DNA of 64,000 nt, from contig CANIAL010000006.1 in assembly GCA_947465395.1 (NCBI GenBank), forward strand, positions 62,001 through 126,000, written 5' to 3'. Below, piece after piece: positions 1-64,000 of the stretch (the stretch's first letter is position 1; each line of letters begins with the position of its first letter). The notes under the pieces were generated by a model, which saw only the letters and a program-made list of their open reading frames with translations, searched no databases and was not told the origin of the DNA. Origin of the DNA: Alphaproteobacteria bacterium (lineage in GTDB: Bacteria; Pseudomonadota; Alphaproteobacteria; Micropepsales; Micropepsaceae). A program made the position numbers and the translations under genes.

Positions 1-831
1 TTCGATATCCAGCTCCACCAGCGTCTCGGAATGCTCGCTGACAAAGGCCAGCGGCGCCACCACCAGCGCCTTGCCCTCGGCCCCGGCGCGGCGGATTTCC
101 GCATCGGTGGCCGGCCCCAGCCATTTCAGCGGACCAACGCGGCTTTGATAGCAGACCACATGGTCCAGATTTTCCATCCCCAATTCTTCCACAATGGCGG
201 CGGCGGATTTTTCCACCTGCCATTGGTAGGGATCGCCGCGTTCAATCACGCGCTCCGGCAGGCCATGCGCCGACAAAAGCAGCCGTGCATTCGGCGTCTG
301 GGCCAGGGCGGCGCGGATATGCCCCGCCATGGCCCGCACAAAGCCGCTGTCGGCAGGATAGCAGCAGATGCGGGTGGTAGGCGCGGCCAAGCCAGCCGCC
401 CGCGCTGCGCGTCCCCAGTCCTTCAGGGATGAGGCTGTCGTGGTGGTGGAATATTGCGGATAGAGCGGCAACAGGATGATCTTGTCAGCAGCGAATTTCT
501 TTAACTCTGCCGCCGCGGCATCGCTGAAGGGATGCCAGCAGCGCATGGCAATGACGCATTTCGCTTCCACGCCGCTGCCCGACAAGGCGGCTTCCAGGGC
601 GCGTGCCTGTTTTTCCGTCTCAGGCAGAATGGGCGAGGCGCCGCCCAGATAGTGATAAATCTCTGCCGCCACCGGCGCGCGCCGCCGGGCGATCAGCCAG
701 GCCAGCGGCAATCTCAGGACCGCAGGCAGGCCAATGATCGCCGGATCGGAAAACAGGTTGCGCAGAAACGGCTCGACCGCTTCGGGTCCATCGGGTCCAC
801 CCAAGTTGAACAAGACTATCCCAAGCTTCAC
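1..831 (-). CDS. hemH: Ferrochelatase, C-terminal end outside window
   Basis: Inserts ferrous iron into protoporphyrin IX, the last step of protoheme synthesis. Translation from the GTG at 829-831 gives an N-terminal NLGGPDGPEAV motif, then LLPLYPQYSTTT, the SAHGLPERV segment with the conserved histidine, and YQSRVGPLKWLGP. All are hallmarks of HemH. The frame is open for 277 codons to the window edge, so the last part is missing. GTG is chosen because the nearby ATG at 843-845 is out of frame and makes only a 5-codon ORF. It is divergent from ppsR across about 257 nt. Identity is clear; the exact start is less so. Confidence 0.95.
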   Translation of the reverse strand, partial: MKLGIVLFNLGGPDGPEAVEPFLRNLFSDPAIIGLPAVLRLPLAWLIARRRAPVAAEIYHYLGGASPILPETEKQARALEAALSGSGVEAKCVIAMRCWHPFSDAAAAELKKFAADKIILLPLYPQYSTTTTASSLKDWGRAARAAGLAAPTTRICCYPADSGFVRAMAGHIRAALAQTPNARLLLSAHGLPERVIERGDPYQWQVEKSAAAIVEELGMENLDHVVCYQSRVGPLKWLGPATDAEIRRAGAEGKALVVAPLAFVSEHSETLVELDIE

Positions 832-845
832 AGGGTCACTTCCAT
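828..845 (-). promoter_or_regulatory. Five-codon leader ORF overlapping the hemH start
   Basis: A good Shine-Dalgarno (AGGAG) lies 7 nt before an ATG that encodes MEVTL and then stops. Its TGA overlaps the hemH GTG in the tetranucleotide GTGA. The layout would allow translational coupling into hemH. It may also be chance, since a weaker GGAAG lies near the GTG itself. Confidence 0.35.
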
Positions 846-1088
846 AACAAGACTCCTAATAGGTATATGATGAAGGTGATGTTGGGTATGTGAGTTGTGG
901 AGGCTTTTGTGCGCGGCTCCTGCCTGAAGCAATAGAGTCAAGGTGTTGGCGGCAAGCGGGCCTGTCCCCGCCCGGCCATCATGCTATGCTTTCATGCCGG
1001 GACCATGCACAGCAATGCACGGGACGCGTGGTTCCCGGATGCGCGCTGGGGATCAGCGGCCCCGGGGTGGACAAGATAGGGACGGACT
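832..1088. promoter_or_regulatory. Divergent intergenic region hemH / ppsR
   Basis: This 257-nt gap must hold promoters for hemH (leftward) and the ppsR operon (rightward). Apart from the hemH leader ORF I see a TTGACT-like element on the minus strand (near 937-942) without a convincing -10 partner. I find no clear operator, riboswitch or RNA gene. Confidence 0.4.
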
Positions 1089-1940
1089 GTGGAAAAGAAT
1101 GTTCATGTCCATCTGGTGTCGGACTCCACGGGCGAGACCCTGAACGCCATCGTCAATGCCGCCCTAGCCCAGTTCGAAGGGGTGGAGGTCAACACCCATG
1201 CCTTTGCCCTGGTGCGGTCGGAACAGCAGTTGCAGCGCGCCCTGGACCAGATCACGCAGAATAGCGGGCTGGTCTTTTTCACCCTGGTCAATCCGGCGTT
1301 GCGCCAGAAGTTGCTGGCCCATTGCGCCGCGCTTCAGACGCCTTGCATGGATGTGATGGAACGGCCCGTCTCCGTGCTGCGCCGGTTCCTGGGCACTGCC
1401 GAAACCCATCGCCCCGGCGGCCAGCATGAAGTGGACCGGCGCTACCTGGACCGGATCGAGGCGCTGAATTTCACCATGCAGCATGATGACGGCCAATCCC
1501 TGGACAGCATCAATGACGCCGATGTGATTTTGGTGGGCGCAAGCCGCACCTCAAAGACGCCGACCTGCGTGCATTTGGCCACGCGCGGGGTGCGCGCCGG
1601 AAACATTCCGCTGGTGCCGGGCGTGCCTTTGCCGCCCGCGCTTCTGGCTGCGACAAGGCCCATGATCGTGGGCCTGTGGGTCTCGCCCGACCGGCTGGTG
1701 CAGGTGCGTCGTAACCGCCTGGCCAGCATGGGCGAAGCGCGAGACACCGATTATGTGGACCCCGAGCTGGTGCGCGCCGAAATGGCGGCCACGCGCAAAT
1801 TGTATGACCAGCAGGAGTGGCCGGTGATCGATGTCTCCCGCCGCTCCATCGAAGAAACCGCCGCCGCGGTGCTCAATCTTCTCAGCGAGCGCCAGGAAAA
1901 AGAGAAAACCGAGAAGGTGCGGGCGGGAGCCGGTTCGTGA
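1089..1940 (+). CDS. ppsR: Pyruvate, phosphate dikinase / PEP synthase regulatory protein
   Basis: DUF299-family bifunctional serine/threonine kinase and pyrophosphorylase, which uses ADP to inactivate and Pi to reactivate PPDK or PEP synthase. The protein opens with HVHLVSDSTGETLN and has the family P-loop GASRTSKTP near residue 154, then the NIPLVPGVPLP stretch. The length of 283 residues is normal. The start is GTG at 1089, because the DSTGET motif begins only about 12 residues later. It leads a run of overlapping genes, ppsR-maf-aroE-coaE-dnaQ, as in many alphaproteobacteria. Confidence 0.93.
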   Translation: MEKNVHVHLVSDSTGETLNAIVNAALAQFEGVEVNTHAFALVRSEQQLQRALDQITQNSGLVFFTLVNPALRQKLLAHCAALQTPCMDVMERPVSVLRRFLGTAETHRPGGQHEVDRRYLDRIEALNFTMQHDDGQSLDSINDADVILVGASRTSKTPTCVHLATRGVRAGNIPLVPGVPLPPALLAATRPMIVGLWVSPDRLVQVRRNRLASMGEARDTDYVDPELVRAEMAATRKLYDQQEWPVIDVSRRSIEETAAAVLNLLSERQEKEKTEKVRAGAGS

Positions 1941-2536
1941 GCGTACTGGTGCTGGCATCATCCAGCGCGGCGCGCCAGAAAATGCTGAAGGATGCGGGGG
2001 TGGATTTTCGTGTCTCCGCCGCCGACATTGATGAGGCCGGATTGATGGCCGATTTGATCAATGGCGGCCATGATGCGGCGGCGATCGCCGGCGCGCTGGC
2101 TGAGCAAAAGGCGCTGGCGGTGTCGCGGCGGCTGCCGGGCGAGCTGGTGCTGGGCGGTGACCAGATATTGGCGTTGGGGCCGGAAATACTGGGCAAAAGC
2201 CGCGACCTGGCGGCGCTCCGGGCGCTGCTGCTGCGGCTGAAAGGCGCCAGCCACAAATTGTTTTCTGCCGCTGCCCTGGCGCGGGACGGCAAGACCCTTT
2301 GGCGGCACACCGACACCGTCACGCTGACCATGCGCGATTTCAGCGATGCCTTCCTGGACAATTACCTGGCGGCGGAAGGCGAAGCCGTGCTTTCCTCGGT
2401 AGGCGGCTACCATTATGAAGAACGCGGCGCGCAACTGTTCGAACGGGTGGACGGCGATTATTTAACCATTCTGGGTTTGCCCTTGCTGCCGGTTCTGGCG
2501 GCGCTTCGGGCGCAAGGATTGATGCCCAAGGATTAG
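1937..2536 (+). CDS. maf: Maf-family nucleotide pyrophosphatase
   Basis: Maf/YhdE-like nucleoside triphosphate pyrophosphatase, expected to hydrolyse non-canonical or modified NTPs in the cytosol. The N-terminus LASSSAARQKMLKDAG matches the family's first motif, and GGDQIL near residue 70 occupies the place of the usual acidic motif. The start is the GTG at 1937, which overlaps the ppsR stop in GTGA. The open frame further upstream is only an overlap with ppsR. Length is 199 residues, typical for the family. Which Maf subgroup and substrate it uses cannot be told from sequence alone. Confidence 0.9.
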   Translation: MSVLVLASSSAARQKMLKDAGVDFRVSAADIDEAGLMADLINGGHDAAAIAGALAEQKALAVSRRLPGELVLGGDQILALGPEILGKSRDLAALRALLLRLKGASHKLFSAAALARDGKTLWRHTDTVTLTMRDFSDAFLDNYLAAEGEAVLSSVGGYHYEERGAQLFERVDGDYLTILGLPLLPVLAALRAQGLMPKD

Positions 2537-2540
2537 AAGA

Positions 2541-3386
2541 ATGACCATAACGGGCAAGGCGAAGATCGCGGGCATTGTCGGCTGGCCGGTGTCGCATTCC
2601 CTGTCGCCGGTGCTGCATTCCTTTTGGCTGGATGAAAACAGGATTGACGGCGCGCTGGTGCCGCTGGCCGTGCGGGCGCAGGATTTTGCGGGCGTAATCC
2701 TGGCTCTGAAAAATGCGGGCTTCACCGGCGTCAATGTCACCGTGCCACACAAGGAAGCGGCCTTTGCCATCGCCCATGTCGCGGACGATGCGGCGAAGGC
2801 GGCGGGCGCGGCCAACCTTCTGCTGTTCACGGACAAGGGCATCGAGGCGCGCAACACCGACGCCATCGGCCTTTCCCAAAGCCTGAAGGACGTGGCGCTG
2901 AAGGGAAAAAAAGCCGTGATGATCGGCACTGGCGGCGCGGCGCGGGGCGCCATCCTGGCGCTGGATTCATTGGGCGCAAGCAGTGTTGCGGTGCTGGGCC
3001 GCAATGCGGCGCGCGCGGGCACGCTGTGTTCAACATTGCAGAGCCAGGCGAAAACCACGCTCATCCCGGGCGGCTTTGAAGATTGGTCGGCGCAGGCGAA
3101 AGACGCGGCGCTGCTGCTCAATGCCAGCGCCGCCGGCATGGGGGGAAATCCCGGCTTGCCCCTGGACCTGGCGGCGCTGCCCGCCAACGCCGTGGTTTGC
3201 GACATTGTCTACAGCCCGCTCCAGACACAGCTTTTGAAGGATGCGGGCGCACGCGGCCTGAAAACACTCGACGGGCTGGGCATGCTGATGCACCAGGCCG
3301 CGCCTTCCTTTGAAGGCTTTTTCGGCGTGACGCCGCGGGTCAGCGATGGGTTGCGCGCGGCGCTGGAGCGGGCGCTTGCCCGCTAA
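2541..3386 (+). CDS. aroE: Shikimate dehydrogenase
   Basis: NADPH-dependent reduction of 3-dehydroshikimate to shikimate in aromatic amino-acid biosynthesis. The substrate site [13 protein letters not shown] is near residue 16, NVTVPHKE with the catalytic lysine near residue 66, NTDAIG follows, and the dinucleotide-binding loop [10 protein letters not shown] lies near 130. The 281-residue length is standard. The ATG is 4 nt after the maf stop, so the two are probably translated from one transcript. The last 11 nt overlap the proposed coaE start. Confidence 0.95.
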
Positions 3387-3984
3387 GGCAAAACCATTCC
3401 TGATCGGCCTGACCGGCTCCATCGGCATGGGCAAAAGCCAGACCGCCGCCTTGTTCGCGGAAGCAAACATCCCCGTCTATGATGCCGACGCGGCCATCCA
3501 GAAACTCTATGCCCGGGGCGGCGCCGGCGTGGACGCGGTGGGCCAGGCGTTCCCCGGTGCGATCAAGGGCGGCGCGGTGGACAGGGCGGCCTTGTCGCAG
3601 ATGGTACTGGGCAATGCAGCCGCGCTGGCGAAGCTTGAGGCGTTGGTGCATCCCCTGGTGCGGGCGGACCGCGACGCCTTCATCGCTGGGCATGACGAAA
3701 TTGTGCTTCTGGACATTCCGCTGCTGTTTGAAACCGGCGGCGCGTCGGACGTGGATGCGGTTGTGGTGGCCAGCACCGATGCGGACACACAGCGCGCCCG
3801 CGTGCTGTCCCGGCCCGGCATGACGGAAGAGAAATTCACCACCCTTCACGCCCGCCAGGTTCCCGATGCCCAGAAGCGCGCACAGGCGGATTATGTGGTG
3901 GAGACGGGGCAGGGCTTGGATCATGCCCGGGATCAGGTCAAAATGATCCTGGCCGATATCCGGAAAAAAATCGCCCATGCGTGA
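3376..3984 (+). CDS. coaE: Dephospho-CoA kinase
   Basis: Phosphorylates dephospho-CoA, the last step of coenzyme A synthesis. The Walker A segment [12 protein letters not shown] starts about 11 residues in, followed by the DADAAI motif and [11 protein letters not shown]. The TTG at 3376 is the most plausible start: it places the P-loop at the usual distance and overlaps the aroE end by 11 nt. No ATG is available in that stretch. The stop at 3982-3984 overlaps the native dnaQ start in ATGCGTGA. About 202 residues, normal for CoaE. Confidence 0.92.
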
Positions 3985-4093
3985 GATTGTTTTCGATACC
4001 GAAACGACGGGTTTCGAGCCGAATGACGGTCACCGCACGGCGTTCGCGCGAGCGAGAGCCGAAAAAAAGAAAGATGCGGGATGCGGGAGATAG
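3977..4093 (+). CDS. Upstream partial copy of dnaQ 5' end: 38-codon leader ORF
   Basis: The first 20 codons of dnaQ occur here (3977-4036) and again at 4081-4140. The protein sequence is identical, but 8 of 20 codons differ, all at the third base. This copy overlaps the coaE stop, the usual position of dnaQ in this operon, so I infer that it is the ancestral start. Its frame runs through the palindromic insert and stops at 4091-4093, 10 nt inside the second copy, giving a 38-residue peptide. The distance between copies is 104 nt, so it is not in frame with dnaQ. It could be a leader peptide, a remnant, or the first part of a frameshift product. Confidence 0.7.
4037..4080 (+). repeat. Palindromic insert between the two dnaQ 5' copies
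   Basis: The 44 nt separating the copies contain an imperfect dyad (CGGCGTTCGC / GCGAGCGAGAGCCG, about 4039-4060), an A7 tract, and the first of two adjacent ATGCGGG heptamers (4074-4080 and 4081-4087). It resembles a REP-type palindrome. I see no open transposase nearby. Confidence 0.6.
4063..4069 (+). promoter_or_regulatory. Candidate -1 frameshift heptamer A-AAA-AAG
   Basis: In the frame of the leader ORF the codons read GAA AAA AAG, so A-AAA-AAG is in the correct X-XXY-YYZ phase. It is the same heptamer that drives -1 frameshifting in E. coli dnaX. A -1 slip here moves ribosomes into the dnaQ frame with no stop before the second ATG. No experimental support; inferred from sequence only. 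Confidence 0.4.
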
Positions 4094-4773
4094 TTTTCGA
4101 TACGGAAACAACGGGGTTCGAACCAAACGACGGTCACCGCATCGTCGAAATGGGCTGCGTGGAGCTGGTGGATCATTTTCCCACCGGCAAGTCGCTGCAA
4201 TTCTATCTCAATCCCGAACGCGAAGTGCCCATGGAATCCCAGCGGGTGCACGGCCTCAGCAATGAATTCCTGGCCGACAAGCCATTCTTCGCCGCTGTGG
4301 CGGACGAATTCCTGGAATTCATCGGCGATGCGCCGCTGATCATCCACAATGCCAGCTTTGACATGAAGTTCGTCAATGCCGAGCTTTCCCGCATCGGGCG
4401 CGCGCCGCTCTCCATGTCCCGCACCATAGACACGATCGAAATCGCAAAGCGCAAATTGCCCGGGGTGCGCTATTCGCTGGACGAACTCTGCAAGCGGTTC
4501 GGCGTGGACACATCGGCCCGCACCAAGCATGGCGCGCTGCTGGACGCCGAACTGACGGCGCAGGTTTACCTGGAACTGATCGGCGGGCGTCAGCGCGGCT
4601 TTGCCCTGGCCCCTGCCGAAGTGGCGGCGCAAGGCCCGGCCATGGACAGTGGCGGCGCGCGCCAGCGCCCAACGCCGCTGGCCCCTCGCATCACGGATGA
4701 CGAGCTTGCCGCCCATGCGGCCTTTGTCGCCGCCGAGCTGGGCACCACCGCCATTTGGGTCGTCGCGGATTAA
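4081..4773 (+). CDS. dnaQ: DNA polymerase III epsilon subunit (3'-5' proofreading exonuclease)
   Basis: DEDDh-type exonuclease that edits replication errors as part of the DNA polymerase III core. The [10 protein letters not shown] motif (Exo I) is near residue 5, HNASFDMKF (Exo II) near 90 and HGALLDAEL (Exo III, His and Asp) near 148. At 230 residues it is normal for alphaproteobacteria. Its 5' end is a recoded repeat of the sequence at 3977-4036, with several codons uncommon for this GC-rich genome (ATA, ACA, CCA). The stop shares TTAA with the secB stop on the other strand. The start at 4081 has only a poor ribosome site (AAAGA), so coupling to the leader ORF is possible. Confidence 0.95.
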   Translation: MREIVFDTETTGFEPNDGHRIVEMGCVELVDHFPTGKSLQFYLNPEREVPMESQRVHGLSNEFLADKPFFAAVADEFLEFIGDAPLIIHNASFDMKFVNAELSRIGRAPLSMSRTIDTIEIAKRKLPGVRYSLDELCKRFGVDTSARTKHGALLDAELTAQVYLELIGGRQRGFALAPAEVAAQGPAMDSGGARQRPTPLAPRITDDELAAHAAFVAAELGTTAIWVVAD

Positions 4774-5237
4774 GCCTTCAGAGAAGTGGGCTTCACGCGC
4801 GCCTGGTACAGCGCCGCAAAATCAATCGGCTCCACCATCAGGGGCGGCATGCCGCCATCGCGCACCACATCGGCCACGATGCGCCGCGCAAAGGGGAACA
4901 GCATGTGCGGGGCCTGGATCATCAGAAGCGGCTGCAGCGCGTCTTCGGGAATATTCTCCAGCCGGAACAGCCCGGCATAGGTGAGTTCCAGAAGGAACAA
5001 CTGCTTTTCCGCCACCGTGGCATGGATGCGCAGCTTCAGTTCCACCTCGTAATTCGTGCCGTCATTCTGGCGGGCCTGCAAATCCACGCCGAACTCGATC
5101 TGGGGATTTTGCGTCAGGCCCTGGGGCGCGCCCGGATTCTCGAAGGACAGGTCCTTGATATATTGCGCCAGCACCTGAACCACGGGCTGGGCGGTTGCGG
5201 GGGCGGCGCCATTGCCATTCTGGCCCTCATTGCTCAT
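4770..5237 (-). CDS. secB: Protein-export chaperone SecB
   Basis: Cytosolic homotetrameric chaperone that keeps preproteins unfolded and hands them to SecA. The sequence has the SecB core from VQVLAQYIKDLSFENPGAP through the LLELTYAGLFRL region to PLMVEPIDFAALY. I chose the ATG at 5237 (MSNEGQNGN), giving 155 residues and a short family-like N-terminus. An upstream ATG at 5252 is in frame and cannot be excluded. Convergent with dnaQ, sharing TTAA for both stops. Confidence 0.93.
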   Translation of the reverse strand: MSNEGQNGNGAAPATAQPVVQVLAQYIKDLSFENPGAPQGLTQNPQIEFGVDLQARQNDGTNYEVELKLRIHATVAEKQLFLLELTYAGLFRLENIPEDALQPLLMIQAPHMLFPFARRIVADVVRDGGMPPLMVEPIDFAALYQARVKPTSLKA

Positions 5238-5389
5238 CGGCTCGAATTCCATCTCTGATCGCGCCCGGCGCTACCATGAATTGCGCGCTTTTGACAAGCG
5301 AACCCCGGGGTTGGCGAGTTAAGCTTTACCCCCGCCGCTATCCGGGGTTAGGTTGCGGCGACCCATCTTGGCCCAACGGAAAGCCGCCG

Positions 5390-5980
5390 ATGCCGGATTC
5401 ACAATTGCTGGGAATATTGATCGCCCCCATGGTGGCGGGCGTATTGCTGTTCCGCCTGTACACGGTGCTGGGCCGCCGCACCGGGCATAAACCCCAGAAC
5501 CAGGCTCAAGCACCAAACGCCCTGGCGCCCGCCCGCACCGACAATCGCCTGGCGCCGGTCGGCGACAAGCCTGTGGCCGTGGGCGGGCTGTTCGACATCC
5601 AGCTTGCTGATCCCAATTTTGAAACCAACAATTTCCTGAAAGGCGCGCGCAGCGCCTATGAATTGATTTTGAAATCCTTTGCCGCGGGCGACCGCACCGC
5701 GCTGAAGCCATTATTGTCCGACGAAGTCTATGCCGCCTTTGATGCCGAGATCACGGCGCGCGGCGGTGCGGCGGCGGATGAAAGCCTGGCCGGCATCACC
5801 GATGCGCGCATCGCCCATGCGACCCTGACCGGCAAGCTGGCGGAAATCACCGTCGCCTTCCGCGCCCAGTTCCTGAAAGGCGATGTGCAGCGCGATGTGA
5901 ACGATGTCTGGACATTCGCGCGCACCTTGGGTGCCGCGCCCGACTGGGCCCTGGTGGCGACACAGGGCGATCTGCCCTGA
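5390..5980 (+). CDS. timA: Tim44-like membrane-anchored protein (TimA)
   Basis: Tim44-domain protein of alphaproteobacteria; TimA of Caulobacter has been described as a bacterial relative of the mitochondrial import subunit Tim44. An N-terminal membrane segment (residues about 4-24) is followed by a basic, Pro/Ala/Gln-rich linker and then the globular Tim44 domain beginning around NNFLKGARSAYELILKSF. The ATG at 5390 gives 196 residues; longer readings merely extend into non-conserved sequence. It sits between secB and mltA, the usual context. The bacterial role is not settled; an inner-membrane adaptor is the common guess. Confidence 0.88.
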   Translation: MPDSQLLGILIAPMVAGVLLFRLYTVLGRRTGHKPQNQAQAPNALAPARTDNRLAPVGDKPVAVGGLFDIQLADPNFETNNFLKGARSAYELILKSFAAGDRTALKPLLSDEVYAAFDAEITARGGAAADESLAGITDARIAHATLTGKLAEITVAFRAQFLKGDVQRDVNDVWTFARTLGAAPDWALVATQGDLP

Positions 5981-6006
5981 AGCGCCGCACGGTCCTTGCC
6001 GGCAGC

Positions 6007-7122
6007 GTGGCGATACTGCTGGCGGCGCTGGCGCTCTGGTACGGTTATGCCACCCGCGCCAAACCGCAGGCGCTGGCGAGGGTTTCCTTCTCCGCGCTGC
6101 CGGGCTGGGCCGATACCGATCTTGCCCCCGCCCTGGCTGCCTTCCAGCAAAGCTGCGCCGCGCTGGCGAAAAAGCCGCCTTCGACATCCATGGGCTATGC
6201 CGGCACCTTCGGCGACTGGCAGGTGGCGTGCGTCAGCGCGGGCGGCGATGCGCGCGAATTCTTCGCGGGCAATTTCACGCCCTATGAACTGGAAGGCGGG
6301 CCGGGGCTTTTCACCGGCTATTACGAGCCGCTGATTTCCGGCAGCCGCACGCAACATGGTTCCTATCAAACGCCGGTCTACGGCATGCCCGACGATCTGG
6401 TGCGCGCAGACCTGGGTGCATTCTCGCCCACGCTGAAGGGCGAGCATATCTCCGGCCGCCTGCAGGGCCATGCCCTGGTTCCCTATGCGGCGCGGGACGA
6501 GATCACGCGCACCGGGATCGCCAATGCCAGGATTCTTTTCTGGTGCGATGATCCCGTCGGCTTGTTCTTTTTGCAGATACAGGGATCGGGGCGGGTGCGG
6601 CTGGATGACGGCACGATGGAGCGCATCGCCTATGCGGGCGAAAATGGCCGCCCCTATACCGCCATCGGCCGGGTGCTGATCGCACAAGGCCAGCTGACAC
6701 GCGAAGCGGTCAGCCTGGCCAGCATCCGCGCCTGGCTGAAGGCGCATCCCGAAAGGCAGAACGAGATTCTGGGCACCAACCAGTCCTATATTTTCTTCCG
6801 CGAAGCGCCGCTGGGCGATGCAAGGCTTGGAAGCCCCGGCACCCTGGGCGTGGGCCTGACGCCGGGAGCAAGCGCCGCGGTGGACATGCGGCTGAACGCG
6901 CTGGGCGCGCCTTATTATGTGGCAGCAGAATCCACCAAAGGGCTTTTTATCGCCCAGGATACGGGCGGCGCCATTCGCGGGTTGGCGCGGGCCGACATCT
7001 TTTTCGGCTTTGGCGAAAAGGCCGAAGCCCAGGCGGGCGGCATGAAGGCGCGGGGACGCATGTTCGTGCTGCTGCCCAACGCACTGGCCGAAAGGCTGGG
7101 CGCCTATCACCGCGTGCCGTGA
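6007..7122 (+). CDS. mltA: Membrane-bound lytic transglycosylase A
   Basis: Cleaves peptidoglycan glycan strands with formation of 1,6-anhydromuramic ends, at the periplasmic face of the envelope. It shows the MltA domain (FTGYYEPLISGSR near residue 99, then QIQGSGRVRLDDG) and the C-terminal 3D domain with DTGGAIRGLARADIFFG. Residues 1-20 are hydrophobic. The GTG at 6007 leaves the N-terminus without positive charges. A CTG at 5977, overlapping the timA stop as CTGA, would add KRRTVLAGS and make a better signal anchor, so the true start may be 5977. No lipobox is visible. Confidence 0.9.
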   Translation: MAILLAALALWYGYATRAKPQALARVSFSALPGWADTDLAPALAAFQQSCAALAKKPPSTSMGYAGTFGDWQVACVSAGGDAREFFAGNFTPYELEGGPGLFTGYYEPLISGSRTQHGSYQTPVYGMPDDLVRADLGAFSPTLKGEHISGRLQGHALVPYAARDEITRTGIANARILFWCDDPVGLFFLQIQGSGRVRLDDGTMERIAYAGENGRPYTAIGRVLIAQGQLTREAVSLASIRAWLKAHPERQNEILGTNQSYIFFREAPLGDARLGSPGTLGVGLTPGASAAVDMRLNALGAPYYVAAESTKGLFIAQDTGGAIRGLARADIFFGFGEKAEAQAGGMKARGRMFVLLPNALAERLGAYHRVP

Positions 7123-7138
7123 TGCGAAAACGCCCCCT

Positions 7139-7612
7139 TTGAAAAAAAGAAAGACCACGGATGATGAAAAGGCCCTGTTCCGCGCTGTGGCGGAGCAGCC
7201 CATCAAGCCCGTCCTGGCCCGTAAAAACGCTGGAAAAGCGTCCACAAAGGCCGAGGCGGTGGAATTGGACGGCAACACGGCGGCCCGGCTGAAAAAAGGC
7301 GCGCAATCGCCGGAAGCCAAGCTGGACCTGCATGGGCTGACAGAATCTTCGGCGCATGGCGCGCTGCTGTCATTCCTGGAGCGGGCGCAGCGCCAAGGCC
7401 TGCGCCTGGTGCTGGTGGTGACGGGCAAGGGCAACAAGGCGAAAGATGAAAGCGCGGCGTGGATGATGCGCGATACCGGGGTGCTGAAGGAAATGGTGCC
7501 GCGCTGGCTGCGCGAAAAGGATTTCGTGCGCCTGACCAGCGGCCATGGCGCGGCCCATCGCAAACATGGCGGCGACGGCGCGCTTTATGTCTATGTGCGC
7601 AAGAGCCGCTAG
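7139..7612 (+). CDS. Smr/MutS2-type domain protein
   Basis: Stand-alone Smr-domain protein of 157 residues. The basic N-terminal part (KKRKTTDDEKALFRAVA) is common in proteobacterial small Smr proteins. The Smr domain starts at LDLHGLTESSAHGAL (near 61) and includes VVTGKG and RLTSGHGAAHRKHGGDGA. The family has been linked to nucleic-acid nicking; the substrate is unknown here. TTG at 7139 is the only start that keeps the basic N-terminus. Its stop shares CTAG with the convergent kinase gene. Confidence 0.88.
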   Translation: MKKRKTTDDEKALFRAVAEQPIKPVLARKNAGKASTKAEAVELDGNTAARLKKGAQSPEAKLDLHGLTESSAHGALLSFLERAQRQGLRLVLVVTGKGNKAKDESAAWMMRDTGVLKEMVPRWLREKDFVRLTSGHGAAHRKHGGDGALYVYVRKSR

Positions 7613-8598
7613 AGCAGGCCGATTTTTCCGGCCATCTCTTTGAGAGACGTTTCCGGCCGTGCGCCATAATGCGAGATGATTTCAGCCGCGGCCATCACGC
7701 CCAACCGCCCGCAAGCGTCCAGTTTTTTCTCGCGCGCCAGGCCAAACAAAAACCCCGCCGCAAATTGATCGCCGGCGCCGGTGCTGTCCACCACCTTGGC
7801 CACCGGCATGGCGGCAACGGCATGACGCTCGCCGCCATGGATCACCACGCAGCCGGAAGCGCCGCGTGTCACAGCTGCGATGCCGCCCCAGGCCGACAAT
7901 TTATTTGCCACGGCTTCAAAGTCATCCGTCTCGAACAGCGCCTTGGCTTCGTCTTCATTGGCGAACAGAATATCCAGGCCCTTCATCAATTCCAGGAACT
8001 CATCCCGGAAACGGCCCACGCAGAAAGCATCCGACAGGGACAGCGCAATCTTGCCGCCCGCCTTGCGCGCCGCGGCGATGGCCTTGCGGGCCGCGTCCTT
8101 GGCCTCGTCCGTGTCCCAGAGATAGCCTTCGATATAAAGAATCTTCGCCGCCATGATGTCGTCCACAGAGACATCATCCGGCGTCATTTCGCGGCAGGCC
8201 CCCAGATATGTGTTCATGCTGCGCTGGCCGTCCTCGGTCACCACGATCACGGACGAGGCGGTGGGCGAGCCGCCCGCGACCGGCGCATTGGCATAGGTCA
8301 CGCCCAAGGCCTTGAGGCTTTCCCCGAACGCCTTGCCCAGCCGGTCATCACAAACCTTGCCGATGAAAAGGGCGTTGCCGCCCAGGGACGCCAGGCCCGC
8401 CATGGTGTTGGCGGCGCTGCCGCCCGCCGCTTCCACGGAACCGGTCAACTGCTTGTGCAATTCGCCGGCGCGATATTCGTCAATCAGGGTCATGCCGCCC
8501 TTGGCGATGCCATGGGTCAAGAGGAACTGGTCATCCACCGCCGCGATCACATCCATGATGGCGTTGCCCAGACCCGCGACATCGTATTTTTGCGTCAT
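7609..8598 (-). CDS. PfkB-family sugar/nucleoside kinase, adenosine kinase-like
   Basis: Ribokinase-superfamily kinase of 329 residues. It begins KYDVAGLGNAIMDVIA, has the glycine-rich GGSAANTMAGLASLG segment near 58 and the C-terminal signature STGAGDQFAAGFLFGLA with the catalytic aspartate near 267. Alphaproteobacterial relatives of this length are usually annotated adenosine kinase, but substrate preference within PfkB proteins cannot be read from motifs. It is monocistronic on the minus strand and ends in the CTAG shared with the Smr gene. Confidence 0.85.
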   Translation of the reverse strand: MTQKYDVAGLGNAIMDVIAAVDDQFLLTHGIAKGGMTLIDEYRAGELHKQLTGSVEAAGGSAANTMAGLASLGGNALFIGKVCDDRLGKAFGESLKALGVTYANAPVAGGSPTASSVIVVTEDGQRSMNTYLGACREMTPDDVSVDDIMAAKILYIEGYLWDTDEAKDAARKAIAAARKAGGKIALSLSDAFCVGRFRDEFLELMKGLDILFANEDEAKALFETDDFEAVANKLSAWGGIAAVTRGASGCVVIHGGERHAVAAMPVAKVVDSTGAGDQFAAGFLFGLAREKKLDACGRLGVMAAAEIISHYGARPETSLKEMAGKIGLL

Positions 8599-8643
8599 GA
8601 CATTCCCCGGCTATAAGAAGCCCGGACTTACGGGACCAAAGCC

Positions 8644-9012
8644 ATGTTCGCAAGCCTGCGCCGCGCGCCTTTCGTGATTTTGCCGCTTGCGCTGGCCTGC
8701 TGCGCGCCGGTGGCGAAAAACGCGCCCGCACCGGCTATCACCGCCCCCAGCGTGCCGGTGGCCCCGCCGCCGCCGCGGGGCGAGCCGGTGGAATTCGCCG
8801 GCGCCCCCACCGCAAAGCTGAAGGGCATGCTGGGCGAGCCGGCCTTCATGCGCAAAGAAGGCGCGGGAGAAATCTGGCGCTATGACGGGACAGGCTGCCA
8901 CGCCTTTTTCTTCCTGTTCAGCGATGCCGTCCGCCATGTGGAAACCCTGCCGCGCGGGACCGCCAGCGCCGCGGACCCTGCTTGTCTTAGCGGCTTGCAG
9001 AAGATTTCTTGA
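8644..9012 (+). CDS. Small proline-rich lipoprotein, unknown function
   Basis: A 122-residue product with a basic start, a hydrophobic run and a lipobox-like LALACC around residue 19, hence probably a lipoprotein. A Pro/Ala-rich linker (APAITAPSVPVAPPPP) precedes a short conserved-looking domain with LKGMLGEPAFMRKEGAGEIWRYDGTGC. This fold is seen in small SmpA/Omlp-like lipoproteins, but that is only a resemblance. The last 26 nt overlap nth on the opposite strand. I do not recognise a named family. Confidence 0.65.
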   Translation: MFASLRRAPFVILPLALACCAPVAKNAPAPAITAPSVPVAPPPPRGEPVEFAGAPTAKLKGMLGEPAFMRKEGAGEIWRYDGTGCHAFFFLFSDAVRHVETLPRGTASAADPACLSGLQKIS

Positions 9013-9685
9013 GCTTCAGCTTCGGCTTCTCCACCGGCAGTTCTTTGGTCTTGTCGGGGAAATGGCAGAGGTCGCGTTCCACGCAGGTGGGGCAGAGCGG
9101 CTTTCGCGCAACGCAAGTATAGCGCCCATGCAGGATCAGCCAGTGATGGGCATGGTCCATGTATTTTTGCGGCACGCGTTTCAGAAGCCCCATTTCCACG
9201 TCCAGCACATTCTTTCCCGGCGCCAGGCCGGTGCGGTTGGAGACGCGGAAGATATGCGTGTCCACCGCCATGGTGGGCTGGCCGAAGGCCACATTCAGAA
9301 CCACGTTCGCGGTCTTGCGGCCCACGCCGGGCAATGCCTCCAGCGCGGCGCGGTCATCCGGCACCTTGCCGCCATGCTGTTCGATCAGGATTTTCGACAG
9401 GGCGATCACATTCTTCGCCTTGCCCTTGTAAAGCCCGATGGTCTTGATGGCTTCGGCCAGGTTCGCCTCGCCCAGCGCCAGCATCTTTTCCGGCGTATCC
9501 ACGGCCTTGAACAACGGCCCGGTGGCCTTGTTCACGGATTTGTCGGTGGCCTGGGCCGACAGCGCCACCGCCACCAGCAAGGTGTAAGGGCTATTATATT
9601 CCAGCTCGGTTTTCGGATGCGGGTCAATTTTCTGCAGCCGCGCGAAGAAGCTTTCAATCTCCGCAGCGGTCATCAACTTTGGCAT
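8987..9685 (-). CDS. nth: Endonuclease III (DNA glycosylase/AP lyase)
   Basis: Removes oxidised pyrimidines and cuts at abasic sites in base excision repair. The helix-hairpin-helix LPGVGRKTANVVLN carries the catalytic lysine (about K124) and VDTHIFRVSNR the catalytic aspartate (about D142). Four cysteines (about 191, 198, 201, 207; C-x6-C-x2-C-x5-C) bind the iron-sulfur cluster. The ATG at 9685 overlaps the dapB stop in TGATG; a TTG one codon upstream is less likely. Co-directional with dapB, grpE and hrcA. Confidence 0.95.
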   Translation of the reverse strand: MPKLMTAAEIESFFARLQKIDPHPKTELEYNSPYTLLVAVALSAQATDKSVNKATGPLFKAVDTPEKMLALGEANLAEAIKTIGLYKGKAKNVIALSKILIEQHGGKVPDDRAALEALPGVGRKTANVVLNVAFGQPTMAVDTHIFRVSNRTGLAPGKNVLDVEMGLLKRVPQKYMDHAHHWLILHGRYTCVARKPLCPTCVERDLCHFPDKTKELPVEKPKLKLKKSSASR

Positions 9686-10488
9686 CAAAGACCAAGAACA
9701 TCCGTCATGGAATACAGACCCGGCTTCTTGCCCTGGCCCCAGCGCGCCGCGGTGATGGCGCCCTTGGCAAAGATGCCGCGGTCTTCGGCCAGATGCGACA
9801 GCACGATGCGCTCGCCCGCGCCCGCCAGAATTACCTGGTGATCGCCCACCACGCTGCCGCCGCGCAGGGCGGCAAAGCCGATATCGCCATCTTTCCGCGC
9901 GCCCGTATGGCCGTCGCGGGAGCGCACGGAATTCTTCGCCAGCGCGATATTGCGCCCCTTGGCCGCCGCTTCACCCAGCAGAAGCGCGGTACCGGACGGC
10001 GCATCCACCTTCATGCGGTGATGCATTTCCAGGATCTCGACATCAAAGCCGGGCAGGGCGCGCGCCGCCTGTTCCACCAGCGCCGCCAGAAGATTGACAC
10101 CCAGGCTCATATTGCCGGACTTGACGATCACGGCATGGCGGGCGGCAGCGGCCAGCCGCGCCTCGGCATCGGCGCCAAAGCCGGTGGTGCCGATGACATG
10201 GACAATGCGCGCCTGGGCCGACAAATCCGCCAGCGCCAGCGACACGGCGGGGGCGGTGAAATCCACCACCGCCTGTGCCGCCGCCAGCAGTGGCAGCGCG
10301 TCCGCGGAAAGCTTGATTCCGTTGGGTTGCAGCCCCGCCAGCACGCCGCTGTCGGCGCCAAGATCGGGATGGCCTTCGGCTTCCAGCGCGCCGGCCAGCT
10401 TCACGCCAGCCTGGCTGCTGATTTCGCGGATCAGCGCCCGGCCCATGCGGCCCGACGCGCCTGCCACCACAATGTTCACATCCGCCAT
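9685..10488 (-). CDS. dapB: 4-hydroxy-tetrahydrodipicolinate reductase
   Basis: Reduces the dihydrodipicolinate precursor with NAD(P)H in the diaminopimelate/lysine pathway. It has the N-terminal dinucleotide site [14 protein letters not shown] and the catalytic [16 protein letters not shown] segment near 150-165. The length of 267 residues is typical. It starts 4 nt after the grpE stop and shares one base with the nth start, so nth, dapB and grpE are likely one transcript reading leftward. Confidence 0.95.
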
Positions 10489-10491
10489 GGC

Positions 10492-11058
10492 TCAGGCCCT
10501 TGTATCAATCGTCACGGGGCCGTCGCCCCGCCGCGCCACCGTCACCATGGCGGGGCGCAGCAACCTGTCACCGATCATAAAGCCGCTCTGCACCACATCC
10601 ACAATGGTGCCCGGCGGCTTGTCGCCGCCCGGCACTTCGGCGATGGCCTGGTGCAAATTGGGATCGAACTTGCCTTCGGTTTCCACCTGGCGGACGCCAT
10701 AGGTCTCCATGGTCTTGAGGAGCTGCCGGTCGGTGGCCTCGACCCCGTCCAGCACGGCGCGGATCTGCGGATCGGCGGCGCTGCGCAATTCCGGCGGGCA
10801 GGCGGCAAGCGCCCGCGCGAAATTGTCGGCAATGCCCAGCATGTCGCGGGCAAAGCGGCTGACGGCATATTGCGATGCCTCGGACTTTTCCTTTTCGGCG
10901 CGACGGCGGATATTTTCCACCTCGGCCAGGGCGCGCAGGCGCTGGTCCTTCAACTCCGCCACTTCCGTTTGCAGCGCCTGCAGCACGGCGAATTCGGCGG
11001 CGCCCGGCGCATCTTCATTGGCGGCGGGGGTCTGGGGGATATCGGTATCGTCACTCAT
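10492..11058 (-). CDS. grpE: GrpE nucleotide exchange factor
   Basis: Exchanges ADP for ATP on DnaK. An acidic, Pro/Ala-rich N-terminal tail (MSDDTDIPQTPAANEDAPG) leads into a long helix (LQALQTEVAELKDQRLRALAEVENIRRRAEKE) and the C-terminal beta-domain with HQAIAEVPGGDKPPGTIVDVVQSGF. The ATG at 11058 has AAGGACC before it; a TTG at 11076 in the same frame lies inside that signal and is less likely. It lies just downstream of hrcA, the classical heat-shock arrangement. Confidence 0.95.
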   Translation of the reverse strand: MSDDTDIPQTPAANEDAPGAAEFAVLQALQTEVAELKDQRLRALAEVENIRRRAEKEKSEASQYAVSRFARDMLGIADNFARALAACPPELRSAADPQIRAVLDGVEATDRQLLKTMETYGVRQVETEGKFDPNLHQAIAEVPGGDKPPGTIVDVVQSGFMIGDRLLRPAMVTVARRGDGPVTIDTRA

Positions 11059-11076
11059 GTCAGGGTCCTTGAACAA

Positions 11077-12144
11077 TTAAGAGAGAAGTCTGCCAATGAC
11101 TTTCGCGGTGTGGTCCACCATGGGAATGATGCGGCCATAATTCAGGCGCGTGGGGCCCAGCACGCCGATCACGCCCACGATTTTTCCGGCGGCATTGGCA
11201 TAGGGCGCCGCCACGATGGAAGAGCCGGACAGGGAAAACAGCCGCGTTTCCGAGCCGATGAAGATATGCACGCCGTCGCCATCCTTGGCCAGTTCCAACA
11301 GGCGGATCAGGTCATTCTTGCGCTCGATGTCCGCGAAAAGGTTTCGCACCCGTTCGATGTCGCCTTGTGCATCCATGCTGTCCAGCAGGTTGGCGGTGCC
11401 GCGCACGATCAGCACATTTTCCTCGGCCCGCGCCACGCCGCTGTTGCTGTGCGACAGCGTAGCCAACCCTTCGGCCACCACCTTGGCGGTGAGGGAGTCG
11501 AGTTCGCGCCGCTCGCTTTCCAGCTCGGCCAATATCTCGCCCCGCGCCGCATCCAGGGTGCGACCGCGCAAACGGGCATTGAGATAGTTGGACGCTTCCG
11601 ACAGAGCGGAGACGGGCAGCCCCGCCGGAATGGCGATGACGCGATTTTCCACCTGGCCGTCATCGCTGACCATGATCACCAGCGCCTTGCCGGGACCGGC
11701 GGCGACAAATTCCAAATGCTTGAAGCCGGCATCCTGCTTGGCCGTCATCACCAGCCCGGCGCAGCGCGACAGTCCGGACAACAAGGTGGTGGCCTCGGTC
11801 AGAACATCTTCAAAGCGCCGCTCGCTGCCGCGCATGCTGGCTTCGATCACGCCGCGTTCATTGGCGTCGAGGTCGCCCACTTCCAAAAGGCCGTCCACGA
11901 ACAGGCGCAGGCCCTTTTCGGTGGGCACGCGGCCCGCGCTGGTGTGGGGCGCATAGAGCAGGCCCATATTCTCAAGATCGGCCATCACATTGCGGATGGA
12001 GGCAGGCGACAGCGCCAGGGGCAGGCGCTGGGACAGGGTGCGCGATCCCACCGGCTCGCCCGACGACAGAAAGGCTTCCACCAGATGGCGGAAGACTTCG
12101 CGCGGGCGTTCGCTTAAAAGCGCGGAGGAGAGGCGGGATTCCAC
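11077..12144 (-). CDS. hrcA: Heat-inducible transcription repressor HrcA
   Basis: Repressor that binds CIRCE operators and is stabilised by GroEL. The N-terminal winged helix (REVFRHLVEAFLSSGEPVGSRTLSQ, then SPASIRNVMADLENMGLL and SAGRVPTEKGLRLFVD) and the C-terminal end (GVIGVLGPTRLNYGRIIPMVD) are diagnostic. The GTG at 12144 is chosen because AAAGG lies 6-7 nt upstream; the open frame up to 12192 lacks homology-like sequence. Length 355 residues. No CIRCE inverted repeat is visible upstream, so it is probably not autoregulated here. Confidence 0.93.
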   Translation of the reverse strand: MESRLSSALLSERPREVFRHLVEAFLSSGEPVGSRTLSQRLPLALSPASIRNVMADLENMGLLYAPHTSAGRVPTEKGLRLFVDGLLEVGDLDANERGVIEASMRGSERRFEDVLTEATTLLSGLSRCAGLVMTAKQDAGFKHLEFVAAGPGKALVIMVSDDGQVENRVIAIPAGLPVSALSEASNYLNARLRGRTLDAARGEILAELESERRELDSLTAKVVAEGLATLSHSNSGVARAEENVLIVRGTANLLDSMDAQGDIERVRNLFADIERKNDLIRLLELAKDGDGVHIFIGSETRLFSLSGSSIVAAPYANAAGKIVGVIGVLGPTRLNYGRIIPMVDHTAKVIGRLLS

Positions 12145-12266
12145 TTCAAGCCTTTGATAATAAACATTAAAACGCGGATTGGGGCATCCCATTGGACGCC
12201 CGGCGGCAAAGGGGCTAGGTAACCGGCCCGTCAGCCACCTTCAAGCCCGGCAAGATATACACAGCC

Positions 12267-12976
<710 letters not shown>

Positions 12977-12980
<4 letters not shown>

Positions 12981-13582
12981 AGCTGCCGCGCGGCAGTGTC
13001 CTGGTGGTGGCAAGCCACAATCCGGGCAAGGTGCGGGAGATAAAGGCGCTGCTGGGTCCGCACGGGATCGAGCCGGTCAGCGCGGGCGATCTGAATTTGC
13101 CCGAGCCGGAAGAAACCGGCGCCACCTTCATCGCAAATGCCGAATTGAAAGCCCGCGCCGCCGCGGATGCGTCCGGCCATGCGGCGCTGGCCGATGATTC
13201 CGGGCTGTGCGTCAATGCGCTGGGCGGTGCGCCCGGCATCTATTCGGCGCGCTGGGCCGGACCCACCAAGAATTTTTCCATCGCCATGGCGCGGCTTGAG
13301 AAAGAGCTGCGCGGCAAGACGGATTTGACGGCCTATTTCGTTTGCGCGCTTTGCGTTGCGATGCCCGGCGGAGAGATGCGAATTTTCGAAGGCGAGGCGC
13401 ATGGCAAGCTTGCTTTCCCGCCGCGTGGGGAAAAAGGTTTTGGCTATGACCCTATCTTTATTCCCGATGGCCTGGACGAGACGTTCGCCGAGCTGGATCC
13501 CGGGTACAAACATTCCATCAGCCACCGCGCCCGCGCTTTTGAAAAGCTTCTGCACAGCGGCCTTTTCACCGAGGCTATGTAG
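12977..13582 (+). CDS. rdgB: dITP/XTP pyrophosphatase (Ham1/RdgB)
   Basis: House-cleaning hydrolase for dITP, ITP and XTP. The start motif [17 protein letters not shown] lies near residue 10; the catalytic [26 protein letters not shown] and the C-terminal [12 protein letters not shown] and [10 protein letters not shown] are present. The ATG at 12977 overlaps the rph stop. Length 201 residues, standard. The next gene, hemW, starts directly after its stop. Confidence 0.96.
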
Positions 13583-14722
13583 GTGGCGTTCGGCATCTAT
13601 GTTCATTGGCCCTTCTGCGCCGCCAAATGTCCCTATTGCGATTTCAACTCCCATGTTCGCTCCCGAATAGACGAAGACGGCTGGGTCGCCGGAATCGAAC
13701 AGGAACTGGACTGGATCGTGGCGCGGCAAGGCGGCGAACGCCCGGTGGTGGAAACGATATTCTTCGGCGGCGGCACGCCGTCCCTGATGGCGGGAAAATC
13801 GGTTGGCCGCATCCTGGAAAAAATCGCGCGCCTCTGGCCCCACGCCAATGACGTGGAAGTGACACTGGAAGCCAATCCCGCCAGCGCCGATGCCGCCCGC
13901 TTTGCCGATTACCGGGCTGCGGGCGTGAACCGGCTATCTCTTGGTGTGCAGGCCTTGAACGACAAAGACCTGAAAATGCTGGGCCGTTTGCATGATGCAG
14001 CGGAAGCAAAAGCCGCGCTGGCGCTGGCCATGCGCAGTTTTGAGCGCGTGTCGCTGGACCTGATCTATGCCCGCCCCAGCCAGACGGAAGATGAATGGCG
14101 CGCGGAATTGAAACAGGCGCTGGCCTTTGGCACCGACCATCTTTCGCTTTACCAGCTTACCATCGAACCACAGACGCCGTTCGCGCTGCTGCACCAGACG
14201 GGGCAGCTGGTCATTCCCGATGACGACATCGCGGCGGTGTTGTACCAGGTGACGCAGGAATTGACGGAGGCAGCGGGGCTTCCGACCTATGAGATCTCCA
14301 ACCATGCAAAGGCGGGATCGGAAAGTCGTCATAACCTGATCTATTGGCGCTATGGCGATTATGCCGGTGTCGGTCCTGGCGCGCATGGCCGTCTCAACCT
14401 GGATGGAATACGCACCGCCACCGCCACCACCCGCCTGCCGGAACGCTGGCGCGAATCCCTGGAAAAATATGGCACGGCATTCGAGGATTTTGTTCCCGTG
14501 CCGGACGCCGACGCGGCGCGTGAGCACCTGCTGATGAATCTGCGCCTGGCCGAAGGGTTAGACTTGAGCGCCTATCAGGCGCGCTGGAACACACGGCCTG
14601 ACGCCAACAAAATCGCGCCGTTGATTGGTGATGGCTTTCTGACGCAAGACGGCGACATCATTCGCCCCACGCCCAGCGGGCGCTTGCTGCTCAACCGCGT
14701 AATAAGTGCGTTGCTGAACTAG
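13583..14722 (+). CDS. hemW: Radical SAM heme chaperone HemW
   Basis: Coproporphyrinogen-oxidase-like radical SAM protein, now regarded as a heme-trafficking chaperone rather than an oxidase. Cysteines 12, 16 and 19 (C-x3-C-x2-C in FCAAKCPYCDF) ligate the [4Fe-4S] cluster, followed by FFGGGTPS (SAM binding) and the C-terminal HemN-like domain. The GTG at 13583 directly follows the rdgB stop. Length 379 residues. It lacks the longer N-terminal region of true HemN. It ends in a CTAG shared with the convergent lipoprotein gene. Confidence 0.93.
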   Translation: MAFGIYVHWPFCAAKCPYCDFNSHVRSRIDEDGWVAGIEQELDWIVARQGGERPVVETIFFGGGTPSLMAGKSVGRILEKIARLWPHANDVEVTLEANPASADAARFADYRAAGVNRLSLGVQALNDKDLKMLGRLHDAAEAKAALALAMRSFERVSLDLIYARPSQTEDEWRAELKQALAFGTDHLSLYQLTIEPQTPFALLHQTGQLVIPDDDIAAVLYQVTQELTEAAGLPTYEISNHAKAGSESRHNLIYWRYGDYAGVGPGAHGRLNLDGIRTATATTRLPERWRESLEKYGTAFEDFVPVPDADAAREHLLMNLRLAEGLDLSAYQARWNTRPDANKIAPLIGDGFLTQDGDIIRPTPSGRLLLNRVISALLN

Positions 14723-15930
14723 GACGCCGGTTTCTGGAAAGTGCGCGGCGCTGGGTCCACCACATGGAAACCGTCCGGCTGCACTTCCAGGATTGCCAGG
14801 CCGCGTTCCGACGTGCCGTCGGCATTGAAGCGGAAAATCCCGTCCACGCCGGAAAAGCCATTGGGGTCCATCAGCGCTCCCGGCGTGAAGCGATGATAGG
14901 GCGTGCCAGATGACAGCAGGGCAATCAGCGACACCGCGTCATAGGCCAGCGACGCCAGCGCGGGCGGATTGGCTCCATAGGTTTCCTTGTAACGGGCATT
15001 GAAGGCATCATCCGCATCGGGCGCGGGGGCTGCGAACCAGCCGCCTTCCAGCGACGATTCCCGGATGATGGCCGGATCATCCCACAGACCCGGTCCCAGC
15101 AGTTTCACTTTCGCCGGATCAAGCCCGCTGAAGGCGAGAGATGGCGCGATGGCGCGCAGGACCGAGCCGCCCTGCGCGATCAGGACAGCATCGGCCTGTG
15201 TCTTGGCGATGGCGGCCGAGGGCGCCATCACGGTGGAGGAGTTGGGCGCGAAGCGTTCCAGATCCAGGCTGGTGGCGCCCACATCCTTCACCGCATCGCC
15301 ATAGGCGCGCGCCACCACATCGCCATAGGGCGTGGTCGGCACCATGGCCGCGAAATTCCTGTGGCCCTGGGCGGCGGCGTAACTCACCACCCGCTTGATC
15401 TCGCTCTGCGGCAGGAACGACAAAAGATAAACGCCATTGCCCGCCACGGTACGTTCGGTGGAAAAAGCCAGCACCGGGATGCCCCGGTCGCGCGCCACGG
15501 GGGCCACGGCGGAGACGGACGCCCCGAACAGCGGGCCGACAATGATCTCGGCCCCCTGTGCCAGCAGCTTGCGCGCGGCATTGGCGGCCGCGTCGGGGCC
15601 AGCGCCTTCATCGGCGGTCATCAAGAGAATGTCGCGGTTGCCCGCATCGAACATGGCCAGTTCCGCCGATTTGATCATGGCGGCGGCCAGGGCGCGGGTC
15701 TGGGCCGACCCGGTCAGGGGCAGGATCATGCCCACCCGCACGGGGGTGCGGCCGGGAGCGGTGGAAAGACGCAGGAATTCGGGCATGTCCCGGTCCAGCG
15801 GATTGGCGGCGGTGGGCGCGGGCGGAGCCACGATCATGGGCGGGGGCGCGAGTTTGGGCGGCGCGGCGCAACCGGCTATGCCAATCAGCATCAGGGTGGC
15901 ACAAATACGCAATGAAACAGGCGCGGTCAT
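14719..15930 (-). CDS. Penicillin-binding protein activator, LppC-type lipoprotein
   Basis: Lipoprotein with a periplasmic-binding-protein fold, related to the LppC domain of LpoA, which activates PBP1A in enterobacteria. It has a lipobox LIGIAGC near residue 21, a Pro-rich linker, then RVGMILPLTGSAQTRALA and EIIVGPLFGASVSAVAP. The ATG at 15930 yields 403 residues with a proper signal sequence. Its 5' end overlaps the rsmI start by 19 nt on the other strand. The position next to rsmI-yraN is the conserved one. A PBP1A gene lies at 55957-57975; whether they pair is inference. Confidence 0.85.
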   Translation of the reverse strand: MTAPVSLRICATLMLIGIAGCAAPPKLAPPPMIVAPPAPTAANPLDRDMPEFLRLSTAPGRTPVRVGMILPLTGSAQTRALAAAMIKSAELAMFDAGNRDILLMTADEGAGPDAAANAARKLLAQGAEIIVGPLFGASVSAVAPVARDRGIPVLAFSTERTVAGNGVYLLSFLPQSEIKRVVSYAAAQGHRNFAAMVPTTPYGDVVARAYGDAVKDVGATSLDLERFAPNSSTVMAPSAAIAKTQADAVLIAQGGSVLRAIAPSLAFSGLDPAKVKLLGPGLWDDPAIIRESSLEGGWFAAPAPDADDAFNARYKETYGANPPALASLAYDAVSLIALLSSGTPYHRFTPGALMDPNGFSGVDGIFRFNADGTSERGLAILEVQPDGFHVVDPAPRTFQKPAS

Positions 15931-16844
15931 CGGATCATCCTTCGGACGCAAAGAGTAAGGCGCAGAACGCTTCCCCGCAACGGGAACGCGCCAAGGAACC
16001 CGGGGCAATACCCGCCGGGCTTTACCTGGTCGCCACCCCCATCGGCCACGCACGCGACATTACGTTGCGCGCTCTGGAAGTCTTGGCAGCTGCCGACCTG
16101 ATCGCCTGCGAGGACACCCGCGTCACCGCGAAATTGCTGGCCATCCATGGCATCGCCCGCCCGCTGGCGGCTTACAACGACCATAACGCGGCGCGCGAGC
16201 GGCCCAAGCTGCTGGCGAAAATCGCGGGCGGCGCGCGGGTGGCGCTGGTCAGCGATGCGGGCACGCCGCTGGTTTCCGATCCCGGCTACAAACTGGTGCG
16301 CGAAGCGCTGGCGGAAAACCTGCCGGTGGATGTGATCCCCGGCGCGTCCGCCGTGCTGGCGGGACTGTCGCTGTCGGGCCTCCCATCGGATCGCTTTTTG
16401 TTTGCGGGCTTCCTGTCGCATGCCCAGGGCGAGCGGCGCGCCGCGCTGGAAGAATTGAAAACAGTTCGCGCCACATTGATCTTCTTTGAATCCACCCAGC
16501 GGCTGGGCGAAAGCCTTTCTGCCATGGCGGAAATTTTCGGCGCCCGTGACGCGGTGGTGGCGCGGGAGCTGACCAAGCTGCACCAGGATGTGCGGCGCGG
16601 CACGCTTGCCGACCTTGCGGCGCATTACACAAAAGCCGATGCGCCGCGCGGCGAGGCGACATTGCTGGTGGGGCCGCCGGAGAAAGTCGAAACCGATTTC
16701 GGCAAGGTGGATGCGGCGCTGGAAGCGGCCCTGGCCTTCATGCCCCTGCGCGCCGCCGCCGACATGATCGCGGCCTTGGGCGACGCCCCCCGCAAACAGG
16801 TTTATGACCGGGGTCTTGTGATCAAAGAAAAGTCGCGTGGCTGA
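15912..16844 (+). CDS. rsmI: 16S rRNA (cytidine(1402)-2'-O)-methyltransferase
   Basis: SAM-dependent tetrapyrrole-methylase-fold enzyme that modifies C1402 in the ribosomal P site. It contains GLYLVATPIGHARDITLRALE, CEDTRVT, the SDAGTPLVSDPG loop, IPGASAVLAGLSLSGLPSDRF and FFESTQRL. The N-terminal 35 residues are rich in Lys/Ser/Gln and are unlike the family core, but no later ATG, GTG or TTG start fits, so 15912 is kept. It overlaps the LppC-type gene head-to-head and yraN by 8 nt. Confidence 0.94.
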   Translation: MKQARSSDHPSDAKSKAQNASPQRERAKEPGAIPAGLYLVATPIGHARDITLRALEVLAAADLIACEDTRVTAKLLAIHGIARPLAAYNDHNAARERPKLLAKIAGGARVALVSDAGTPLVSDPGYKLVREALAENLPVDVIPGASAVLAGLSLSGLPSDRFLFAGFLSHAQGERRAALEELKTVRATLIFFESTQRLGESLSAMAEIFGARDAVVARELTKLHQDVRRGTLADLAAHYTKADAPRGEATLLVGPPEKVETDFGKVDAALEAALAFMPLRAAADMIAALGDAPRKQVYDRGLVIKEKSRG

Positions 16845-17208
16845 CCCGGCCCGCAGCGCCGCCCATGCCCGCGGCCATGGCGGCGAAAGCCTGGCGGCCT
16901 GGTGGTTGCGGCTGAAGGGTTACCGGATACTGGGCCGGCGCATCAAAACCCATGGCGGGGAAATTGACCTTGCGGCACTCAGCCCTTCGGGGCTTGTCTG
17001 TTTTGTGGAAGTAAAGGCGCGCGCCCAGGCGCGGGCGGCGGCGGAATCGGTCAGCCCCGGCCAGAAGGCTCGTATTGTCCATGCCGCATCCCTATATCTG
17101 GCGTCCCGGCCCCGGCTTGCCGGGCGCGGCATTCGCTTTGATATTATGGCGGTGACGCCCTTTTCCTTTCCCCGGCATTGGCCGGACGCGTGGCGACCTG
17201 ATGACTGA
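16837..17208 (+). CDS. yraN: YraN/UPF0102 nuclease-fold protein
   Basis: Small UPF0102 protein of 123 residues with a restriction-endonuclease-like core: GESLAAWWLRLKGYRILGRR, then HGGEIDLAAL (the Glu/Asp pair) and VCFVEVKAR (the Glu-x-Lys). The function is not established; a role in DNA processing has been suggested for the family. GTG at 16837 overlaps the end of rsmI. The rsmI-yraN-gshB run is widely conserved. Confidence 0.92.
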   Translation: MADPARSAAHARGHGGESLAAWWLRLKGYRILGRRIKTHGGEIDLAALSPSGLVCFVEVKARAQARAAAESVSPGQKARIVHAASLYLASRPRLAGRGIRFDIMAVTPFSFPRHWPDAWRPDD

Positions 17209-17220
17209 CACGAGGACCAA

Positions 17221-18168
17221 ATGGCACTGACCGTCGCAATCCAGATGGACCCCATCGAGCGCATTGATATCGGGGGCGATTCCACCTTTGCGCTTGCGCT
17301 GGAAGCACAGGCGCGGGGCCATGGCCTTCTCTATTACGGTCCGCGCGATCTTTCCTGGCGCGAAGGAAAAGTGACGGCGCGGGTGCGGCCGTTGAATGTG
17401 CGGGCCGTGAAGGGCGATCACTTCGCGCTGGGCGACGGCTTTGTCTATGATTTGTCGGCGGCGGACGTGGTCTTGATGCGCCAGGACCCGCCTTTCGACA
17501 TGGCCTATATCTCGGCCACGCATTTGCTGGAACGCATCCATCCGAAAACGCTGGTGGTGAATGACCCGGCGGAAGTTCGCAATGCGCCGGAGAAACTGTT
17601 CGTCACCCAATTCGCGGAATTCATTCCGCCCACCTTGATCACGTCGGACCCGCGTGAGATCCGCGAATTCCGCGATCAATACAAAGACATCATCCTGAAG
17701 CCGCTTTACGGCAATGGCGGCGCGGGCGTGTTTCGCGTCAAGCAGGATGACGAAAATCTGGGATCGCTGCTGGAAATGTTCACCGCCTTTTACCGCGAGC
17801 CGGTGATCGTGCAGCGCTACATTCCCGAAGTCCGGCGCGGCGACAAGCGCATCATCCTGGTGGATGGCGATGTGGCGGGCGCCATCAACCGGGTTCCCGC
17901 CATGGGCGAGGCGCGGTCCAACATGCATGTCGGGGGGCGTCCCGAGGAAACCACGCTGACGCCCCGGGAAAAGGCCATTTGCGCCGCCATCGCTCCCGAA
18001 TTGAAACGCCGGGGACTTATATTTACGGGAATTGACGTGATCGGCGACTATATGACCGAAATAAACGTTACGTCTCCGACAGGCATACACGAGATCAAGC
18101 GGTTCGGCGGCGCCGATATCGCGGCCATGGTCTGGGATGCCATCGAGAAGAAACGCCAGAAGAAATGA
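17221..18168 (+). CDS. gshB: Glutathione synthetase
   Basis: ATP-grasp ligase joining gamma-glutamylcysteine and glycine. It shows [25 protein letters not shown] at the start (in pieces), the flexible ATP loop [15 protein letters not shown] near 160 and the metal-binding [17 protein letters not shown] near the end. Length 315 residues, standard. The ATG lies 12 nt after yraN with a GAGGA ribosome site. The pirin gene follows after 10 nt and may be co-transcribed. Confidence 0.96.
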
Positions 18169-18178
18169 AGATTACAAA

Positions 18179-18877
18179 ATGATTGCATTGCGCAGGTCAT
18201 CGGAACGAGGAGTCTCAAAGGCCTCCTGGCTGGATTCCAAACACAGCTTTTCCTTTGCCGATTATTACGATCCCAAGTTTGAAAGCTTTGGCGCGCTGCG
18301 CGTGATCAACGAAGACGTGATCGCGGGCGGCGGCGGCTTTGCGCCCCATCCCCACCGCGACATGGAAATCGTCACCTACATACTGGAAGGCGCGCTGGCG
18401 CACAAGGATTCCATTGGCGGCGGCGGCACCATCCAGCCCGGCGAAATCCAGCGCATGAGTGCGGGCAGCGGCATCGTTCATGCCGAATTCAACGCCAGCG
18501 CCGACAAGCCCTGTCACCTTTTGCAGATCTGGATCATGCCGTCGAAGAAAGGCATCGAGCCGTCCTATGAGCAAAAGCGCATCGACGCCAAGGCTGTTCG
18601 CAACCATTTTGCCCGCATCGCAGGTTCGGACCCGCAGGGCAACGAAGTGCGCCTGGTGCAGGATGCGGAAATCTGGGCTGCCAAGCTGGATGCGGATAAC
18701 GAGGCGATCCACACACTGCGTCCTGGGCGGCGCGCTTATCTGCAGGTAGCGCGGGGCGAGATCATGCTTGGCGAAGACAAGCTGGGCGCGGGCGACGGCG
18801 CCTGCATCACCGACCAGGACAAGATAACCATCCGCTCCCGAACAGAAGCAGAAGTGTTGTTGTTCGATCTGGTTTAG
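18179..18877 (+). CDS. Pirin family protein (YhhW-like)
   Basis: Bicupin pirin related to E. coli YhhW, which has quercetin 2,3-dioxygenase activity in vitro; the physiological role is unknown. Metal ligands are expected in HPHRDMEIVTYILEG and GSGIVHAEFN. The SFSFADYYDPKFESFGALRVINED segment is typical. The ATG at 18179 gives 232 residues; the open frame upstream overlaps gshB. Convergent to olsB across a gap that holds a strong inverted repeat. Confidence 0.9.
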   Translation: MIALRRSSERGVSKASWLDSKHSFSFADYYDPKFESFGALRVINEDVIAGGGGFAPHPHRDMEIVTYILEGALAHKDSIGGGGTIQPGEIQRMSAGSGIVHAEFNASADKPCHLLQIWIMPSKKGIEPSYEQKRIDAKAVRNHFARIAGSDPQGNEVRLVQDAEIWAAKLDADNEAIHTLRPGRRAYLQVARGEIMLGEDKLGAGDGACITDQDKITIRSRTEAEVLLFDLV

Positions 18878-18948
18878 GAAAACACCGGCTTTCTTCCCGT
18901 CGTTAGCGCCAGCGTCGTGCGACGCGAAGCATTTGGGCGGGGGAAGAT

Positions 18949-19005
18949 GTCTGCTAGCGGGCCCTCTTCTTTTGGCGCCTCGCGCCAGGGGCCCGCGTGG
19001 CAGAC
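18949..19005. terminator. Long hairpin between pirin and olsB genes
   Basis: Arms GTCTGC-TA-GCGGGCCC and GGGCCCGC-GTG-GCAGAC pair over about 14 bp with one bulge. A second small dyad (GGCGCCTCGCGCC) sits in the loop. It lies between convergent genes, so a bidirectional terminator is likely. There is no strong T-tract, so a mobile palindrome is an alternative. Confidence 0.55.
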
Positions 19006-19014
19006 AGATGGGGG

Positions 19015-19857
19015 TTACTTAACAAGTCCGAAGCGCGACTTGTAACGCGCATCGATTCCCGACAGCGGGAAATAGATGAAGACATCGGTGGTGCCGAACT
19101 GGCGGTCAATCACCGCGCCTTCGCCAATGGCGGCGCCCGCGCGCACATAACCCTTCAGCAGCGGCGGCAGGCTGCGTATGCCTTCACGCGCATCCACCGA
19201 TTCTTTCGGCTGGCGGTTCATTTCCACATACAATTCGGGCAGCGCCCGCACCCGCAAATCCTGTGGCATGGGATGATAATGATGCAGATAGGATAGCGGC
19301 ATGGCCAGCGCGTCGGCATCGGTGCCGGACAGCGAGGCGCAGCCGAACATCAGATCAATGTCAAAGCGCGCCACATAGGCCATCAGGCCTTTCCACAACA
19401 GCTGCATGGTGCCGGGGCGGCTGCGATAGCTTTTCAAAACGCAGGAACGGCCCAGCTCCAGGAATTTCGTGCCCGTAGCAAGACCCTTCAGCATGGGGCG
19501 CAGGTCATATTCGCCCGCGGTGTAGAAGCCGCCGGCGCGGGCCGCGTCATGCTCGCGCGTCAGGCGATAGGTGCCAACCACCATGGGCTGGCCGTCTTCG
19601 CCCAGCGCGGCGCGGTCCACCACCAAAAGGTGATCGCAAACCTCGTCATACTTGTCGAAATCGCGCTGTGCGTCCCGCATCTGGGGCGAGGGGATGGCGC
19701 TCATTTCCTCATAGAAAACCTGGTAGCGCAGGCGCTGCGCCTGTTCGACTTCGTGCTCGGTCTCGGCCAGGCGCACTTCCAGCGCGCCGGCCACGGCCAG
19801 AACGGGCCAATGTTCCTGGCGGCCTTCAAACGGTCCGGCTTCGTAGATGTTGACCAC
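19015..19857 (-). CDS. olsB: L-ornithine N(alpha)-acyltransferase (lyso-ornithine lipid synthesis)
   Basis: GNAT-fold acyltransferase that transfers a 3-hydroxyacyl chain from ACP to ornithine, giving lyso-ornithine lipid. Seen: LEVRLAETEHEVEQAQRLRYQVFYEE, DHLLVVDR, GTYRLTREHDA, the FLELGRSCVLKSYRSRPG core and LMFGCASLSGTD. Length 280 residues. OlsA, which completes the lipid, is not adjacent, although a PlsC-type acyltransferase lies at 44570. In many alphaproteobacteria ornithine lipids replace phospholipids under phosphate limitation, which fits the nearby pst genes; I see no solid Pho box upstream. Confidence 0.87.
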   Translation of the reverse strand: MVNIYEAGPFEGRQEHWPVLAVAGALEVRLAETEHEVEQAQRLRYQVFYEEMSAIPSPQMRDAQRDFDKYDEVCDHLLVVDRAALGEDGQPMVVGTYRLTREHDAARAGGFYTAGEYDLRPMLKGLATGTKFLELGRSCVLKSYRSRPGTMQLLWKGLMAYVARFDIDLMFGCASLSGTDADALAMPLSYLHHYHPMPQDLRVRALPELYVEMNRQPKESVDAREGIRSLPPLLKGYVRAGAAIGEGAVIDRQFGTTDVFIYFPLSGIDARYKSRFGLVK

Positions 19858-19950
19858 GGGTTTTCCTGTCAGCGGACTTCAAGGGGATAGACCGCCTATG
19901 TGACAGTTTTAGCCTAAAGGCGTAGCCCGGGGCAAACATCGAGAAAAGCT

Positions 19951-21255
19951 TCAGGCAGGAACAGGTGTTTTCCGCCGCGCCAGAATGGTGAACAAAACCA
20001 GTGCGGGAACCCCGATGGCCCCGCAGCCCAGGTAAAACAGGGCATAGGCGTTCATCAGGCCCACCTGCGCCGCCAGCCCTTCCACCACCACCCCTGAAAA
20101 TCCCTTCAGGATTTTTCCTGCCCAGGAATAGGCCGAGGTCAAAAGCGCGTATTGCGTCGCGGTGTAGCCCAGGCTGGTGAGCGAGGACATGTAGGTCACA
20201 AGGGTCACGCCCGCGACGGCGATGCCGAAATTATCCAGTCCCATCACAATGGCGAAAGTGGTGGGGTCATGGGCGAAGGGCAACACTGCGTACAGCATGG
20301 TGCCCAGAATCTGGACGCTTCCGCCAACCAGCAGCGCGTACATGAAGCCCAGCCGCAGCGAGAGATAGCCGCCCGCCGCCACGCCCAGGAAAACGCCCAC
20401 CAGGCCAACGCTGCCGCGCACCGCGCCCACCATGTCCTTCGACAGGCCAAGGTCCACGTAAAGCGGACTGAACATGGGGCCGCTGACAAAATTGGGAAGC
20501 TGGAAAAGGCTGATTGCCGCCAGCATCAGGATGGCAGCCGGACCATGGGTGCGGAAGAAGGCGATGAAGGGCCCGGCAATGGCGTCGAACAATCCGCGCC
20601 CCGACCATAGCGGCGCTGCCTGGGCGGCAACGGCGCGCTCGCTGCGTACAGGCTCAGCGGCAAAAAAGGTGGCGGTGAGGCCGATGCCCATCAGCGCGCC
20701 GAAAATAATGTAAGACGTGTTCCATCCCACACGCTGGGCAATGGGAAGGATCATGGCTTCGGCCGCCAGCAGCGCCGTGCGATACCCCAATGTGTAGGCG
20801 GACGTCAGAAGTCCCAATTCATCAGCATCCGCCGCGCTTTCAATCCGCCAGGCGTCAACCGCGACATCCTGGGTGGAAGAACTGAAGGCCACCACCAGCG
20901 CAAATGCGCCCAGCAGCACCAGCCCGTGGCCGACGCCCGTGATGGCCATGGCGCACAGCGCCGATCCCACCAGTATCTGCGCCAGCGCCATCCAGCCGCG
21001 CCGCCTGCCCAGCCGACCGAACAGGGGCGCATCCATGCGATCAAGGAACGGGGCCCAAAGGAATTTCAGGGAATAGGCCAGGCCCACCCAAGACAGAAAG
21101 CCGATGGCTTTCAAGGTGGTGCCTTCATCGCGCAGCCAATAGCCGAAGGTGTTGCCCACCATCAGGAATGGCAGGCCCGACGAAAAGCCCAGCGCCAGCA
21201 TCGAAAGGACGCGGGGGCTCAGATATTCACGGAATGAGTAACGCCGTCTGGTCAT
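19951..21255 (-). CDS. AmpG-like MFS permease
   Basis: Major facilitator protein of 434 residues with about 12 hydrophobic segments, related to AmpG, the importer of anhydromuropeptides for wall recycling. The N-terminal YLSPRVLSMLALGFSSGLPFLMVGNTFGYWL and LKFLWAPFLDRMDAP are typical, as is SSTQDVAVDAWRIE in the middle. Its start overlaps the stop of the histidine kinase gene by 4 nt, so both are co-transcribed. Whether it carries muropeptides or another solute needs testing; the family assignment is good. Confidence 0.82.
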   Translation of the reverse strand: MTRRRYSFREYLSPRVLSMLALGFSSGLPFLMVGNTFGYWLRDEGTTLKAIGFLSWVGLAYSLKFLWAPFLDRMDAPLFGRLGRRRGWMALAQILVGSALCAMAITGVGHGLVLLGAFALVVAFSSSTQDVAVDAWRIESAADADELGLLTSAYTLGYRTALLAAEAMILPIAQRVGWNTSYIIFGALMGIGLTATFFAAEPVRSERAVAAQAAPLWSGRGLFDAIAGPFIAFFRTHGPAAILMLAAISLFQLPNFVSGPMFSPLYVDLGLSKDMVGAVRGSVGLVGVFLGVAAGGYLSLRLGFMYALLVGGSVQILGTMLYAVLPFAHDPTTFAIVMGLDNFGIAVAGVTLVTYMSSLTSLGYTATQYALLTSAYSWAGKILKGFSGVVVEGLAAQVGLMNAYALFYLGCGAIGVPALVLFTILARRKTPVPA

Positions 21256-23648
21256 GCCGCGCGAGTATGCGGCACTCCATCCTCGTTGGGAAACAGCATC
21301 AGGAACATTTCTTCCAGCTCGGACGGGTCCACCGGCTTGGTCAAAAAGCCGTCCATGCCCGCTTCCTGGCAGGCCCGCTTGCCGGTCTCCAGCGCATCGG
21401 CGGTCAGCGCCACGATGGGGGTGCGGCGGCGGTTATTCTCCGCTTCCCAGGCGCGGATGGCGCGGGTGGCCTCGATCCCGTCCATGCCCGGCATGTGGAT
21501 GTCGGTGAGCAGAAGGTCGAAATCCTCTTCCTGCATGGCGGCCACGGCGGCGGTGCCGGTGGTGACCTCGCGGGCCTTGTGGCCCCGGCGGCGCAGAAGT
21601 TCGCGGATCAGCAGCGCATTGACGGGATTGTCCTCGGCCAGCAGGATTTTCAGGCCATTGCCCAGATTGGGCGGCGGCAGAGGCGCGGGCGGTGCGACGG
21701 GCGCGGGCGGCGCTTCCGGCGCGACCATGGGCGGCAGTTCGGGCATCGCATCCAATACTGGCGGCATTTCCATCGGCGATTCCAGAACCGGCGGCGGCGG
21801 TTCGGACAAGACCTCGATCAATTCTGCTTCCGGCTCCGGCAGGATTTCGCGTTTTCCCGGGCCTTCCATCATGCAGACGCGCAGCCGCGCATTCAGCGAG
21901 CCTTCGCGCACCGGCTTCACCAGGTAACCGGCAAAGCCCATGGTCTTGAGCTTCTCAAGCTGCGCGCGCGCCGTGGGGGTCACCAGCACCAGCGTGGGCA
22001 CGGCCAGATCGGGCGGGGCCAGCATATCCGGTTCGCTGTCGGTGCCGGAATCGATCAGCACCGCGTCAATGCGCCCGCCCGGCGGCAGATGCGAGAAGTT
22101 GATGGATTCGCCGCCGGCATATTCGATCTGGCGGCCCATGCCTTCGCGCAGCGCCTTGTTGCGGCTGACAATGGCGATGCGTTTTCCCGCCAGCGGCAAT
22201 TCGTCATATTCGGGTGCGGCCCGCACCACCATGGCCGGAAGCGTGAACCAGAAACAGCTGCCGTTTTCGGGACCGGCTTCCACGCCGATCTCGCCGCCCA
22301 TGGTTTCCACCAGGCGCTTGGAGATGGCCAAACCAAGACCCGAGCCGCCGAACTTGCGCGCATGGCTGGAATCGGCCTGCACGAATTCCTGGAAGATTTC
22401 CTGGCGCTTGGCGGCGGGCACGCCGACGCCGGTGTCGCGCACTTCCACGCGCAGGAAGTCGCGGTCGCGGCCTTCGAACATCTTGACTTCGACGCAAAGT
22501 CCGCCTTTTTCCGTGAATTTGACGGCATTGCCCATCAGGTTGGTCAGGACCTGGCGGAAGCGGACTTCGTCCACCCGGATGGAAGTGGGAACGTCGCGTG
22601 CGGCGGCGGTCGCGATCTCAATGCCCTTGGCATGGGCGCGGGGCGCCAGCAATTCGGCCACGCCGGCCATCAGTGCGCGCACATCCACTTCATCGTCATC
22701 CAGGGTGAGTGTGCCGGATTCAATCTTGGAAAAGTCCAGAATGTCGCCGATCAAGGCCAGCAGGGCTTCACCGGACTCGGTGATGGCGCGCGCATAGGTG
22801 CGCTGTTCCGGCGAAAGATCAGTTTCCAGCAGCAACCGGCCCATGCCCAAGACGCCGCTCATGGGCGTGCGGATTTCATGGCTCATGGTGGCCAGGAAGC
22901 CGGACTTGGCGCGGCTGCCCGCTTCGGCGGAATCGCGCGCTTCGGTCAGCGCATCTTCCAGCGCCTTGCGTTCGGTGATGTCGCGGCCCACGCTTTGCAC
23001 TTCCACCAGGCGGCCATAGGAATCGCGGACCGCATAATCTTCCCAGCTTATCCAGCGCCAGCCGATGGCGGTGCGAACATGCTGGTCATAGCGGGCGCGG
23101 CCGCGGCCAGATTCCAATCCCGCGAAACTGCCGAACAAGGGCGCGCGGCTTTCGGGATGCAGTTCGGGCGCGAAGGGATAGCCAATGGCCCGGGCCGGAT
23201 CCAGGCCGAACATCTTGAAGAAGGCATCGTTGGCGTAGGTGAGACGGCTTGAGGCATCGCGGCGGAAAATCGCATCGCCCTGTGCGTCCACCAGGCCCTT
23301 GTAGCGCACTTCGCTTTGATAGAGCCACCCGTTCATGGCCGCAGCATTGCGAAGCGATGCTTCCAGCCGTGCCGCCGCTGCCTTGGACTCATTGGCCTGG
23401 CGGGTAAGAAGATCGTTGCGCTCGCGCCCCACCAGCAAGATGTTGATCAGGAACGCCAGCGCCAGCGCCAGCAGCGCGCCGAAGCTGGCAGGCGACACGA
23501 TGGTAAGATGCCCGGACAGAAGAATGTCGGCGGTGGCCGCGACCAGCATCAGCCCGGCCAGGACCCCGAATACGACCCGGATGACGCGTGCAATGGTCAA
23601 GCTGTTGATGCCCCGTGTGAAGGCGGGCATTTTGCCGTCTGATCCCAT
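21252..23648 (-). CDS. Hybrid sensor histidine kinase/response regulator
   Basis: Inner-membrane hybrid kinase of 798 residues. Order: two membrane segments (about 20-43 and 52-74), a linker helix, a PAS domain (about 110-225), HisKA with [12 protein letters not shown] (His about 257), HATPase with [16 protein letters not shown] and GGSGLGL, a degenerate receiver-like region (about 490-610), a Pro-rich linker and a C-terminal receiver with the phospho-acceptor Asp (about 716) in [13 protein letters not shown]. No cognate regulator lies next to it; a separate Hpt protein is at 36900-37241. A CtrA-type motif lies just upstream. The ligand is unknown. Confidence 0.92.
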
Positions 23649-23672
23649 ACGAAATGCTTAAAAGTTCCGAAC

Positions 23673-23687
23673 TTAAGGCGGGGTTAA
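23673..23687. promoter_or_regulatory. CtrA-type site TTAA-N7-TTAA
   Basis: TTAA-GGCGGGG-TTAA matches the full CtrA consensus spacing. Further TTAA elements and an ATGGTTAA half-site (23739-23746) cluster in the same 150-nt gap between the divergent histidine kinase and pstC. CtrA control of either gene is inferred only from the motif. Confidence 0.45.
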
Positions 23688-23800
23688 GCTTTGGCTTAAA
23701 ATGGTCCCCTTTGTCGCGCTTTTACCCTGCTTAATCAGATGGTTAACCGGGAACCCGACTGCGGCCGCCCCCACCGTCACAAAAGCTTTGCAGGACTGTG

Positions 23801-24835
23801 ATGTTCCTGAACCGGGGCCTCACGAAACTGGGCCTTGCCGCCCCGTCCCAACAGCTCATGACCGATATCGCCTTGACCGATTATGCCGCCGAAAAAGCCG
23901 GGTCCATGCGTAGAGCCGCCCGTGGCGAACCGCTGTTCCGGGGGCTGACATTTTTGGCCGCCCTGTTCGTGCTGGTGCTGTTCATCGGCGTGATGATCGC
24001 ACTGACCATGGGATCGCTGCCCGCCATCAAGGAATTCGGCCCCGCCTTTCTCTGGACGGAAACCTGGAAGCCAGCGACGGAAAAATTCGGCGCATTCTCC
24101 GCCATTGTCGGCACATTGGTGACCTCGTTCCTGGCCATGCTGGTGGCGTTGCCGGTGGGCATCGGCATCGCGATTTTTCTCACCGAGCTTTGCCCGCGCT
24201 GGCTGCGCCGCCCCATCGGCATTGCCATCGAATTGCTGGCCGGCATTCCGTCCATCATCTACGGCATCTGGGGCCTGTTCGTTTTCGCGCCCTGGTTCCA
24301 GTTGCACCTGCAGGAACCCATCATCGAAGCGTTCGCCAATGTGCCCGTGCTGGGCACGTTGCTGGGCGGCACCGCCTATGGCATCGGCACATTCACAGCG
24401 GGCTTGATCCTGAGCATCATGATCCTGCCCTTTATCGCAGCGGTAACGCGCGATGTTTTCCTCACCGTGCCTTCCATGCTGAAGGAAGCCGCTTACGGGC
24501 TTGGCTGCACCACCTGGGAAGTGATGTGGCAGGTGGTGATCCCGTATGCGCGCACCGGCGTTTTCGGCGGCGCGATGCTGGCCCTGGGCCGGGCGCTGGG
24601 CGAAACCATGGCGGTGACTTTCGTGATCGGCAATGCGCACCGTTTGTCGCCATCCCTGTTCGCGCCGGGCACCAGCATCTCGGCCACCATCGCCAATGAA
24701 TTCACCGAGGCGACCACCGAGCTTTACACCTCGTCGCTGATCACCATGGGCCTGATCCTGTTCTTTATTACCTTCATCGTCCTGGCTACGGCGCAATTGA
24801 TGCTGCGCCGCCTTGAAAAGCAGGCCGGCAAATGA
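23801..24835 (+). CDS. pstC: Phosphate ABC transporter permease PstC
   Basis: Inner-membrane permease half of the high-affinity phosphate importer. A long N-terminal tail is followed by about six membrane helices and the permease signature around [25 protein letters not shown], here [11 protein letters not shown]. The ATG at 23801 follows AGGA by 5 nt; an internal ATG at 23858 is also possible. It overlaps pstA by 4 nt. Upstream there is no pstS, which usually leads this operon. Confidence 0.9.
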
Positions 24836-25686
24836 CCCACCAGATCAACAAAGGGCTTTATGCGCGCCGCCGGATGATCAATGGCGTCTTCCTGTTATTG
24901 TCCACGGGCGCGGCTGTATTCGGCCTGGTCTGGCTGGCCTTCATCCTGGGCGCGCTTCTGAAAGAAGGCGTTCAGGCCCTGTCGCCCACGCTGTTCACGC
25001 TTTCCACGCCGCCGCCGGGAACGCCGGGCGGTCTTGCCAACGCCATCTATGGCAGCGTCACCATGAGCCTGGCCGCGGTCGTTGTGGGAACGCCCATCGG
25101 GCTGATGGCTGGAACATATCTGGCGGAGTATGGCCGCCACACGCGCTTTGCCTTCGTGGTGCGCTTCATCAACGACATTCTCCTCAGCGCGCCGTCTATC
25201 GTCACCGGCCTGTTCATCTATGAAATCCTGGTGCGGCCCATGGGGCACTTCTCAGCTATCGCGGGCGCAGCGTCCTTGGTTGTGATCGTGATCCCGGTGG
25301 TGGTGCGCACCACCGAAAACATGCTGCTGCTGGTTCCCAACGGGCTTCGCGAGGCGGCCTCCGCCCTGGGCGCGCCCGGCAATTTCGTGATCCGCTCCGT
25401 CACCTGGAAGGCGGCGCAGGCCGGCATCGTCACCGGCGTGCTCTTGGCGGTGGCGCGCATTTCCGGCGAAACCGCGCCGCTGCTTTTCACGTCACTGAAC
25501 AACCAGTTCTTCAACACCGGCTTCACCACGCCCATGGCGTCGCTGCCGGTGGTGATCTTCCAGTATGCGCTGTCGCCCTATGACGACTGGCATGCGCTGG
25601 CCTGGGCGGGCGCGCTGCTGGTCACCGCCACGGTTCTTACGCTTTCGATCATCGCGCGGGTTTTGGAAAACAGGCAACGGAATTGA
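24832..25686 (+). CDS. pstA: Phosphate ABC transporter permease PstA
   Basis: Second permease subunit, 284 residues, about six helices. Recognisable parts are [40 protein letters not shown], the coupling-helix segment [16 protein letters not shown] and [14 protein letters not shown]. The ATG overlaps the pstC stop and the stop overlaps the pstB start, indicating one operon. Confidence 0.94.
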
Positions 25687-26489
25687 TGCAAATGGACACG
25701 ATGACAGCACCCGCCGCGACCGCCGCACATGGTGCGCCCAAGACCAAGATCAACATCCAGGATCTTTGCTTCTATTACGGCGCTTCCAAGGCGCTGAAGG
25801 GCATTTCCCTGCCCATCCATGACCGCAAGGTCACAGCCTTTATCGGCCCGTCCGGCTGCGGCAAGTCCACCTTGCTGCGCGCCATCAACCGCATCTACGA
25901 GCTTTATCCCAACCAGCGTGCCGAAGGCCTGGTGGAAATGGACGGCGAAAATGTGCTGCTGGCCAAGGACCTCAATCTGCTGCGCGCCCGCATTGGCATG
26001 GTTTTCCAGAAGCCCACGCCGTTTCCCATGTCCATCTATGACAATGTGGCGTTCGGCATCCGCCTTTATGAACGCCTGCCCAAGTCCGAGCTGGAGGGCC
26101 GCATTGAAAGCGCGCTCACCCGCGCCGCGCTATGGGGCGAAGTGAAGGACAAGCTGAACGCCTCGGGCCTTTCGCTCTCGGGCGGCCAGCAGCAGCGTCT
26201 CTGCATCGCCCGCACCGTGGCGACGCGGCCCGAAGTGATTTTATTGGACGAGCCTTGCTCGGCGCTGGACCCGATTTCCACGGCGCGTATCGAGGAGCTG
26301 ATTGACGAACTGGCCGCCGACTACACCATCGTGATGGTGACCCATAACATGCAGCAGGCCAGCCGCGCTTCCGACTATACCGCCTTCATGTATCTGGGCG
26401 AGCTGGTGGAATATGGCGCCACGGAAAAAATCTTCACCGCGCCCGCCAATCGCCAGACCGAGCAGTACATAACAGGCAGGTTTGGTTAG
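25686..26489 (+). CDS. pstB: Phosphate ABC transporter ATP-binding protein PstB
   Basis: ATPase of the Pst importer. Walker [13 protein letters not shown] near 56, the PstB-type [21 protein letters not shown], signature [14 protein letters not shown] and Walker [14 protein letters not shown] are intact. ATG at 25686 shares its A with the pstA stop. 267 residues. No phoU, phoB or phoR follows; the next gene is convergent and shares TTAG for both stops. A substrate-binding PstS must be encoded elsewhere if the system is functional. Confidence 0.96.
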
Positions 26490-28054
26490 ACGTAATCGGC
26501 GGCGAGGGTTTCATCGCGGCGCGGACTTTTGTCCGTCGCGTTGAACAACAGGCTCAAGACGACGCCCACCGCCAAATTCAGCGCCAGTGCGCTCAGGGCC
26601 GCATAGCATGGCACCGTTATCCCGAATATGTGCAGCGCATAGATGGAGCTTTTGAAGCCCAGGCTCCAGGCCATGGCAGTGCCCGCTGCGATGCCGCTGA
26701 CCAGCCCCGCCAGAAGCGCCATGGGATGGAACCAGCGCGTGAACAGCGCGATCAGCACCGGCGGCACGGTCTGGCAGATCCAGATGCCGCCCAGGAGTTG
26801 CAGCTCGATGGCATAGGTGCTTTGCAATTCCAGCACGAACACCAATGCCGCCAGCTTGGCGCAAAGCGAAACCAGCTTGGCCACCCGCGCTTCGGATTGC
26901 GGCGAACAGTCGAGCGCGATCCAGGCCTTGTAGATATTGCGGGTGAAAAGATTGCCGCAGGCGATCGCCATGATGGCGGCCGGCACCAGCGCACCGATGG
27001 CGATGGCGGCAAAGGCGATGCCCGCGAACCAGTTGGGGAACATGGTCAGGAACAGCGCCGGCACCGCGAAATTGTTGCCGAAACGGTCAAAGCCGCCGGC
27101 ATATTGCGGCATGGCGCGCACGCCCGCCGCAATGGCCATGAAACCCAGCAGCGCGATCAGCGCCAGGGCAAAGGAATAGGCGGGCAGGATGATAGCGTTG
27201 CGCTCCACCACCTTGCGGCTGGAGGCGGACAGCATGCCCGTCAGGGCATGGGGATACAGGAACAGCGCCAGCACCGATCCAAAGGCCAGGCTGGAATAGG
27301 CAAAGCCCGCGCCCAGATTGCTTGATGTGCCTTTCGCCAGGATCAGTTTTTCCGGCGCCACGGCGGCGAAAATCTTGGCATAGCCGCCCAGCTCGATGGG
27401 AATGATCACGATGGCCGCGATCACGGTGGCGTAGACCAGCATGTCTTTCACGATGGCGATCAGCGCAGTGCCGCGAAGGCCGCTGGAATAGGTGTAAAGC
27501 GCCAGCACCAAAAATGCGATCAAGAGCGGCAGATTGGGAATCACATCCAGCCCCGGCAGGGACTGGATGCCCAGGGCCGCGATCACCACCTGAAGCCCCA
27601 GCAGCTGCAGCGCGATATAGGGAATGGTGGCCATGATGCCGGTCAGCGCCACGGCCAGGGCCAGACTGCGGCTGCCGAAACGGCCGCGCACGAAATCCGC
27701 AGCGGTGACATAGCCGTGACGGCTGGCGACCGACCATAGCCGCGCAAAGCCCACGAACAAAAGCGGATAGGCCAGCATGCCATAGGGGATGGCGAAAAAG
27801 CCGGTGGCGCCCGCGCCAAACATCAATGCGGGGACGGCCACGAATGTGTAGGCGGTATAGAGATCGCCGCCCAGAAGAAACCAGGCGATCAAGGTGCCGA
27901 ACCTGCGCCCGCCCAGGCCCCATTCGGTCAGCTGCGAAAGATCGCCCTTGCGCCAGCGAGCCGCCAGCAGGCCCAGGCCGGTGACCAGCGCGAACAGAAG
28001 AAAGAAAACGGTCAAGGTGACAGGATCGGACTTGATCCCCGAAATCGCCGGCAT
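26486..28054 (-). CDS. Sodium:solute symporter, monocarboxylate permease-like
   Basis: SSS-family transporter of 522 residues with about 13 membrane helices. The start [30 protein letters not shown] and [12 protein letters not shown] strongly resemble the MctP group, which takes up lactate, pyruvate and alanine in rhizobia. The substrate is inferred from family likeness only. It stands alone, with the tandem porins downstream in orientation (upstream in coordinates) and pstB convergent. Confidence 0.82.
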
Positions 28055-28130
28055 TGCTGGTCCCCACGCTTACGCCCGGCATGATGCTAGTGCATCAACC
28101 CGTGGCTTGTCGCCAGAAAGTGATTGGTCG

Positions 28131-29729
28131 CTAGAAAGTAACTTGCGAGCGCAGCGCGACGGCCTGGAAATGCTGGCCGACTTCCGTGTCCGCGATTGCC
28201 GGGGTGCCGAGCGTTCCCAGCCGGTGGACGGTGACGTCCTGACCCTGCAGGGTGAATTTTACCACCGGGTTGATGTACCAGTTGACGCCCAATGTGGCGA
28301 TATCCTGTGTGCCGCCGCGCACGCCGTCCACGGGCATGGCGCTGCCCGCCATACCGGGATGGTCGTTGAAATCCATGTTGCTGTAGCGGGCCGCGATTTC
28401 CCAGGCGCCGATGCCGCCTTCGCCGAAATTGTGGCCGGGGCGGGGGCCGGTAAAGACGGCGTTGCCGGGATTCCAGCCATGCCGTTCGCCGGTCAGAAGA
28501 TAGGACGCCTCCAGGTAATAGCCGCCAAAGCCATATGCATTGCTGCTGGCCCGGTCCTTGACCCCGAATTTGAAATAACCGCCTTGCGCGTAAAAGCTGC
28601 GCCAGGTGATGCCGCTTTCCAGATTGACCGCCCAGGCATTGTCCACGTTCAGCGCGCCCGCCGAGACCAGCTTGATGGCCTGTGTGTCCACTGCCAGCTC
28701 GGGCGACGAAGCAAAGGTTATCAGGCGCGGCGAATTGGCGGCGGCGGTCTGGTCCGGCCCGCGCACAATATCGGTGACGGCGCTGGAAATCACAAAGCGC
28801 GTGTCCTTGTCCGTGTAGAGCGTGTAGCCGACGCGCCCCACCACGGCCAGTTGCTCGTCAAAGGCGCCGGCCTCCTGCACCTTGCCGCCCGATACCGACA
28901 GGGCGCCGTAAAGATTGCGGCCCGCGTAAATGATGCTGGCCGTCTCGCGCACGCCACCCGCCATGGCGCGCTGCACATCGGCGGCCGAGCCGCGCTCCAG
29001 GAACAGCATGTCGCCGCCCGCCGTGGCGTCGGCCAGGCCGGCGGGCGGCGATGATGCGCCCAGGCGGAAGGTCCAGTCCGGCACGCCGTTATAATCCACG
29101 ATCATGCGGCGGATGGAGCCTGGTGTCTCAACGCCGCCGCCGCCGAAATCCACGATCGCGGCATAGGACCAGTCGCCAAAGACATTTCCCTGAAGCCCGA
29201 TCTGGGCGCGGCGAAAATTTGCGCCGCTGGAAAGATCGGGCCCGTTGGCGGCGGCAAGATTGCGCGATGTCGCGGGCTGCATGAAATACGCCATGTCATA
29301 TTGCATGGTCATGCGTAAGGAGGCCGAGAAGCGTCCGTCCGATGACGTCACCATCAGCCGCCCATTGGCGATGCTGGTCTTGGGCATGTCCTGTGTGGCC
29401 AGGCGCTGGGCGTCGGTCTGGGCGGCGAATTTGGCGACCAGCGACTCGATCTTTTGATCCTGCTGTTTCAGGCGCGTTTCCACGACGGGTGCAGAAGTGG
29501 GCGGTGGCGCGGGCGGCATTGGGGCGGATGCGGGCTTGAGCGCCCGGGTCAGATCGCTGATTTCCTTGCGCTGGGCTTCGATCTGGCCCTGCTGGCGCTC
29601 GATCATTTTCTGCATCTGGTCCAGCCGCCGGGCGATGGCCGCGTCGTCTGCAAAAGCAGGCGCGCAAAATTCCAGCAGCGCGCAAATGCCCGCCGCACCC
29701 TTCAGGACTTTGATGAAATGGCCCCGCAT
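28131..29729 (-). CDS. OprP/OprO-like outer-membrane porin (copy 1)
   Basis: Signal peptide (to about FADD at residue 29), then a predicted coiled coil (ARRLDQMQKMIERQQGQIEAQ, here in part), a Pro/Ala linker and a beta-barrel of the phosphate-selective porin O/P type with NFRRAQIGLQGNVFGDWSYA. The last residue is Phe (SQVTF), as expected for assembly by BAM. 532 residues. A GGGGGA site precedes the ATG. It is a tandem paralogue of the next gene. OprP/O homology suggests anion uptake; specificity is unproven. Confidence 0.82.
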   Translation of the reverse strand: MRGHFIKVLKGAAGICALLEFCAPAFADDAAIARRLDQMQKMIERQQGQIEAQRKEISDLTRALKPASAPMPPAPPPTSAPVVETRLKQQDQKIESLVAKFAAQTDAQRLATQDMPKTSIANGRLMVTSSDGRFSASLRMTMQYDMAYFMQPATSRNLAAANGPDLSSGANFRRAQIGLQGNVFGDWSYAAIVDFGGGGVETPGSIRRMIVDYNGVPDWTFRLGASSPPAGLADATAGGDMLFLERGSAADVQRAMAGGVRETASIIYAGRNLYGALSVSGGKVQEAGAFDEQLAVVGRVGYTLYTDKDTRFVISSAVTDIVRGPDQTAAANSPRLITFASSPELAVDTQAIKLVSAGALNVDNAWAVNLESGITWRSFYAQGGYFKFGVKDRASSNAYGFGGYYLEASYLLTGERHGWNPGNAVFTGPRPGHNFGEGGIGAWEIAARYSNMDFNDHPGMAGSAMPVDGVRGGTQDIATLGVNWYINPVVKFTLQGQDVTVHRLGTLGTPAIADTEVGQHFQAVALRSQVTF

Positions 29730-29849
29730 AATGTCCCCCGACAGCGGGGATGGTTAGCGGGCAGGGCCGGTCAAATCAATGCAATCGGCGACACACTTGC
29801 CGGTAATCGGCGGCAAACGCTGGACCGATAATTCGTCAGCCAGCTTGGC

Positions 29850-31466
29850 CTAGAAAGCGATCTGGGAGCGGAACGCCACGGTATTGAAACGCTGGTTCTG
29901 GTTGAAATTGGGCGTGGCCACCGTGCCCGCGGGCGAGCCGGGGGCGATATTGTCGCCGATGCGGCTGACCTGGGTGTTCTGGAGTTGCAGGGCGAATTTC
30001 AGCGCCGTGTTGGGATACCAGTTCAGGCCCAACGTGGCGATATCCTGCTTGCCGCCGCGCATACCGCCGGCGGGCAAGGCGCTGCCCGCCACGCCTTCAT
30101 GGTCGTTGAGGTTCAGGCTGGAAAAGCGCGCCGCGACTTCCCAGGCGCCGAACCCGCCTTCCGACGAGAAATTGATGCGGGGACGGGGCGAGGTGAAAGC
30201 GCCATTGGCGGCGGACCAGCCGCGCGCTTCACCCGTCAGGACCCAGGCGGCTTCCGCATACCAGCCGTCAAAGCCAAACCCGCGCAGGGTGGCGACGCCG
30301 CGCTGGTCCATGCCGTATTTGAAATAGCCGGCCTGGGCCAGGACGCTTTGATAGGTGACGGCGCTTTCCAGATTCCAGTTCCAGGCATCGGTGGCGTTGG
30401 CCAGGGCGGCGGAAACAAACTTGGTGCTGTTGTCGTCCACGATGATTTCGGGCGGATTGGAAATGGTGAAGGGCCGGGCTGATGCCGACAGCGAACCGGT
30501 ATCGGCGGGTTTGTAGACATAAGTCCCAGCGCCGCTGATCACCCAGCGCCAGTCATTGTTCACGAATGGCGTGTAGGCCACGCGCGCCACCACCGCCTGC
30601 TGTTCATCAAAAGCGGATGTGGCCTGCACCTTGTCGCCGGTATAGGCCAGTGAAGCGAAAAGGTCGGTGCCGGTATAAAGCACCTCGACCGAATCGCGCC
30701 CGTCGCCGCCCGCCATGTTGCGCGCGGCGTCGCCGGGGCTGGAGCGTTCCAGGAAAATGGAATCGGTGGCGGCATAGGAATCATCAAGACCCGTGGACGG
30801 CGGATGCGCCCCGATGCGGAAGGCGAACGGCGCCAGCCCGTCATATTCCAGATAGGCCTGCTGGATATGGCCCGGCGTCTCGGTGCCGGTGGAGCCGCCC
30901 GAGCCATAATCCATGTTGAAGTAATAGGACCAGTCGCCGAAGATTTTTCCCTGCAGCCCGATCTGGGCCCGGCGGAAATTGCTGCCACTGGAAAGATCGG
31001 GTCCCAGGGACAGCGTGCGCGCGCGCGCACCTTGCATGTAATAGCCCATGTCATACTGGCCCGTCAGGCGCAGCGCGGCGCTGAAACGGCCATCGGCGGA
31101 GGCGACAGAGAGGCGGCCATTGGTGACGCTGGTCTGGGGCGCTTCCTGCACGGCCAGGCGCTGGCTGTCGGCCTGCGCTGCAAATGTTTTCACCAGCGCG
31201 TCAATCTTCTGGTTCTGCTGTACCAGATGCGTTTCCACTGCTGCTGGCGGCGGCGCGGCGGGTTCGACGGCGGCAGGCGATGCGCCGTGAAGTTGCGAAT
31301 TGAGTGTGGTGATTTCCTTTTTCTGGGATTCGATCTCGCGCTGCTGGCGCTCGATCATGCGCTGCATGCGGTCCAGGCGGCGGCCGATCTCGGCATCATC
31401 TGCAAGCGCAGGCAGCGCCATGGATGCAAGCGTGGCACCGGAAAGAAGGAGAATCCGCAAGCGCAT
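29850..31466 (-). CDS. OprP/OprO-like outer-membrane porin (copy 2)
   Basis: 538-residue paralogue of the porin at 28131-29729 with the same layout: signal peptide ending near PALADDAE, coiled coil RRLDRMQRMIERQQREIES, linker, and a barrel with FRRAQIGLQGKIFGDWSYYFN, ending in SQIAF. It begins only 10 nt after modA, so modA and this porin form one unit. That linkage suggests an oxyanion substrate (molybdate, tungstate or similar), which is inference. Porin copy 1 follows after 120 nt and may have its own promoter. Confidence 0.82.
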   Translation of the reverse strand: MRLRILLLSGATLASMALPALADDAEIGRRLDRMQRMIERQQREIESQKKEITTLNSQLHGASPAAVEPAAPPPAAVETHLVQQNQKIDALVKTFAAQADSQRLAVQEAPQTSVTNGRLSVASADGRFSAALRLTGQYDMGYYMQGARARTLSLGPDLSSGSNFRRAQIGLQGKIFGDWSYYFNMDYGSGGSTGTETPGHIQQAYLEYDGLAPFAFRIGAHPPSTGLDDSYAATDSIFLERSSPGDAARNMAGGDGRDSVEVLYTGTDLFASLAYTGDKVQATSAFDEQQAVVARVAYTPFVNNDWRWVISGAGTYVYKPADTGSLSASARPFTISNPPEIIVDDNSTKFVSAALANATDAWNWNLESAVTYQSVLAQAGYFKYGMDQRGVATLRGFGFDGWYAEAAWVLTGEARGWSAANGAFTSPRPRINFSSEGGFGAWEVAARFSSLNLNDHEGVAGSALPAGGMRGGKQDIATLGLNWYPNTALKFALQLQNTQVSRIGDNIAPGSPAGTVATPNFNQNQRFNTVAFRSQIAF

Positions 31467-31476
31467 GGATTAAGTC

Positions 31477-32256
31477 CTACTTGGAAAGAACGGTGAAGCC
31501 CAGTTTCTCGAACACCGCTTTTGCGGTGGGTGAAGAAAGAAAGGCCAGGAAAGCGCGCGCATCGGCGGTGGGCGCGGCGCCGGGATTCTTCACCAATGCG
31601 GCGGGATACAGGATGGGCTGGTGGCTGTTTTCAGGAAACACGCCGACTACCCGCACATTGGGTTCGGCCTTGGCGTCGGTTTCATAGACGATGCCCAGCG
31701 GCGCTTCGCCCCGCGCCACATAGGACAATGCCACGCGCACATTTTCCGCATTGACCAGATGATTGACCACGCTGTTCCACACGCCCAGCGATGTCAGCGC
31801 GGTGCGGCCATATTTTCCCGCCGGCACCGAATCCGGATCGGCCATGGAAAGGCGCCCGCCTTTCAGCGCCCCGGCCAGGTCGAAATGCGGCGCGATGGTC
31901 ACTTGCGTGTTCACATCCTTGGAGGCAACCAGAACAAGCTTGTTGCCCAACAGGTTGACCCGGCTGTCCGACAGCACCAGCCCGCGCTGGTCCAGGTAAT
32001 CCATCCAGTCCAGGTCGGCGGAAATGAAAATGTCCGCGCCGCCGGATGATTCAATCTGGCGCGCCAGCGCCGAAGACGCGGCCAGTGACGCCACCGCGGT
32101 CTTGCCGGTCTGCTTGTTGAAGGCGGCGGTCAATTCCTTCATGGCGTCGGCCAGGGACGCGGCGGCGAACACCGTCACATCGGCGGCCATGGCCGCGCCG
32201 CTGAGCGACAGCGTGATGCCCAGCACCAGTGCCAGAATGGAGACGCGATTTTTCAT
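31477..32256 (-). CDS. modA: Molybdate ABC transporter substrate-binding protein ModA (orphan)
   Basis: Periplasmic binding protein of 259 residues with a signal peptide cleaved near AMAAD. Family motifs: VTVFAAASLADAMKELT, SSALARQIESSGGADIFISAD and ADPDSVPAGKYGRTAL with the oxyanion ligands. No modB or modC is in the window, and the downstream gene is a porin. A divergent ModE-type regulator and a dyad lie upstream. It could supply a permease encoded elsewhere. Confidence 0.9.
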   Translation of the reverse strand: MKNRVSILALVLGITLSLSGAAMAADVTVFAAASLADAMKELTAAFNKQTGKTAVASLAASSALARQIESSGGADIFISADLDWMDYLDQRGLVLSDSRVNLLGNKLVLVASKDVNTQVTIAPHFDLAGALKGGRLSMADPDSVPAGKYGRTALTSLGVWNSVVNHLVNAENVRVALSYVARGEAPLGIVYETDAKAEPNVRVVGVFPENSHQPILYPAALVKNPGAAPTADARAFLAFLSSPTAKAVFEKLGFTVLSK

Positions 32257-32265
32257 GGGACCCCC

Positions 32266-32287
32266 GTGATATCCGTTCCAATATCAT
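32266..32287. promoter_or_regulatory. Candidate operator dyad between modA and the ModE-type gene
   Basis: TGATAT (32267-32272) and ATATCA (32281-32286) form a perfect dyad with 8-nt spacing, 11 nt upstream of the modA start and about 58 nt before the regulator gene. ModE sites are AT-rich dyads of similar build, though not of this exact sequence. Autoregulation and modA control are plausible. Confidence 0.45.
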
Positions 32288-32344
32288 GCCCAATTACCCA
32301 GCAAAAGCCTTGCCCTTGCGATAGTGCCAGCGTCAGGATGCCTC

Positions 32345-32692
32345 ATGGAGAAGCTGTTTATTCGCATACCCATCACCGATTCCGCGCCGGTGGGGCCGGG
32401 CAAGACCCAGCTTCTGGAACTGGTGGCTGAGACAGGCTCCATCCGGTCCGCCGCCATCAAGATGAAGTTGAGCTACCGGCGGGCCTGGATGCTGCTGGCC
32501 GAAATGGAAAAAAGCTTTGGTGCACCCGTGCTGGCGCGGCAGACGGGCGGCAAGCGCGGCGGCGGGGCGCAACTGACCCCGCTGGGGGCCGATATCGTCA
32601 AGCATTTCCGCGCTGCGGAGCGCGCCGCCATCAAGGCTATCCAGCCCGAACTGGTGGCGCTCAACCGGTTGAAGAAGCGTGGCCCCGTCTAA
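32345..32692 (+). CDS. ModE-type winged-helix regulator (DNA-binding domain only)
   Basis: A 115-residue LysR-like winged helix as in the N-terminal half of ModE: LLELVAETGSIRSAAIKMKLSYRRAWMLLAEMEKSFGAPV and TGGKRGGGAQLTPLGADIV. The C-terminal molbindin domains that bind molybdate are absent, as in many alphaproteobacterial short ModE proteins. ATG at 32345; an earlier in-frame start adds seven poor residues. Divergent from modA, which it probably controls. Confidence 0.87.
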   Translation: MEKLFIRIPITDSAPVGPGKTQLLELVAETGSIRSAAIKMKLSYRRAWMLLAEMEKSFGAPVLARQTGGKRGGGAQLTPLGADIVKHFRAAERAAIKAIQPELVALNRLKKRGPV

Positions 32693-32704
32693 GCAGACTT
32701 AAAG

Positions 32705-32926
32705 TCAGGCCTGCTTGCGGCTGATCATGACCAGGCCCAAACCCGCGAAGACGGCAATCGCGCCAAAGGCGGTGGGGATCCAGACGGTGTGGTCTTCCTT
32801 GGAATTGACCTCGATGGGGCCAAGCTTCACCACCGGCTTGGTTTCGGTCCAGGTGATGCGGCTGAGGAAAAGACCGGCGATGCCGCCGATAATCAGAACC
32901 AGTCCCAAAATCATCATCGGTTTCAT
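32705..32926 (-). CDS. Small two-helix membrane protein (DUF3185-like)
   Basis: 73 residues with two membrane segments (about 4-22 and 48-67) flanking a short polar stretch (TETKPVVKLGPIEVNSKEDH). This resembles DUF3185 proteins, of unknown function. The ATG is preceded by GGAGGG. It lies convergent to the ModE-type gene and divergent from the DHFR-like gene. Little more can be said. Confidence 0.75.
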   Translation of the reverse strand: MKPMMILGLVLIIGGIAGLFLSRITWTETKPVVKLGPIEVNSKEDHTVWIPTAFGAIAVFAGLGLVMISRKQA

Positions 32927-33051
32927 GAAATGCCCTCCAAATCGGCCGAATTGGCCTAATCAAATGGGAAACGCGGCCCAGGGAACAAAAGTTCCATGGC
33001 TTGTCCCAGTCGGCACGCGCGGGAATAATGTCCCGGCATAAAGGGGACGTC

Positions 33052-33711
33052 ATGCGCAGGATCGTCGCTTCGGTTTTCACCAGCCTGGACGGCGTGATGC
33101 AGGCGCCGGGCGGGCCGCAGGAAGATCCCACCGGCGGTTTCGGGTTTGGCGGCTGGGTTGCGCCCTATTTCGATGCCGAACTGGGCGGGGCGATGGGCGA
33201 GATTTTTGCGCAGCCCTTCGACTTGCTGCTGGGCCGCAAGACCTATGACATCTTCGCCGCGCACTGGCCCTATGTCACCGATCCGGCCGATCCCATCGCC
33301 GGGCTGTTCAACAGCGCGACAAAATACGTGGCCTCGCGCGGCGCACCCAAACTTGCCTGGGCGAACAGCAAGCTTCTGGGCGCGGATACTGTCGGCGCGC
33401 TGAAGAAGCTGAAAAGCGAAAACGGCCCTGACCTGCTGGTGCAAGGCTCGGCCGATTTCCTGCAGACATTGTGGAGCCAGAATTTGGTGGATGAATTCTG
33501 CCTGCTGACTTTTCCCCTGCTGCTGGGCAAGGGCAAGAAGGTGTTTGGTGGAAGCGCCGCGCCCACCGCTTTGAAGCTGGTCAAGTCCAAGACCTATTCC
33601 ACCGGCGTTATCGTGGCGAATTATGTGCCGGACGGCGCGGTCAGGACCGGCGACTTCGGTCAACCCGAACCCAGCGCTGCAGAACTGGAACGCCGCCGCA
33701 ATCTCATCTGA
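33052..33711 (+). CDS. Dihydrofolate reductase-like (RibD C-terminal domain) protein
   Basis: 219-residue RibD_C/YyaP-type reductase fold. Motifs: VASVFTSLDGVMQAPGG at the N-terminus, LLGRKTYDIFAAHWP near 62, then LLVQGSADFLQTL near 130. Members bind NADPH, but natural substrates are usually unknown, and this is not the housekeeping FolA. ATG at 33052 after GGGGAC. Monocistronic; convergent with yifB across 15 nt. Confidence 0.85.
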   Translation: MRRIVASVFTSLDGVMQAPGGPQEDPTGGFGFGGWVAPYFDAELGGAMGEIFAQPFDLLLGRKTYDIFAAHWPYVTDPADPIAGLFNSATKYVASRGAPKLAWANSKLLGADTVGALKKLKSENGPDLLVQGSADFLQTLWSQNLVDEFCLLTFPLLLGKGKKVFGGSAAPTALKLVKSKTYSTGVIVANYVPDGAVRTGDFGQPEPSAAELERRRNLI

Positions 33712-33726
33712 TATTTTTGTTGGCGT

Positions 33727-35241
33727 TCAGCTTTGCAGCGACAGCCTGCGATAGGACAGCGCCTCGGCCAGATGCGTCTTGGCCACCGTCTCGGCCCCGG
33801 CAAGATCGGCGATGGTGCGCGCCACTTTCAGGACACGGTGATAGCCGCGCGCCGACAGCCGCATGCGTTCGGCGGCATCATGCAGCAGACGCGCACCGGC
33901 CGGTTCCGGCGTCGCCACCCGGTCCAGCAATTCGCCTTCCGCTTCGGCATTGGTGCGGATGCCAAGTCCATCAAAACGCGCGCGCTGTATGTCGCGGGCG
34001 CGGGCCACGCGGGCGGCCACTTCCCGGTTGCCTTCAGCGGGCGGCGGCAAACTCAAATCGGCGGCGCTGACGCTGGCCACCTCCACATGCAAATCAATGC
34101 GGTCGAACAGGGGTCCTGAAATGCGGGCCTGATAGTCCGCGCCGCATTTTGGTGCGCGACCGCAGCCTTGCACGGGGTCGGTCAGGTAGCCGCAGCGGCA
34201 GGGGTTCATCGCGGCCACCAGCTGGAAGCGCGCCGGATAACGCACATGGGCGTTGGCACGCGCCACCACCGCTTCGCCCGTCTCGATCGGCTGGCGCAAG
34301 GAATCCAGCACGCCGCGTTGAAACTCCGGCAGCTCGTCCAGAAACAAAACACCCAGATGCGCGAGGCTCACTTCGCCGGGCCGCACTTTCAAGCCGCCGC
34401 CCACCAGCGCCGCCATGGAAGCGGAATGATGCGGATTGCGGAAAGGCCGCTCGCGGCTGATGGCGCCGTCCGTCAATTCGCCCGCCAGGGACCGCACCAT
34501 GGAAATCTCCAGCGCCTCGCGCGCATCCAGTGGTGGCAGCAATCCCGGCAGTCGCTGCGCCAGCATGGACTTGCCCGCGCCCGGCGGGCCGATCATCAGA
34601 AGATTATGGCCACCGGCGGCGGCGATCTCCAGCGCGCGCTTGGCGCTTTCCTGTCCCTTCACGTCTTTCAAATCGGGAATGGCGCGTGATGCGTCGGCCA
34701 ACCGCGCAGCGGGCGGGCTTAAAACGGATGCGCCCTTCATGTGATTGACCAGCGCAATCAGCGACGGCGTGGCCAGGATGTTGAGGTCACCCGCCCAGGC
34801 CGCTTCCGCGCCGCAGGCCGCGGGGCATATCAACCCGCGATTCTGCGCCACCGCCGCGATGGCCGCGGGCAAGACACCGGCCACCGGCGTCACGGCGGCG
34901 TCCAGCGACAATTCCCCCAGCGCCACATAATTGGCCATTTCGCTGGCGGGCAGCACGCCCATCGCCGCCAGCAATCCCAGCGCGATGGGAAGATCGTAAT
35001 GCGATCCTTCCTTGGGAAGATCGGCGGGCGCCAGGTTCACCGTGATGCGCTTGAAGGGCAGCGCCAGGCCAATGGCGGTCAGCGCGGCGCGCACGCGCTC
35101 GCGGCTTTCGGCCACCGCCTTGTCGGCCAGTCCCACAATGTTGAATTGCCCGCCGCCGGAATCGCCGACATGCACCTGCACGTCCACTTCGCGGGCTTCG
35201 ATGCCCTGAAAGGCAACGGTATAAATGTGGGCGACCGTCAT
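33727..35241 (-). CDS. yifB: YifB/ComM-type Mg-chelatase-like AAA+ ATPase
   Basis: 504-residue AAA+ protein related to ComM, a branch-migration helicase that aids recombination during natural transformation in gammaproteobacteria. An N-terminal Lon-like fold (VQVHVGDSGGGQFNIVGLADKAVAESRERV, in part) precedes Walker A MIGPPGAGKSMLAQRLPGLL, sensor motifs and the C-terminal domain; MNPCRCGYL with zinc-type cysteines is present. The first 17 codons are a near-synonymous repeat of codons at 35355-35405, and the ATG lies in a 13-bp inverted repeat (35191-35203 with 35239-35251). The role in this organism is unproven. Confidence 0.92.
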   Translation of the reverse strand: MTVAHIYTVAFQGIEAREVDVQVHVGDSGGGQFNIVGLADKAVAESRERVRAALTAIGLALPFKRITVNLAPADLPKEGSHYDLPIALGLLAAMGVLPASEMANYVALGELSLDAAVTPVAGVLPAAIAAVAQNRGLICPAACGAEAAWAGDLNILATPSLIALVNHMKGASVLSPPAARLADASRAIPDLKDVKGQESAKRALEIAAAGGHNLLMIGPPGAGKSMLAQRLPGLLPPLDAREALEISMVRSLAGELTDGAISRERPFRNPHHSASMAALVGGGLKVRPGEVSLAHLGVLFLDELPEFQRGVLDSLRQPIETGEAVVARANAHVRYPARFQLVAAMNPCRCGYLTDPVQGCGRAPKCGADYQARISGPLFDRIDLHVEVASVSAADLSLPPPAEGNREVAARVARARDIQRARFDGLGIRTNAEAEGELLDRVATPEPAGARLLHDAAERMRLSARGYHRVLKVARTIADLAGAETVAKTHLAEALSYRRLSLQS

Positions 35242-35251
35242 CGAAGCCCGC
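35191..35251 (-). promoter_or_regulatory. Hairpin hiding the yifB restart codon
   Basis: GCGGGCTTCGATG (35239-35251), which contains the ribosome site and ATG, is perfectly complementary to CATCGAAGCCCGC (35191-35203, codons 13-17). The 13-bp stem has a 35-nt loop. The same 5' arm can pair with the upstream copy of these codons with one mismatch, so two exclusive folds are possible. Confidence 0.55.
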
Positions 35252-35405
35252 TCGTATTTTTTATTGGTCGCACGGCCGAACGCGCTTCGCGCTGGCCGGT
35301 GCTCCGATTTAATGGTCGCACGGCCGGACGCGCTTCGCGCTGGCCGGTGCTCCGGCGCGCTTCGATGCCCTGAAACGCCACCGTATATGTGTGTGCGACG
35401 GTCAT
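35238..35405 (-). CDS. Upstream partial copy of yifB 5' end: 55-codon leader ORF
   Basis: From an ATG at 35405 (good AGGGGG site 4 nt before it) the first 17 codons of yifB are repeated with 7 changed codons and one amino-acid change (Thr6 for Ile6). The frame then runs through two 48-nt palindromic repeats, encoding RSTGQREARPAVRPLN and RSTGQREARSAVRPIK, and stops at a TGA that overlaps the yifB ATG (ATGA). The copies are 164 nt apart, the same phase as in dnaQ. It could be a leader that couples translation, a remnant, or the head of a -1 frameshift product. Confidence 0.7.
   Translation of the reverse strand: MTVAHTYTVAFQGIEARRSTGQREARPAVRPLNRSTGQREARSAVRPIKNTSGLR
35256..35262 (-). promoter_or_regulatory. 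Candidate -1 frameshift heptamer A-AAA-AAT
   Basis: In the leader frame the codons read ATA AAA AAT, so A-AAA-AAT is in X-XXY-YYZ phase. After a -1 slip the frame continues without a stop through YERAS into the yifB ATG. This heptamer is expected to be weaker than A-AAA-AAG. Confidence 0.35.
35259..35306 (-). repeat. 48-nt palindromic repeat, unit 2
   Basis: Nearly identical to unit 1, with a C-to-T change inside and a different end (GTGCGACCAATAAAA). The end matches the sequence next to hisE (GTGCGACCATAAAAAATTA, 51098-51116), which indicates a repeat family in this genome. Confidence 0.7.
35307..35354 (-). repeat. 48-nt palindromic repeat, unit 1
   Basis: Begins CGGAGCACCGGCC and ends GGCCGTGCGACCATTAAAT. 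The inner part GGCCAGCGCGAAGCGCGTCC can fold on itself. It is directly followed by a second unit with a few changes. Its length, 16 codons, keeps the leader frame open. Confidence 0.7.
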
Positions 35406-35462
35406 GCAGCCCCCTGCGGGGCGCAGCCTATGCGGGATTTTCGGGGCTGGCGAGTCGGACCG

Positions 35463-36817
<1,355 letters not shown>

Positions 36818-36899
36818 CTAACTTCATGTAATGCTTGGGAAAGTGTGGTGGTTATATGAGCTAGCCCCAGCTTCAACAAGCTCCAGATGGGAGCAAAAA

Positions 36900-37241
36900 C
36901 TAAGCGGCCAGATAGGTGCGGATAAAACCCCGTACCGTGTCGGCGGCGCTTTGCAGGTCACGGATGGCGGCGGCCGCCGTCTCGGTATTGGCGGGATCCA
37001 GGGGTTCTGCGGCGGCAGCGGCCTCGCCCATGCCGAAAGCGCCCACCCCGCGGGCGGCGCCCTTTATCGTATGGGTGATTTCGCGCCAGGTCTTGGTGTC
37101 GCGGCTGGCCAGAACGCTGTTCAGTTGCGCCACCATGTCGGTGACCTGGGAATCAAAAAGCCGCAGGATTTCAGCATTCAGCGCACGCTCGCCGCCCGTA
37201 TAACGGGCCAGATGCTCCATATCGATGATGCTGTCTGCCAC
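36900..37241 (-). CDS. Hpt phosphotransfer domain protein
   Basis: 113-residue single-domain histidine phosphotransferase. The phospho-acceptor lies in WREITHTIKGAARGVGAFGMGE (His about 58). The GTG at 37241 has a strong GGGGGAGA upstream. Orphan Hpt proteins link hybrid kinases to regulators; the hybrid kinase at 21252-23648 is one possible partner, unproven. It is divergent from the TipN-like gene. Confidence 0.88.
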   Translation of the reverse strand: MADSIIDMEHLARYTGGERALNAEILRLFDSQVTDMVAQLNSVLASRDTKTWREITHTIKGAARGVGAFGMGEAAAAAEPLDPANTETAAAAIRDLQSAADTVRGFIRTYLAA

Positions 37242-37363
37242 GCTGCTCTCCCCCTTTTTGGAGGCGGCCAGTATCCCCCATCCCCCTAAAAGCGGCGTTA
37301 ATGGCTTCTCGCTGGGCAAGGGGCCTGTCCTGGCCTAAAGTCGGGGCCACAAAGGCGTGGGTC

Positions 37364-39400
37364 ATGGTGCGAAACTTTGAACGAAATCAACCGGTTCTGC
37401 TGGAGCCGGTGAATGATGCAACCGGCGAGACCCCGGAGGCGCGCAGCCGCGCCTTCACGCCGCCGCCTGCGCCCAAGCGCCGCTTTGCCATGGTCGCCAT
37501 CAGCTTTGCCGCCATCCTGTCCGCCTTCTGGATCGGGGTGTGGGGCGCTTATCTGTGGGGCTTCATGGGGCCGCGCGGGCTGTCCGCGCTGGACATGCAG
37601 CAAATGTCGCTCTGGGCCTCGGCGATCCTTCTTCCGCCCTTCTTCTTCCTGGCCATCGCCGCCACCCTGGGCCGCGCCGCCGATTTGTCGGCCAGCGCCC
37701 GGGCCATGGCCGCCGCCGCCGAACATCTTTTCAGCGCCGATGAAAATGCCAGCCGCGATGCCGCACGTCTTGGCCGCGCCGTGCGCCGCGAACTGGATAC
37801 CCTCAACACCGGTCTTGATGGCGCCTTCGGACGCTTGCGCGCGCTTGAGACATCGCTGGAAAACCAGATCGGCGCCCTGGACGAAGCGGGCGCCCGCGCC
37901 GAAATGCGCACCCAGTCCATCGCGGCGCGCCTGTCGCAGGAAAGCCAGCGCCTGGAATCGGCCAGCGACCAGATGAGCGATGCGGCATCACGCGCCAGCG
38001 AAATGGTGGCGGGGCGTTCGGCGCATCTGAAATCCGCCATCGAAGCTGCTGAAGGCTCGCTGAAAATGGCGGCGCAGTCCTTGGACGTGCAGGCCGCCGG
38101 GTTCCGCGCCGCCGCCCATGCTGCCGCCGAAGCGCCCCACGCCGCGGCAGTGGAGCTGGACGAGCAGTCCAAGAAAATCGAAACCGTGTCCGACGCGGCC
38201 CTGGCGCGCGCCGAATTCGTGCTGGCGCGTCAGGAAAAGCATCGTGCCGCCATGGGCGACATGCTGGCGCGGCTGAAGGAAGACAGCGCCATGTTCGAAG
38301 GCACATTGGCGCAGCAGCGTTCGGGCATGGAATCGGCCATCGGCGCGCTGGGCGGCGAAGCCCGGCGTTTTGAAATGGTGACGGGCGACGCCGAACGGCA
38401 CCTGGAACTGATCATGGCGAATGCCGCATCGCGCGCTTCGCAGCTGACACAGGCCTTTGCGCGCGAAGCTGAACGCTTGACGGAAACTTCGGACGCCGCC
38501 TCCGTGGTACTCAGCAATCTCGTGGCGGCCTTGCATGATGCGGGCGATGGCGCGCAGACCTTGATCGGCCAGAGCGCCGAACAGGCCAAGCAGGATGCGC
38601 GGCACCTGGTGGGTGAAGCCATGGCCGAATGCGAAAAGCTTTTGCGCGCGGCCGGCGAAATGTCGGCGGAGGCGGCGCAGCTGCGCGGCAGCCTGGCCGG
38701 CACCATCGCCGATGTGGAACGCCATCTGTCGCGCCTTCCCGCGCTGGCCCAGGACGAAGCCCAGCGCGTGCGCCAGATGATCCAGGTGGAAACCGAACAG
38801 ATGCTGGACCTGTCGGCCCGCACCATCTCCACGCTTCACGCCAGCGCCGCACATGAAAAACAGGATCGCCCCGCGCCCAAACCGGAATCGGTTGACGATG
38901 GCCTGAAAGGCCTGGCGCGCAAGCTGACGCAAAAGCCGCGCCGCGACCTGCGCGGCGATGCCGATCCCAAGCGCTGGGAAATGAAAACGCTTCTGGCCAA
39001 CGCCGACACGGACGAGGCCCCGCGCGTGCTGCAGCCCGGCAATGCCGCCGCTTTGGGCGCGCTGGAAGTGGCGCTGGCCGACATGGCGATTGACCTGGAC
39101 GCGATTGGCGGGGCCGCCGCCAGCGCTCAGGACTGGAAACATTATCTGGCCGGCGACCGCACGATTTTCGCGCGCCGGGTGGCGGGCGCGATTGACGATG
39201 CCGCCATCCACCGCATCGCCGGTCATTACCGCGAAGATACGCGCTTCCATGATGCGGCGGATGCTTACCTGGCGGAGTTCGAGACCATGCTGGCCCGCGC
39301 CCGTGACGGCGATGGCGGCGGGTTGCTGACATCGACCTTGTTGTCAGCCGACACCGGCAAAATCTATCTGGCGATTGCTTATGCCTTAGGCCGTCTCTGA
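37364..39400 (+). CDS. TipN-like membrane-anchored coiled-coil protein
   Basis: 678-residue protein: basic Pro-rich N-terminus (APKRRFAMVAI), two membrane helices (about 41-64 and 82-103), about 450 residues of Ala/Glu/Gln/Arg-rich coiled coil (LETSLENQIGALDEAGARAE and similar), a short basic linker and a compact C-terminal domain (HYREDTRFHDAADAYLAEFETML, then [18 protein letters not shown]). Two membrane helices followed by a long coiled coil is the layout of TipN, the polarity landmark of Caulobacter. I infer a polarity or envelope role with modest confidence. The end overlaps rsmB by 15 nt. Confidence 0.6.
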   Translation: MVRNFERNQPVLLEPVNDATGETPEARSRAFTPPPAPKRRFAMVAISFAAILSAFWIGVWGAYLWGFMGPRGLSALDMQQMSLWASAILLPPFFFLAIAATLGRAADLSASARAMAAAAEHLFSADENASRDAARLGRAVRRELDTLNTGLDGAFGRLRALETSLENQIGALDEAGARAEMRTQSIAARLSQESQRLESASDQMSDAASRASEMVAGRSAHLKSAIEAAEGSLKMAAQSLDVQAAGFRAAAHAAAEAPHAAAVELDEQSKKIETVSDAALARAEFVLARQEKHRAAMGDMLARLKEDSAMFEGTLAQQRSGMESAIGALGGEARRFEMVTGDAERHLELIMANAASRASQLTQAFAREAERLTETSDAASVVLSNLVAALHDAGDGAQTLIGQSAEQAKQDARHLVGEAMAECEKLLRAAGEMSAEAAQLRGSLAGTIADVERHLSRLPALAQDEAQRVRQMIQVETEQMLDLSARTISTLHASAAHEKQDRPAPKPESVDDGLKGLARKLTQKPRRDLRGDADPKRWEMKTLLANADTDEAPRVLQPGNAAALGALEVALADMAIDLDAIGGAAASAQDWKHYLAGDRTIFARRVAGAIDDAAIHRIAGHYREDTRFHDAADAYLAEFETMLARARDGDGGGLLTSTLLSADTGKIYLAIAYALGRL

Positions 39401-40678
39401 TCGCCTGAGACGCGCCGCATAAAAGCCATCCATGCCGCCTTGATCGTTCAGGTGACAGGGCAGGGTACGCAGATCGCCCTCCGGCGTGATCCATTCGGAA
39501 TGGCCGAAGACATCTGCTGGTGTCACGGGCGCGCGGGCGAATTCCGGGTTGGTGTCAAGAAAGGCCGCGATCTGTTCTTCGCCTTCCTCGCGCTCCAGGG
39601 AGCAGACGGCAAAGACCAACATCCCGCCCGGCTCCACCATATTGGCCGCGTTTTGCAGGATTTCATAAGACGCCGCGCTGGCCGCGGTGATGTCCGCCGC
39701 GCCGCGAATCCAGGGCAGATCGGGATGCCGCCTTATGGTGCCGGTGGCGGTGCAGGGCGCATCCAGCAGCACCAGACCGGCGCGCCCTTCAAGACCTGGG
39801 GCATAATCGCGGGCATCGGCTTCCACCAGTTCCGCCGTCAGCCCGACGCGGCCCAGATTTTCCGCCACGCGCTTCATGCGCGTCGCATCGCGTTCCACGG
39901 CGATGACCTGTGCGCCCGCTGCCGCAAGCTGCAAGGTCTTGCCGCCGGGCGCGGCGCAAAGCTCGATCACGCGTTTGCCCTTCACATCGCCCAGCAATGC
40001 CGCGGGCAAGGTGGCGGCGGCGTCCTGCACCCACCAGTCACCGCCGGCAAAGCCCGGCATATCTTCGATGCGCGCTGCGTCATGCACGCGGCGCACGGGG
40101 CCGAACAGGGCCTCGCTTTCCGGGAATGCCGCGCCGGGATTTTTCAGGACAATGTCCAGCGGTGCTTCGCGGCCATGCGCGGCGGCAATATCGCGCGCCA
40201 GCGCATCGCCATATTGCGCTGTCCAGCGGCCCAGCAGCCAGTCCGGCGTGTTGAGGCTTGCCGGTGTGTTGGCCAGCACGGCTTCGCCTTCGCGCGCCAC
40301 GCGACGCAGGACCGCATTGATCAGCGGCTTGAAATGCACGGCCTTGGCATCCGACGCCGCCAGCCGGTTGGCGCCGTCCACGGCGGCATGCGCTGCCACT
40401 TTCAGAATCAGAAGTTCGCACGCCCCCATCAGCAAGATTTCCCCCGCCGGTCCCGCCTTGTGCGGGGATAGCGGCTTGGGCGCGAAATGGCGGATGACAG
40501 CATCCAGTTGACCAAAATGGCGCAGGGTCTGGCTTGCCAGCGCACGCGCGAAACCGGCATCGCGGGACGCCAGGCATTCCAGCAACGATAACTGGCCGTC
40601 CAGTTGCCGCCGCTTGCCCAGCACGCCCGACAAAAGCGCCAGCGCCGCGGCGCGGGATGATGCTTCAGGCGCGCTCAA
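39386..40678 (-). CDS. rsmB: 16S rRNA (cytosine(967)-C5)-methyltransferase RsmB
   Basis: Two domains: an N-terminal NusB-like RNA-binding part (residues 1-140, with [14 protein letters not shown]) and a Rossmann methyltransferase with [17 protein letters not shown], the catalytic [17 protein letters not shown] and the second cysteine in [12 protein letters not shown]. 430 residues. The TTG at 40678 overlaps the htpX stop in TTGA, and no better start exists, so the two genes are coupled. Confidence 0.93.
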
Positions 40679-41538
40679 TTCCAGGGTCCGGCGGCGGGCG
40701 CTTTTTGCGCCGCCATGGCGCGAAGTCGCGCCACGCGCTCTTCGGTGGAAGGATGGCTGGCGAACAGGCCTGACAATCCCCCATGCAGCGGATTGACGAT
40801 GAACATGTGCGCCGTGGCGGGATTGGCGTCGGCGGGCGGGTTCAAGACACGCTGGGCACTGTCGTCAATCGCCGTCAGCGCATCGGCCAGCCACAAGGGG
40901 CGCCCGGTCAATTCCGCGCCCGCCTTGTCGGCTTCGAATTCGCGGCTGCGGCTGATGGCCGATTGCACCAGCAGCGCCGCGAACGGCGCCAGCATGGTCA
41001 CCAGCAGCATGCCGATCAGGCCTGTGCCACGGTTTTCGCGGTTGCCGCCCATGAAGAAAGCAAAATTCGCCAGCATGCCGATGGCGCCCGCGATCACCGC
41101 TGTGATGGTCATGGTCAGCGTGTCGCGGTTCTTCACATGGCCCAGTTCATGCGCGATCACGCCCGCCAATTCTTCCGGCCCCAGCCGCGCCAGCAATCCC
41201 GACGTCACGCACACAGCCGCATGATGCGGATTGCGCCCGGTGGCGAAGGCATTGGGCTGTTCATTCTGCGCGATATAAACGGCGGGCATGGGCAGGCCCG
41301 CCTGCGCCGCCAATCTTTCCACGATGTGATAAAGCGCTGGCTCGCTGCCCGCATCCACGGCCCTCGCGCCGTACATGGACAGCAGCATCTTGTCCGAGTT
41401 CCAATAGGCCAGCAGGTTGATCCCCGCCGCCATCACGAATGCGATGCCCATGCCAGGCCCGCCGCCGATCATGGCGCCCACCACCAGGAACAGCGCCATC
41501 AGCGCCGACATCAGGATTCCGGTTTTCAGGCTGTTCAT
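40675..41538 (-). CDS. htpX: Membrane zinc metalloprotease HtpX
   Basis: M48 protease for misfolded membrane proteins. Membrane segments at about 7-40 and about 148-200 flank the active site [13 protein letters not shown] (HExxH); the third zinc ligand is expected in [18 protein letters not shown] at 41538 ([14 protein letters not shown]); the long open frame upstream overlaps other genes and lacks similarity. 287 residues. Confidence 0.93.
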
Positions 41539-41596
41539 ACCAAGTGGTCCAAGCACACATTCCTGATGTAAGCTGACGGGGAACAGGGTCAAGACA

Positions 41597-41779
41597 ATGG
41601 CAGATTCACCAGAAGACATTGCCAAGCGCATCGCGGAAGCCGGTAAGCGCGCCCGGGCCGAGGCGGATGCCCGCCGCAAACCCGCGCCAGCCCTTCCCCC
41701 TGAACAGGGCGGCCCCAAGGGGCCGGAGCCCACCCGTTATGGCGATTGGGAGAAAAAAGGCCTGATTTCCGACTTTTAA
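41597..41779 (+). CDS. DUF1674 protein, succinate dehydrogenase assembly factor 4-like
   Basis: 60-residue protein ending in [19 protein letters not shown], the conserved DUF1674 tail (RYGDWE, the C-terminal DF). In mitochondria the homologue Sdh8/SDHAF4 helps flavinated SdhA assemble. The N-terminal 35 residues are helical and charged. No sdh genes are nearby. Small but well supported by its tail. Confidence 0.87.
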
Positions 41780-41853
41780 ACAGGGTCTTAGGCCTCCTTG
41801 ATCCGGGGCCACCCAAGGTCCACATAACAAGTGTCCCAGCCGGAAAACCCAAA

Positions 41854-42414
41854 ATGTTCATCCAGACCGAAGACACGCCCAATCCCGCCACCCTGAAATT
41901 CATTCCGGGCCGCGATGTGATGGGACTGGGCGCGGTGGCCGATTTTCCCAGCGCCGAACAGGCAGCCCGCTCGCCCCTGGCGCGGGCCTTGTTCCAGACG
42001 CCCGATGTCTCGCGGGTGTTTTTCGGGGCCGACTTTATTTCGGTGACCAAGCGCGCCGGCGAATGGAGCCATCTCAAGCCCGCCATCCTGGGCGTGATCA
42101 TGGATCATTTCACGCAAGGGTTGCCTTTGATCGAAGGCGGCGCGGAAGAAGTTGATGCGGGCGATTACGGCCAGGGCGATCCCGAAATCGTTTCCCAGAT
42201 AAAAGAGCTGATTGATACCCGCGTCCGCCCCGCCGTGGCGCAGGATGGCGGCGACATCATCTTCAAGGGTTTTGACGGCACCAGCGGCATCGTCTCGCTG
42301 CACTTGCAAGGGTCGTGCGCGGGCTGCCCGTCTTCCACCATGACCTTGAAGAACGGCATCGAGAACATGCTGCGCCATTATGTGCCGGAAGTGACTGCCG
42401 TTCAGGCGGTCTGA
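41854..42414 (+). CDS. NfuA/Nfu1-type iron-sulfur scaffold
   Basis: 186 residues with an N-terminal Nfu domain ([19 protein letters not shown], then [11 protein letters not shown]) and a C-terminal NifU-like domain whose [21 protein letters not shown] carries the cluster-binding CxxC. It delivers [4Fe-4S] clusters to client enzymes. The ATG at 41854 is the family start; the earlier open frame overlaps the DUF1674 gene. Confidence 0.93.
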
Positions 42415-42439
42415 TCCCCAACGCTGGAGTTTCTTTTAT

Positions 42440-43036
42440 ATGTCTGATCATGCCGTCAGCGATGCTGCGCTGGATACCATCTTCCGCGAAGCGCATACCC
42501 AGAACAAATGGACCGACAAGCCGGTATCCCCTGCGCTGCTGATGGCGGTTTATGATCTGATGCGCCTGGCGCCGACCGCCGCCAACACCTCGCCCGCGCG
42601 CATCGTCTTTGTCACCAGCGACGAAGCCAAGGCGCGGCTGAAACCCATCCTGGCCGAAGGCAACCGCGAAAAGACCATGACGGCGCCCGCCATCGCGCTG
42701 ATCGGCCATGATCTGGATTTCTATGAGCATCTGCCCAAGCTGTTTCCCAACAACCCCAAGATGAAGGACAATTTCGCGGGCAAGCCCGAACTGATCCAGA
42801 CCGTGGCGTTCCGCAACGGCTCGCTGCAGGGTGCCTATTTTATCCTGGCGGCGCGGGCTTTGGGGCTGGATTGCGGCCCCATGTCGGGCTTCAACAATGA
42901 TGCGCTGGACAAGGAATTCTTCGCCGGCACCAACATCAAGTCCAACTTCATCTGCGCTGTTGGCCATGGCGACCCGGCGGGCGTCTTCCCGCGCAATCCC
43001 CGCCTCAGCTTCGATGAAGCCTGTAAAATCGTTTGA
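42440..43036 (+). CDS. RutE-like nitroreductase (malonic semialdehyde reductase type)
   Basis: 198-residue FMN nitroreductase-fold protein resembling RutE/YdfG-pathway reductases: [33 protein letters not shown] (in part), then [25 protein letters not shown]. The rut operon is absent, so the substrate is unclear and only the family is sure. The stop overlaps the tsaB start in TTGA. Confidence 0.85.
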
Positions 43037-43668
43037 AGCTGCTGGCGGTTGATACGGCGCTTGGCGCCTGTTCCGCCGCCGTGCTGGACGGGGAAAAGAT
43101 TCTCTCCCATCAATTCGTTCCCATGGCGCGCGGCCATGCCGAGGCGCTGGCGCCCATGGTGGCCGATGTCATGCGCGAAGCGGGCCTGGGGTTTGACGCG
43201 CTGGATCGTCTTGCCGTCACCACCGGCCCTGGCACCTTTACAGGACAGCGCGTGGGCCTAGCCTTCATGCGCGGGCTTAAGCTGGCGCTGAAGAAACCCT
43301 TGGTCGGTGTCACCAGCATGGAAGCCATGGCGATGGCGACGGAAAAAAGAAACGCCGCCGTCATTCACGACGCCAAGCGTGACGAAGCCTATCTGTTGCT
43401 GTGGGATGGTGGCGTGGTGCTGGAGCCCATGGTGATGGGCTTTGCCTCGGCGATAGAAAAAATCCGCGCCTTTACGCCGGATGTGATCGCAGGCACGGGC
43501 GCGGTGCAGGCCGCATCACAGACCGGCATTCCCGCCAGCGATATTGAACAGCCTGATGCCCTGTGGGTGGCGCGGCTGGCCATGACACGCGATGCCGATG
43601 ACGCGCCGCCTGCGCCGCTTTATTTGCGCGCGCCGGACGCGAAGTTGCCCGGCGGTAAGACCTTATGA
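43033..43668 (+). CDS. tsaB: tRNA threonylcarbamoyladenosine biosynthesis protein TsaB
   Basis: Partner of TsaD in making t6A37 of ANN-decoding tRNAs. Actin-like ATPase fold: [18 protein letters not shown], then [23 protein letters not shown] near 60. TTG at 43033 overlaps the preceding stop; the next in-frame ATG would remove the VDTALG motif. 211 residues. First gene of a conserved run to lnt. Confidence 0.92.
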
Positions 43669-44111
43669 ATCTCTTCGATCCGGCGCGGGACGATGTGGGC
43701 GCATTGGCGGCGCTTCATAAAGACAGTTTTTCGCCCTGCTGGGATGGCCCCGCCATTTCATCCCTGCTGGCCGGTCCCGGCGTATTTGTACATCACCTGC
43801 CCGGCATCGGCTTTGTCATGACCCGCGTGGCCGCCGATGAAGCCGAAATCCTCACCATCGCGGTCACCCCCGCCGCCCGTGCCCAAGGCCATGGCCGCGC
43901 CCTTCTTGCGGCTGCTTCGCAAGAAGCGCATGCCCGCGGCGGCGCCCGACTGTTCCTGGAAGTCGCCACCGCCAACCAGGCAGCCCTCGCGCTTTATCGC
44001 GGGTTTGAGCGGGCGGGGATGCGAAAGGCTTATTATGCGGGCGACAACGGCCATGACGCCTGGCTGATGCAGGTGCAACTGCCGCTTCCGCCGGGGCGAA
44101 ATATCCCCTAA
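43665..44111 (+). CDS. rimI: Ribosomal-protein-alanine N-acetyltransferase RimI-like
   Basis: 148-residue GNAT protein. LTIAVTPAARAQGHGRALLAAA is the acetyl-CoA site, followed by LEVATANQAALALYRGFERAGMRKAYY. RimI acetylates ribosomal protein S18 in E. coli. The pairing with tsaB is widely conserved. Overlaps tsaB by ATGA. Confidence 0.9.
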   Translation: MNLFDPARDDVGALAALHKDSFSPCWDGPAISSLLAGPGVFVHHLPGIGFVMTRVAADEAEILTIAVTPAARAQGHGRALLAAASQEAHARGGARLFLEVATANQAALALYRGFERAGMRKAYYAGDNGHDAWLMQVQLPLPPGRNIP

Positions 44112-44136
44112 CCTTCGCCCATCAAGGGAGCGGAAT

Positions 44137-44556
44137 GTGACGCGGGTTGAACAGCTTTGCATGGACAAGGGTCTTCGCATGACCGAACAGCGGCGGGTCA
44201 TTGCGCGCGTGCTGTCCAATGCGGGCGACCATCCCGACGCCGAGGAATTGTACCGCCGCGCCGCCGCCATTGATCCGCATATTTCCATCGCCACCATCTA
44301 CCGCACCGTCAAGCTGTTCGAGGATGCGGGCATATTGGAGCGCCATGATTTCCGCGATGGCCGCGCCCGCTATGAGGAAATGCCCGAAGCGCATCACGAT
44401 CATCTGATTGATGTGCAGACCGGCAGCGTGATCGAATTCCGCAACGAGGAAATTGAAAAGCTGCAGCGCCGCGTGGCCGAGGAGCTGGGCTTTGAGCTGG
44501 TGGATCACCGGCTTGAATTGTATGGCGTGCCCAAGGCCAAAAAGCCGCAAAAATGA
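44137..44556 (+). CDS. fur: Fur-family transcriptional regulator
   Basis: 139-residue Fur/Mur-type repressor. Winged helix (RMTEQRRVIARVLSNAGDHP, then SIATIYRTVKLFEDAGILERHDF) and metal site HHDHLIDVQTGSVIEF. The CxxC pairs of enterobacterial Fur are absent, as usual in alphaproteobacterial Fur/Mur; it may sense manganese as well as iron. GTG at 44137 after GGAG. Conserved between rimI and plsC. Confidence 0.92.
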   Translation: MTRVEQLCMDKGLRMTEQRRVIARVLSNAGDHPDAEELYRRAAAIDPHISIATIYRTVKLFEDAGILERHDFRDGRARYEEMPEAHHDHLIDVQTGSVIEFRNEEIEKLQRRVAEELGFELVDHRLELYGVPKAKKPQK

Positions 44557-44569
44557 TCGCGCCCCGGTA

Positions 44570-45349
44570 ATGGAGCGGATTCGCGCGGCTGTCATACTGG
44601 CGGCCTTTCTTTTCGTGACGCTTCTGTTGATGCCGCTGCAATGGCTGGCAGTGACGTGCGGCTTTGGCTGGCGCAAGAAACTGCCCCATGCGTATCACCG
44701 TTTTGTGGCCTGGCTGTTCGGCATCCATATTCGCGTTATCGGCAAGCCCGCTTCAAGCCATGGCGTTCTGCTGGTGGCCAATCACACAAGCTGGCTGGAT
44801 ATCGTGATCTTCTCCGCCGTGGCGCCCATCAGCTTCATTGCAAAAGCCGAAGTAAATGCCTGGCCCTTTTTTGGGTCGCTGGCGCGGTTGCAGCGCACCG
44901 TCTTTGTGGAACGCACCCGCCGCAGCCAGACCGGCCAGGCGCGAGACGCCATCGCAGCGCGGCTTGGCGAAGGCGACATGCTGATGCTGTTTCCCGAAGG
45001 CACGTCTTCCGACGGCAACAGCGTGCTGAATTTCAAAAGCGCGCTTTTGGGGGCGGCGGAAGCGGTGATGGATGATGGCCGCCATGTGCCGGTGCAGCCG
45101 GTTTCCACCGCCTATGTCGGGCGTCACGGCATGCCCATGGGACGCGAGGACCGGCCTTTTTATGCCTGGTATGGCGACATGGAACTGGTGGGCCATTTGT
45201 GGGAGGCGCTGAAGGCCGGGCCTCTGGATGTGGTGGTGCAGTTTCATGCGCCCCTCAGCCTGGACAGCATGGACCGCAAGGAACTGGCGCAGGCGGCGGA
45301 AAATCTGGTGCGGCGCGGGCAGATTTCAGCCTTGTCCGGGTTGGTTTAA
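44570..45349 (+). CDS. plsC: 1-acyl-sn-glycerol-3-phosphate acyltransferase (PlsC family)
   Basis: 259-residue membrane acyltransferase. An N-terminal membrane helix (about 7-29) precedes the catalytic NHTSWLDI (H-x4-D) and the FPEGTSSDG phosphate-binding motif. It probably makes phosphatidic acid. The same family includes OlsA, which completes ornithine lipids, so with olsB at 19015 this alternative should be kept in mind; its position between fur and miaB favours PlsC. Confidence 0.87.
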   Translation: MERIRAAVILAAFLFVTLLLMPLQWLAVTCGFGWRKKLPHAYHRFVAWLFGIHIRVIGKPASSHGVLLVANHTSWLDIVIFSAVAPISFIAKAEVNAWPFFGSLARLQRTVFVERTRRSQTGQARDAIAARLGEGDMLMLFPEGTSSDGNSVLNFKSALLGAAEAVMDDGRHVPVQPVSTAYVGRHGMPMGREDRPFYAWYGDMELVGHLWEALKAGPLDVVVQFHAPLSLDSMDRKELAQAAENLVRRGQISALSGLV

Positions 45350-45391
45350 AGTGTGTTTGCGCGTGGGTTCGCCGCCCGATAAAACCCGCCC

Positions 45392-46741
45392 ATGAAGAAG
45401 CTCTTCATCAAGACCTATGGCTGCCAGATGAACGCCTATGACAGCGCCCGCATGGCGGCGCTGCTGGCACCCATCGGCTATGGCGTCTCGCCCACCGTGC
45501 AGGATGCCGACCTGGTGATCCTCAACACCTGCCACATCCGCGAAAAGGCAGTGGAAAAAGTTTATTCGCAACTGGGCCGCCTGCGTAAAATGAAAGAGGC
45601 CCGCGCCAGTGCCGGTGACGAGATGCTGGTGGCGGTGGCCGGCTGCGTGGCTCAGGCCGAGGGGCGGGAGATTCTCACCCGCGCGCCCGGCGTGGACATG
45701 CTGGTGGGGCCGCAATCCTATCACCGCCTGCCGGAAATGATTGCGAAAGTGAGCCGCGAACGCGGCCATGCGCTGGAGACGGATTTTCCTGCGCTGGAAA
45801 AATTCGACGCGCTGCCCGCCGCCACCGGCGATGCCGGGGTCAGTGCCTTTCTCACCGTGCAGGAAGGCTGTGACAAATTCTGCAGCTTCTGCGTGGTGCC
45901 TTACACACGCGGGCCGGAACATTCGCGCGGCCCCGCGGGCATTTTGGCAGAGGCGAGGGCGCTGTGCGCCCGCGGCGCGCGCGAGATCACCTTGCTGGGC
46001 CAGAATGTGAACGCCTATCGCGGCCAGGGCGATGATGGCCGGACATGGTCGCTGGCGGAATTGATCGCTGCGCTGGCGGACATAAAAGAGCTGGCACGCA
46101 TCCGCTATACCACCAGCCATCCCCGCGACATGGATGACAGCCTGATCGAAGCGCATGGCAATATTGAAAAACTGATGCCTTTCCTGCATCTGCCGGTGCA
46201 GTCCGGTTCCGATACGGTGCTGGCCGACATGAACCGCCAGCACAGCGCCGATGATTACCGCCGCATCATCGCAAGGATTCGCAAAGCCCGCCCGGACATC
46301 GCCCTGTCGTCGGATTTCATCGTGGGCCATCCCGGCGAAAGCGATGCGGATTTCGAAGCCACCATGGCGCTGGTGCGCGAGATCGGCTTCGCCCAGTCTT
46401 TCTCTTTCAAATACAGCCCGCGCCCCGGCACCCCGGCGGCGGGCGCGCGCAAGCAGATTTCCGAAAGCGTGAAGTCGGAACGGCTGGCGGCGTTGCAGGC
46501 ATTGCTGATGCAACAGCAAGATGACGCCAACCGGGCCTCCATTGGTTCGGTGCGTGCGGTGCTGTTCGAGAAATTGGGCCGCGAGCCGGGGCAGCTGGTG
46601 GGCCGCACGCCCCAGCTTCAGCCGGTGCATGCCGCAGCCCCTGCATCCCTGATCAGCCAGATCCGCGACGTGAGACTGGAAATCCTCACCTCCAATTCCC
46701 TGGGCGGCCGGCTGACACAGCGTGAAAGCGCCCTCGCGTGA
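45392..46741 (+). CDS. miaB: tRNA-2-methylthio-N6-dimethylallyladenosine synthase MiaB
   Basis: Radical SAM methylthiotransferase acting on i6A37. N-terminal UPF0004 domain with [20 protein letters not shown] and GCVAQAEG cysteines; radical [20 protein letters not shown]-terminal TRAM. 449 residues. ATG at 45392. The stop overlaps the phoH GTG in GTGA. Confidence 0.95.
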
Positions 46742-47700
46742 AACAGAAGCCCAAGAAACGCAAAGCCGCGCCGGAGCAAGTGACGCTTGAGTTTGCCGAC
46801 AATGGCCTCTTGGCCGCTTTGTCCGGCCCTCACCAGAAACATTTTGCGCGCCTGGAACAGAAACTAGGCGTGATGGTGAACCAGCGCGGCAATCTGGTGG
46901 GCATTGCCGGCACGGCGGAAACCCGCGCCCGCGCCGCCACCATACTGGGCGCGCTGTATGCCCGCCTGCAAGCGGGCGAAAGCGTCACGCTTGCCGAAGT
47001 GGATGCGGAAATCCGCTTCACGGATTCGGCCCGCGCTGCCATTCCCGGTGCCATTCGCACCGCCAGCGCACGGCTGACCCGCCCGCGCACACCGGCGCAA
47101 AGCGCCTATCTGGATTTGATGCAGGAAAATCCGCTGGTCTTTGGCGTCGGCCCCGCCGGCACCGGCAAGACGTATCTCGCCGCCGCCTTTGGCGCGCACC
47201 AACTGTATGAGCGGCGGGTGGAGCGTTTGATCCTGTCGCGGCCCGCTTTGGAAGCGGGCGAGCGGCTGGGTTTCCTGCCCGGCGACCTGAAGGAAAAAAT
47301 CGATCCCTATCTGCGGCCGCTCTATGACGCGTTGTTCGATGTCCTGGGCGAACAGACGACGCGCCTGATGGAGCAGGGCATCATCGAGGTTGCGCCTTTG
47401 GCCTTCATGCGCGGGCGCACGCTGACCCGCGCCTTTGTCATTCTGGACGAAGCCCAGAACACCACCAGCGCCCAGATGAAGATGTTCCTGACCCGGCTGG
47501 GCGAGGATTCGCGCATGGTGGTGACGGGCGATGCCAGCCAGAGCGACCTGCCCGGCGGGCGGCCGGAAGGGTTGGCCGAGGCGCTTTCCTTCCTGGAAGG
47601 GGTGGAAGGGGTGGGGATTGCCCGTTTCGGTGAAGCCGATGTGGTGCGCCATCCCCTCGTCAGGCGGGTGGTTGCCGCCTATACTAAAAACGGCAAATGA
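46738..47700 (+). CDS. phoH: PhoH-like ATPase
   Basis: 320-residue PhoH/YbeZ protein with an N-terminal KH-like part, Walker [12 protein letters not shown] (138-148) and Walker [11 protein letters not shown] near 235. The family's RNA-related function is not fully settled; the constant link with ybeY suggests a ribosome or rRNA role. GTG at 46738. Overlaps ybeY by ATGA. Confidence 0.93.
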
Positions 47701-48173
47701 ACGCTTCCGGCATAACGCTATTGGTAGAAGATCAGGGCTGGCGCAAGGCGCGGGGCCTGACGCCAAAGCTCAAGCGCGCCGCATTGGCAGCATTGGCGGC
47801 GTGCAAGTTTCGCGGCACTTCCTCGCTGACTTTGCTGCTGTCCAGCGACAGCCGCCTGAAAAGCCTGAACCGGGATTTTCGCGGCAAGGACAAGCCCACC
47901 AACGTCCTGTCATTTCCCGCTGCCCCCAATGGCGCGGGTTATCGCGGCGATGTGGCGCTGGCCTATGGCGCGACCCGGCGCGAGGCAAGGGCGGCGGGCA
48001 AGGATTTCGCCGACCATGCCGCGCATCTGGTGGTGCATGGGGTGTTGCACCTGGCGGGCTATGATCATGTGCGGCTTAAGGATGCGAAAATAATGGAACC
48101 GCTGGAAGCGCGCATATTGGCGGGGATGGGCATTGCCGATCCCTATCTAGAATTGAAAGCCCCCGCACGATGA
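47697..48173 (+). CDS. ybeY: Endoribonuclease YbeY
   Basis: 158-residue zinc endoribonuclease for 16S rRNA 3' maturation and ribosome quality control. The metal site is VVHGVLHLAGYDH; FRGKDKPTNVLSFP is the family's middle motif. The ATG overlaps phoH and the stop overlaps the CorC gene. Confidence 0.94.
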   Translation: MNASGITLLVEDQGWRKARGLTPKLKRAALAALAACKFRGTSSLTLLLSSDSRLKSLNRDFRGKDKPTNVLSFPAAPNGAGYRGDVALAYGATRREARAAGKDFADHAAHLVVHGVLHLAGYDHVRLKDAKIMEPLEARILAGMGIADPYLELKAPAR

Positions 48174-49027
48174 GCGAACCCGGATTGTTCAGCCGGTTGA
48201 TGAACATGCTGCGCGGCATGGATTCCGACAGCGCCGCCATGCGCGAAAGCCTGGAGGAAGTGATCGAGGAAAGCGACCGGCAAAGCCTGTCGCTGTCGCC
48301 CCAGGAAAGGGTGATGCTGGGCAACCTCTTTGCCTTTGGCGAATTGAAGGTGGCCGATGTGATGGTGCCGCGCGCCCAGATCGTGGCAGTGGAGGAAAGC
48401 ACCAGCATGGCCGACCTGGTGGCCATGTTCCGCGAGGCGCAGCATTCGCGCCTGCCGGTGTACCGGGAAAACCTGGATGACCCGGCGGGGCTGGTGCATG
48501 TGAAAGACGCCATCGCACTGCTGGAGCCGGTTGCGGGCGACGGCTATCAACTGAAGGATTCCAGCATCGCGCGTATCATGCGGCCCATATTGTTTGCGCC
48601 GCCGTCCATGCGGGCGCTGGACCTGCTTTTAAAAATGCAGACCAGCCATACCCATCTGGCGCTGGTGATCGACGAATATGGCGGCACCGACGGGCTGGTT
48701 TCGATCGAGGACATCATCGAGGAAATCGTGGGCGACATCGCCGACGAGCATGACGACGAGGCGATTATTTTAAAGCCCGATGGCAATGGCTTTGTCGCCG
48801 ATGCCCGCATGGAGCTGGAGGATTTCCAGACCCAGACCGGCATGGCGCTGCTGGATGGCGAATCGGAAGAAGAGGTGGATTCGCTGGGCGGGCTGGTGGT
48901 GTCGCTGCTGGGCCGGGTGCCGCAGCGCGGCGAGATTGTCAGCCATCCCGCTGGCTTTGTGTTCGAGGTGCTGGAAGCCGATCCCCGCCGCATCAAGCGC
49001 CTGCGCGTGCGCCCGCCCGCGCGATGA
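48170..49027 (+). CDS. corC: CorC/HlyC-type CBS-domain transporter-associated protein
   Basis: 285 residues without membrane segments: a short helical N-terminus, two CBS domains (from VMVPRAQIVAVEEST and IARIMRPILFAPPSMRALDL) with LVIDEYGGTDGLVSIEDIIEEIVGDI split between them, and a C-terminal CorC_HlyC domain. Related proteins affect magnesium/cobalt efflux. Fixed position between ybeY and lnt. Confidence 0.9.
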   Translation: MSEPGLFSRLMNMLRGMDSDSAAMRESLEEVIEESDRQSLSLSPQERVMLGNLFAFGELKVADVMVPRAQIVAVEESTSMADLVAMFREAQHSRLPVYRENLDDPAGLVHVKDAIALLEPVAGDGYQLKDSSIARIMRPILFAPPSMRALDLLLKMQTSHTHLALVIDEYGGTDGLVSIEDIIEEIVGDIADEHDDEAIILKPDGNGFVADARMELEDFQTQTGMALLDGESEEEVDSLGGLVVSLLGRVPQRGEIVSHPAGFVFEVLEADPRRIKRLRVRPPAR

Positions 49028-50577
49028 ACGCTCTGGCGCGCATCTGTGATTTCGTGCGCGGGCTTTCGAGCTGGCGGAGGATTGGCTTCGGCTTTGCCGC
49101 GGGCGCGGTCTCGGCTCTGGGTTTCGCGCCGCTCAATCTCTTTCCCGTTCTTTTGCTGGGCTTCGCCGGTTTGCTGCTTCTGCTGGATGGTGCAAACGCA
49201 TCACCCCGCCGTTTGCGCGCCGCTTTCTTCAGCGGCTGGTCCTTTGGTTTCGGGCAGTTCCTGGTGGGCTGGCACTGGATCGGCTACGCCTTCCTGGTGG
49301 ATTCAGCCGCGCATCTTTGGCAGATGCCATTCGCGCTGGTTTTTCTCACCGCCGGGCTGGCGCTCTATTCCGGCATGGCTTGCGTCGCGGCGATGTATCT
49401 CTGGCGTCCGGGTTTTACGCGCATCCTGATTTTCGCGCTTTTCTATGCCGCCAGTGAGTGGCTGCGCGGGCACCTCTTCACCGGCTTTCCCTGGAATCTC
49501 CAGGCCTATGGCTGGGGTGCATCTTTGGCGGTGATGCAAAGCGCCAGCCTGTTCGGCGCTTACGGGCTTTCTTTCCTGACTATTCTTTTGGGCGCGTCGC
49601 TGGCGGATTTTCCCCGCCGCGCGCCCATCGCGCTGATGGCCCTGTTCGTGTGCCTTTGGGGTTACGGCGCCTGGCGGCTCAACGCCAATCCCGTCCAGAC
49701 AGTGCCGGGTGTGTCGGTGCGGCTGGTGCAGCCCGACATTCCCCAGCGGGAAAAATATCAGCGCCCGCTGGTGGCGCGAAACTGGCAGCGGTTGATTGAT
49801 CTCACCCGCGCGCCAGGCGCGCCGTCTCAGGAAAAGCCAACGCATATCATCTGGCCGGAAGCGGCGCCTTCCTTCATCCTGATGCGCTCGCCCCTGGCGC
49901 GGGACCAGATTGCGCTGCTCACCAATGGGGCGACCTTGATCACCGGGGCCGAGCGGGTGGGCGCGGAAGGCGGCGCGCTGGCCTTCTTCAACAGTCTTTA
50001 CGTTTTCGGGCATGGCGGTCGGCTGGATGCCACATACGACAAATTTCATCTGGTGCCGTTCGGCGAATATGTGCCCTTCGCGAATCTTCTGGGCCGGGTG
50101 GGAATCACCAAGCTGACAAATGGTCCGTCGGGCTTCAGCGCTGGCGACGGCCCGCATGTTTACGCGGTGCCGGGCGCGCCCGCGATGACACCGCTGATCT
50201 GCTACGAAATCATTTTCCCCGCAGCGGTGACAGATCATCAGTCGCGCCCCCAATGGTTCGTCAATGTCACCGATGATTCCTGGTTTGGTCCCTGGGCCGG
50301 GCCGCACCAGCATCTCCTGATTGCGCGCATGCGCGCCATTGAAGATGCGATACCCGTTGCACGTGCAGCCAATACGGGTGTTTCTGCGATGATTGATGCA
50401 ACCGGGCGAATCACCGCGTCGCTGGGGCTTGATCAAATGGGCGTGGTGGATGCGCCATTGCCCCGGGCGCTAGCGCCCACGCCCTATGCGCGTTTTGGCG
50501 ATTGGATTTTCGCCCTCATGCTGATGCTGTCGGCGGGCGCGGCATTCCTGCGCAGGACTGCCCAATCTTTGGGCTGA
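49024..50577 (+). CDS. lnt: Apolipoprotein N-acyltransferase
   Basis: Adds the third acyl chain to lipoproteins in the inner membrane. About seven hydrophobic helices in residues 20-210, then a nitrilase domain with the Glu-Lys-Cys triad: Glu in IWPEAAPSF (about 279), Lys in DKFHLVPFGEYVPF (about 340) and Cys in LICYEIIFP (about 396). 517 residues. Overlaps the corC stop. The substrates include the LppC-type and DUF3576 lipoproteins here. Confidence 0.95.
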   Translation: MNALARICDFVRGLSSWRRIGFGFAAGAVSALGFAPLNLFPVLLLGFAGLLLLLDGANASPRRLRAAFFSGWSFGFGQFLVGWHWIGYAFLVDSAAHLWQMPFALVFLTAGLALYSGMACVAAMYLWRPGFTRILIFALFYAASEWLRGHLFTGFPWNLQAYGWGASLAVMQSASLFGAYGLSFLTILLGASLADFPRRAPIALMALFVCLWGYGAWRLNANPVQTVPGVSVRLVQPDIPQREKYQRPLVARNWQRLIDLTRAPGAPSQEKPTHIIWPEAAPSFILMRSPLARDQIALLTNGATLITGAERVGAEGGALAFFNSLYVFGHGGRLDATYDKFHLVPFGEYVPFANLLGRVGITKLTNGPSGFSAGDGPHVYAVPGAPAMTPLICYEIIFPAAVTDHQSRPQWFVNVTDDSWFGPWAGPHQHLLIARMRAIEDAIPVARAANTGVSAMIDATGRITASLGLDQMGVVDAPLPRALAPTPYARFGDWIFALMLMLSAGAAFLRRTAQSLG

Positions 50578-50639
50578 ATTATTTCTTTCAGTTCTGTGAC
50601 CAATGCGGCTAAGTTCTGGCCAAATCAAGCTGGGCGCCC

Positions 50640-51041
50640 GTGACAAAAAAAGCCAATCCCATTGATGCCCAAGTGGGCAGCCGTGTGCGAATCCGGCGCA
50701 TGCTGATCGGCATGAGCCAGGAGAGGCTAGGCGAACTTCTGGGTCTCACCTTCCAGCAGGTTCAGAAATACGAAAAAGGCGTCAACCGCATCGGCGCCGG
50801 CCGCCTGTTTGAAGTCTCGCGCATCCTGGGGGTGCCGATTGATTTTTTCTATGAAGGTGTCAGCACCCAGGGCGAAGGCGGCTTCTCGGAATCCGAAGCC
50901 GCCCCGCCGGTGATGGAGTTTGTGTCGTCGGGCGAGGGCCTGCAGCTTTCTCTGGCCTTCATGAAGATCAAGGACCCAAAAGTGCGAAAGCGCGTGCTGG
51001 ATCTGGTCAAGAGCCTGGCGGACGAAAACGCGAGCGAGTAG
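50640..51041 (+). CDS. XRE-family helix-turn-helix regulator
   Basis: 133 residues: an N-terminal HTH (RVRIRRMLIGMSQERLGELLGLTFQQVQKYEKGVNRIGAGRL, in pieces) and a variable C-terminal half. This regulator downstream of lnt is common in alphaproteobacteria; its targets are unknown to me. GTG at 50640, 62 nt after lnt. The last codons are part of a nested palindrome shared with the hisE end. Confidence 0.88.
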   Translation: MTKKANPIDAQVGSRVRIRRMLIGMSQERLGELLGLTFQQVQKYEKGVNRIGAGRLFEVSRILGVPIDFFYEGVSTQGEGGFSESEAAPPVMEFVSSGEGLQLSLAFMKIKDPKVRKRVLDLVKSLADENASE

Positions 51042-51138
51042 GAGCAGCGACCGCACGTCGATCCAATTTTTTAAAAATTGGATCGACGCGCCTGGGCGTG
51101 CGACCATAAAAAATTATTTGCGCGACGCTTTTTCGTCC
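51020..51138. terminator. Three-level nested palindrome between XRE gene and hisE
   Basis: Outer arms GGACGAAAACGCG and CGCGACGCTTTTTCGTCC lie inside the two convergent coding ends. Middle arms are GCGACCGCACG and CGTGCGACC. The core (51056-51088) is a perfect palindrome of two 16-nt arms around one T. A bidirectional terminator is the simplest role. The flank GTGCGACCATAAAAAATTA matches the yifB repeat tail, which points to a mobile REP-like origin. Confidence 0.65.
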
Positions 51139-51428
51139 AGCCCTGAAACGCCCTCGCGCCTTTTCAATTCCGCATAGACTTCCTCGGGCGTGATCCCCGC
51201 CGCCGCCCACAGCACGCCCAAATGATAAAGCACGTCGGCAGATTCAGCCGCCAAATGCGCCTTGTCGCCCGAGACGCCGGCCAGCACCGTCTCCACTGCT
51301 TCCTCGCCGAATTTGCGGGCGCATTTCTCCACCCCCTCCGACAACAGCTTGGCGGTATAGGACGTGGCGGCATCACCGCCCTTGCGTGCAGCGATGGTGG
51401 CGAAGAGGCGGTCTAAAGCGTGATCCAT
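51114..51428 (-). CDS. hisE: Phosphoribosyl-ATP diphosphatase
   Basis: 104-residue HisE, which removes pyrophosphate from PR-ATP in histidine synthesis. Motifs: KLLSEGVEKCARKFGEEAVETVLA and SADVLYHLGVLWAAAGI. ATG at 51428; an earlier GTG adds five residues. It is isolated here from the other his genes and ends in Lys/Ser-rich SRK. Confidence 0.93.
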   Translation of the reverse strand: MDHALDRLFATIAARKGGDAATSYTAKLLSEGVEKCARKFGEEAVETVLAGVSGDKAHLAAESADVLYHLGVLWAAAGITPEEVYAELKRREGVSGLDEKASRK

Positions 51429-51452
51429 AACTCGCTTTATCACGGGAGGGCC

Positions 51453-52280
51453 TTAAAGCTCCAGCAGGCTCTTTACTTCTGCCGGGGTGACACCGGCCCG
51501 GCGCATGGCGGCCAGGGTGGCGGCATTGTCGCGCTTGGAAAATTTGCGGCCGCTGCTGTCCAGAATAAGCCTGTGATGGGCATAGGCGGGTTCGGGCAGG
51601 TCCAGCAGCGCCTGCAACAGCCGCTGCACATGGGTGGCGGGCAGCAAGTCCTCGCCCCGCGTCACCAGGTCAACGCCCTGGAAGGCATCGTCCACCACCA
51701 CCGCCAGATGATAGGCGGCGGGCAGGCCCTTCCTCGCCAGCACGATGTCGCCGAACAAAAGCGGGTCCACCGCTATCTCTGCATCATGTTCAAGGAACGA
51801 GAGCGGCCCCACCAGTTCCGCCGCCCGCGCTGCATCCAGGCGCAGGGCAAAGCTCTGATCCTTGCGCGCCGCGCGCTCATCTTCCGAAAGATGGCGGCAG
51901 GTTCCGGGATACAGATGCCCGTCAGGCCCCCCCACTGCAACATATGGCGGCGCATCGCCCGCCCGGGAGATTTCGGCGGCAATTTCCGCCCGCGTGCAGA
52001 AACAGGGATAGGTCAGCCCGCGCGCGCCCAGGATTTCCAGCGCCGCGCCATAGGCCGCGCCCCGTGCCGACTGGAACAGCAGCGGCGTTTCCCAGGAAAG
52101 CCCCAGCCATGACAAATCCTCGAAGATCGCGGACGTGAATTCAGGCCGCGACCGCGCCGCATCCAGGTCCTCGATCCGCAGCAAAAATCGCGTGCCGCTT
52201 CGCTGCGCCATCAGCGCCGCAAAGGCATGGCCCAGGTGCAGAAAGCCTGTTGGACTGGGGGCAAATCGTGTCACAGTCAT
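51453..52280 (-). CDS. gluQ: Glutamyl-Q tRNA(Asp) synthetase
   Basis: Truncated GluRS-like enzyme that puts glutamate on queuosine of tRNA(Asp). Class I motifs RFAPSPTGFLHLGHAF (HIGH variant HLGH) and SKRD (KMSKS variant). Zinc-type residues CFC and later Tyr/Cys. It lacks an anticodon-binding domain at 275 residues, as expected. ATG at 52280; the longer open frame overlaps the divergent esterase gene. Confidence 0.92.
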   Translation of the reverse strand: MTVTRFAPSPTGFLHLGHAFAALMAQRSGTRFLLRIEDLDAARSRPEFTSAIFEDLSWLGLSWETPLLFQSARGAAYGAALEILGARGLTYPCFCTRAEIAAEISRAGDAPPYVAVGGPDGHLYPGTCRHLSEDERAARKDQSFALRLDAARAAELVGPLSFLEHDAEIAVDPLLFGDIVLARKGLPAAYHLAVVVDDAFQGVDLVTRGEDLLPATHVQRLLQALLDLPEPAYAHHRLILDSSGRKFSKRDNAATLAAMRRAGVTPAEVKSLLEL

Positions 52281-52309
52281 GCCGGTCACCTTAAGATAAA
52301 ATATTCCCG

Positions 52310-52987
52310 ATGGCGTTACTTTCCGGTCCCAGCCTGATGCCGGCCAAGGGCGCACCCACCCATCTGGTGGTGCTGCTGCATGGCTATGGCGCGGATGGCG
52401 ACGATTTGATCGGGCTGGCGTCGCACTGGCAGGCGCGGCTTCCCAGCACGGCTTTCGTGGCGCCCCATGCACCGGACCGCGTGCCGGGTGCGCCGAACGG
52501 CTTTCAATGGTTTGCGCTCACCAATCGCGATCCCCATGAAATGCATTATGGCGTGGAAAGCGCCTCGGCTTCCCTTTCCGGCTTTATCGCTTCGGAACTG
52601 AAGCGACTGAACATTCCGCCCAAAAACCTGGCGCTGGTGGGATTCAGCCAGGGCACCATGGTGGCGCTGCAGCTTGGCCTGAAGGGCGGAGCGGTGACGC
52701 CGGCCTGCATCGTGGGATTTTCAGGCCTGTTGGCCGCGGCACCGCCGCCCGGCGAAATGCCGGTGCTGCTGACCCATGGCGCTGCGGACCAGGTCATCCC
52801 CGCCAGCGCCATGCTGGAAGCGGCCAATGGGTTGGCGGCGGCCGGTCACAGCGTGCAATGGCACCTGGCCCTGAATATGGGCCATTCCATTGACCAGGCG
52901 GGGCTGGAGATGGCGGGCGAATTCATCGAAATGGCCTTTGCCGGCAAGCTGGCCCGGCCTGGCCCACTGCATTCGCTTTTGCGCTGA
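52310..52987 (+). CDS. Phospholipase/carboxylesterase (alpha/beta hydrolase)
   Basis: 225 residues, carboxylesterase-2 family. HGYGADGDDLIGLA forms the oxyanion region, GFSQGTM the nucleophile elbow (Ser about 118), with Asp near LTHGAADQVIP and His in NMGHSID. No signal peptide, so cytosolic. The natural ester is unknown. Divergent from gluQ across 29 nt. Confidence 0.9.
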   Translation: MALLSGPSLMPAKGAPTHLVVLLHGYGADGDDLIGLASHWQARLPSTAFVAPHAPDRVPGAPNGFQWFALTNRDPHEMHYGVESASASLSGFIASELKRLNIPPKNLALVGFSQGTMVALQLGLKGGAVTPACIVGFSGLLAAAPPPGEMPVLLTHGAADQVIPASAMLEAANGLAAAGHSVQWHLALNMGHSIDQAGLEMAGEFIEMAFAGKLARPGPLHSLLR

Positions 52988-53109
52988 TGTTTTTGTGACG
53001 GCCTTGGCAGGAATCCGGTTTCGCCCTTAGACTGGCCCCAGTTGAGGGGAGAAGCTGTCTTCACAGATCGCGCATCCACACACGACATGCCCTGCACGCG
53101 GGATCGGCC

Positions 53110-53670
53110 ATGCTGACCGCCGCGCGCGCCGCCAGCAATTGCCCGGCCCTGGTGCTCAATGCGGATCACCGCCCGCTCAGCTATTACCCGCTGTCCCTCT
53201 GGTCCTGGCAGGACGCCATCAAGGCGGTGTTCCTGGAGCGGGTGAATATCCTGGAAGAATATGACCGTACGGTGCGCTCGGCCCGGGTCGAGATGCGCCT
53301 GCCGTCCGTGGTGTCGCTGAAGACTTATATACGGCCCGCGCGCCAGCCCGCCTTCACCCGCTTCAATGTTTTCCTGCGCGACCGTTTTGAATGCCAATAT
53401 TGCGGCGACCCCAACGACCTGACGTTCGACCATGTCATTCCGCGCAGCAAGGGCGGGCGCACCACCTGGGAAAATGTGGTCACCGCCTGTTCGCCCTGCA
53501 ACCTGGAAAAGGGCGGGCGCCTGCCGCGCGAAGCCCGCATGGTGCCGCGCCAGCGCCCCATGCAGCCCAGCGTGGTGGATTTGCGCGAACGCGGGAGGCG
53601 CTTCCCGCCCAATTATCTGCATGAGAGTTGGGCTGACTATCTTTACTGGGATAGTGAACTGGAGCCTTAA
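53110..53670 (+). CDS. HNH endonuclease domain protein
   Basis: 186 residues with a C-terminal HNH/McrA-type motif: CQYCGDPNDLTFDHVIPRSK, then TWENVVTACSPCN, with two CxxC zinc pairs. The N-terminal half (LVLNADHRPLSYYPLSLWSWQ) is typical of a chromosomal HNH family conserved in alphaproteobacteria, so it is probably not a homing nuclease. Its role is unknown. The stop shares TTAA with coq7. Confidence 0.88.
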   Translation: MLTAARAASNCPALVLNADHRPLSYYPLSLWSWQDAIKAVFLERVNILEEYDRTVRSARVEMRLPSVVSLKTYIRPARQPAFTRFNVFLRDRFECQYCGDPNDLTFDHVIPRSKGGRTTWENVVTACSPCNLEKGGRLPREARMVPRQRPMQPSVVDLRERGRRFPPNYLHESWADYLYWDSELEP

Positions 53671-54230
53671 ATCTTTTCCGAGAGTTTTATTGCGGCCCTG
53701 CAACCCGCCTTGATGGCGGCGCGCATGACGGGATAGCCGCGCGCTTCCTCCGCGCCATTGTCCAGGGCGGTCTGGCGGTGCTGCGCTTCGTCGGCGCGGA
53801 ATTCGGAAATGGTATTGCTCAGTTGCGGATCGCTGTCGCCCAGGGCCTCGATCTGCGCCGCGTAATGTTCGTCAATGGCCTCTTCCACCGCCGCGGTGCA
53901 GGCGAATGCGGCCTTCTCGCCCATCATGGCCGTGGCAGCGCCCAAAGCGAAACCGGCGATGCGCCAGACCGGCTCCAGCGCCGTGGGCCGAACCTTGCGC
54001 TGGTTGATCAGCCCGTCAAAGGTTTTCAGATGATGTTCTTCCTGCGCCGCCATGTGGTGGATCAGATCGGCGCTGGCCTTGGCGCTAGCGCGTTTGCTTA
54101 AGACCGCCAACTGGCCTTCATAGATGCGCACCGCGCCATATTCGCCGGCATGATCGACACGGATCATGGCGTCGGTGTCGGCATGGCCCGGCGCGGCGGG
54201 ACGCTGTTTTCGATGTCTTGGAGGGGTCAT
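53667..54230 (-). CDS. coq7: Demethoxyubiquinone hydroxylase Coq7
   Basis: 187-residue diiron hydroxylase of ubiquinone synthesis. Two ExxH-type repeats: IRVDHAGEYGAVRIYEGQ with AAQEEHHLKTFD, and AVEEAIDEHYAAQI with EFRADEAQHRQTA. ATG at 54230 overlaps the dsbB stop. The longer frame upstream is dsbB sequence in another phase. Confidence 0.93.
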   Translation of the reverse strand: MTPPRHRKQRPAAPGHADTDAMIRVDHAGEYGAVRIYEGQLAVLSKRASAKASADLIHHMAAQEEHHLKTFDGLINQRKVRPTALEPVWRIAGFALGAATAMMGEKAAFACTAAVEEAIDEHYAAQIEALGDSDPQLSNTISEFRADEAQHRQTALDNGAEEARGYPVMRAAIKAGCRAAIKLSEKI

Positions 54231-54700
54231 GCGCGCTTCAGCGACATCGCGGCCCAGCCGGTGATGATAAAGGCGCAGATGGCGTTCCAGGACGCCATGG
54301 AAATGCCATACAGCGACCAGGCCGCCACATCGCATTGAATATTGGGCGGCGGCGCGCCACTGCCCAGCACATAGCGGTTGCCGCTGCACGAGGCAGGCCC
54401 CGGCAGCAGATGATATTCCATGCCGGTCTGGTAGGCGCCGATCAGGCCCGAAGACAGAACCAGCAGGGCAAGGAAGATCGCCAGGTGCCGCGCATTGTTT
54501 TGATCCTTGATCATGGGTGCGCCAAGGATGCCCAGAATGGCGGCGGCGATATAGGGCCAACGCTGCCAATGGCACATTTCGCAAGGCTGTATGCCCGCGA
54601 AATATTGCAGGCCCAATGCCGCCAGCAACAGCGCCAGCGCGCCCGCGCCCACGCCCATGGCAACCAGCTTGGGATCAGCGGGCAAAAACGGCCGAATCAT
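54227..54700 (-). CDS. dsbB: Disulfide bond formation protein DsbB
   Basis: 157 residues, four membrane helices. The first cysteine pair is in PCEMCHWQRWPY (C40, C43) and the second in PASCSGN...NIQCD. It passes electrons from DsbA to quinone, which fits its coupling with coq7. ATG at 54700; the gene overlaps the VOC gene end by 26 nt. Confidence 0.9.
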   Translation of the reverse strand: MIRPFLPADPKLVAMGVGAGALALLLAALGLQYFAGIQPCEMCHWQRWPYIAAAILGILGAPMIKDQNNARHLAIFLALLVLSSGLIGAYQTGMEYHLLPGPASCSGNRYVLGSGAPPPNIQCDVAAWSLYGISMASWNAICAFIITGWAAMSLKRA

Positions 54701-55097
54701 TTTCAAACGCCTTGAACTCCAGCGCATTGCCGCTGGGATCGAGAAAGAACAATGTCGCCTGCTCGCCCGGCAGGCCTTCAAAGCGGATGCCGGGGGGAAT
54801 GATGAAATTGGTCCCCGCATCGGTCAGTTTTTTTGCCAGCACGTGCCACTGGGCCATGGTCAGGATGGCGCCGAAATGGCGCACCGGCACATTTTCACCG
54901 TCCACGTGATTATGCGCTTTGTGACCGGCTTCATCCGGGCTTAGATGCGCCACGATCTGGTGACCGTAAAAATCGAAATCAATCCATTCGTCGCTGGAAC
55001 GGCCTTCGGGACAGCCCAGCAACTGGCCGTAAAATTGGCGTGCCTCACCCAGGTCGCGCACGGGAAACGCCATATGAAAGCGTGGTCTTTCTGACAT
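54675..55097 (-). CDS. VOC-family glyoxalase/dioxygenase-like protein
   Basis: 140 residues with two beta-alpha-beta-beta-beta repeats: RFHMAFPVRDLGEARQFYGQLLGCPEGRSSDEW (in pieces) and FFLDPSGNALEFKAFE at the end. Metal ligands would be His8 and a late Glu. The substrate is unknown. Its ATG overlaps the start of the divergent YgjP-like gene in the four bases CATG. Confidence 0.85.
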   Translation of the reverse strand: MSERPRFHMAFPVRDLGEARQFYGQLLGCPEGRSSDEWIDFDFYGHQIVAHLSPDEAGHKAHNHVDGENVPVRHFGAILTMAQWHVLAKKLTDAGTNFIIPPGIRFEGLPGEQATLFFLDPSGNALEFKAFENDSAVFAR

Positions 55098-55836
55098 GTT
55101 CGGATCCTGGTTCCGCAAACAGCCTAAATCCCGCAAGCCCAAAAAGCGAGAGACGAAGTCCGCGCCGCTGCTGGCCGTGGGCGGGGAGATGGTGGCCTTG
55201 TCCGTCCGGCGCAGCGCCCGCGCCCGGCGTTTCGTGATGCGGATCAATCCCAGCGGCGAGGTCTGCGTCACCATGCCCGCCCACGCCGCCTTGGCCGAGG
55301 CGCTGGCTTTCGCCCGGGAACAGGCGGGCTGGATCACAAGCCAGCGCGCCAGGCTGCCGCCGCCAGCCCGGCTGGCGGTGGGCGCAATGATACCTTTCTT
55401 GGGCCTGGACCATGACATTGCCCTGGGCACGGGACCGGTACGGCGCGAGGGCCAAGTGATTTATGTGGGCGGGCGGCCCGAACATCATGCCCGCCGCATC
55501 ACGGATTTCCTGCGCAAGACGGCGCGTGACCAGCTTTCCACGCGCGCGCAGGAACTGGCGGCGGTGCTGGATGTGCGCGTGGCGCGGATCACGGTGCGCG
55601 ACACACAAAGCCGCTGGGGTTCCTGCTCGCATGCGGGCGCGCTGTCTTTTTCCTGGCGGCTGATCCTGGCCCCGGATTTCGTGCGCGATTATGTGGTGGC
55701 GCATGAAGTGGCGCACTTGAAGGAAATGAACCACTCGCCGCGCTTCTGGGCGCATGTGGAAACGCTGTGTCCTGACCGGGCGCGCGCGCAGAGCTGGCTG
55801 AAAAAACACGGGCGCGATCTGCTGCGCTATAGCTGA
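55096..55836 (+). CDS. YgjP-like metal-dependent hydrolase (M48-like, DUF45)
   Basis: 246 residues. The zinc motif HEVAHLKEMNHSPRFW (HExxH with a downstream His) and TVRDTQSRWGSCSHAGALSFSWRL are diagnostic of DUF45. The N-terminal 30 residues are basic and variable. The start at 55096 shares CATG with the VOC gene; a downstream ATG near 55189 is possible. Function unknown; some relatives are fused to restriction systems. Confidence 0.87.
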   Translation: MFGSWFRKQPKSRKPKKRETKSAPLLAVGGEMVALSVRRSARARRFVMRINPSGEVCVTMPAHAALAEALAFAREQAGWITSQRARLPPPARLAVGAMIPFLGLDHDIALGTGPVRREGQVIYVGGRPEHHARRITDFLRKTARDQLSTRAQELAAVLDVRVARITVRDTQSRWGSCSHAGALSFSWRLILAPDFVRDYVVAHEVAHLKEMNHSPRFWAHVETLCPDRARAQSWLKKHGRDLLRYS

Positions 55837-55852
55837 TCCAAGGCACGGAATT

Positions 55853-55948
55853 TCTCCCCCTTTGCGCGAAGCGCTTAAAAGGGGGAGATGGCCGTAGCAT
55901 CCCGCCGCCTATCTTCTGTTCAAGAGGCGGCGGAAAGATGCGAAGGCC
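55853..55948. repeat. Composite palindromic repeat between YgjP-like gene and PBP1A
   Basis: Two hairpins in tandem: TCTCCCCC...GGGGGAGA (55853-55888, with an inner GCGCGAAGCGC) and GGCC-GCATC-GCCGCCT... pairing with AGGCGGC-GATGC-GGCC (55890-55948). It may act as a terminator for both convergent genes. The build resembles REP/BIME-type repeats. Confidence 0.6.
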
Positions 55949-55956
55949 AGAGGGGG

Positions 55957-57975
55957 TTATCCCCCAAAAAGCCCATTCAAGATTTGTTCGATCGTGGTGG
56001 GTTTTTTAGAAGCAGCAACTGGCGCAGGCGGTTCCGTTTCTGCCGCCGCAACAGCAATCGTGCTGCCCACCAGCGGGCGGCTGGGCAGATCCTGTTCCGC
56101 TTCCACCATGTAATCATGGAAGATGCGCGCGGGCAGGCCGCCGCCCGTGGCGGTCAGATCCTTGGCCTTGTGCATGGGCGCGGTGTCGTCATTGCCGATC
56201 CAGACACCGGTGATGAGATCGGCGGTGAAGCCCACGAACCAGGCATCGCGCGAATCCTGGGTGGTGCCGGTCTTGCCCGCCACGGGGCGGTCCATGCGCG
56301 CCGCCTTGCCGGTGCCGGTGGCGACAACTTGCGTCATCAGACCGGTCATGGCGGCATTGTCCTGTGCCGACATTACCGTCCCCAGATTGCCGCCCTTGCG
56401 TTCATACAGAATCTTGCCCGACTTGGTGCGCACTTTCAGAATAGCGAACGGCACCACGCCATTGCCGCCATTGGCAAAGGGCGCATAGGAGCCGGTCAGT
56501 TCCAGCGGCGTGACGCCGGATGTGCCCAGCGCCAGCGACGCCACGGCCATCAAAGGCGATGCGATGCCCAGCCGGTGCGCCGTGCGCGCCACGGCCTTGG
56601 GGCCGACCTCGGCAATCAGTTGCGCCGCCACCGTGTTGGACGATTCCGCGAAGGCTTCGGTCAGCGTGACGTCGCCCTGGTATTCGCCCTCGAAATCCTG
56701 CGGCTTCCAGCCGTTAATATCCACCGGCCCGTCATGCATGATGTCGCTTGGCTTGCGGCCATGCTCGAACGCCGCCAGGTACACGAACGGCTTGAAGGCA
56801 GAGCCGGGCTGGCGCACTGCATCGGTGGCGCGGTTGAAGCTGGAAGCGGCATAGGAACGCCCGCCCACCAGCGCGCGCACAGCGCCGTCCGGCGTCATGG
56901 ACACCAGCGCGCCCTGGCCGGCGCCGATGCGCGGGCCGTCCACATCCAGGCCGTGGGCCAGATTGCGTTCGGCGATGCGCTGGGTGGGTAGATCAAAGCT
57001 CGTCTCCACGATCACCGGGTCGGAGACATGGCCGATATAACCGCCCAGGGTCGCCATGATCCAGTCCGCGAAGTAACCGGATTGCGGCGTGCCAGTGGCG
57101 GCCACGATGCGCGGGCGCGTGGCGATGGCCATGGCGCGGCTGCTGTCGTCAATGAAGCCCGCATCCTTCATGGCCTTGAGCACGAACTGCGCGCGGGCCA
57201 ATGATGCATCGGGATCGGCCAGGGGATTGTAGCGCGCCGGTGCCTTGACGCTGCCCGCCATCATGGCGGCTTCGGTCAGGCTGAGTTCGCCGGCATGCTT
57301 GGAGAAGAATTTCTGCGCCGCCGCCTCGATGCCATAGACACCGGCGCCGAAATAAACCCGGTTGAGGTAAAGACTCAATATCTGGTCCTTGGAATATTGC
57401 TTCTCCAGGTACAGGGCCAGCAACGCTTCCTGGATCTTGCGGTCCATGGTGCGGTCGGCGCTGAGGAAAATATTTTTCGCAAGCTGCTGGGTCAGGGTCG
57501 AACCGCCCTGCACCACATGGCCCGCCACCATGTTCGCAATGCCGGCCCGCATCATGCCAAAGGGGTCAATGCCGAAATGGCTGCGGAAGCGGCGGTCTTC
57601 GATGGCGATGAAAGCATTGGGAACATAGTTAGGAAGATCGGCGATGTTCACCGTCTCGCCCTGGGTGAGCCCGCGCCGCGCCACCAGCCGCCCACGGTCA
57701 TCCAGTATGGTGACGTCTTCCGAGGCGCTAGCCACCAGCAGATGTCCCACATCCGGCAGGCTGGAGACATAATGCGAATATAAGAGTCCCGCGAAAATTC
57801 CCGCCCAGGCCAGCAAGGTGACGACGATAAAGGGCCAGCTTCGGCCACCGCGCTTGGCCAGGGGAATGTCGTCGTCATCGCGGCTTTGCGTTGGCCGGCG
57901 GGCGGCGCGCTTCGGGGGGCCGCGCCGTGGTGCGTCATCCTCATCGTCATCCGGGGGCGGGCGGCGTCTTGCCAT
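55957..57975 (-). CDS. Penicillin-binding protein 1A (glycosyltransferase/transpeptidase)
   Basis: 672 residues. A charged N-terminus, one membrane helix (about 46-68), GT51 domain with [17 protein letters not shown] (catalytic Glu) and [12 protein letters not shown], then a transpeptidase with the serine in GSAFKPF (SxxK), SSN and [16 protein letters not shown] (KTG). It builds and crosslinks peptidoglycan. It may be controlled by the LppC-type lipoprotein at 14719. ATG at 57975, with a small gap to the response regulator gene. Confidence 0.94.
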
Positions 57976-58020
57976 CGCCTTTTTCTAGGCGCCAATCGTT
58001 AACGGGCGTTAAACATTTGG

Positions 58021-58665
58021 TTAATCCGGCTTGGCCAGATGATAGCCCCCTGCCTCTGTCAGCAGAATGCGCGCATCGCCGGGGTTGGCTTCGATCTTCT
58101 TGCGCAGGCGGTAGATATGGGTTTCCAAGGTATGGGTGGTGACGGCGGGGTTGTAGCCCCAGACCTCGTGCAGCAGCGTCTCGCGCGGCACATTGCCCCC
58201 CGCCGCATGCAGAAAACGCAGGATATCGGTCTCTTTCTCGGTCAGCCGGATGCGCCTTTCGCCTTCGCTCAGCAACTTGGCGGCGGGTCGGAAGCTGTAA
58301 GGCCCGATCACCACCTCGGCTTCGCTGCGCCGGCCGGTCTCCGCCTGCAGCCGCGCCAGCAGGCCGGCAAAACGGAACGGCCGAGCCAGGCTTTCCCCCA
58401 ATTCCGCCGGGCCTTCGCCCCCTGAATCCGTCAGGAACAGGATCAGCCCGTCATAATTTTGTTCCCGGAGCGCACGTGCGAAATCTTCCGCGCCCGCTAT
58501 CGCATCATCCAGGATGACAAAGCCGTAGCCCGGCGCAGCGGCGCGGGCGGTTTCCACATCGCCGGCCTGGGTGACGGTATATTCGCCCGCCTGTAGCAAC
58601 TGCTCGGTCAGCGAGCGGCGCAGCACGGGATCGGATTCGACCAGAAGTATGTGTTTGGAAGCCAT
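58021..58665 (-). CDS. OmpR-type response regulator with altered receiver
   Basis: 214 residues: a receiver (1-110) and a winged-helix domain (LTEKETDILRFLHAAGGNVPRETLLHEVWGY, then THTLETHIYRLRKKIE). The acceptor Asp (53 or 54) and acidic Glu10/Asp12 are present, but the conserved Lys before Pro is Arg95 (ARPF). It may be phosphorylated poorly or act without phosphorylation. No kinase is adjacent. PBP1A is just downstream. Confidence 0.88.
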   Translation of the reverse strand: MASKHILLVESDPVLRRSLTEQLLQAGEYTVTQAGDVETARAAAPGYGFVILDDAIAGAEDFARALREQNYDGLILFLTDSGGEGPAELGESLARPFRFAGLLARLQAETGRRSEAEVVIGPYSFRPAAKLLSEGERRIRLTEKETDILRFLHAAGGNVPRETLLHEVWGYNPAVTTHTLETHIYRLRKKIEANPGDARILLTEAGGYHLAKPD

Positions 58666-58914
58666 GTTCTCCGCCCCCCACCGTCACAGCTCGGGTTTGC
58701 CAAGGGGCAAACACCTCGCTGCGCCACCTCCCCCCGCCAATGGCTTCGCCATGCGGGGGGAGGAAGCCGGTGATCGGGTGAAGCAAACATACGCAATCAA
58801 TGCCTTGCCTGTCATCCCGCGCCCGGCAAAAGCTGCCGGGTGCGCGGCAGCAAACGCTTAAAAGCCAGCAAAAACGCATGTCTTTTCTGGCTTGGCGCTT
58901 GCTAGAGCGTATGG
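58666..58914. repeat. Intergenic region with three hairpins
   Basis: Small dyad GTTTGCC-AAGG-GGCAAAC (58694-58711), a strong CCTCCCCCCG...CGGGGGGAGG stem (58727-58763) and CCGCGCCCGGCA...TGCCGGGTGCGCGG (58817-58847). They lie between divergent genes, so they are not simple terminators. No gene is apparent. Confidence 0.55.
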
Positions 58915-59415
58915 ATGAGCATCATGCCCGCCGCCGCCCCCACTGCGTCCGCCGTCACCCAGGCCGCGTCCGCACCAGAGGACAAGCCGTCCACCGCATC
59001 GGATTGGGACTTCTCGTTCCACAATCTGCTGGACATCATCAATCCGCTGCAGCATCTGCCGGTGATCGGCACCATCTATCGCGCCATCACGGGCGACCAT
59101 ATGGGCGTGCCGGAAAAGATCGCGGGCGACACCCTGTATGGCGGCATCTGGGGCACGGTCAGCGCCGTGGCCGATACCGCCTTTGAAGCCATAACCGGCA
59201 AGGATTTCGGCTCTACCGTGCTGGCGCTGTTCACCGGCCCCGCCAAATCGGCACCCGCCATGCTGGCCTCCGCGCCGACAAGCGATGCGTTGGCCTTCAC
59301 GGCTGCGGCCGCGCGCGATGGAACCGACGCCGACCTGGCCGCCCGCGCCATGGATGCCTATCGCAAAAGAGCGGTCCAGCCCTTCCTTCATCCTTCCGTG
59401 ATCGCGGCGGGTTGA
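58915..59415 (+). CDS. Conserved hypothetical protein, alphaproteobacterial
   Basis: 166 residues. A low-complexity Ala/Pro/Ser start is followed by a conserved-looking core (FHNLLDIINPLQHLPVIGTIY, GVPEKIAGDTLYGGIWGTV, FEAITGKDFGSTVLALFTG). I have the impression that this core recurs in alphaproteobacteria without known function. No signal peptide. It is 14 nt before the L,D-transpeptidase gene, so a shared transcript is likely. Confidence 0.72.
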   Translation: MSIMPAAAPTASAVTQAASAPEDKPSTASDWDFSFHNLLDIINPLQHLPVIGTIYRAITGDHMGVPEKIAGDTLYGGIWGTVSAVADTAFEAITGKDFGSTVLALFTGPAKSAPAMLASAPTSDALAFTAAAARDGTDADLAARAMDAYRKRAVQPFLHPSVIAAG

Positions 59416-59429
59416 GCTAGACTGTCCGC

Positions 59430-59933
59430 ATGGATTTGATCGTAAAAAACTCGCCCATCGGGCCGATCATGGATTGGGGCCAGGGTCCGCGCCGCTGCGC
59501 CGTGGGTTCCGCCGGCATTGGGCCGAAGCTGCGCGAAGGCGACGGCTTCACGCCCACCGGCACCTATGCGCTGCGAAATCTTTACTGGCGCGCCGACAGG
59601 CTTTCCAAGCCGCTTTGCATCCTGCCGGCGCGCGCGCTGGCGCGGGATGACGGCTGGTGCGATGCGCCGGACGATCCGCATTACAATCAACTGGTCAAGC
59701 ATCCCTATCCCGTCAGCGCCGAGCATCTGTGGCGTGACGACAATCTCTATGACCTGATTGCAGTGGTGGGCTTCAACGACCAGCCCGTGACGCCGGGACG
59801 CGGCAGCGCCATTTTCCTGCATGTGGCCCATGACGGCTATACGCATACGGCCGGATGCGTGGCGCTGACCCGGCATGATCTTCTGGCGGCGCTGGCGCAA
59901 TTAAAGACCGGCGACAGAGTCCGCATCAGTTGA
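59430..59933 (+). CDS. L,D-transpeptidase (YkuD-like) family protein
   Basis: 167 residues with the C-terminal HVAHDGYTHTAGCVAL motif (catalytic His and Cys). The upstream GDGFTPTGTYALRNLYWRADRL and CILPARALARDDGWCD are typical. No signal peptide is visible, unlike wall-crosslinking enzymes. It may be a shortened, non-secreted relative, or act on amidases or other targets. It overlaps yggS by 33 nt. Confidence 0.83.
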   Translation: MDLIVKNSPIGPIMDWGQGPRRCAVGSAGIGPKLREGDGFTPTGTYALRNLYWRADRLSKPLCILPARALARDDGWCDAPDDPHYNQLVKHPYPVSAEHLWRDDNLYDLIAVVGFNDQPVTPGRGSAIFLHVAHDGYTHTAGCVALTRHDLLAALAQLKTGDRVRIS

Positions 59934-60605
59934 ATAATTACGGGCGCCGAAGATGGCACTGCCAACGCGTACAAGCGTAGCCCCGAAACGCACCGCCATC
60001 TCGAAATCCCCGCTCATGCCCATGGAGCGTTCTTCCAGACCATGCTCGTCCGCCAGCTTGGCCAGGAAGGCGAAATGCGGCGCGGCATCGTCTTCCGCAG
60101 GGGGAATGCACATCAATCCGGTCAGCGGCAATTTCAATTCGCGCGCATAAGCGATCAGGGCTGCGGCATCCGCCGGTATCACGCCAGCCTTTTGCGGCTC
60201 CTCGCCCGTGTTCACCTGTATGAACAGGCGCGGGCAGCGGCCTGTCTTGTCCCGTTCCGCCGCCAGGGCATCGGCCAGGCGGGTGCGGTCCAGGGTCTGG
60301 ATGACATCAAACAGCGCCGCGGCTTCCTTCACCTTGTTGGTCTGGAGTGGACCGATCAGGTGCAATTCCAGGTCGGGATGTGCGGTCTTCAAGGCCGGGA
60401 ATTTGCGCTGCGCCTCCTGCACCCGGTTCTCGCCGAACAGGCGCTGCCCTGCTGCCAGCGCCTCTTCGATGCCCGGCGCTTCCACCGTCTTGGAAACGGC
60501 GATCAGGCGTGTCGTGGCCGCAGGCTTGATGGCGGCCTTTCGCGCCGCTTCAATGCGGGCCAGAATGCCCGCCAGATTTGCTGTTGTGGAAGATTGCTCG
60601 CTCAT
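59901..60605 (-). CDS. Pyridoxal phosphate homeostasis protein (YggS/PROSC)
   Basis: 234 residues. PLP-binding LIAVSKTVEAPGIEEAL, then LFGENRVQEAQRKFPAL, HLIGPLQTNKVKEAAALFD and MGMSGDFEMAVRFGATLVRVGSAIFG. It binds PLP without known catalytic activity. ATG at 60605 shares CATG with the ThiE-like gene start. Confidence 0.92.
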   Translation of the reverse strand: MSEQSSTTANLAGILARIEAARKAAIKPAATTRLIAVSKTVEAPGIEEALAAGQRLFGENRVQEAQRKFPALKTAHPDLELHLIGPLQTNKVKEAAALFDVIQTLDRTRLADALAAERDKTGRCPRLFIQVNTGEEPQKAGVIPADAAALIAYARELKLPLTGLMCIPPAEDDAAPHFAFLAKLADEHGLEERSMGMSGDFEMAVRFGATLVRVGSAIFGARNYSTDADSVAGL

Positions 60606-61164
60606 GGCGTCCCGACTGTCGCGCGCGAAACTAGCAAGGGCGGCCGGCGCACTCAACGCCGGGATGCTGTTTCTTCTCACCGATGACGCGCGTGAGCCGT
60701 TGGCGGCGGCCCGCGCCCTGCCGCACGGCTCCGTCATCATTATTCGCGCCCGAAGCGATGCCCGACGCGCTGCATTGGCGGCGCAGTTGAAGGGGTTGGG
60801 GCACATCCTGCTGGCGGCAAATGACCACGTCCTTGCCCGCCAGCTTGACGGCATTCACCTGCCGGAAGCCCGTGCCAAGGAGGCCGCGCATTGGCGTGCC
60901 CGCCATCCCGGCTGGGTGATTTCGGTGGCGGCGCACAGCCCGCGCATTCTTCATGGCGTGCCGCATGCCGATGTCTTTCTGCTGTCGCCGGTTTTCGCAA
61001 CCGCCAGCCATCCGGGCGCAATTCCACTGACACCGGCGCGGGCGCGGCTGATGGCGCGGGAAACAGACAGGCCCGTGATTGCGCTGGGCGGCGTCAATGC
61101 GGACAACGCGAAATTGCTGACGGGCTTTTGCGGCATTGCCGCCATCAGCGCCCTTCAGACATGA
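60604..61164 (+). CDS. Thiamine phosphate synthase (ThiE/TenI)-like protein
   Basis: 186 residues of TIM-barrel type: LFLLTDDAREPLAAARALP, GVNADNAKLL and VIALGG near the end, with GIHLPEA, the loop typical of TenI/ThiE. It lacks clear catalytic features of ThiE and no thi gene is near, so substrate and role are open. The start at 60604 shares CATG with yggS; ATG at 60664 is an alternative. Confidence 0.78.
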   Translation: MASRLSRAKLARAAGALNAGMLFLLTDDAREPLAAARALPHGSVIIIRARSDARRAALAAQLKGLGHILLAANDHVLARQLDGIHLPEARAKEAAHWRARHPGWVISVAAHSPRILHGVPHADVFLLSPVFATASHPGAIPLTPARARLMARETDRPVIALGGVNADNAKLLTGFCGIAAISALQT

Positions 61165-62321
61165 AGCTTGAAATGCACAAAGCCCGCATCCATCAAAAGG
61201 CGCGGTGAGCCGTTATAGAATGCGCCTGCTGCGCGGGCATAATTAAAACGCTGCCAGCCAATGGTCAGTTTGAGATTGGGCGTGATGGTGCGGGCCAGCG
61301 CAAGCTCTGCCCCTTCCAGTTCCATGTGCGGCAAGCCCGCCGCCGTCACCGCGCCCGCAATGCCGCCGCCATATTGCGCGGATGCCAGCCAGGCGCCCCA
61401 GTTCACGCCAGCGCCCAACTCGTAGGCATTGGTGGTGGCCGCCTGCCAGGCATTGTGAATGTCAAAGGCGTAGGCGTTGCTTTGCCGCCAGGAACCGCCC
61501 AGTGAAACCGTCACATCATCGTTCAACGGATAATCAACCCGCGCGCCCGCGCCGATATCGCTGACGCCTTCCTGCCCCGGCAATTTGAGTTCGGCCCGGC
61601 CTTCGGCCAGCGCCGCATAAACGGCAACATTGGCGTCGTCCCAGGCAAATGAATAACGCGCCGAGGCTTCCCAGATATCGGCCTGGCGTCCCGGCACATG
61701 GGGACCAGCGCGCAGGAATGGCAGCACGTCTTTTCCTTCGCCGGGCGCAAATGACAGCGCCAGCTCCACACCGAACAAATTGGGGCTTTGATAAGTCAGC
61801 TTGGCGGAATTGGACGATGTCCCCACCTGCGTGGTCAGCGCGAAGACCTGCGCCACCGGCTTGCCGTTGCCAGGATCGCGGAAAAGAAAAATGCGCGGGT
61901 CGGAAAGACTGACATCCTCCTCGGCGCGCGGGCTGCCCACCGGCAGCAAGGCGCCCGCCCCGTCGGTCATGCCCATGCGAAAGGCGCCCAGCCCGGTCTT
62001 CATTTCGCCGTAAGCTTCTTCCCAGACATCGCCGTCGTAGCGCCCCCGCGCCAGCGGGTCGGCCAAGCTGCCGGTGAGATGGCCCGAGATGGAAAGGCCG
62101 CTGTCATAGGACCGGGTAAGGGCGGCCTGGCCCTGCGCGACGCCGGTGGCGTCCACCGTCTTGCCGTTCCAGAAGCCTGCGCCCGAAGCCGTGCCGCCAA
62201 GGGTGAAAACCGACTGCCCGACCGGCAATTCCAGGGGCCTGACGGCATCATCCTGAGCGAAGGCGGGGGCGGCAATCAGGGGGGTGGCCATAAACAGGCC
62301 CCGAACGCCGTATTTGCACAT
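61155..62321 (-). CDS. Outer-membrane beta-barrel protein
   Basis: 388 residues. Signal peptide (LFMATPLIAAPAFAQ), then alternating beta strands with aromatic ends (LSISGHLTGSLADPLARGRYDGD, NLFGVELALSF, KLTIGWQRF), ending FVHFKLHV. The build resembles Gram-negative porins; no solute can be assigned. The start is taken as the ATG at 62321, since the long upstream frame is not conserved-looking. Its end overlaps the ThiE-like gene by 10 nt. Confidence 0.75.
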   Translation of the reverse strand: MCKYGVRGLFMATPLIAAPAFAQDDAVRPLELPVGQSVFTLGGTASGAGFWNGKTVDATGVAQGQAALTRSYDSGLSISGHLTGSLADPLARGRYDGDVWEEAYGEMKTGLGAFRMGMTDGAGALLPVGSPRAEEDVSLSDPRIFLFRDPGNGKPVAQVFALTTQVGTSSNSAKLTYQSPNLFGVELALSFAPGEGKDVLPFLRAGPHVPGRQADIWEASARYSFAWDDANVAVYAALAEGRAELKLPGQEGVSDIGAGARVDYPLNDDVTVSLGGSWRQSNAYAFDIHNAWQAATTNAYELGAGVNWGAWLASAQYGGGIAGAVTAAGLPHMELEGAELALARTITPNLKLTIGWQRFNYARAAGAFYNGSPRLLMDAGFVHFKLHV

Positions 62322-62519
62322 TCCCCTGATCCCATCCGGGCGATAAGCCCTTCCACCATAAGCCAAACTGGCCTTCTTGCCAGCGCCCATCGCCGTTGCG
62401 CGGGGCCCACCCTGCCAGTATAGAGAGACGGAAAAGGCCGTGGCCCCGAACGCAAAAGGGGGCCGATTTTTTTTCGGATACCGCACCCGTCCGGACCGGC
62501 CAAAAGGAAGAACGAGACC

Positions 62520-62966
62520 ATGCGCCTTCTGCCCGTCCTGTTTGTTGCCCTGGCTCTTCCCCTGGCCGCCTGCGGCTCCAGTTCCTCCACCAACATGGAC
62601 ACCGGCGCCACCGTCACGGGCACGAACGGCAACCGCCTCACCCTGGGCGTCAATTCCTATCTGTGGCATGCGGCGCTGGACACGCTGTCCTTCATGCCGC
62701 TGGCCTCGGCGGATCCGTTCGGCGGCGTCATCATCACCGACTGGTATGTGGCGCCCAATGCGCCCGATGAACGCTTGAAGGTCACGGTCTATATCATGGA
62801 CCGCGCGCTGCGCGCCGATGGCCTGAAGGTGGCCGTGTTCCGCCAGACGCGCAGCGGCGCGAGCTGGGCCGATGCCGCGCCCAATGCCGACACATCGCAC
62901 CGGCTGGAAGATTCCATTCTTACCCGCGCCCGCACCTTGCGCCTGGCCAGCATGGATCCCGGCTGA
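62520..62966 (+). CDS. DUF3576 lipoprotein
   Basis: 148 residues. Lipobox ALPLAAC near residue 18. Conserved-type core NSYLWHAALDTLSFMPLASADPFGGVIITDWY followed by DERLKVTVYIMDRALRADGL. It commonly stands upstream of leuS in alphaproteobacteria. Function unknown. The ATG follows a GGAAG. Confidence 0.87.
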   Translation: MRLLPVLFVALALPLAACGSSSSTNMDTGATVTGTNGNRLTLGVNSYLWHAALDTLSFMPLASADPFGGVIITDWYVAPNAPDERLKVTVYIMDRALRADGLKVAVFRQTRSGASWADAAPNADTSHRLEDSILTRARTLRLASMDPG

Positions 62967-62990
62967 TCATTTTTTAAGGGCTGGGCAGCA

Positions 62991-64000
62991 ATGGCGCGTT
63001 ACAACGCCAAGGAATCCGAAACACACTGGCAGCAGGAATGGGACAGGCGCGCGCTTTTCGTGACGCCTGATGACCCATCTGGCGACAAGCCGAAATGCTA
63101 TGTGCTGGAGATGTTCCCCTATCCGTCGGGGCGCATCCATATGGGCCATGCCCGCAACTACACCATGGGCGATTGCGTGGCCCGATTCCGCCGCGCGCAG
63201 GGCTATAACGTGTTGCATCCCATGGGCTGGGATGCGTTTGGTTTGCCGGCGGAAAACGCTGCCCGCGACAAGGGCGTCAATCCCCGCGACTGGACGTATG
63301 AAAACATCGCGGCCATGAAGGCCGAGCTGAAATTGCTGGGTCTTTCCATCGATTGGACCCGCGAATTCGCCACCTGCGATCCGGCCTATTACCACCAGCA
63401 GCAGAAACTCTTCCTGGATTTTTATCGCGCCGGTTTTGTCTATCGCGGCGAAGCCGATGTGAACTGGGACCCGGTGGACATGACCGTGCTCGCCAACGAG
63501 CAGGTGATTGACGGCAAGGGCTGGCGTTCCGGCGCGGTGGTGGAACGCAAGAAGCTGTCGCAATGGTTTTTCAAGATCACCGATTTCGCACAAGAACTTC
63601 TGGAAGGCCTGGACACGCTGGACCGCTGGCCGGAAAAAGTCCGCGTCATGCAAAGGAACTGGATCGGCCGCAGCGAAGGCCTTCGCCTGCGCTTTGAGCT
63701 TTCGAACAATACCGGCCTGGAGATTTTCACCACCCGCCCCGATACCTTGTTCGGTGCGTCCTTCGTGGCGCTGTCGCCGGAGCATCCCCTGACGCAGGAA
63801 ATGGCCAGGACGAACCCAAAGCTGCAGGCCTTCATCCTGGAATGCCGCAAGACCGGCACCGCCGAAGCCGAAATCGAAAAGGCCGAGAAGCTGGGCTTCG
63901 ACACCGGCCTTACCGCCGGGCATCCGTTCGATGCGAATTGGAGGCTGCCGGTGATGGTGGCCAATTTCGTGCTGATGGGTTACGGCACCGGCGCCATTTT
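62991..64000 (+). CDS. leuS: Leucyl-tRNA synthetase, N-terminal part (runs off window)
   Basis: Class I synthetase. ATG at 62991; the frame is open to the window end (about 336 codons). Seen: [22 protein letters not shown] with the HIGH variant [34 protein letters not shown], and the start of the editing domain ([16 protein letters not shown]). The KMSKS site and the anticodon part lie beyond the window. Confidence 0.95.

Follow-up and report, generated by a model that had tools for sequence, protein, structure and literature searches.

A putative OprP-type molybdate porin encoded with modA, apart from modBC, in a member of the Micropepsaceae

The alphaproteobacterium studied here probably has its own outer-membrane molybdate pore, encoded beside the periplasmic binding protein ModA under a control site of the molybdenum type; the pump of the inner membrane is encoded elsewhere in the genome. 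Passage of molybdate across the outer membrane is usually ascribed to general pores. Judging from gene content and gene order, we consider it likely that the modA-porin unit represents that half of a molybdate importer which lies in the outer membrane and the periplasm, because the genome contains a single SBP_bac_11 protein and one modBC pair that has no binding-protein gene beside it; because the porin gene adjoins an orphan modA, with codons of such pairs sometimes overlapping, and the porins fall into separate clades; because a dyad close to the Escherichia coli ModE consensus lies at modA and tracks the presence of ModE; and because mod-porin linkage occurs elsewhere, a similar site precedes a porin gene in another genome, and genes of molybdenum use are present. 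Molybdate selectivity of the porin is something that we infer; the sequence itself does not reveal selectivity.

By analogy with E. coli ModE, the short ModE homologue of this locus would leave the dyad when molybdenum is scarce, and its release would permit the transcription of modA and the porin gene. The porin would then pass molybdate across the outer membrane, and ModA, identified by family, would capture it in the periplasm and dock on the ModBC proteins encoded on another contig, which would move it to the cytoplasm for Moco synthesis. The docking is proposed because each of the two partners is present in a single copy.

The modA-porin locus

The window (the whole stretch of DNA analysed, 64,000 nucleotides) carries on its minus strand modA (31477..32256), which leads the unit and encodes the periplasmic molybdate-binding protein, and a gene of a Porin_O_P (OprO/OprP) family porin (29850..31466), the proposed molybdate entry channel, whose ATG is located 10 nt past the modA stop codon. 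The order of these genes and the gap between them had been described in a previous sequence-only reading, and profile matches and coordinates bear them out. On the same strand, 120 nt further downstream, a second porin gene (28131..29729; PF07396, 124.6 bits) encodes a diverged tandem paralogue that is 53% identical to the first porin. At the other end of the unit, a ModE-type dyad, CGTGATAT-N8-ATATCATG (32265..32288), is separated by 8 nt from the start codon of modA; it has one mismatch to the genus consensus (further referred to as the box). Neither the second porin nor the dyad figured in the sequence-only reading.

Divergent from modA, on the plus strand, is the gene of a short ModE homologue (32345..32692), of 115 aa if its translation begins at ATG 32345; the alternative start is GTG 32324 (ORF 32324-32692). 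Its product matches TIGR00637 (residues 16-100) with 77.3 bits, under the curated cut-off of 98.5, and is the sole TIGR00637 match in the genome. As had been supposed, it contains the DNA-binding domain alone, being too short for the molybdate-binding domains of a full ModE. The neighbourhood, outside the modA-porin unit, also includes pstC-pstA-pstB without pstS (23798..26489, plus strand; TIGR02138, TIGR00974, and TIGR00972, all over cut-off), while the pstS of the same genome, with its own porin gene, is on contig C14.

Porin clades and the substrate

The first porin matches PF07396 (Porin_O_P) with 141.8 bits (cut-off 20.9), and its PDB matches at E < 0.1 are OprO and OprP only. The structure model of this porin is of modest confidence (pLDDT 60.3); its top PDB fold matches are OprP and OprO of Pseudomonas aeruginosa (2o4v, 4rjw; E 1.5e-23), with which it shares the Pfam family and both arginines of the FRRA stretch. 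It differs from these proteins at the N-terminus, where about 80 residues are predicted to form a helical part; about 16 longer strands (our count) follow in the model. A further difference is the pairing of its gene with modA and with a ModE-type dyad.

In the porin tree, both porins of the window belong to a modA-linked clade (100/99), which is distinct from a pstS-linked clade (100/100) and from the sulfate-linked porins. The tree excludes loci L214-L243 (including L221), L097, L098, and L101 (copies of G014, G009, and G022), as well as hits below 250 bits; L103 and L267 are probably pieces of one G034 locus. As judged by gene neighbourhood, the OprP-family porins of this lineage are tied to separate oxyanion importers, in the arrangements porin-pstS for phosphate, porin-sbp-cysTWA for sulfate, and modA-porin for molybdate.

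The Pfam family is named after phosphate, pstCAB lies about 3 kb off, and 21 of the 32 orphan modA loci of the genus manage without a porin, which would agree with the porin being a channel for phosphate or for anions in general, whose co-transcription with modA is accidental and has no meaning for the substrate. We regard this as unlikely, and phosphate as the main reading was set aside, because the pstS-adjoining porin of the same genome belongs to a different clade. Moreover, five scanned pstS-porin loci (L204, L210, L275, L281, and L283) contain no box at 0-3 mismatches. With the numbering of OprO fixed from F62 and D114 of 4rjx, the positions of K74, K121, and K126, which we take to be the phosphate-site lysines of OprP-type porins, are occupied by S, D, and T in the modA-linked porin. 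This is a weak argument against phosphate, because the same three lysines are also missing from the sulfate-linked porin. The attempt to read the substrate from pore residues was abandoned in view of this and of the lack of a PDB match at E 0.001 for the pstS-linked porin.

The linkage of porins to mod genes also recurs beyond the main modA-linked clade, which further argues against an accidental association. The G303 locus comprises, in this order, the gene of a short ModE, a box (2 mismatches), and genes of a PF00174 protein, ModA, and a porin, with convergent genes of a MocA-like protein, ModB, and ModC; moaB and a MoeB/MoaE-type gene are its neighbours. In G059, the porin gene adjoins modABC, and its product is a sister of the sulfate porin of the same genome, while in Methyloligella sp. 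GL2 modA is followed by a porin gene. The recurrence of the modA-porin pairing in 11 of the 40 intact modA loci of the genus and in some other lineages indicates that it exceeds chance. A tblastn comparison of two porins with plasmid records gave 34 and 36 records, every one below 60% identity.

ModA, the distant modBC, and the ModE-type dyad

The modA product exceeds the cut-offs of TIGR01256 (199.4 vs. 62.5 bits) and PRK10677 (255.5 vs. 253) and matches 15 PDB sequences, the best of which is the molybdate-binding protein 2h5y (E 6e-65). Its motifs corresponding to the residues that presumably hold molybdate in E. coli ModA align with 2h5y by eye. Contig C8 of the same genome (G000) carries modB (200.9 bits, cut-off 182.6) next to modC (377.4, cut-off 285.05, with TOBE), with no modA adjoining. 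Thus, the search for modBC outside the locus yielded a pair, and this favours the outer-membrane-to-periplasm oxyanion route with a permease encoded elsewhere that the sequence-only reading had put forward. A complete modABC locus elsewhere, which that reading had named as counter-evidence, was absent in searches with SBP_bac_11 and modB profiles of the assembly, rated 93.5% complete, the ModA described here being its only SBP_bac_11 protein. The term orphan ModA is apt for the locus, where no modBC adjoins, but not for the likely function, with a single ModA and modBC elsewhere.

Tungsten can also be bound by ModA, as stated in a review (PMC8264917), and ligand preference is unreadable from these sequences. 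Nevertheless, a role of ModA and the porin in the uptake of a different oxyanion, tungstate being the likeliest, or of several oxyanions at once, seems to us still less probable than a phosphate or general channel. ModA surpasses the cut-offs of the molybdate models and scores 32.3 against the WtpA model, whose cut-off is 355; the genome encodes MoeA, MoaC, one MoCoBD_1, and one Oxidored_molyb protein; and the G303 unit lies among Moco genes.

We compared 40 loci of the genus in which modA is intact (the set excludes the broken modA of G045, as well as G032, G034, G026, and distant ModA-like hits, which were left unclassified). Of these loci, 32 are without modBC, and a porin gene is directly downstream of modA in 11 of these 32, which are also the only such loci among all 40. 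In four of the ten pairs measured (of 11), the last codons of modA and the first of the porin gene share 1 or 4 nt. ModB over cut-off is encoded elsewhere in 30 of the 32 orphan-modA genomes, including G009, where modB adjoins a second modA. The porin label changes eight times on the modA tree, at least six of them on well-supported branches, which, together with the porin-less loci, indicates that the porin is dispensable or replaceable. Genomes G020 and G024 contain MoeA and molybdoenzyme families but no ModA and no Porin_O_P match, and hence molybdenum can enter by another way in this genus; in G014, MoeA was undetected beside modA and molybdoenzyme families, so one absent Moco gene means little in these assemblies. 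That the locus is a remnant, in which a rearrangement parted modA from modBC and left modA disused, is very improbable: modA and modBC are separate in most examined relatives and the G045 modA is broken, but modA is intact in 40 loci, the dyad is conserved at a similar place, and the genome has no second SBP_bac_11 protein.

The genus dyad, CGTGATAT-N8-ATATCACG, is the E. coli ModE dyad bar one symmetrical base and equals in length and spacing the E. coli consensus core CGNTATAT-N8-ATATANCG (PMC545781). In 14 of 39 genomes, chosen for their ModA match rather than at random, it precedes modA at 0-1 mismatch, vs. none of the 39 for a reversed control pattern. A box is present in 13 of 19 genomes with a ModE homologue and in 2 of 20 in which none was detected (G047 and G055), whereas six genomes have ModE and no box (Fisher p 2.4e-4, uncorrected for kinship). 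At 0-3 mismatches, it was found in 17 of 42 regions upstream of modA, 1 of 26 upstream of modB (L060), and 9 of 600 random stretches. In the genome studied, modBC is not preceded by any box at 0-1 mismatch and therefore seems not to be co-regulated. Seven box sites lie away from modA, two of them (G004 and G016) at genes easily related to molybdenum. In G004, where no porin gene adjoins modA, the other exact box precedes a gene of 343 aa and then a Porin_O_P gene, which would share one transcript.

The points that weigh against the assignment of modA-porin to a molybdate importer are the loci without a porin, the gene content of G020 and G024, the lack of a box at modBC, a ModE without sensing domains, and the genomes in which box and ModE do not coincide.

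Relation to known systems

According to a Salmonella review, molybdate is thought to enter through porins by diffusion (PMC8264917). We found no described molybdate porin in the open-licence PMC literature, in which 'ModE' also matches 'mode', so that absence is unproven; in the portions available, the 'molybdate channel' of PMC9370521 refers to channeling in plants, and PMC10710014 only lists gene categories. With a porin, modA, and a ModE-type dyad in one unit that recurs elsewhere, the outer-membrane step of molybdate uptake becomes directly testable. We are evenly divided on whether this is a molybdate-specialised porin under molybdenum-type regulation, possibly the first recognised, in a lineage with one OprP type per oxyanion (phosphate, sulfate, and molybdate) and with phosphate and molybdate importers split into porin plus binding protein and permease plus ATPase. 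Within a single genus, the sister porins tied to these three anions lend themselves to studying the oxyanion tuning of one barrel fold.

The E. coli ModABC-ModE system has ModA, ModB, and ModC of the same families and, as noted, a comparable operator (PMC545781), but here modA is away from modBC, the regulator is without molybdate-binding domains, and a porin is part of the unit. In Geobacter bemidjiensis, modB1C1 is likewise apart from modA1; however, this bacterium also has an intact modA2B2C2, and the available excerpt describes no porin link (PMC2996986). The ModE of Desulfovibrio also consists of the DNA-binding domain only, and modA and modBC of D. vulgaris are listed as separate units, but the Desulfovibrio box, CGGTCACG-N14-CGTGACCG, is different and precedes both units, with no porin described in the excerpt (PMC545781). 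In P. aeruginosa, an outer-membrane protein, IcmP, likewise joins a secreted ModA in molybdate acquisition, but that route depends on type VI secretion, and IcmP is described as a metalloproteinase and not as an OprP-type porin (PMC8602904). The psp product of Geobacter metallireducens and Desulfuromonas, as presented in PMC545781, is similarly controlled by a metal regulator, although in its case the metal is iron and the regulator Fur, and its similarity to the Porin_O_P family is weak.

The modA-porin locus and the separate modBC pair

The best reading of the locus is that it encodes the front half of a split molybdate importer, a dedicated outer-membrane and periplasmic part under ModE-type control. 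The gene modA (31477-32256, minus strand) is followed by a gene of the OprP/OprO porin family (Porin_O_P, PF07396; 29850-31466, minus), which begins 10 nt past the modA stop, and on the plus strand a divergent gene encodes a 115-aa ModE homologue that matches the ModE DNA-binding domain only; gene positions and family matches bear out this arrangement, as proposed in the sequence-only reading. The neighbourhood includes mctP (26486-28054, minus) and pstCAB (23798-26489, plus). A second, diverged tandem porin (28131-29729, minus) is 53% identical to the first and forms a long branch in the porin tree; a second porin copy is likewise present in the related genome G058 (L036:4197-5765).

The source genome (1.77 Mb, 17 contigs, completeness rating 93.5%) encodes a single SBP_bac_11 protein, the window ModA, and a single ModB above the curated cut-off. 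On contig C8, modB (231 aa) shares 4 nt with the adjoining modC (354 aa, with TOBE), and no binding-protein gene lies beside the pair, which agrees with the earlier suggestion that the permease is encoded elsewhere. Since both sides are present in single copies, ModA and the C8 ModBC likely constitute the transporter, and we infer that ModA docks on this ModBC. Among the 40 intact modA loci classified as same-genus (a kinship label of the tool; some loci run into contig ends), modBC was nearby in 8 and absent nearby in 32. ModB above the cut-off was encoded at another place in 30 of the 32 genomes with such orphan modA, and none was found in the remaining two (G058 and G010); in G009, the modB found elsewhere adjoins a second modA. 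In a set of 20 modB loci, all had an adjacent modC, and two included modA. Frequent neighbours of orphan modA were comM, mctP and pst genes. The split has a precedent in Geobacter bemidjiensis, where modA is also located apart from modBC (PMC2996986).

Of the 32 orphan loci, 11 have a porin gene directly 3' of modA, and the same order occurs in the genome records L096, L099 and L100, with L103 cut by a contig end. Across 13 loci from the genus or close to it, the distance between the two genes spans -4 to 112 nt, and the overlap of modA and porin codons in four loci (L040, L041, L043, L047) argues for one transcript. Among the 71 loci L104-L175 (without L121), mostly of other Alphaproteobacteria with modBC adjoining modA, a porin followed modA only in Methyloligella sp. 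GL2 (L120), after a gap of 316 nt. The porin label requires eight changes on the modA tree, at least six of them on well-supported branches; this may reflect either an ancient pairing that was lost several times or several independent gains. A porin beside modA is not essential. No molybdate-dedicated porin of the OprP family was found in the open-access literature searched; the nearest published idea found is the secreted ModA of P. aeruginosa that works with IcmP (PMC8602904).

Porin groups linked to modA, pstS and sulfate-uptake genes

The third Porin_O_P gene of the source genome directly precedes pstS on contig C14 (porin-pstS at L204:7517-10246, minus). With pstCAB in the window, the genes for phosphate uptake are thus divided in the same manner as those for molybdate. 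In many relatives, a Porin_O_P gene is the first of a sulfate unit, followed by sbp-cysT-cysW-ATPase (L206, L207, L208, L244-L247, L249, L251-L260, L264, L265, L270, L276), and in L206 and L207 the binding protein, CysT, CysW and ATPase all pass sulfate models. In a tree of 66 porins, 15 modA-linked porins and three tandem or contig-cut copies form a clade of 18 (support 100/99), the 14 pstS-linked porins fall in a clade of 15 (100/100), and the 22 sulfate-linked ones in a group of 29 (91/93). The modA-linked porins of G059, G303 and Methyloligella lie outside the clade of 18.

The only PDB sequence matches of the modA-linked porin below E 0.1 were OprO (two entries) and OprP, which were also the best structural matches of its AlphaFold2 model (nine sequences; E 1.5e-23). 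Only the fold was taken from this model because of its mean pLDDT of 60.3 and pTM of 0.58. In the alignment to OprO, the modA-linked porin retains both arginines of the FRRA stretch. Residues K74, K121 and K126 of OprO, which we take to be its phosphate site, are replaced by S, D and T, and the label "phosphate-selective" should therefore not be carried over; as the same positions read S, D and S in the sulfate-linked porin, the selectivity of the modA-linked porin is not readable from sequence. Its proposed substrate is molybdate.

The putative ModE-type operator and its distribution

The modA-modE intergenic region contains the dyad CGTGATAT-N8-ATATCATG (32265-32288), which we take as the operator of the short ModE, predicted to bind there and repress. 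The genus dyad equals the E. coli ModE consensus, ATCGNTATATA-N6-TATATANCGAT, in length and spacing and differs from it in one symmetrical base (PMC545781). In 39 chosen genomes, the consensus CGTGATAT-N8-ATATCACG with 0-1 mismatch gave 21 sites in 15 genomes, and the reversed-pattern control gave none; 14 sites, spread over 14 genomes, lie upstream of modA. At 0-3 mismatches, the box was found in 17/42 modA upstream regions vs. 1/26 modB regions and 9/600 random stretches, three exact matches among the latter being probably real sites. It was present in 13 of the 19 genomes with a ModE homologue vs. 2 of the 20 without (Fisher p 2.4e-4, kinship not corrected). In G022, G035, G029 and G050, the short ModE gene directly follows porin-pstS instead of standing beside modA (L210:5154-5525, L275, L281, L283); the box stands upstream of modA, and none was seen in these porin-pstS loci. 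An in-frame TAG is found in the ModE homologue of G017 (G017:C354:14257-14589), where the closest match to the box upstream of modA (L044) has three mismatches; regulator and site are possibly decaying together.

The spread of the seven sites not at modA is wider than molybdate transport. In G004, whose modA has no porin alongside, an exact box lies between divergent genes for 605-aa and 343-aa proteins, both with no Pfam match, and the latter gene is followed by a Porin_O_P gene. In G016, about 540 nt separate the box from a MoCoBD-type molybdoenzyme gene downstream of it, and G058:C271 has a box with no clear target. In three genomes, boxes occur at or near a redoxin/Thioredoxin_10 (DsbD-like) membrane gene (L192:7380, L194:10208 and 8326, L195:7717). 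One each in G058 and G029 stands just upstream of it; another in G029 and the one in G028 lie past its 3' end, and the G028 box also precedes, by about 30 nt, a gene that by eye resembles aldehyde dehydrogenase genes. Speculatively, these boxes may mark a molybdenum-independent repair route.

Molybdenum use and linkages in other lineages

The source genome encodes MoeA and MoaC (contig C3), one MoCoBD_1 and one Oxidored_molyb protein (contig C5), and one Molybdopterin-family match. The last is probably NuoG, as relatives lacking MoeA have it too. In three related genomes (G015, G042, G046), searches for MoeA, MoCoBD_1 and Oxidored_molyb gave no match and ModA no strong one, but sulfate- or phosphate-linked porins are still present. 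Against a tight rule tying ModA and porin to molybdenum use stand G020 and G024, which use molybdenum by these gene marks yet had no ModA or Porin_O_P match, and G014, which has modA and porin, with MoeA not detected.

In G059, a divergent porin gene adjoins the modA of a modABC unit; its sister in the porin tree (100/99) is the sulfate-linked porin of the same genome, so that it was probably recruited separately, and the modA forms a very long branch. One locus of G303, a genome from another family, carries a short ModE gene, a box (two mismatches), a gene for a small Oxidored_molyb protein, modA and a porin gene. Convergent with these are a MocA-like gene, modB (above cut-off) and a short modC, whose 280.6 bits fall just below the cut-off of 285.05; moaB (above cut-off) and a gene of MoeB/MoaE type are close by. 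In the porin tree, the G303 porin falls in a group (97/83) with the boxed porin of G004 and a G003 porin, at which no box was seen; long branches make the tree places of L120 and L262 (the G303 locus) unsure. The G303 Oxidored_molyb-domain protein gene (L262:9924-10436) sits between box and modA, and in G009 a sub-threshold Oxidored_molyb match adjoins modA (G009:C148:12744-13142).
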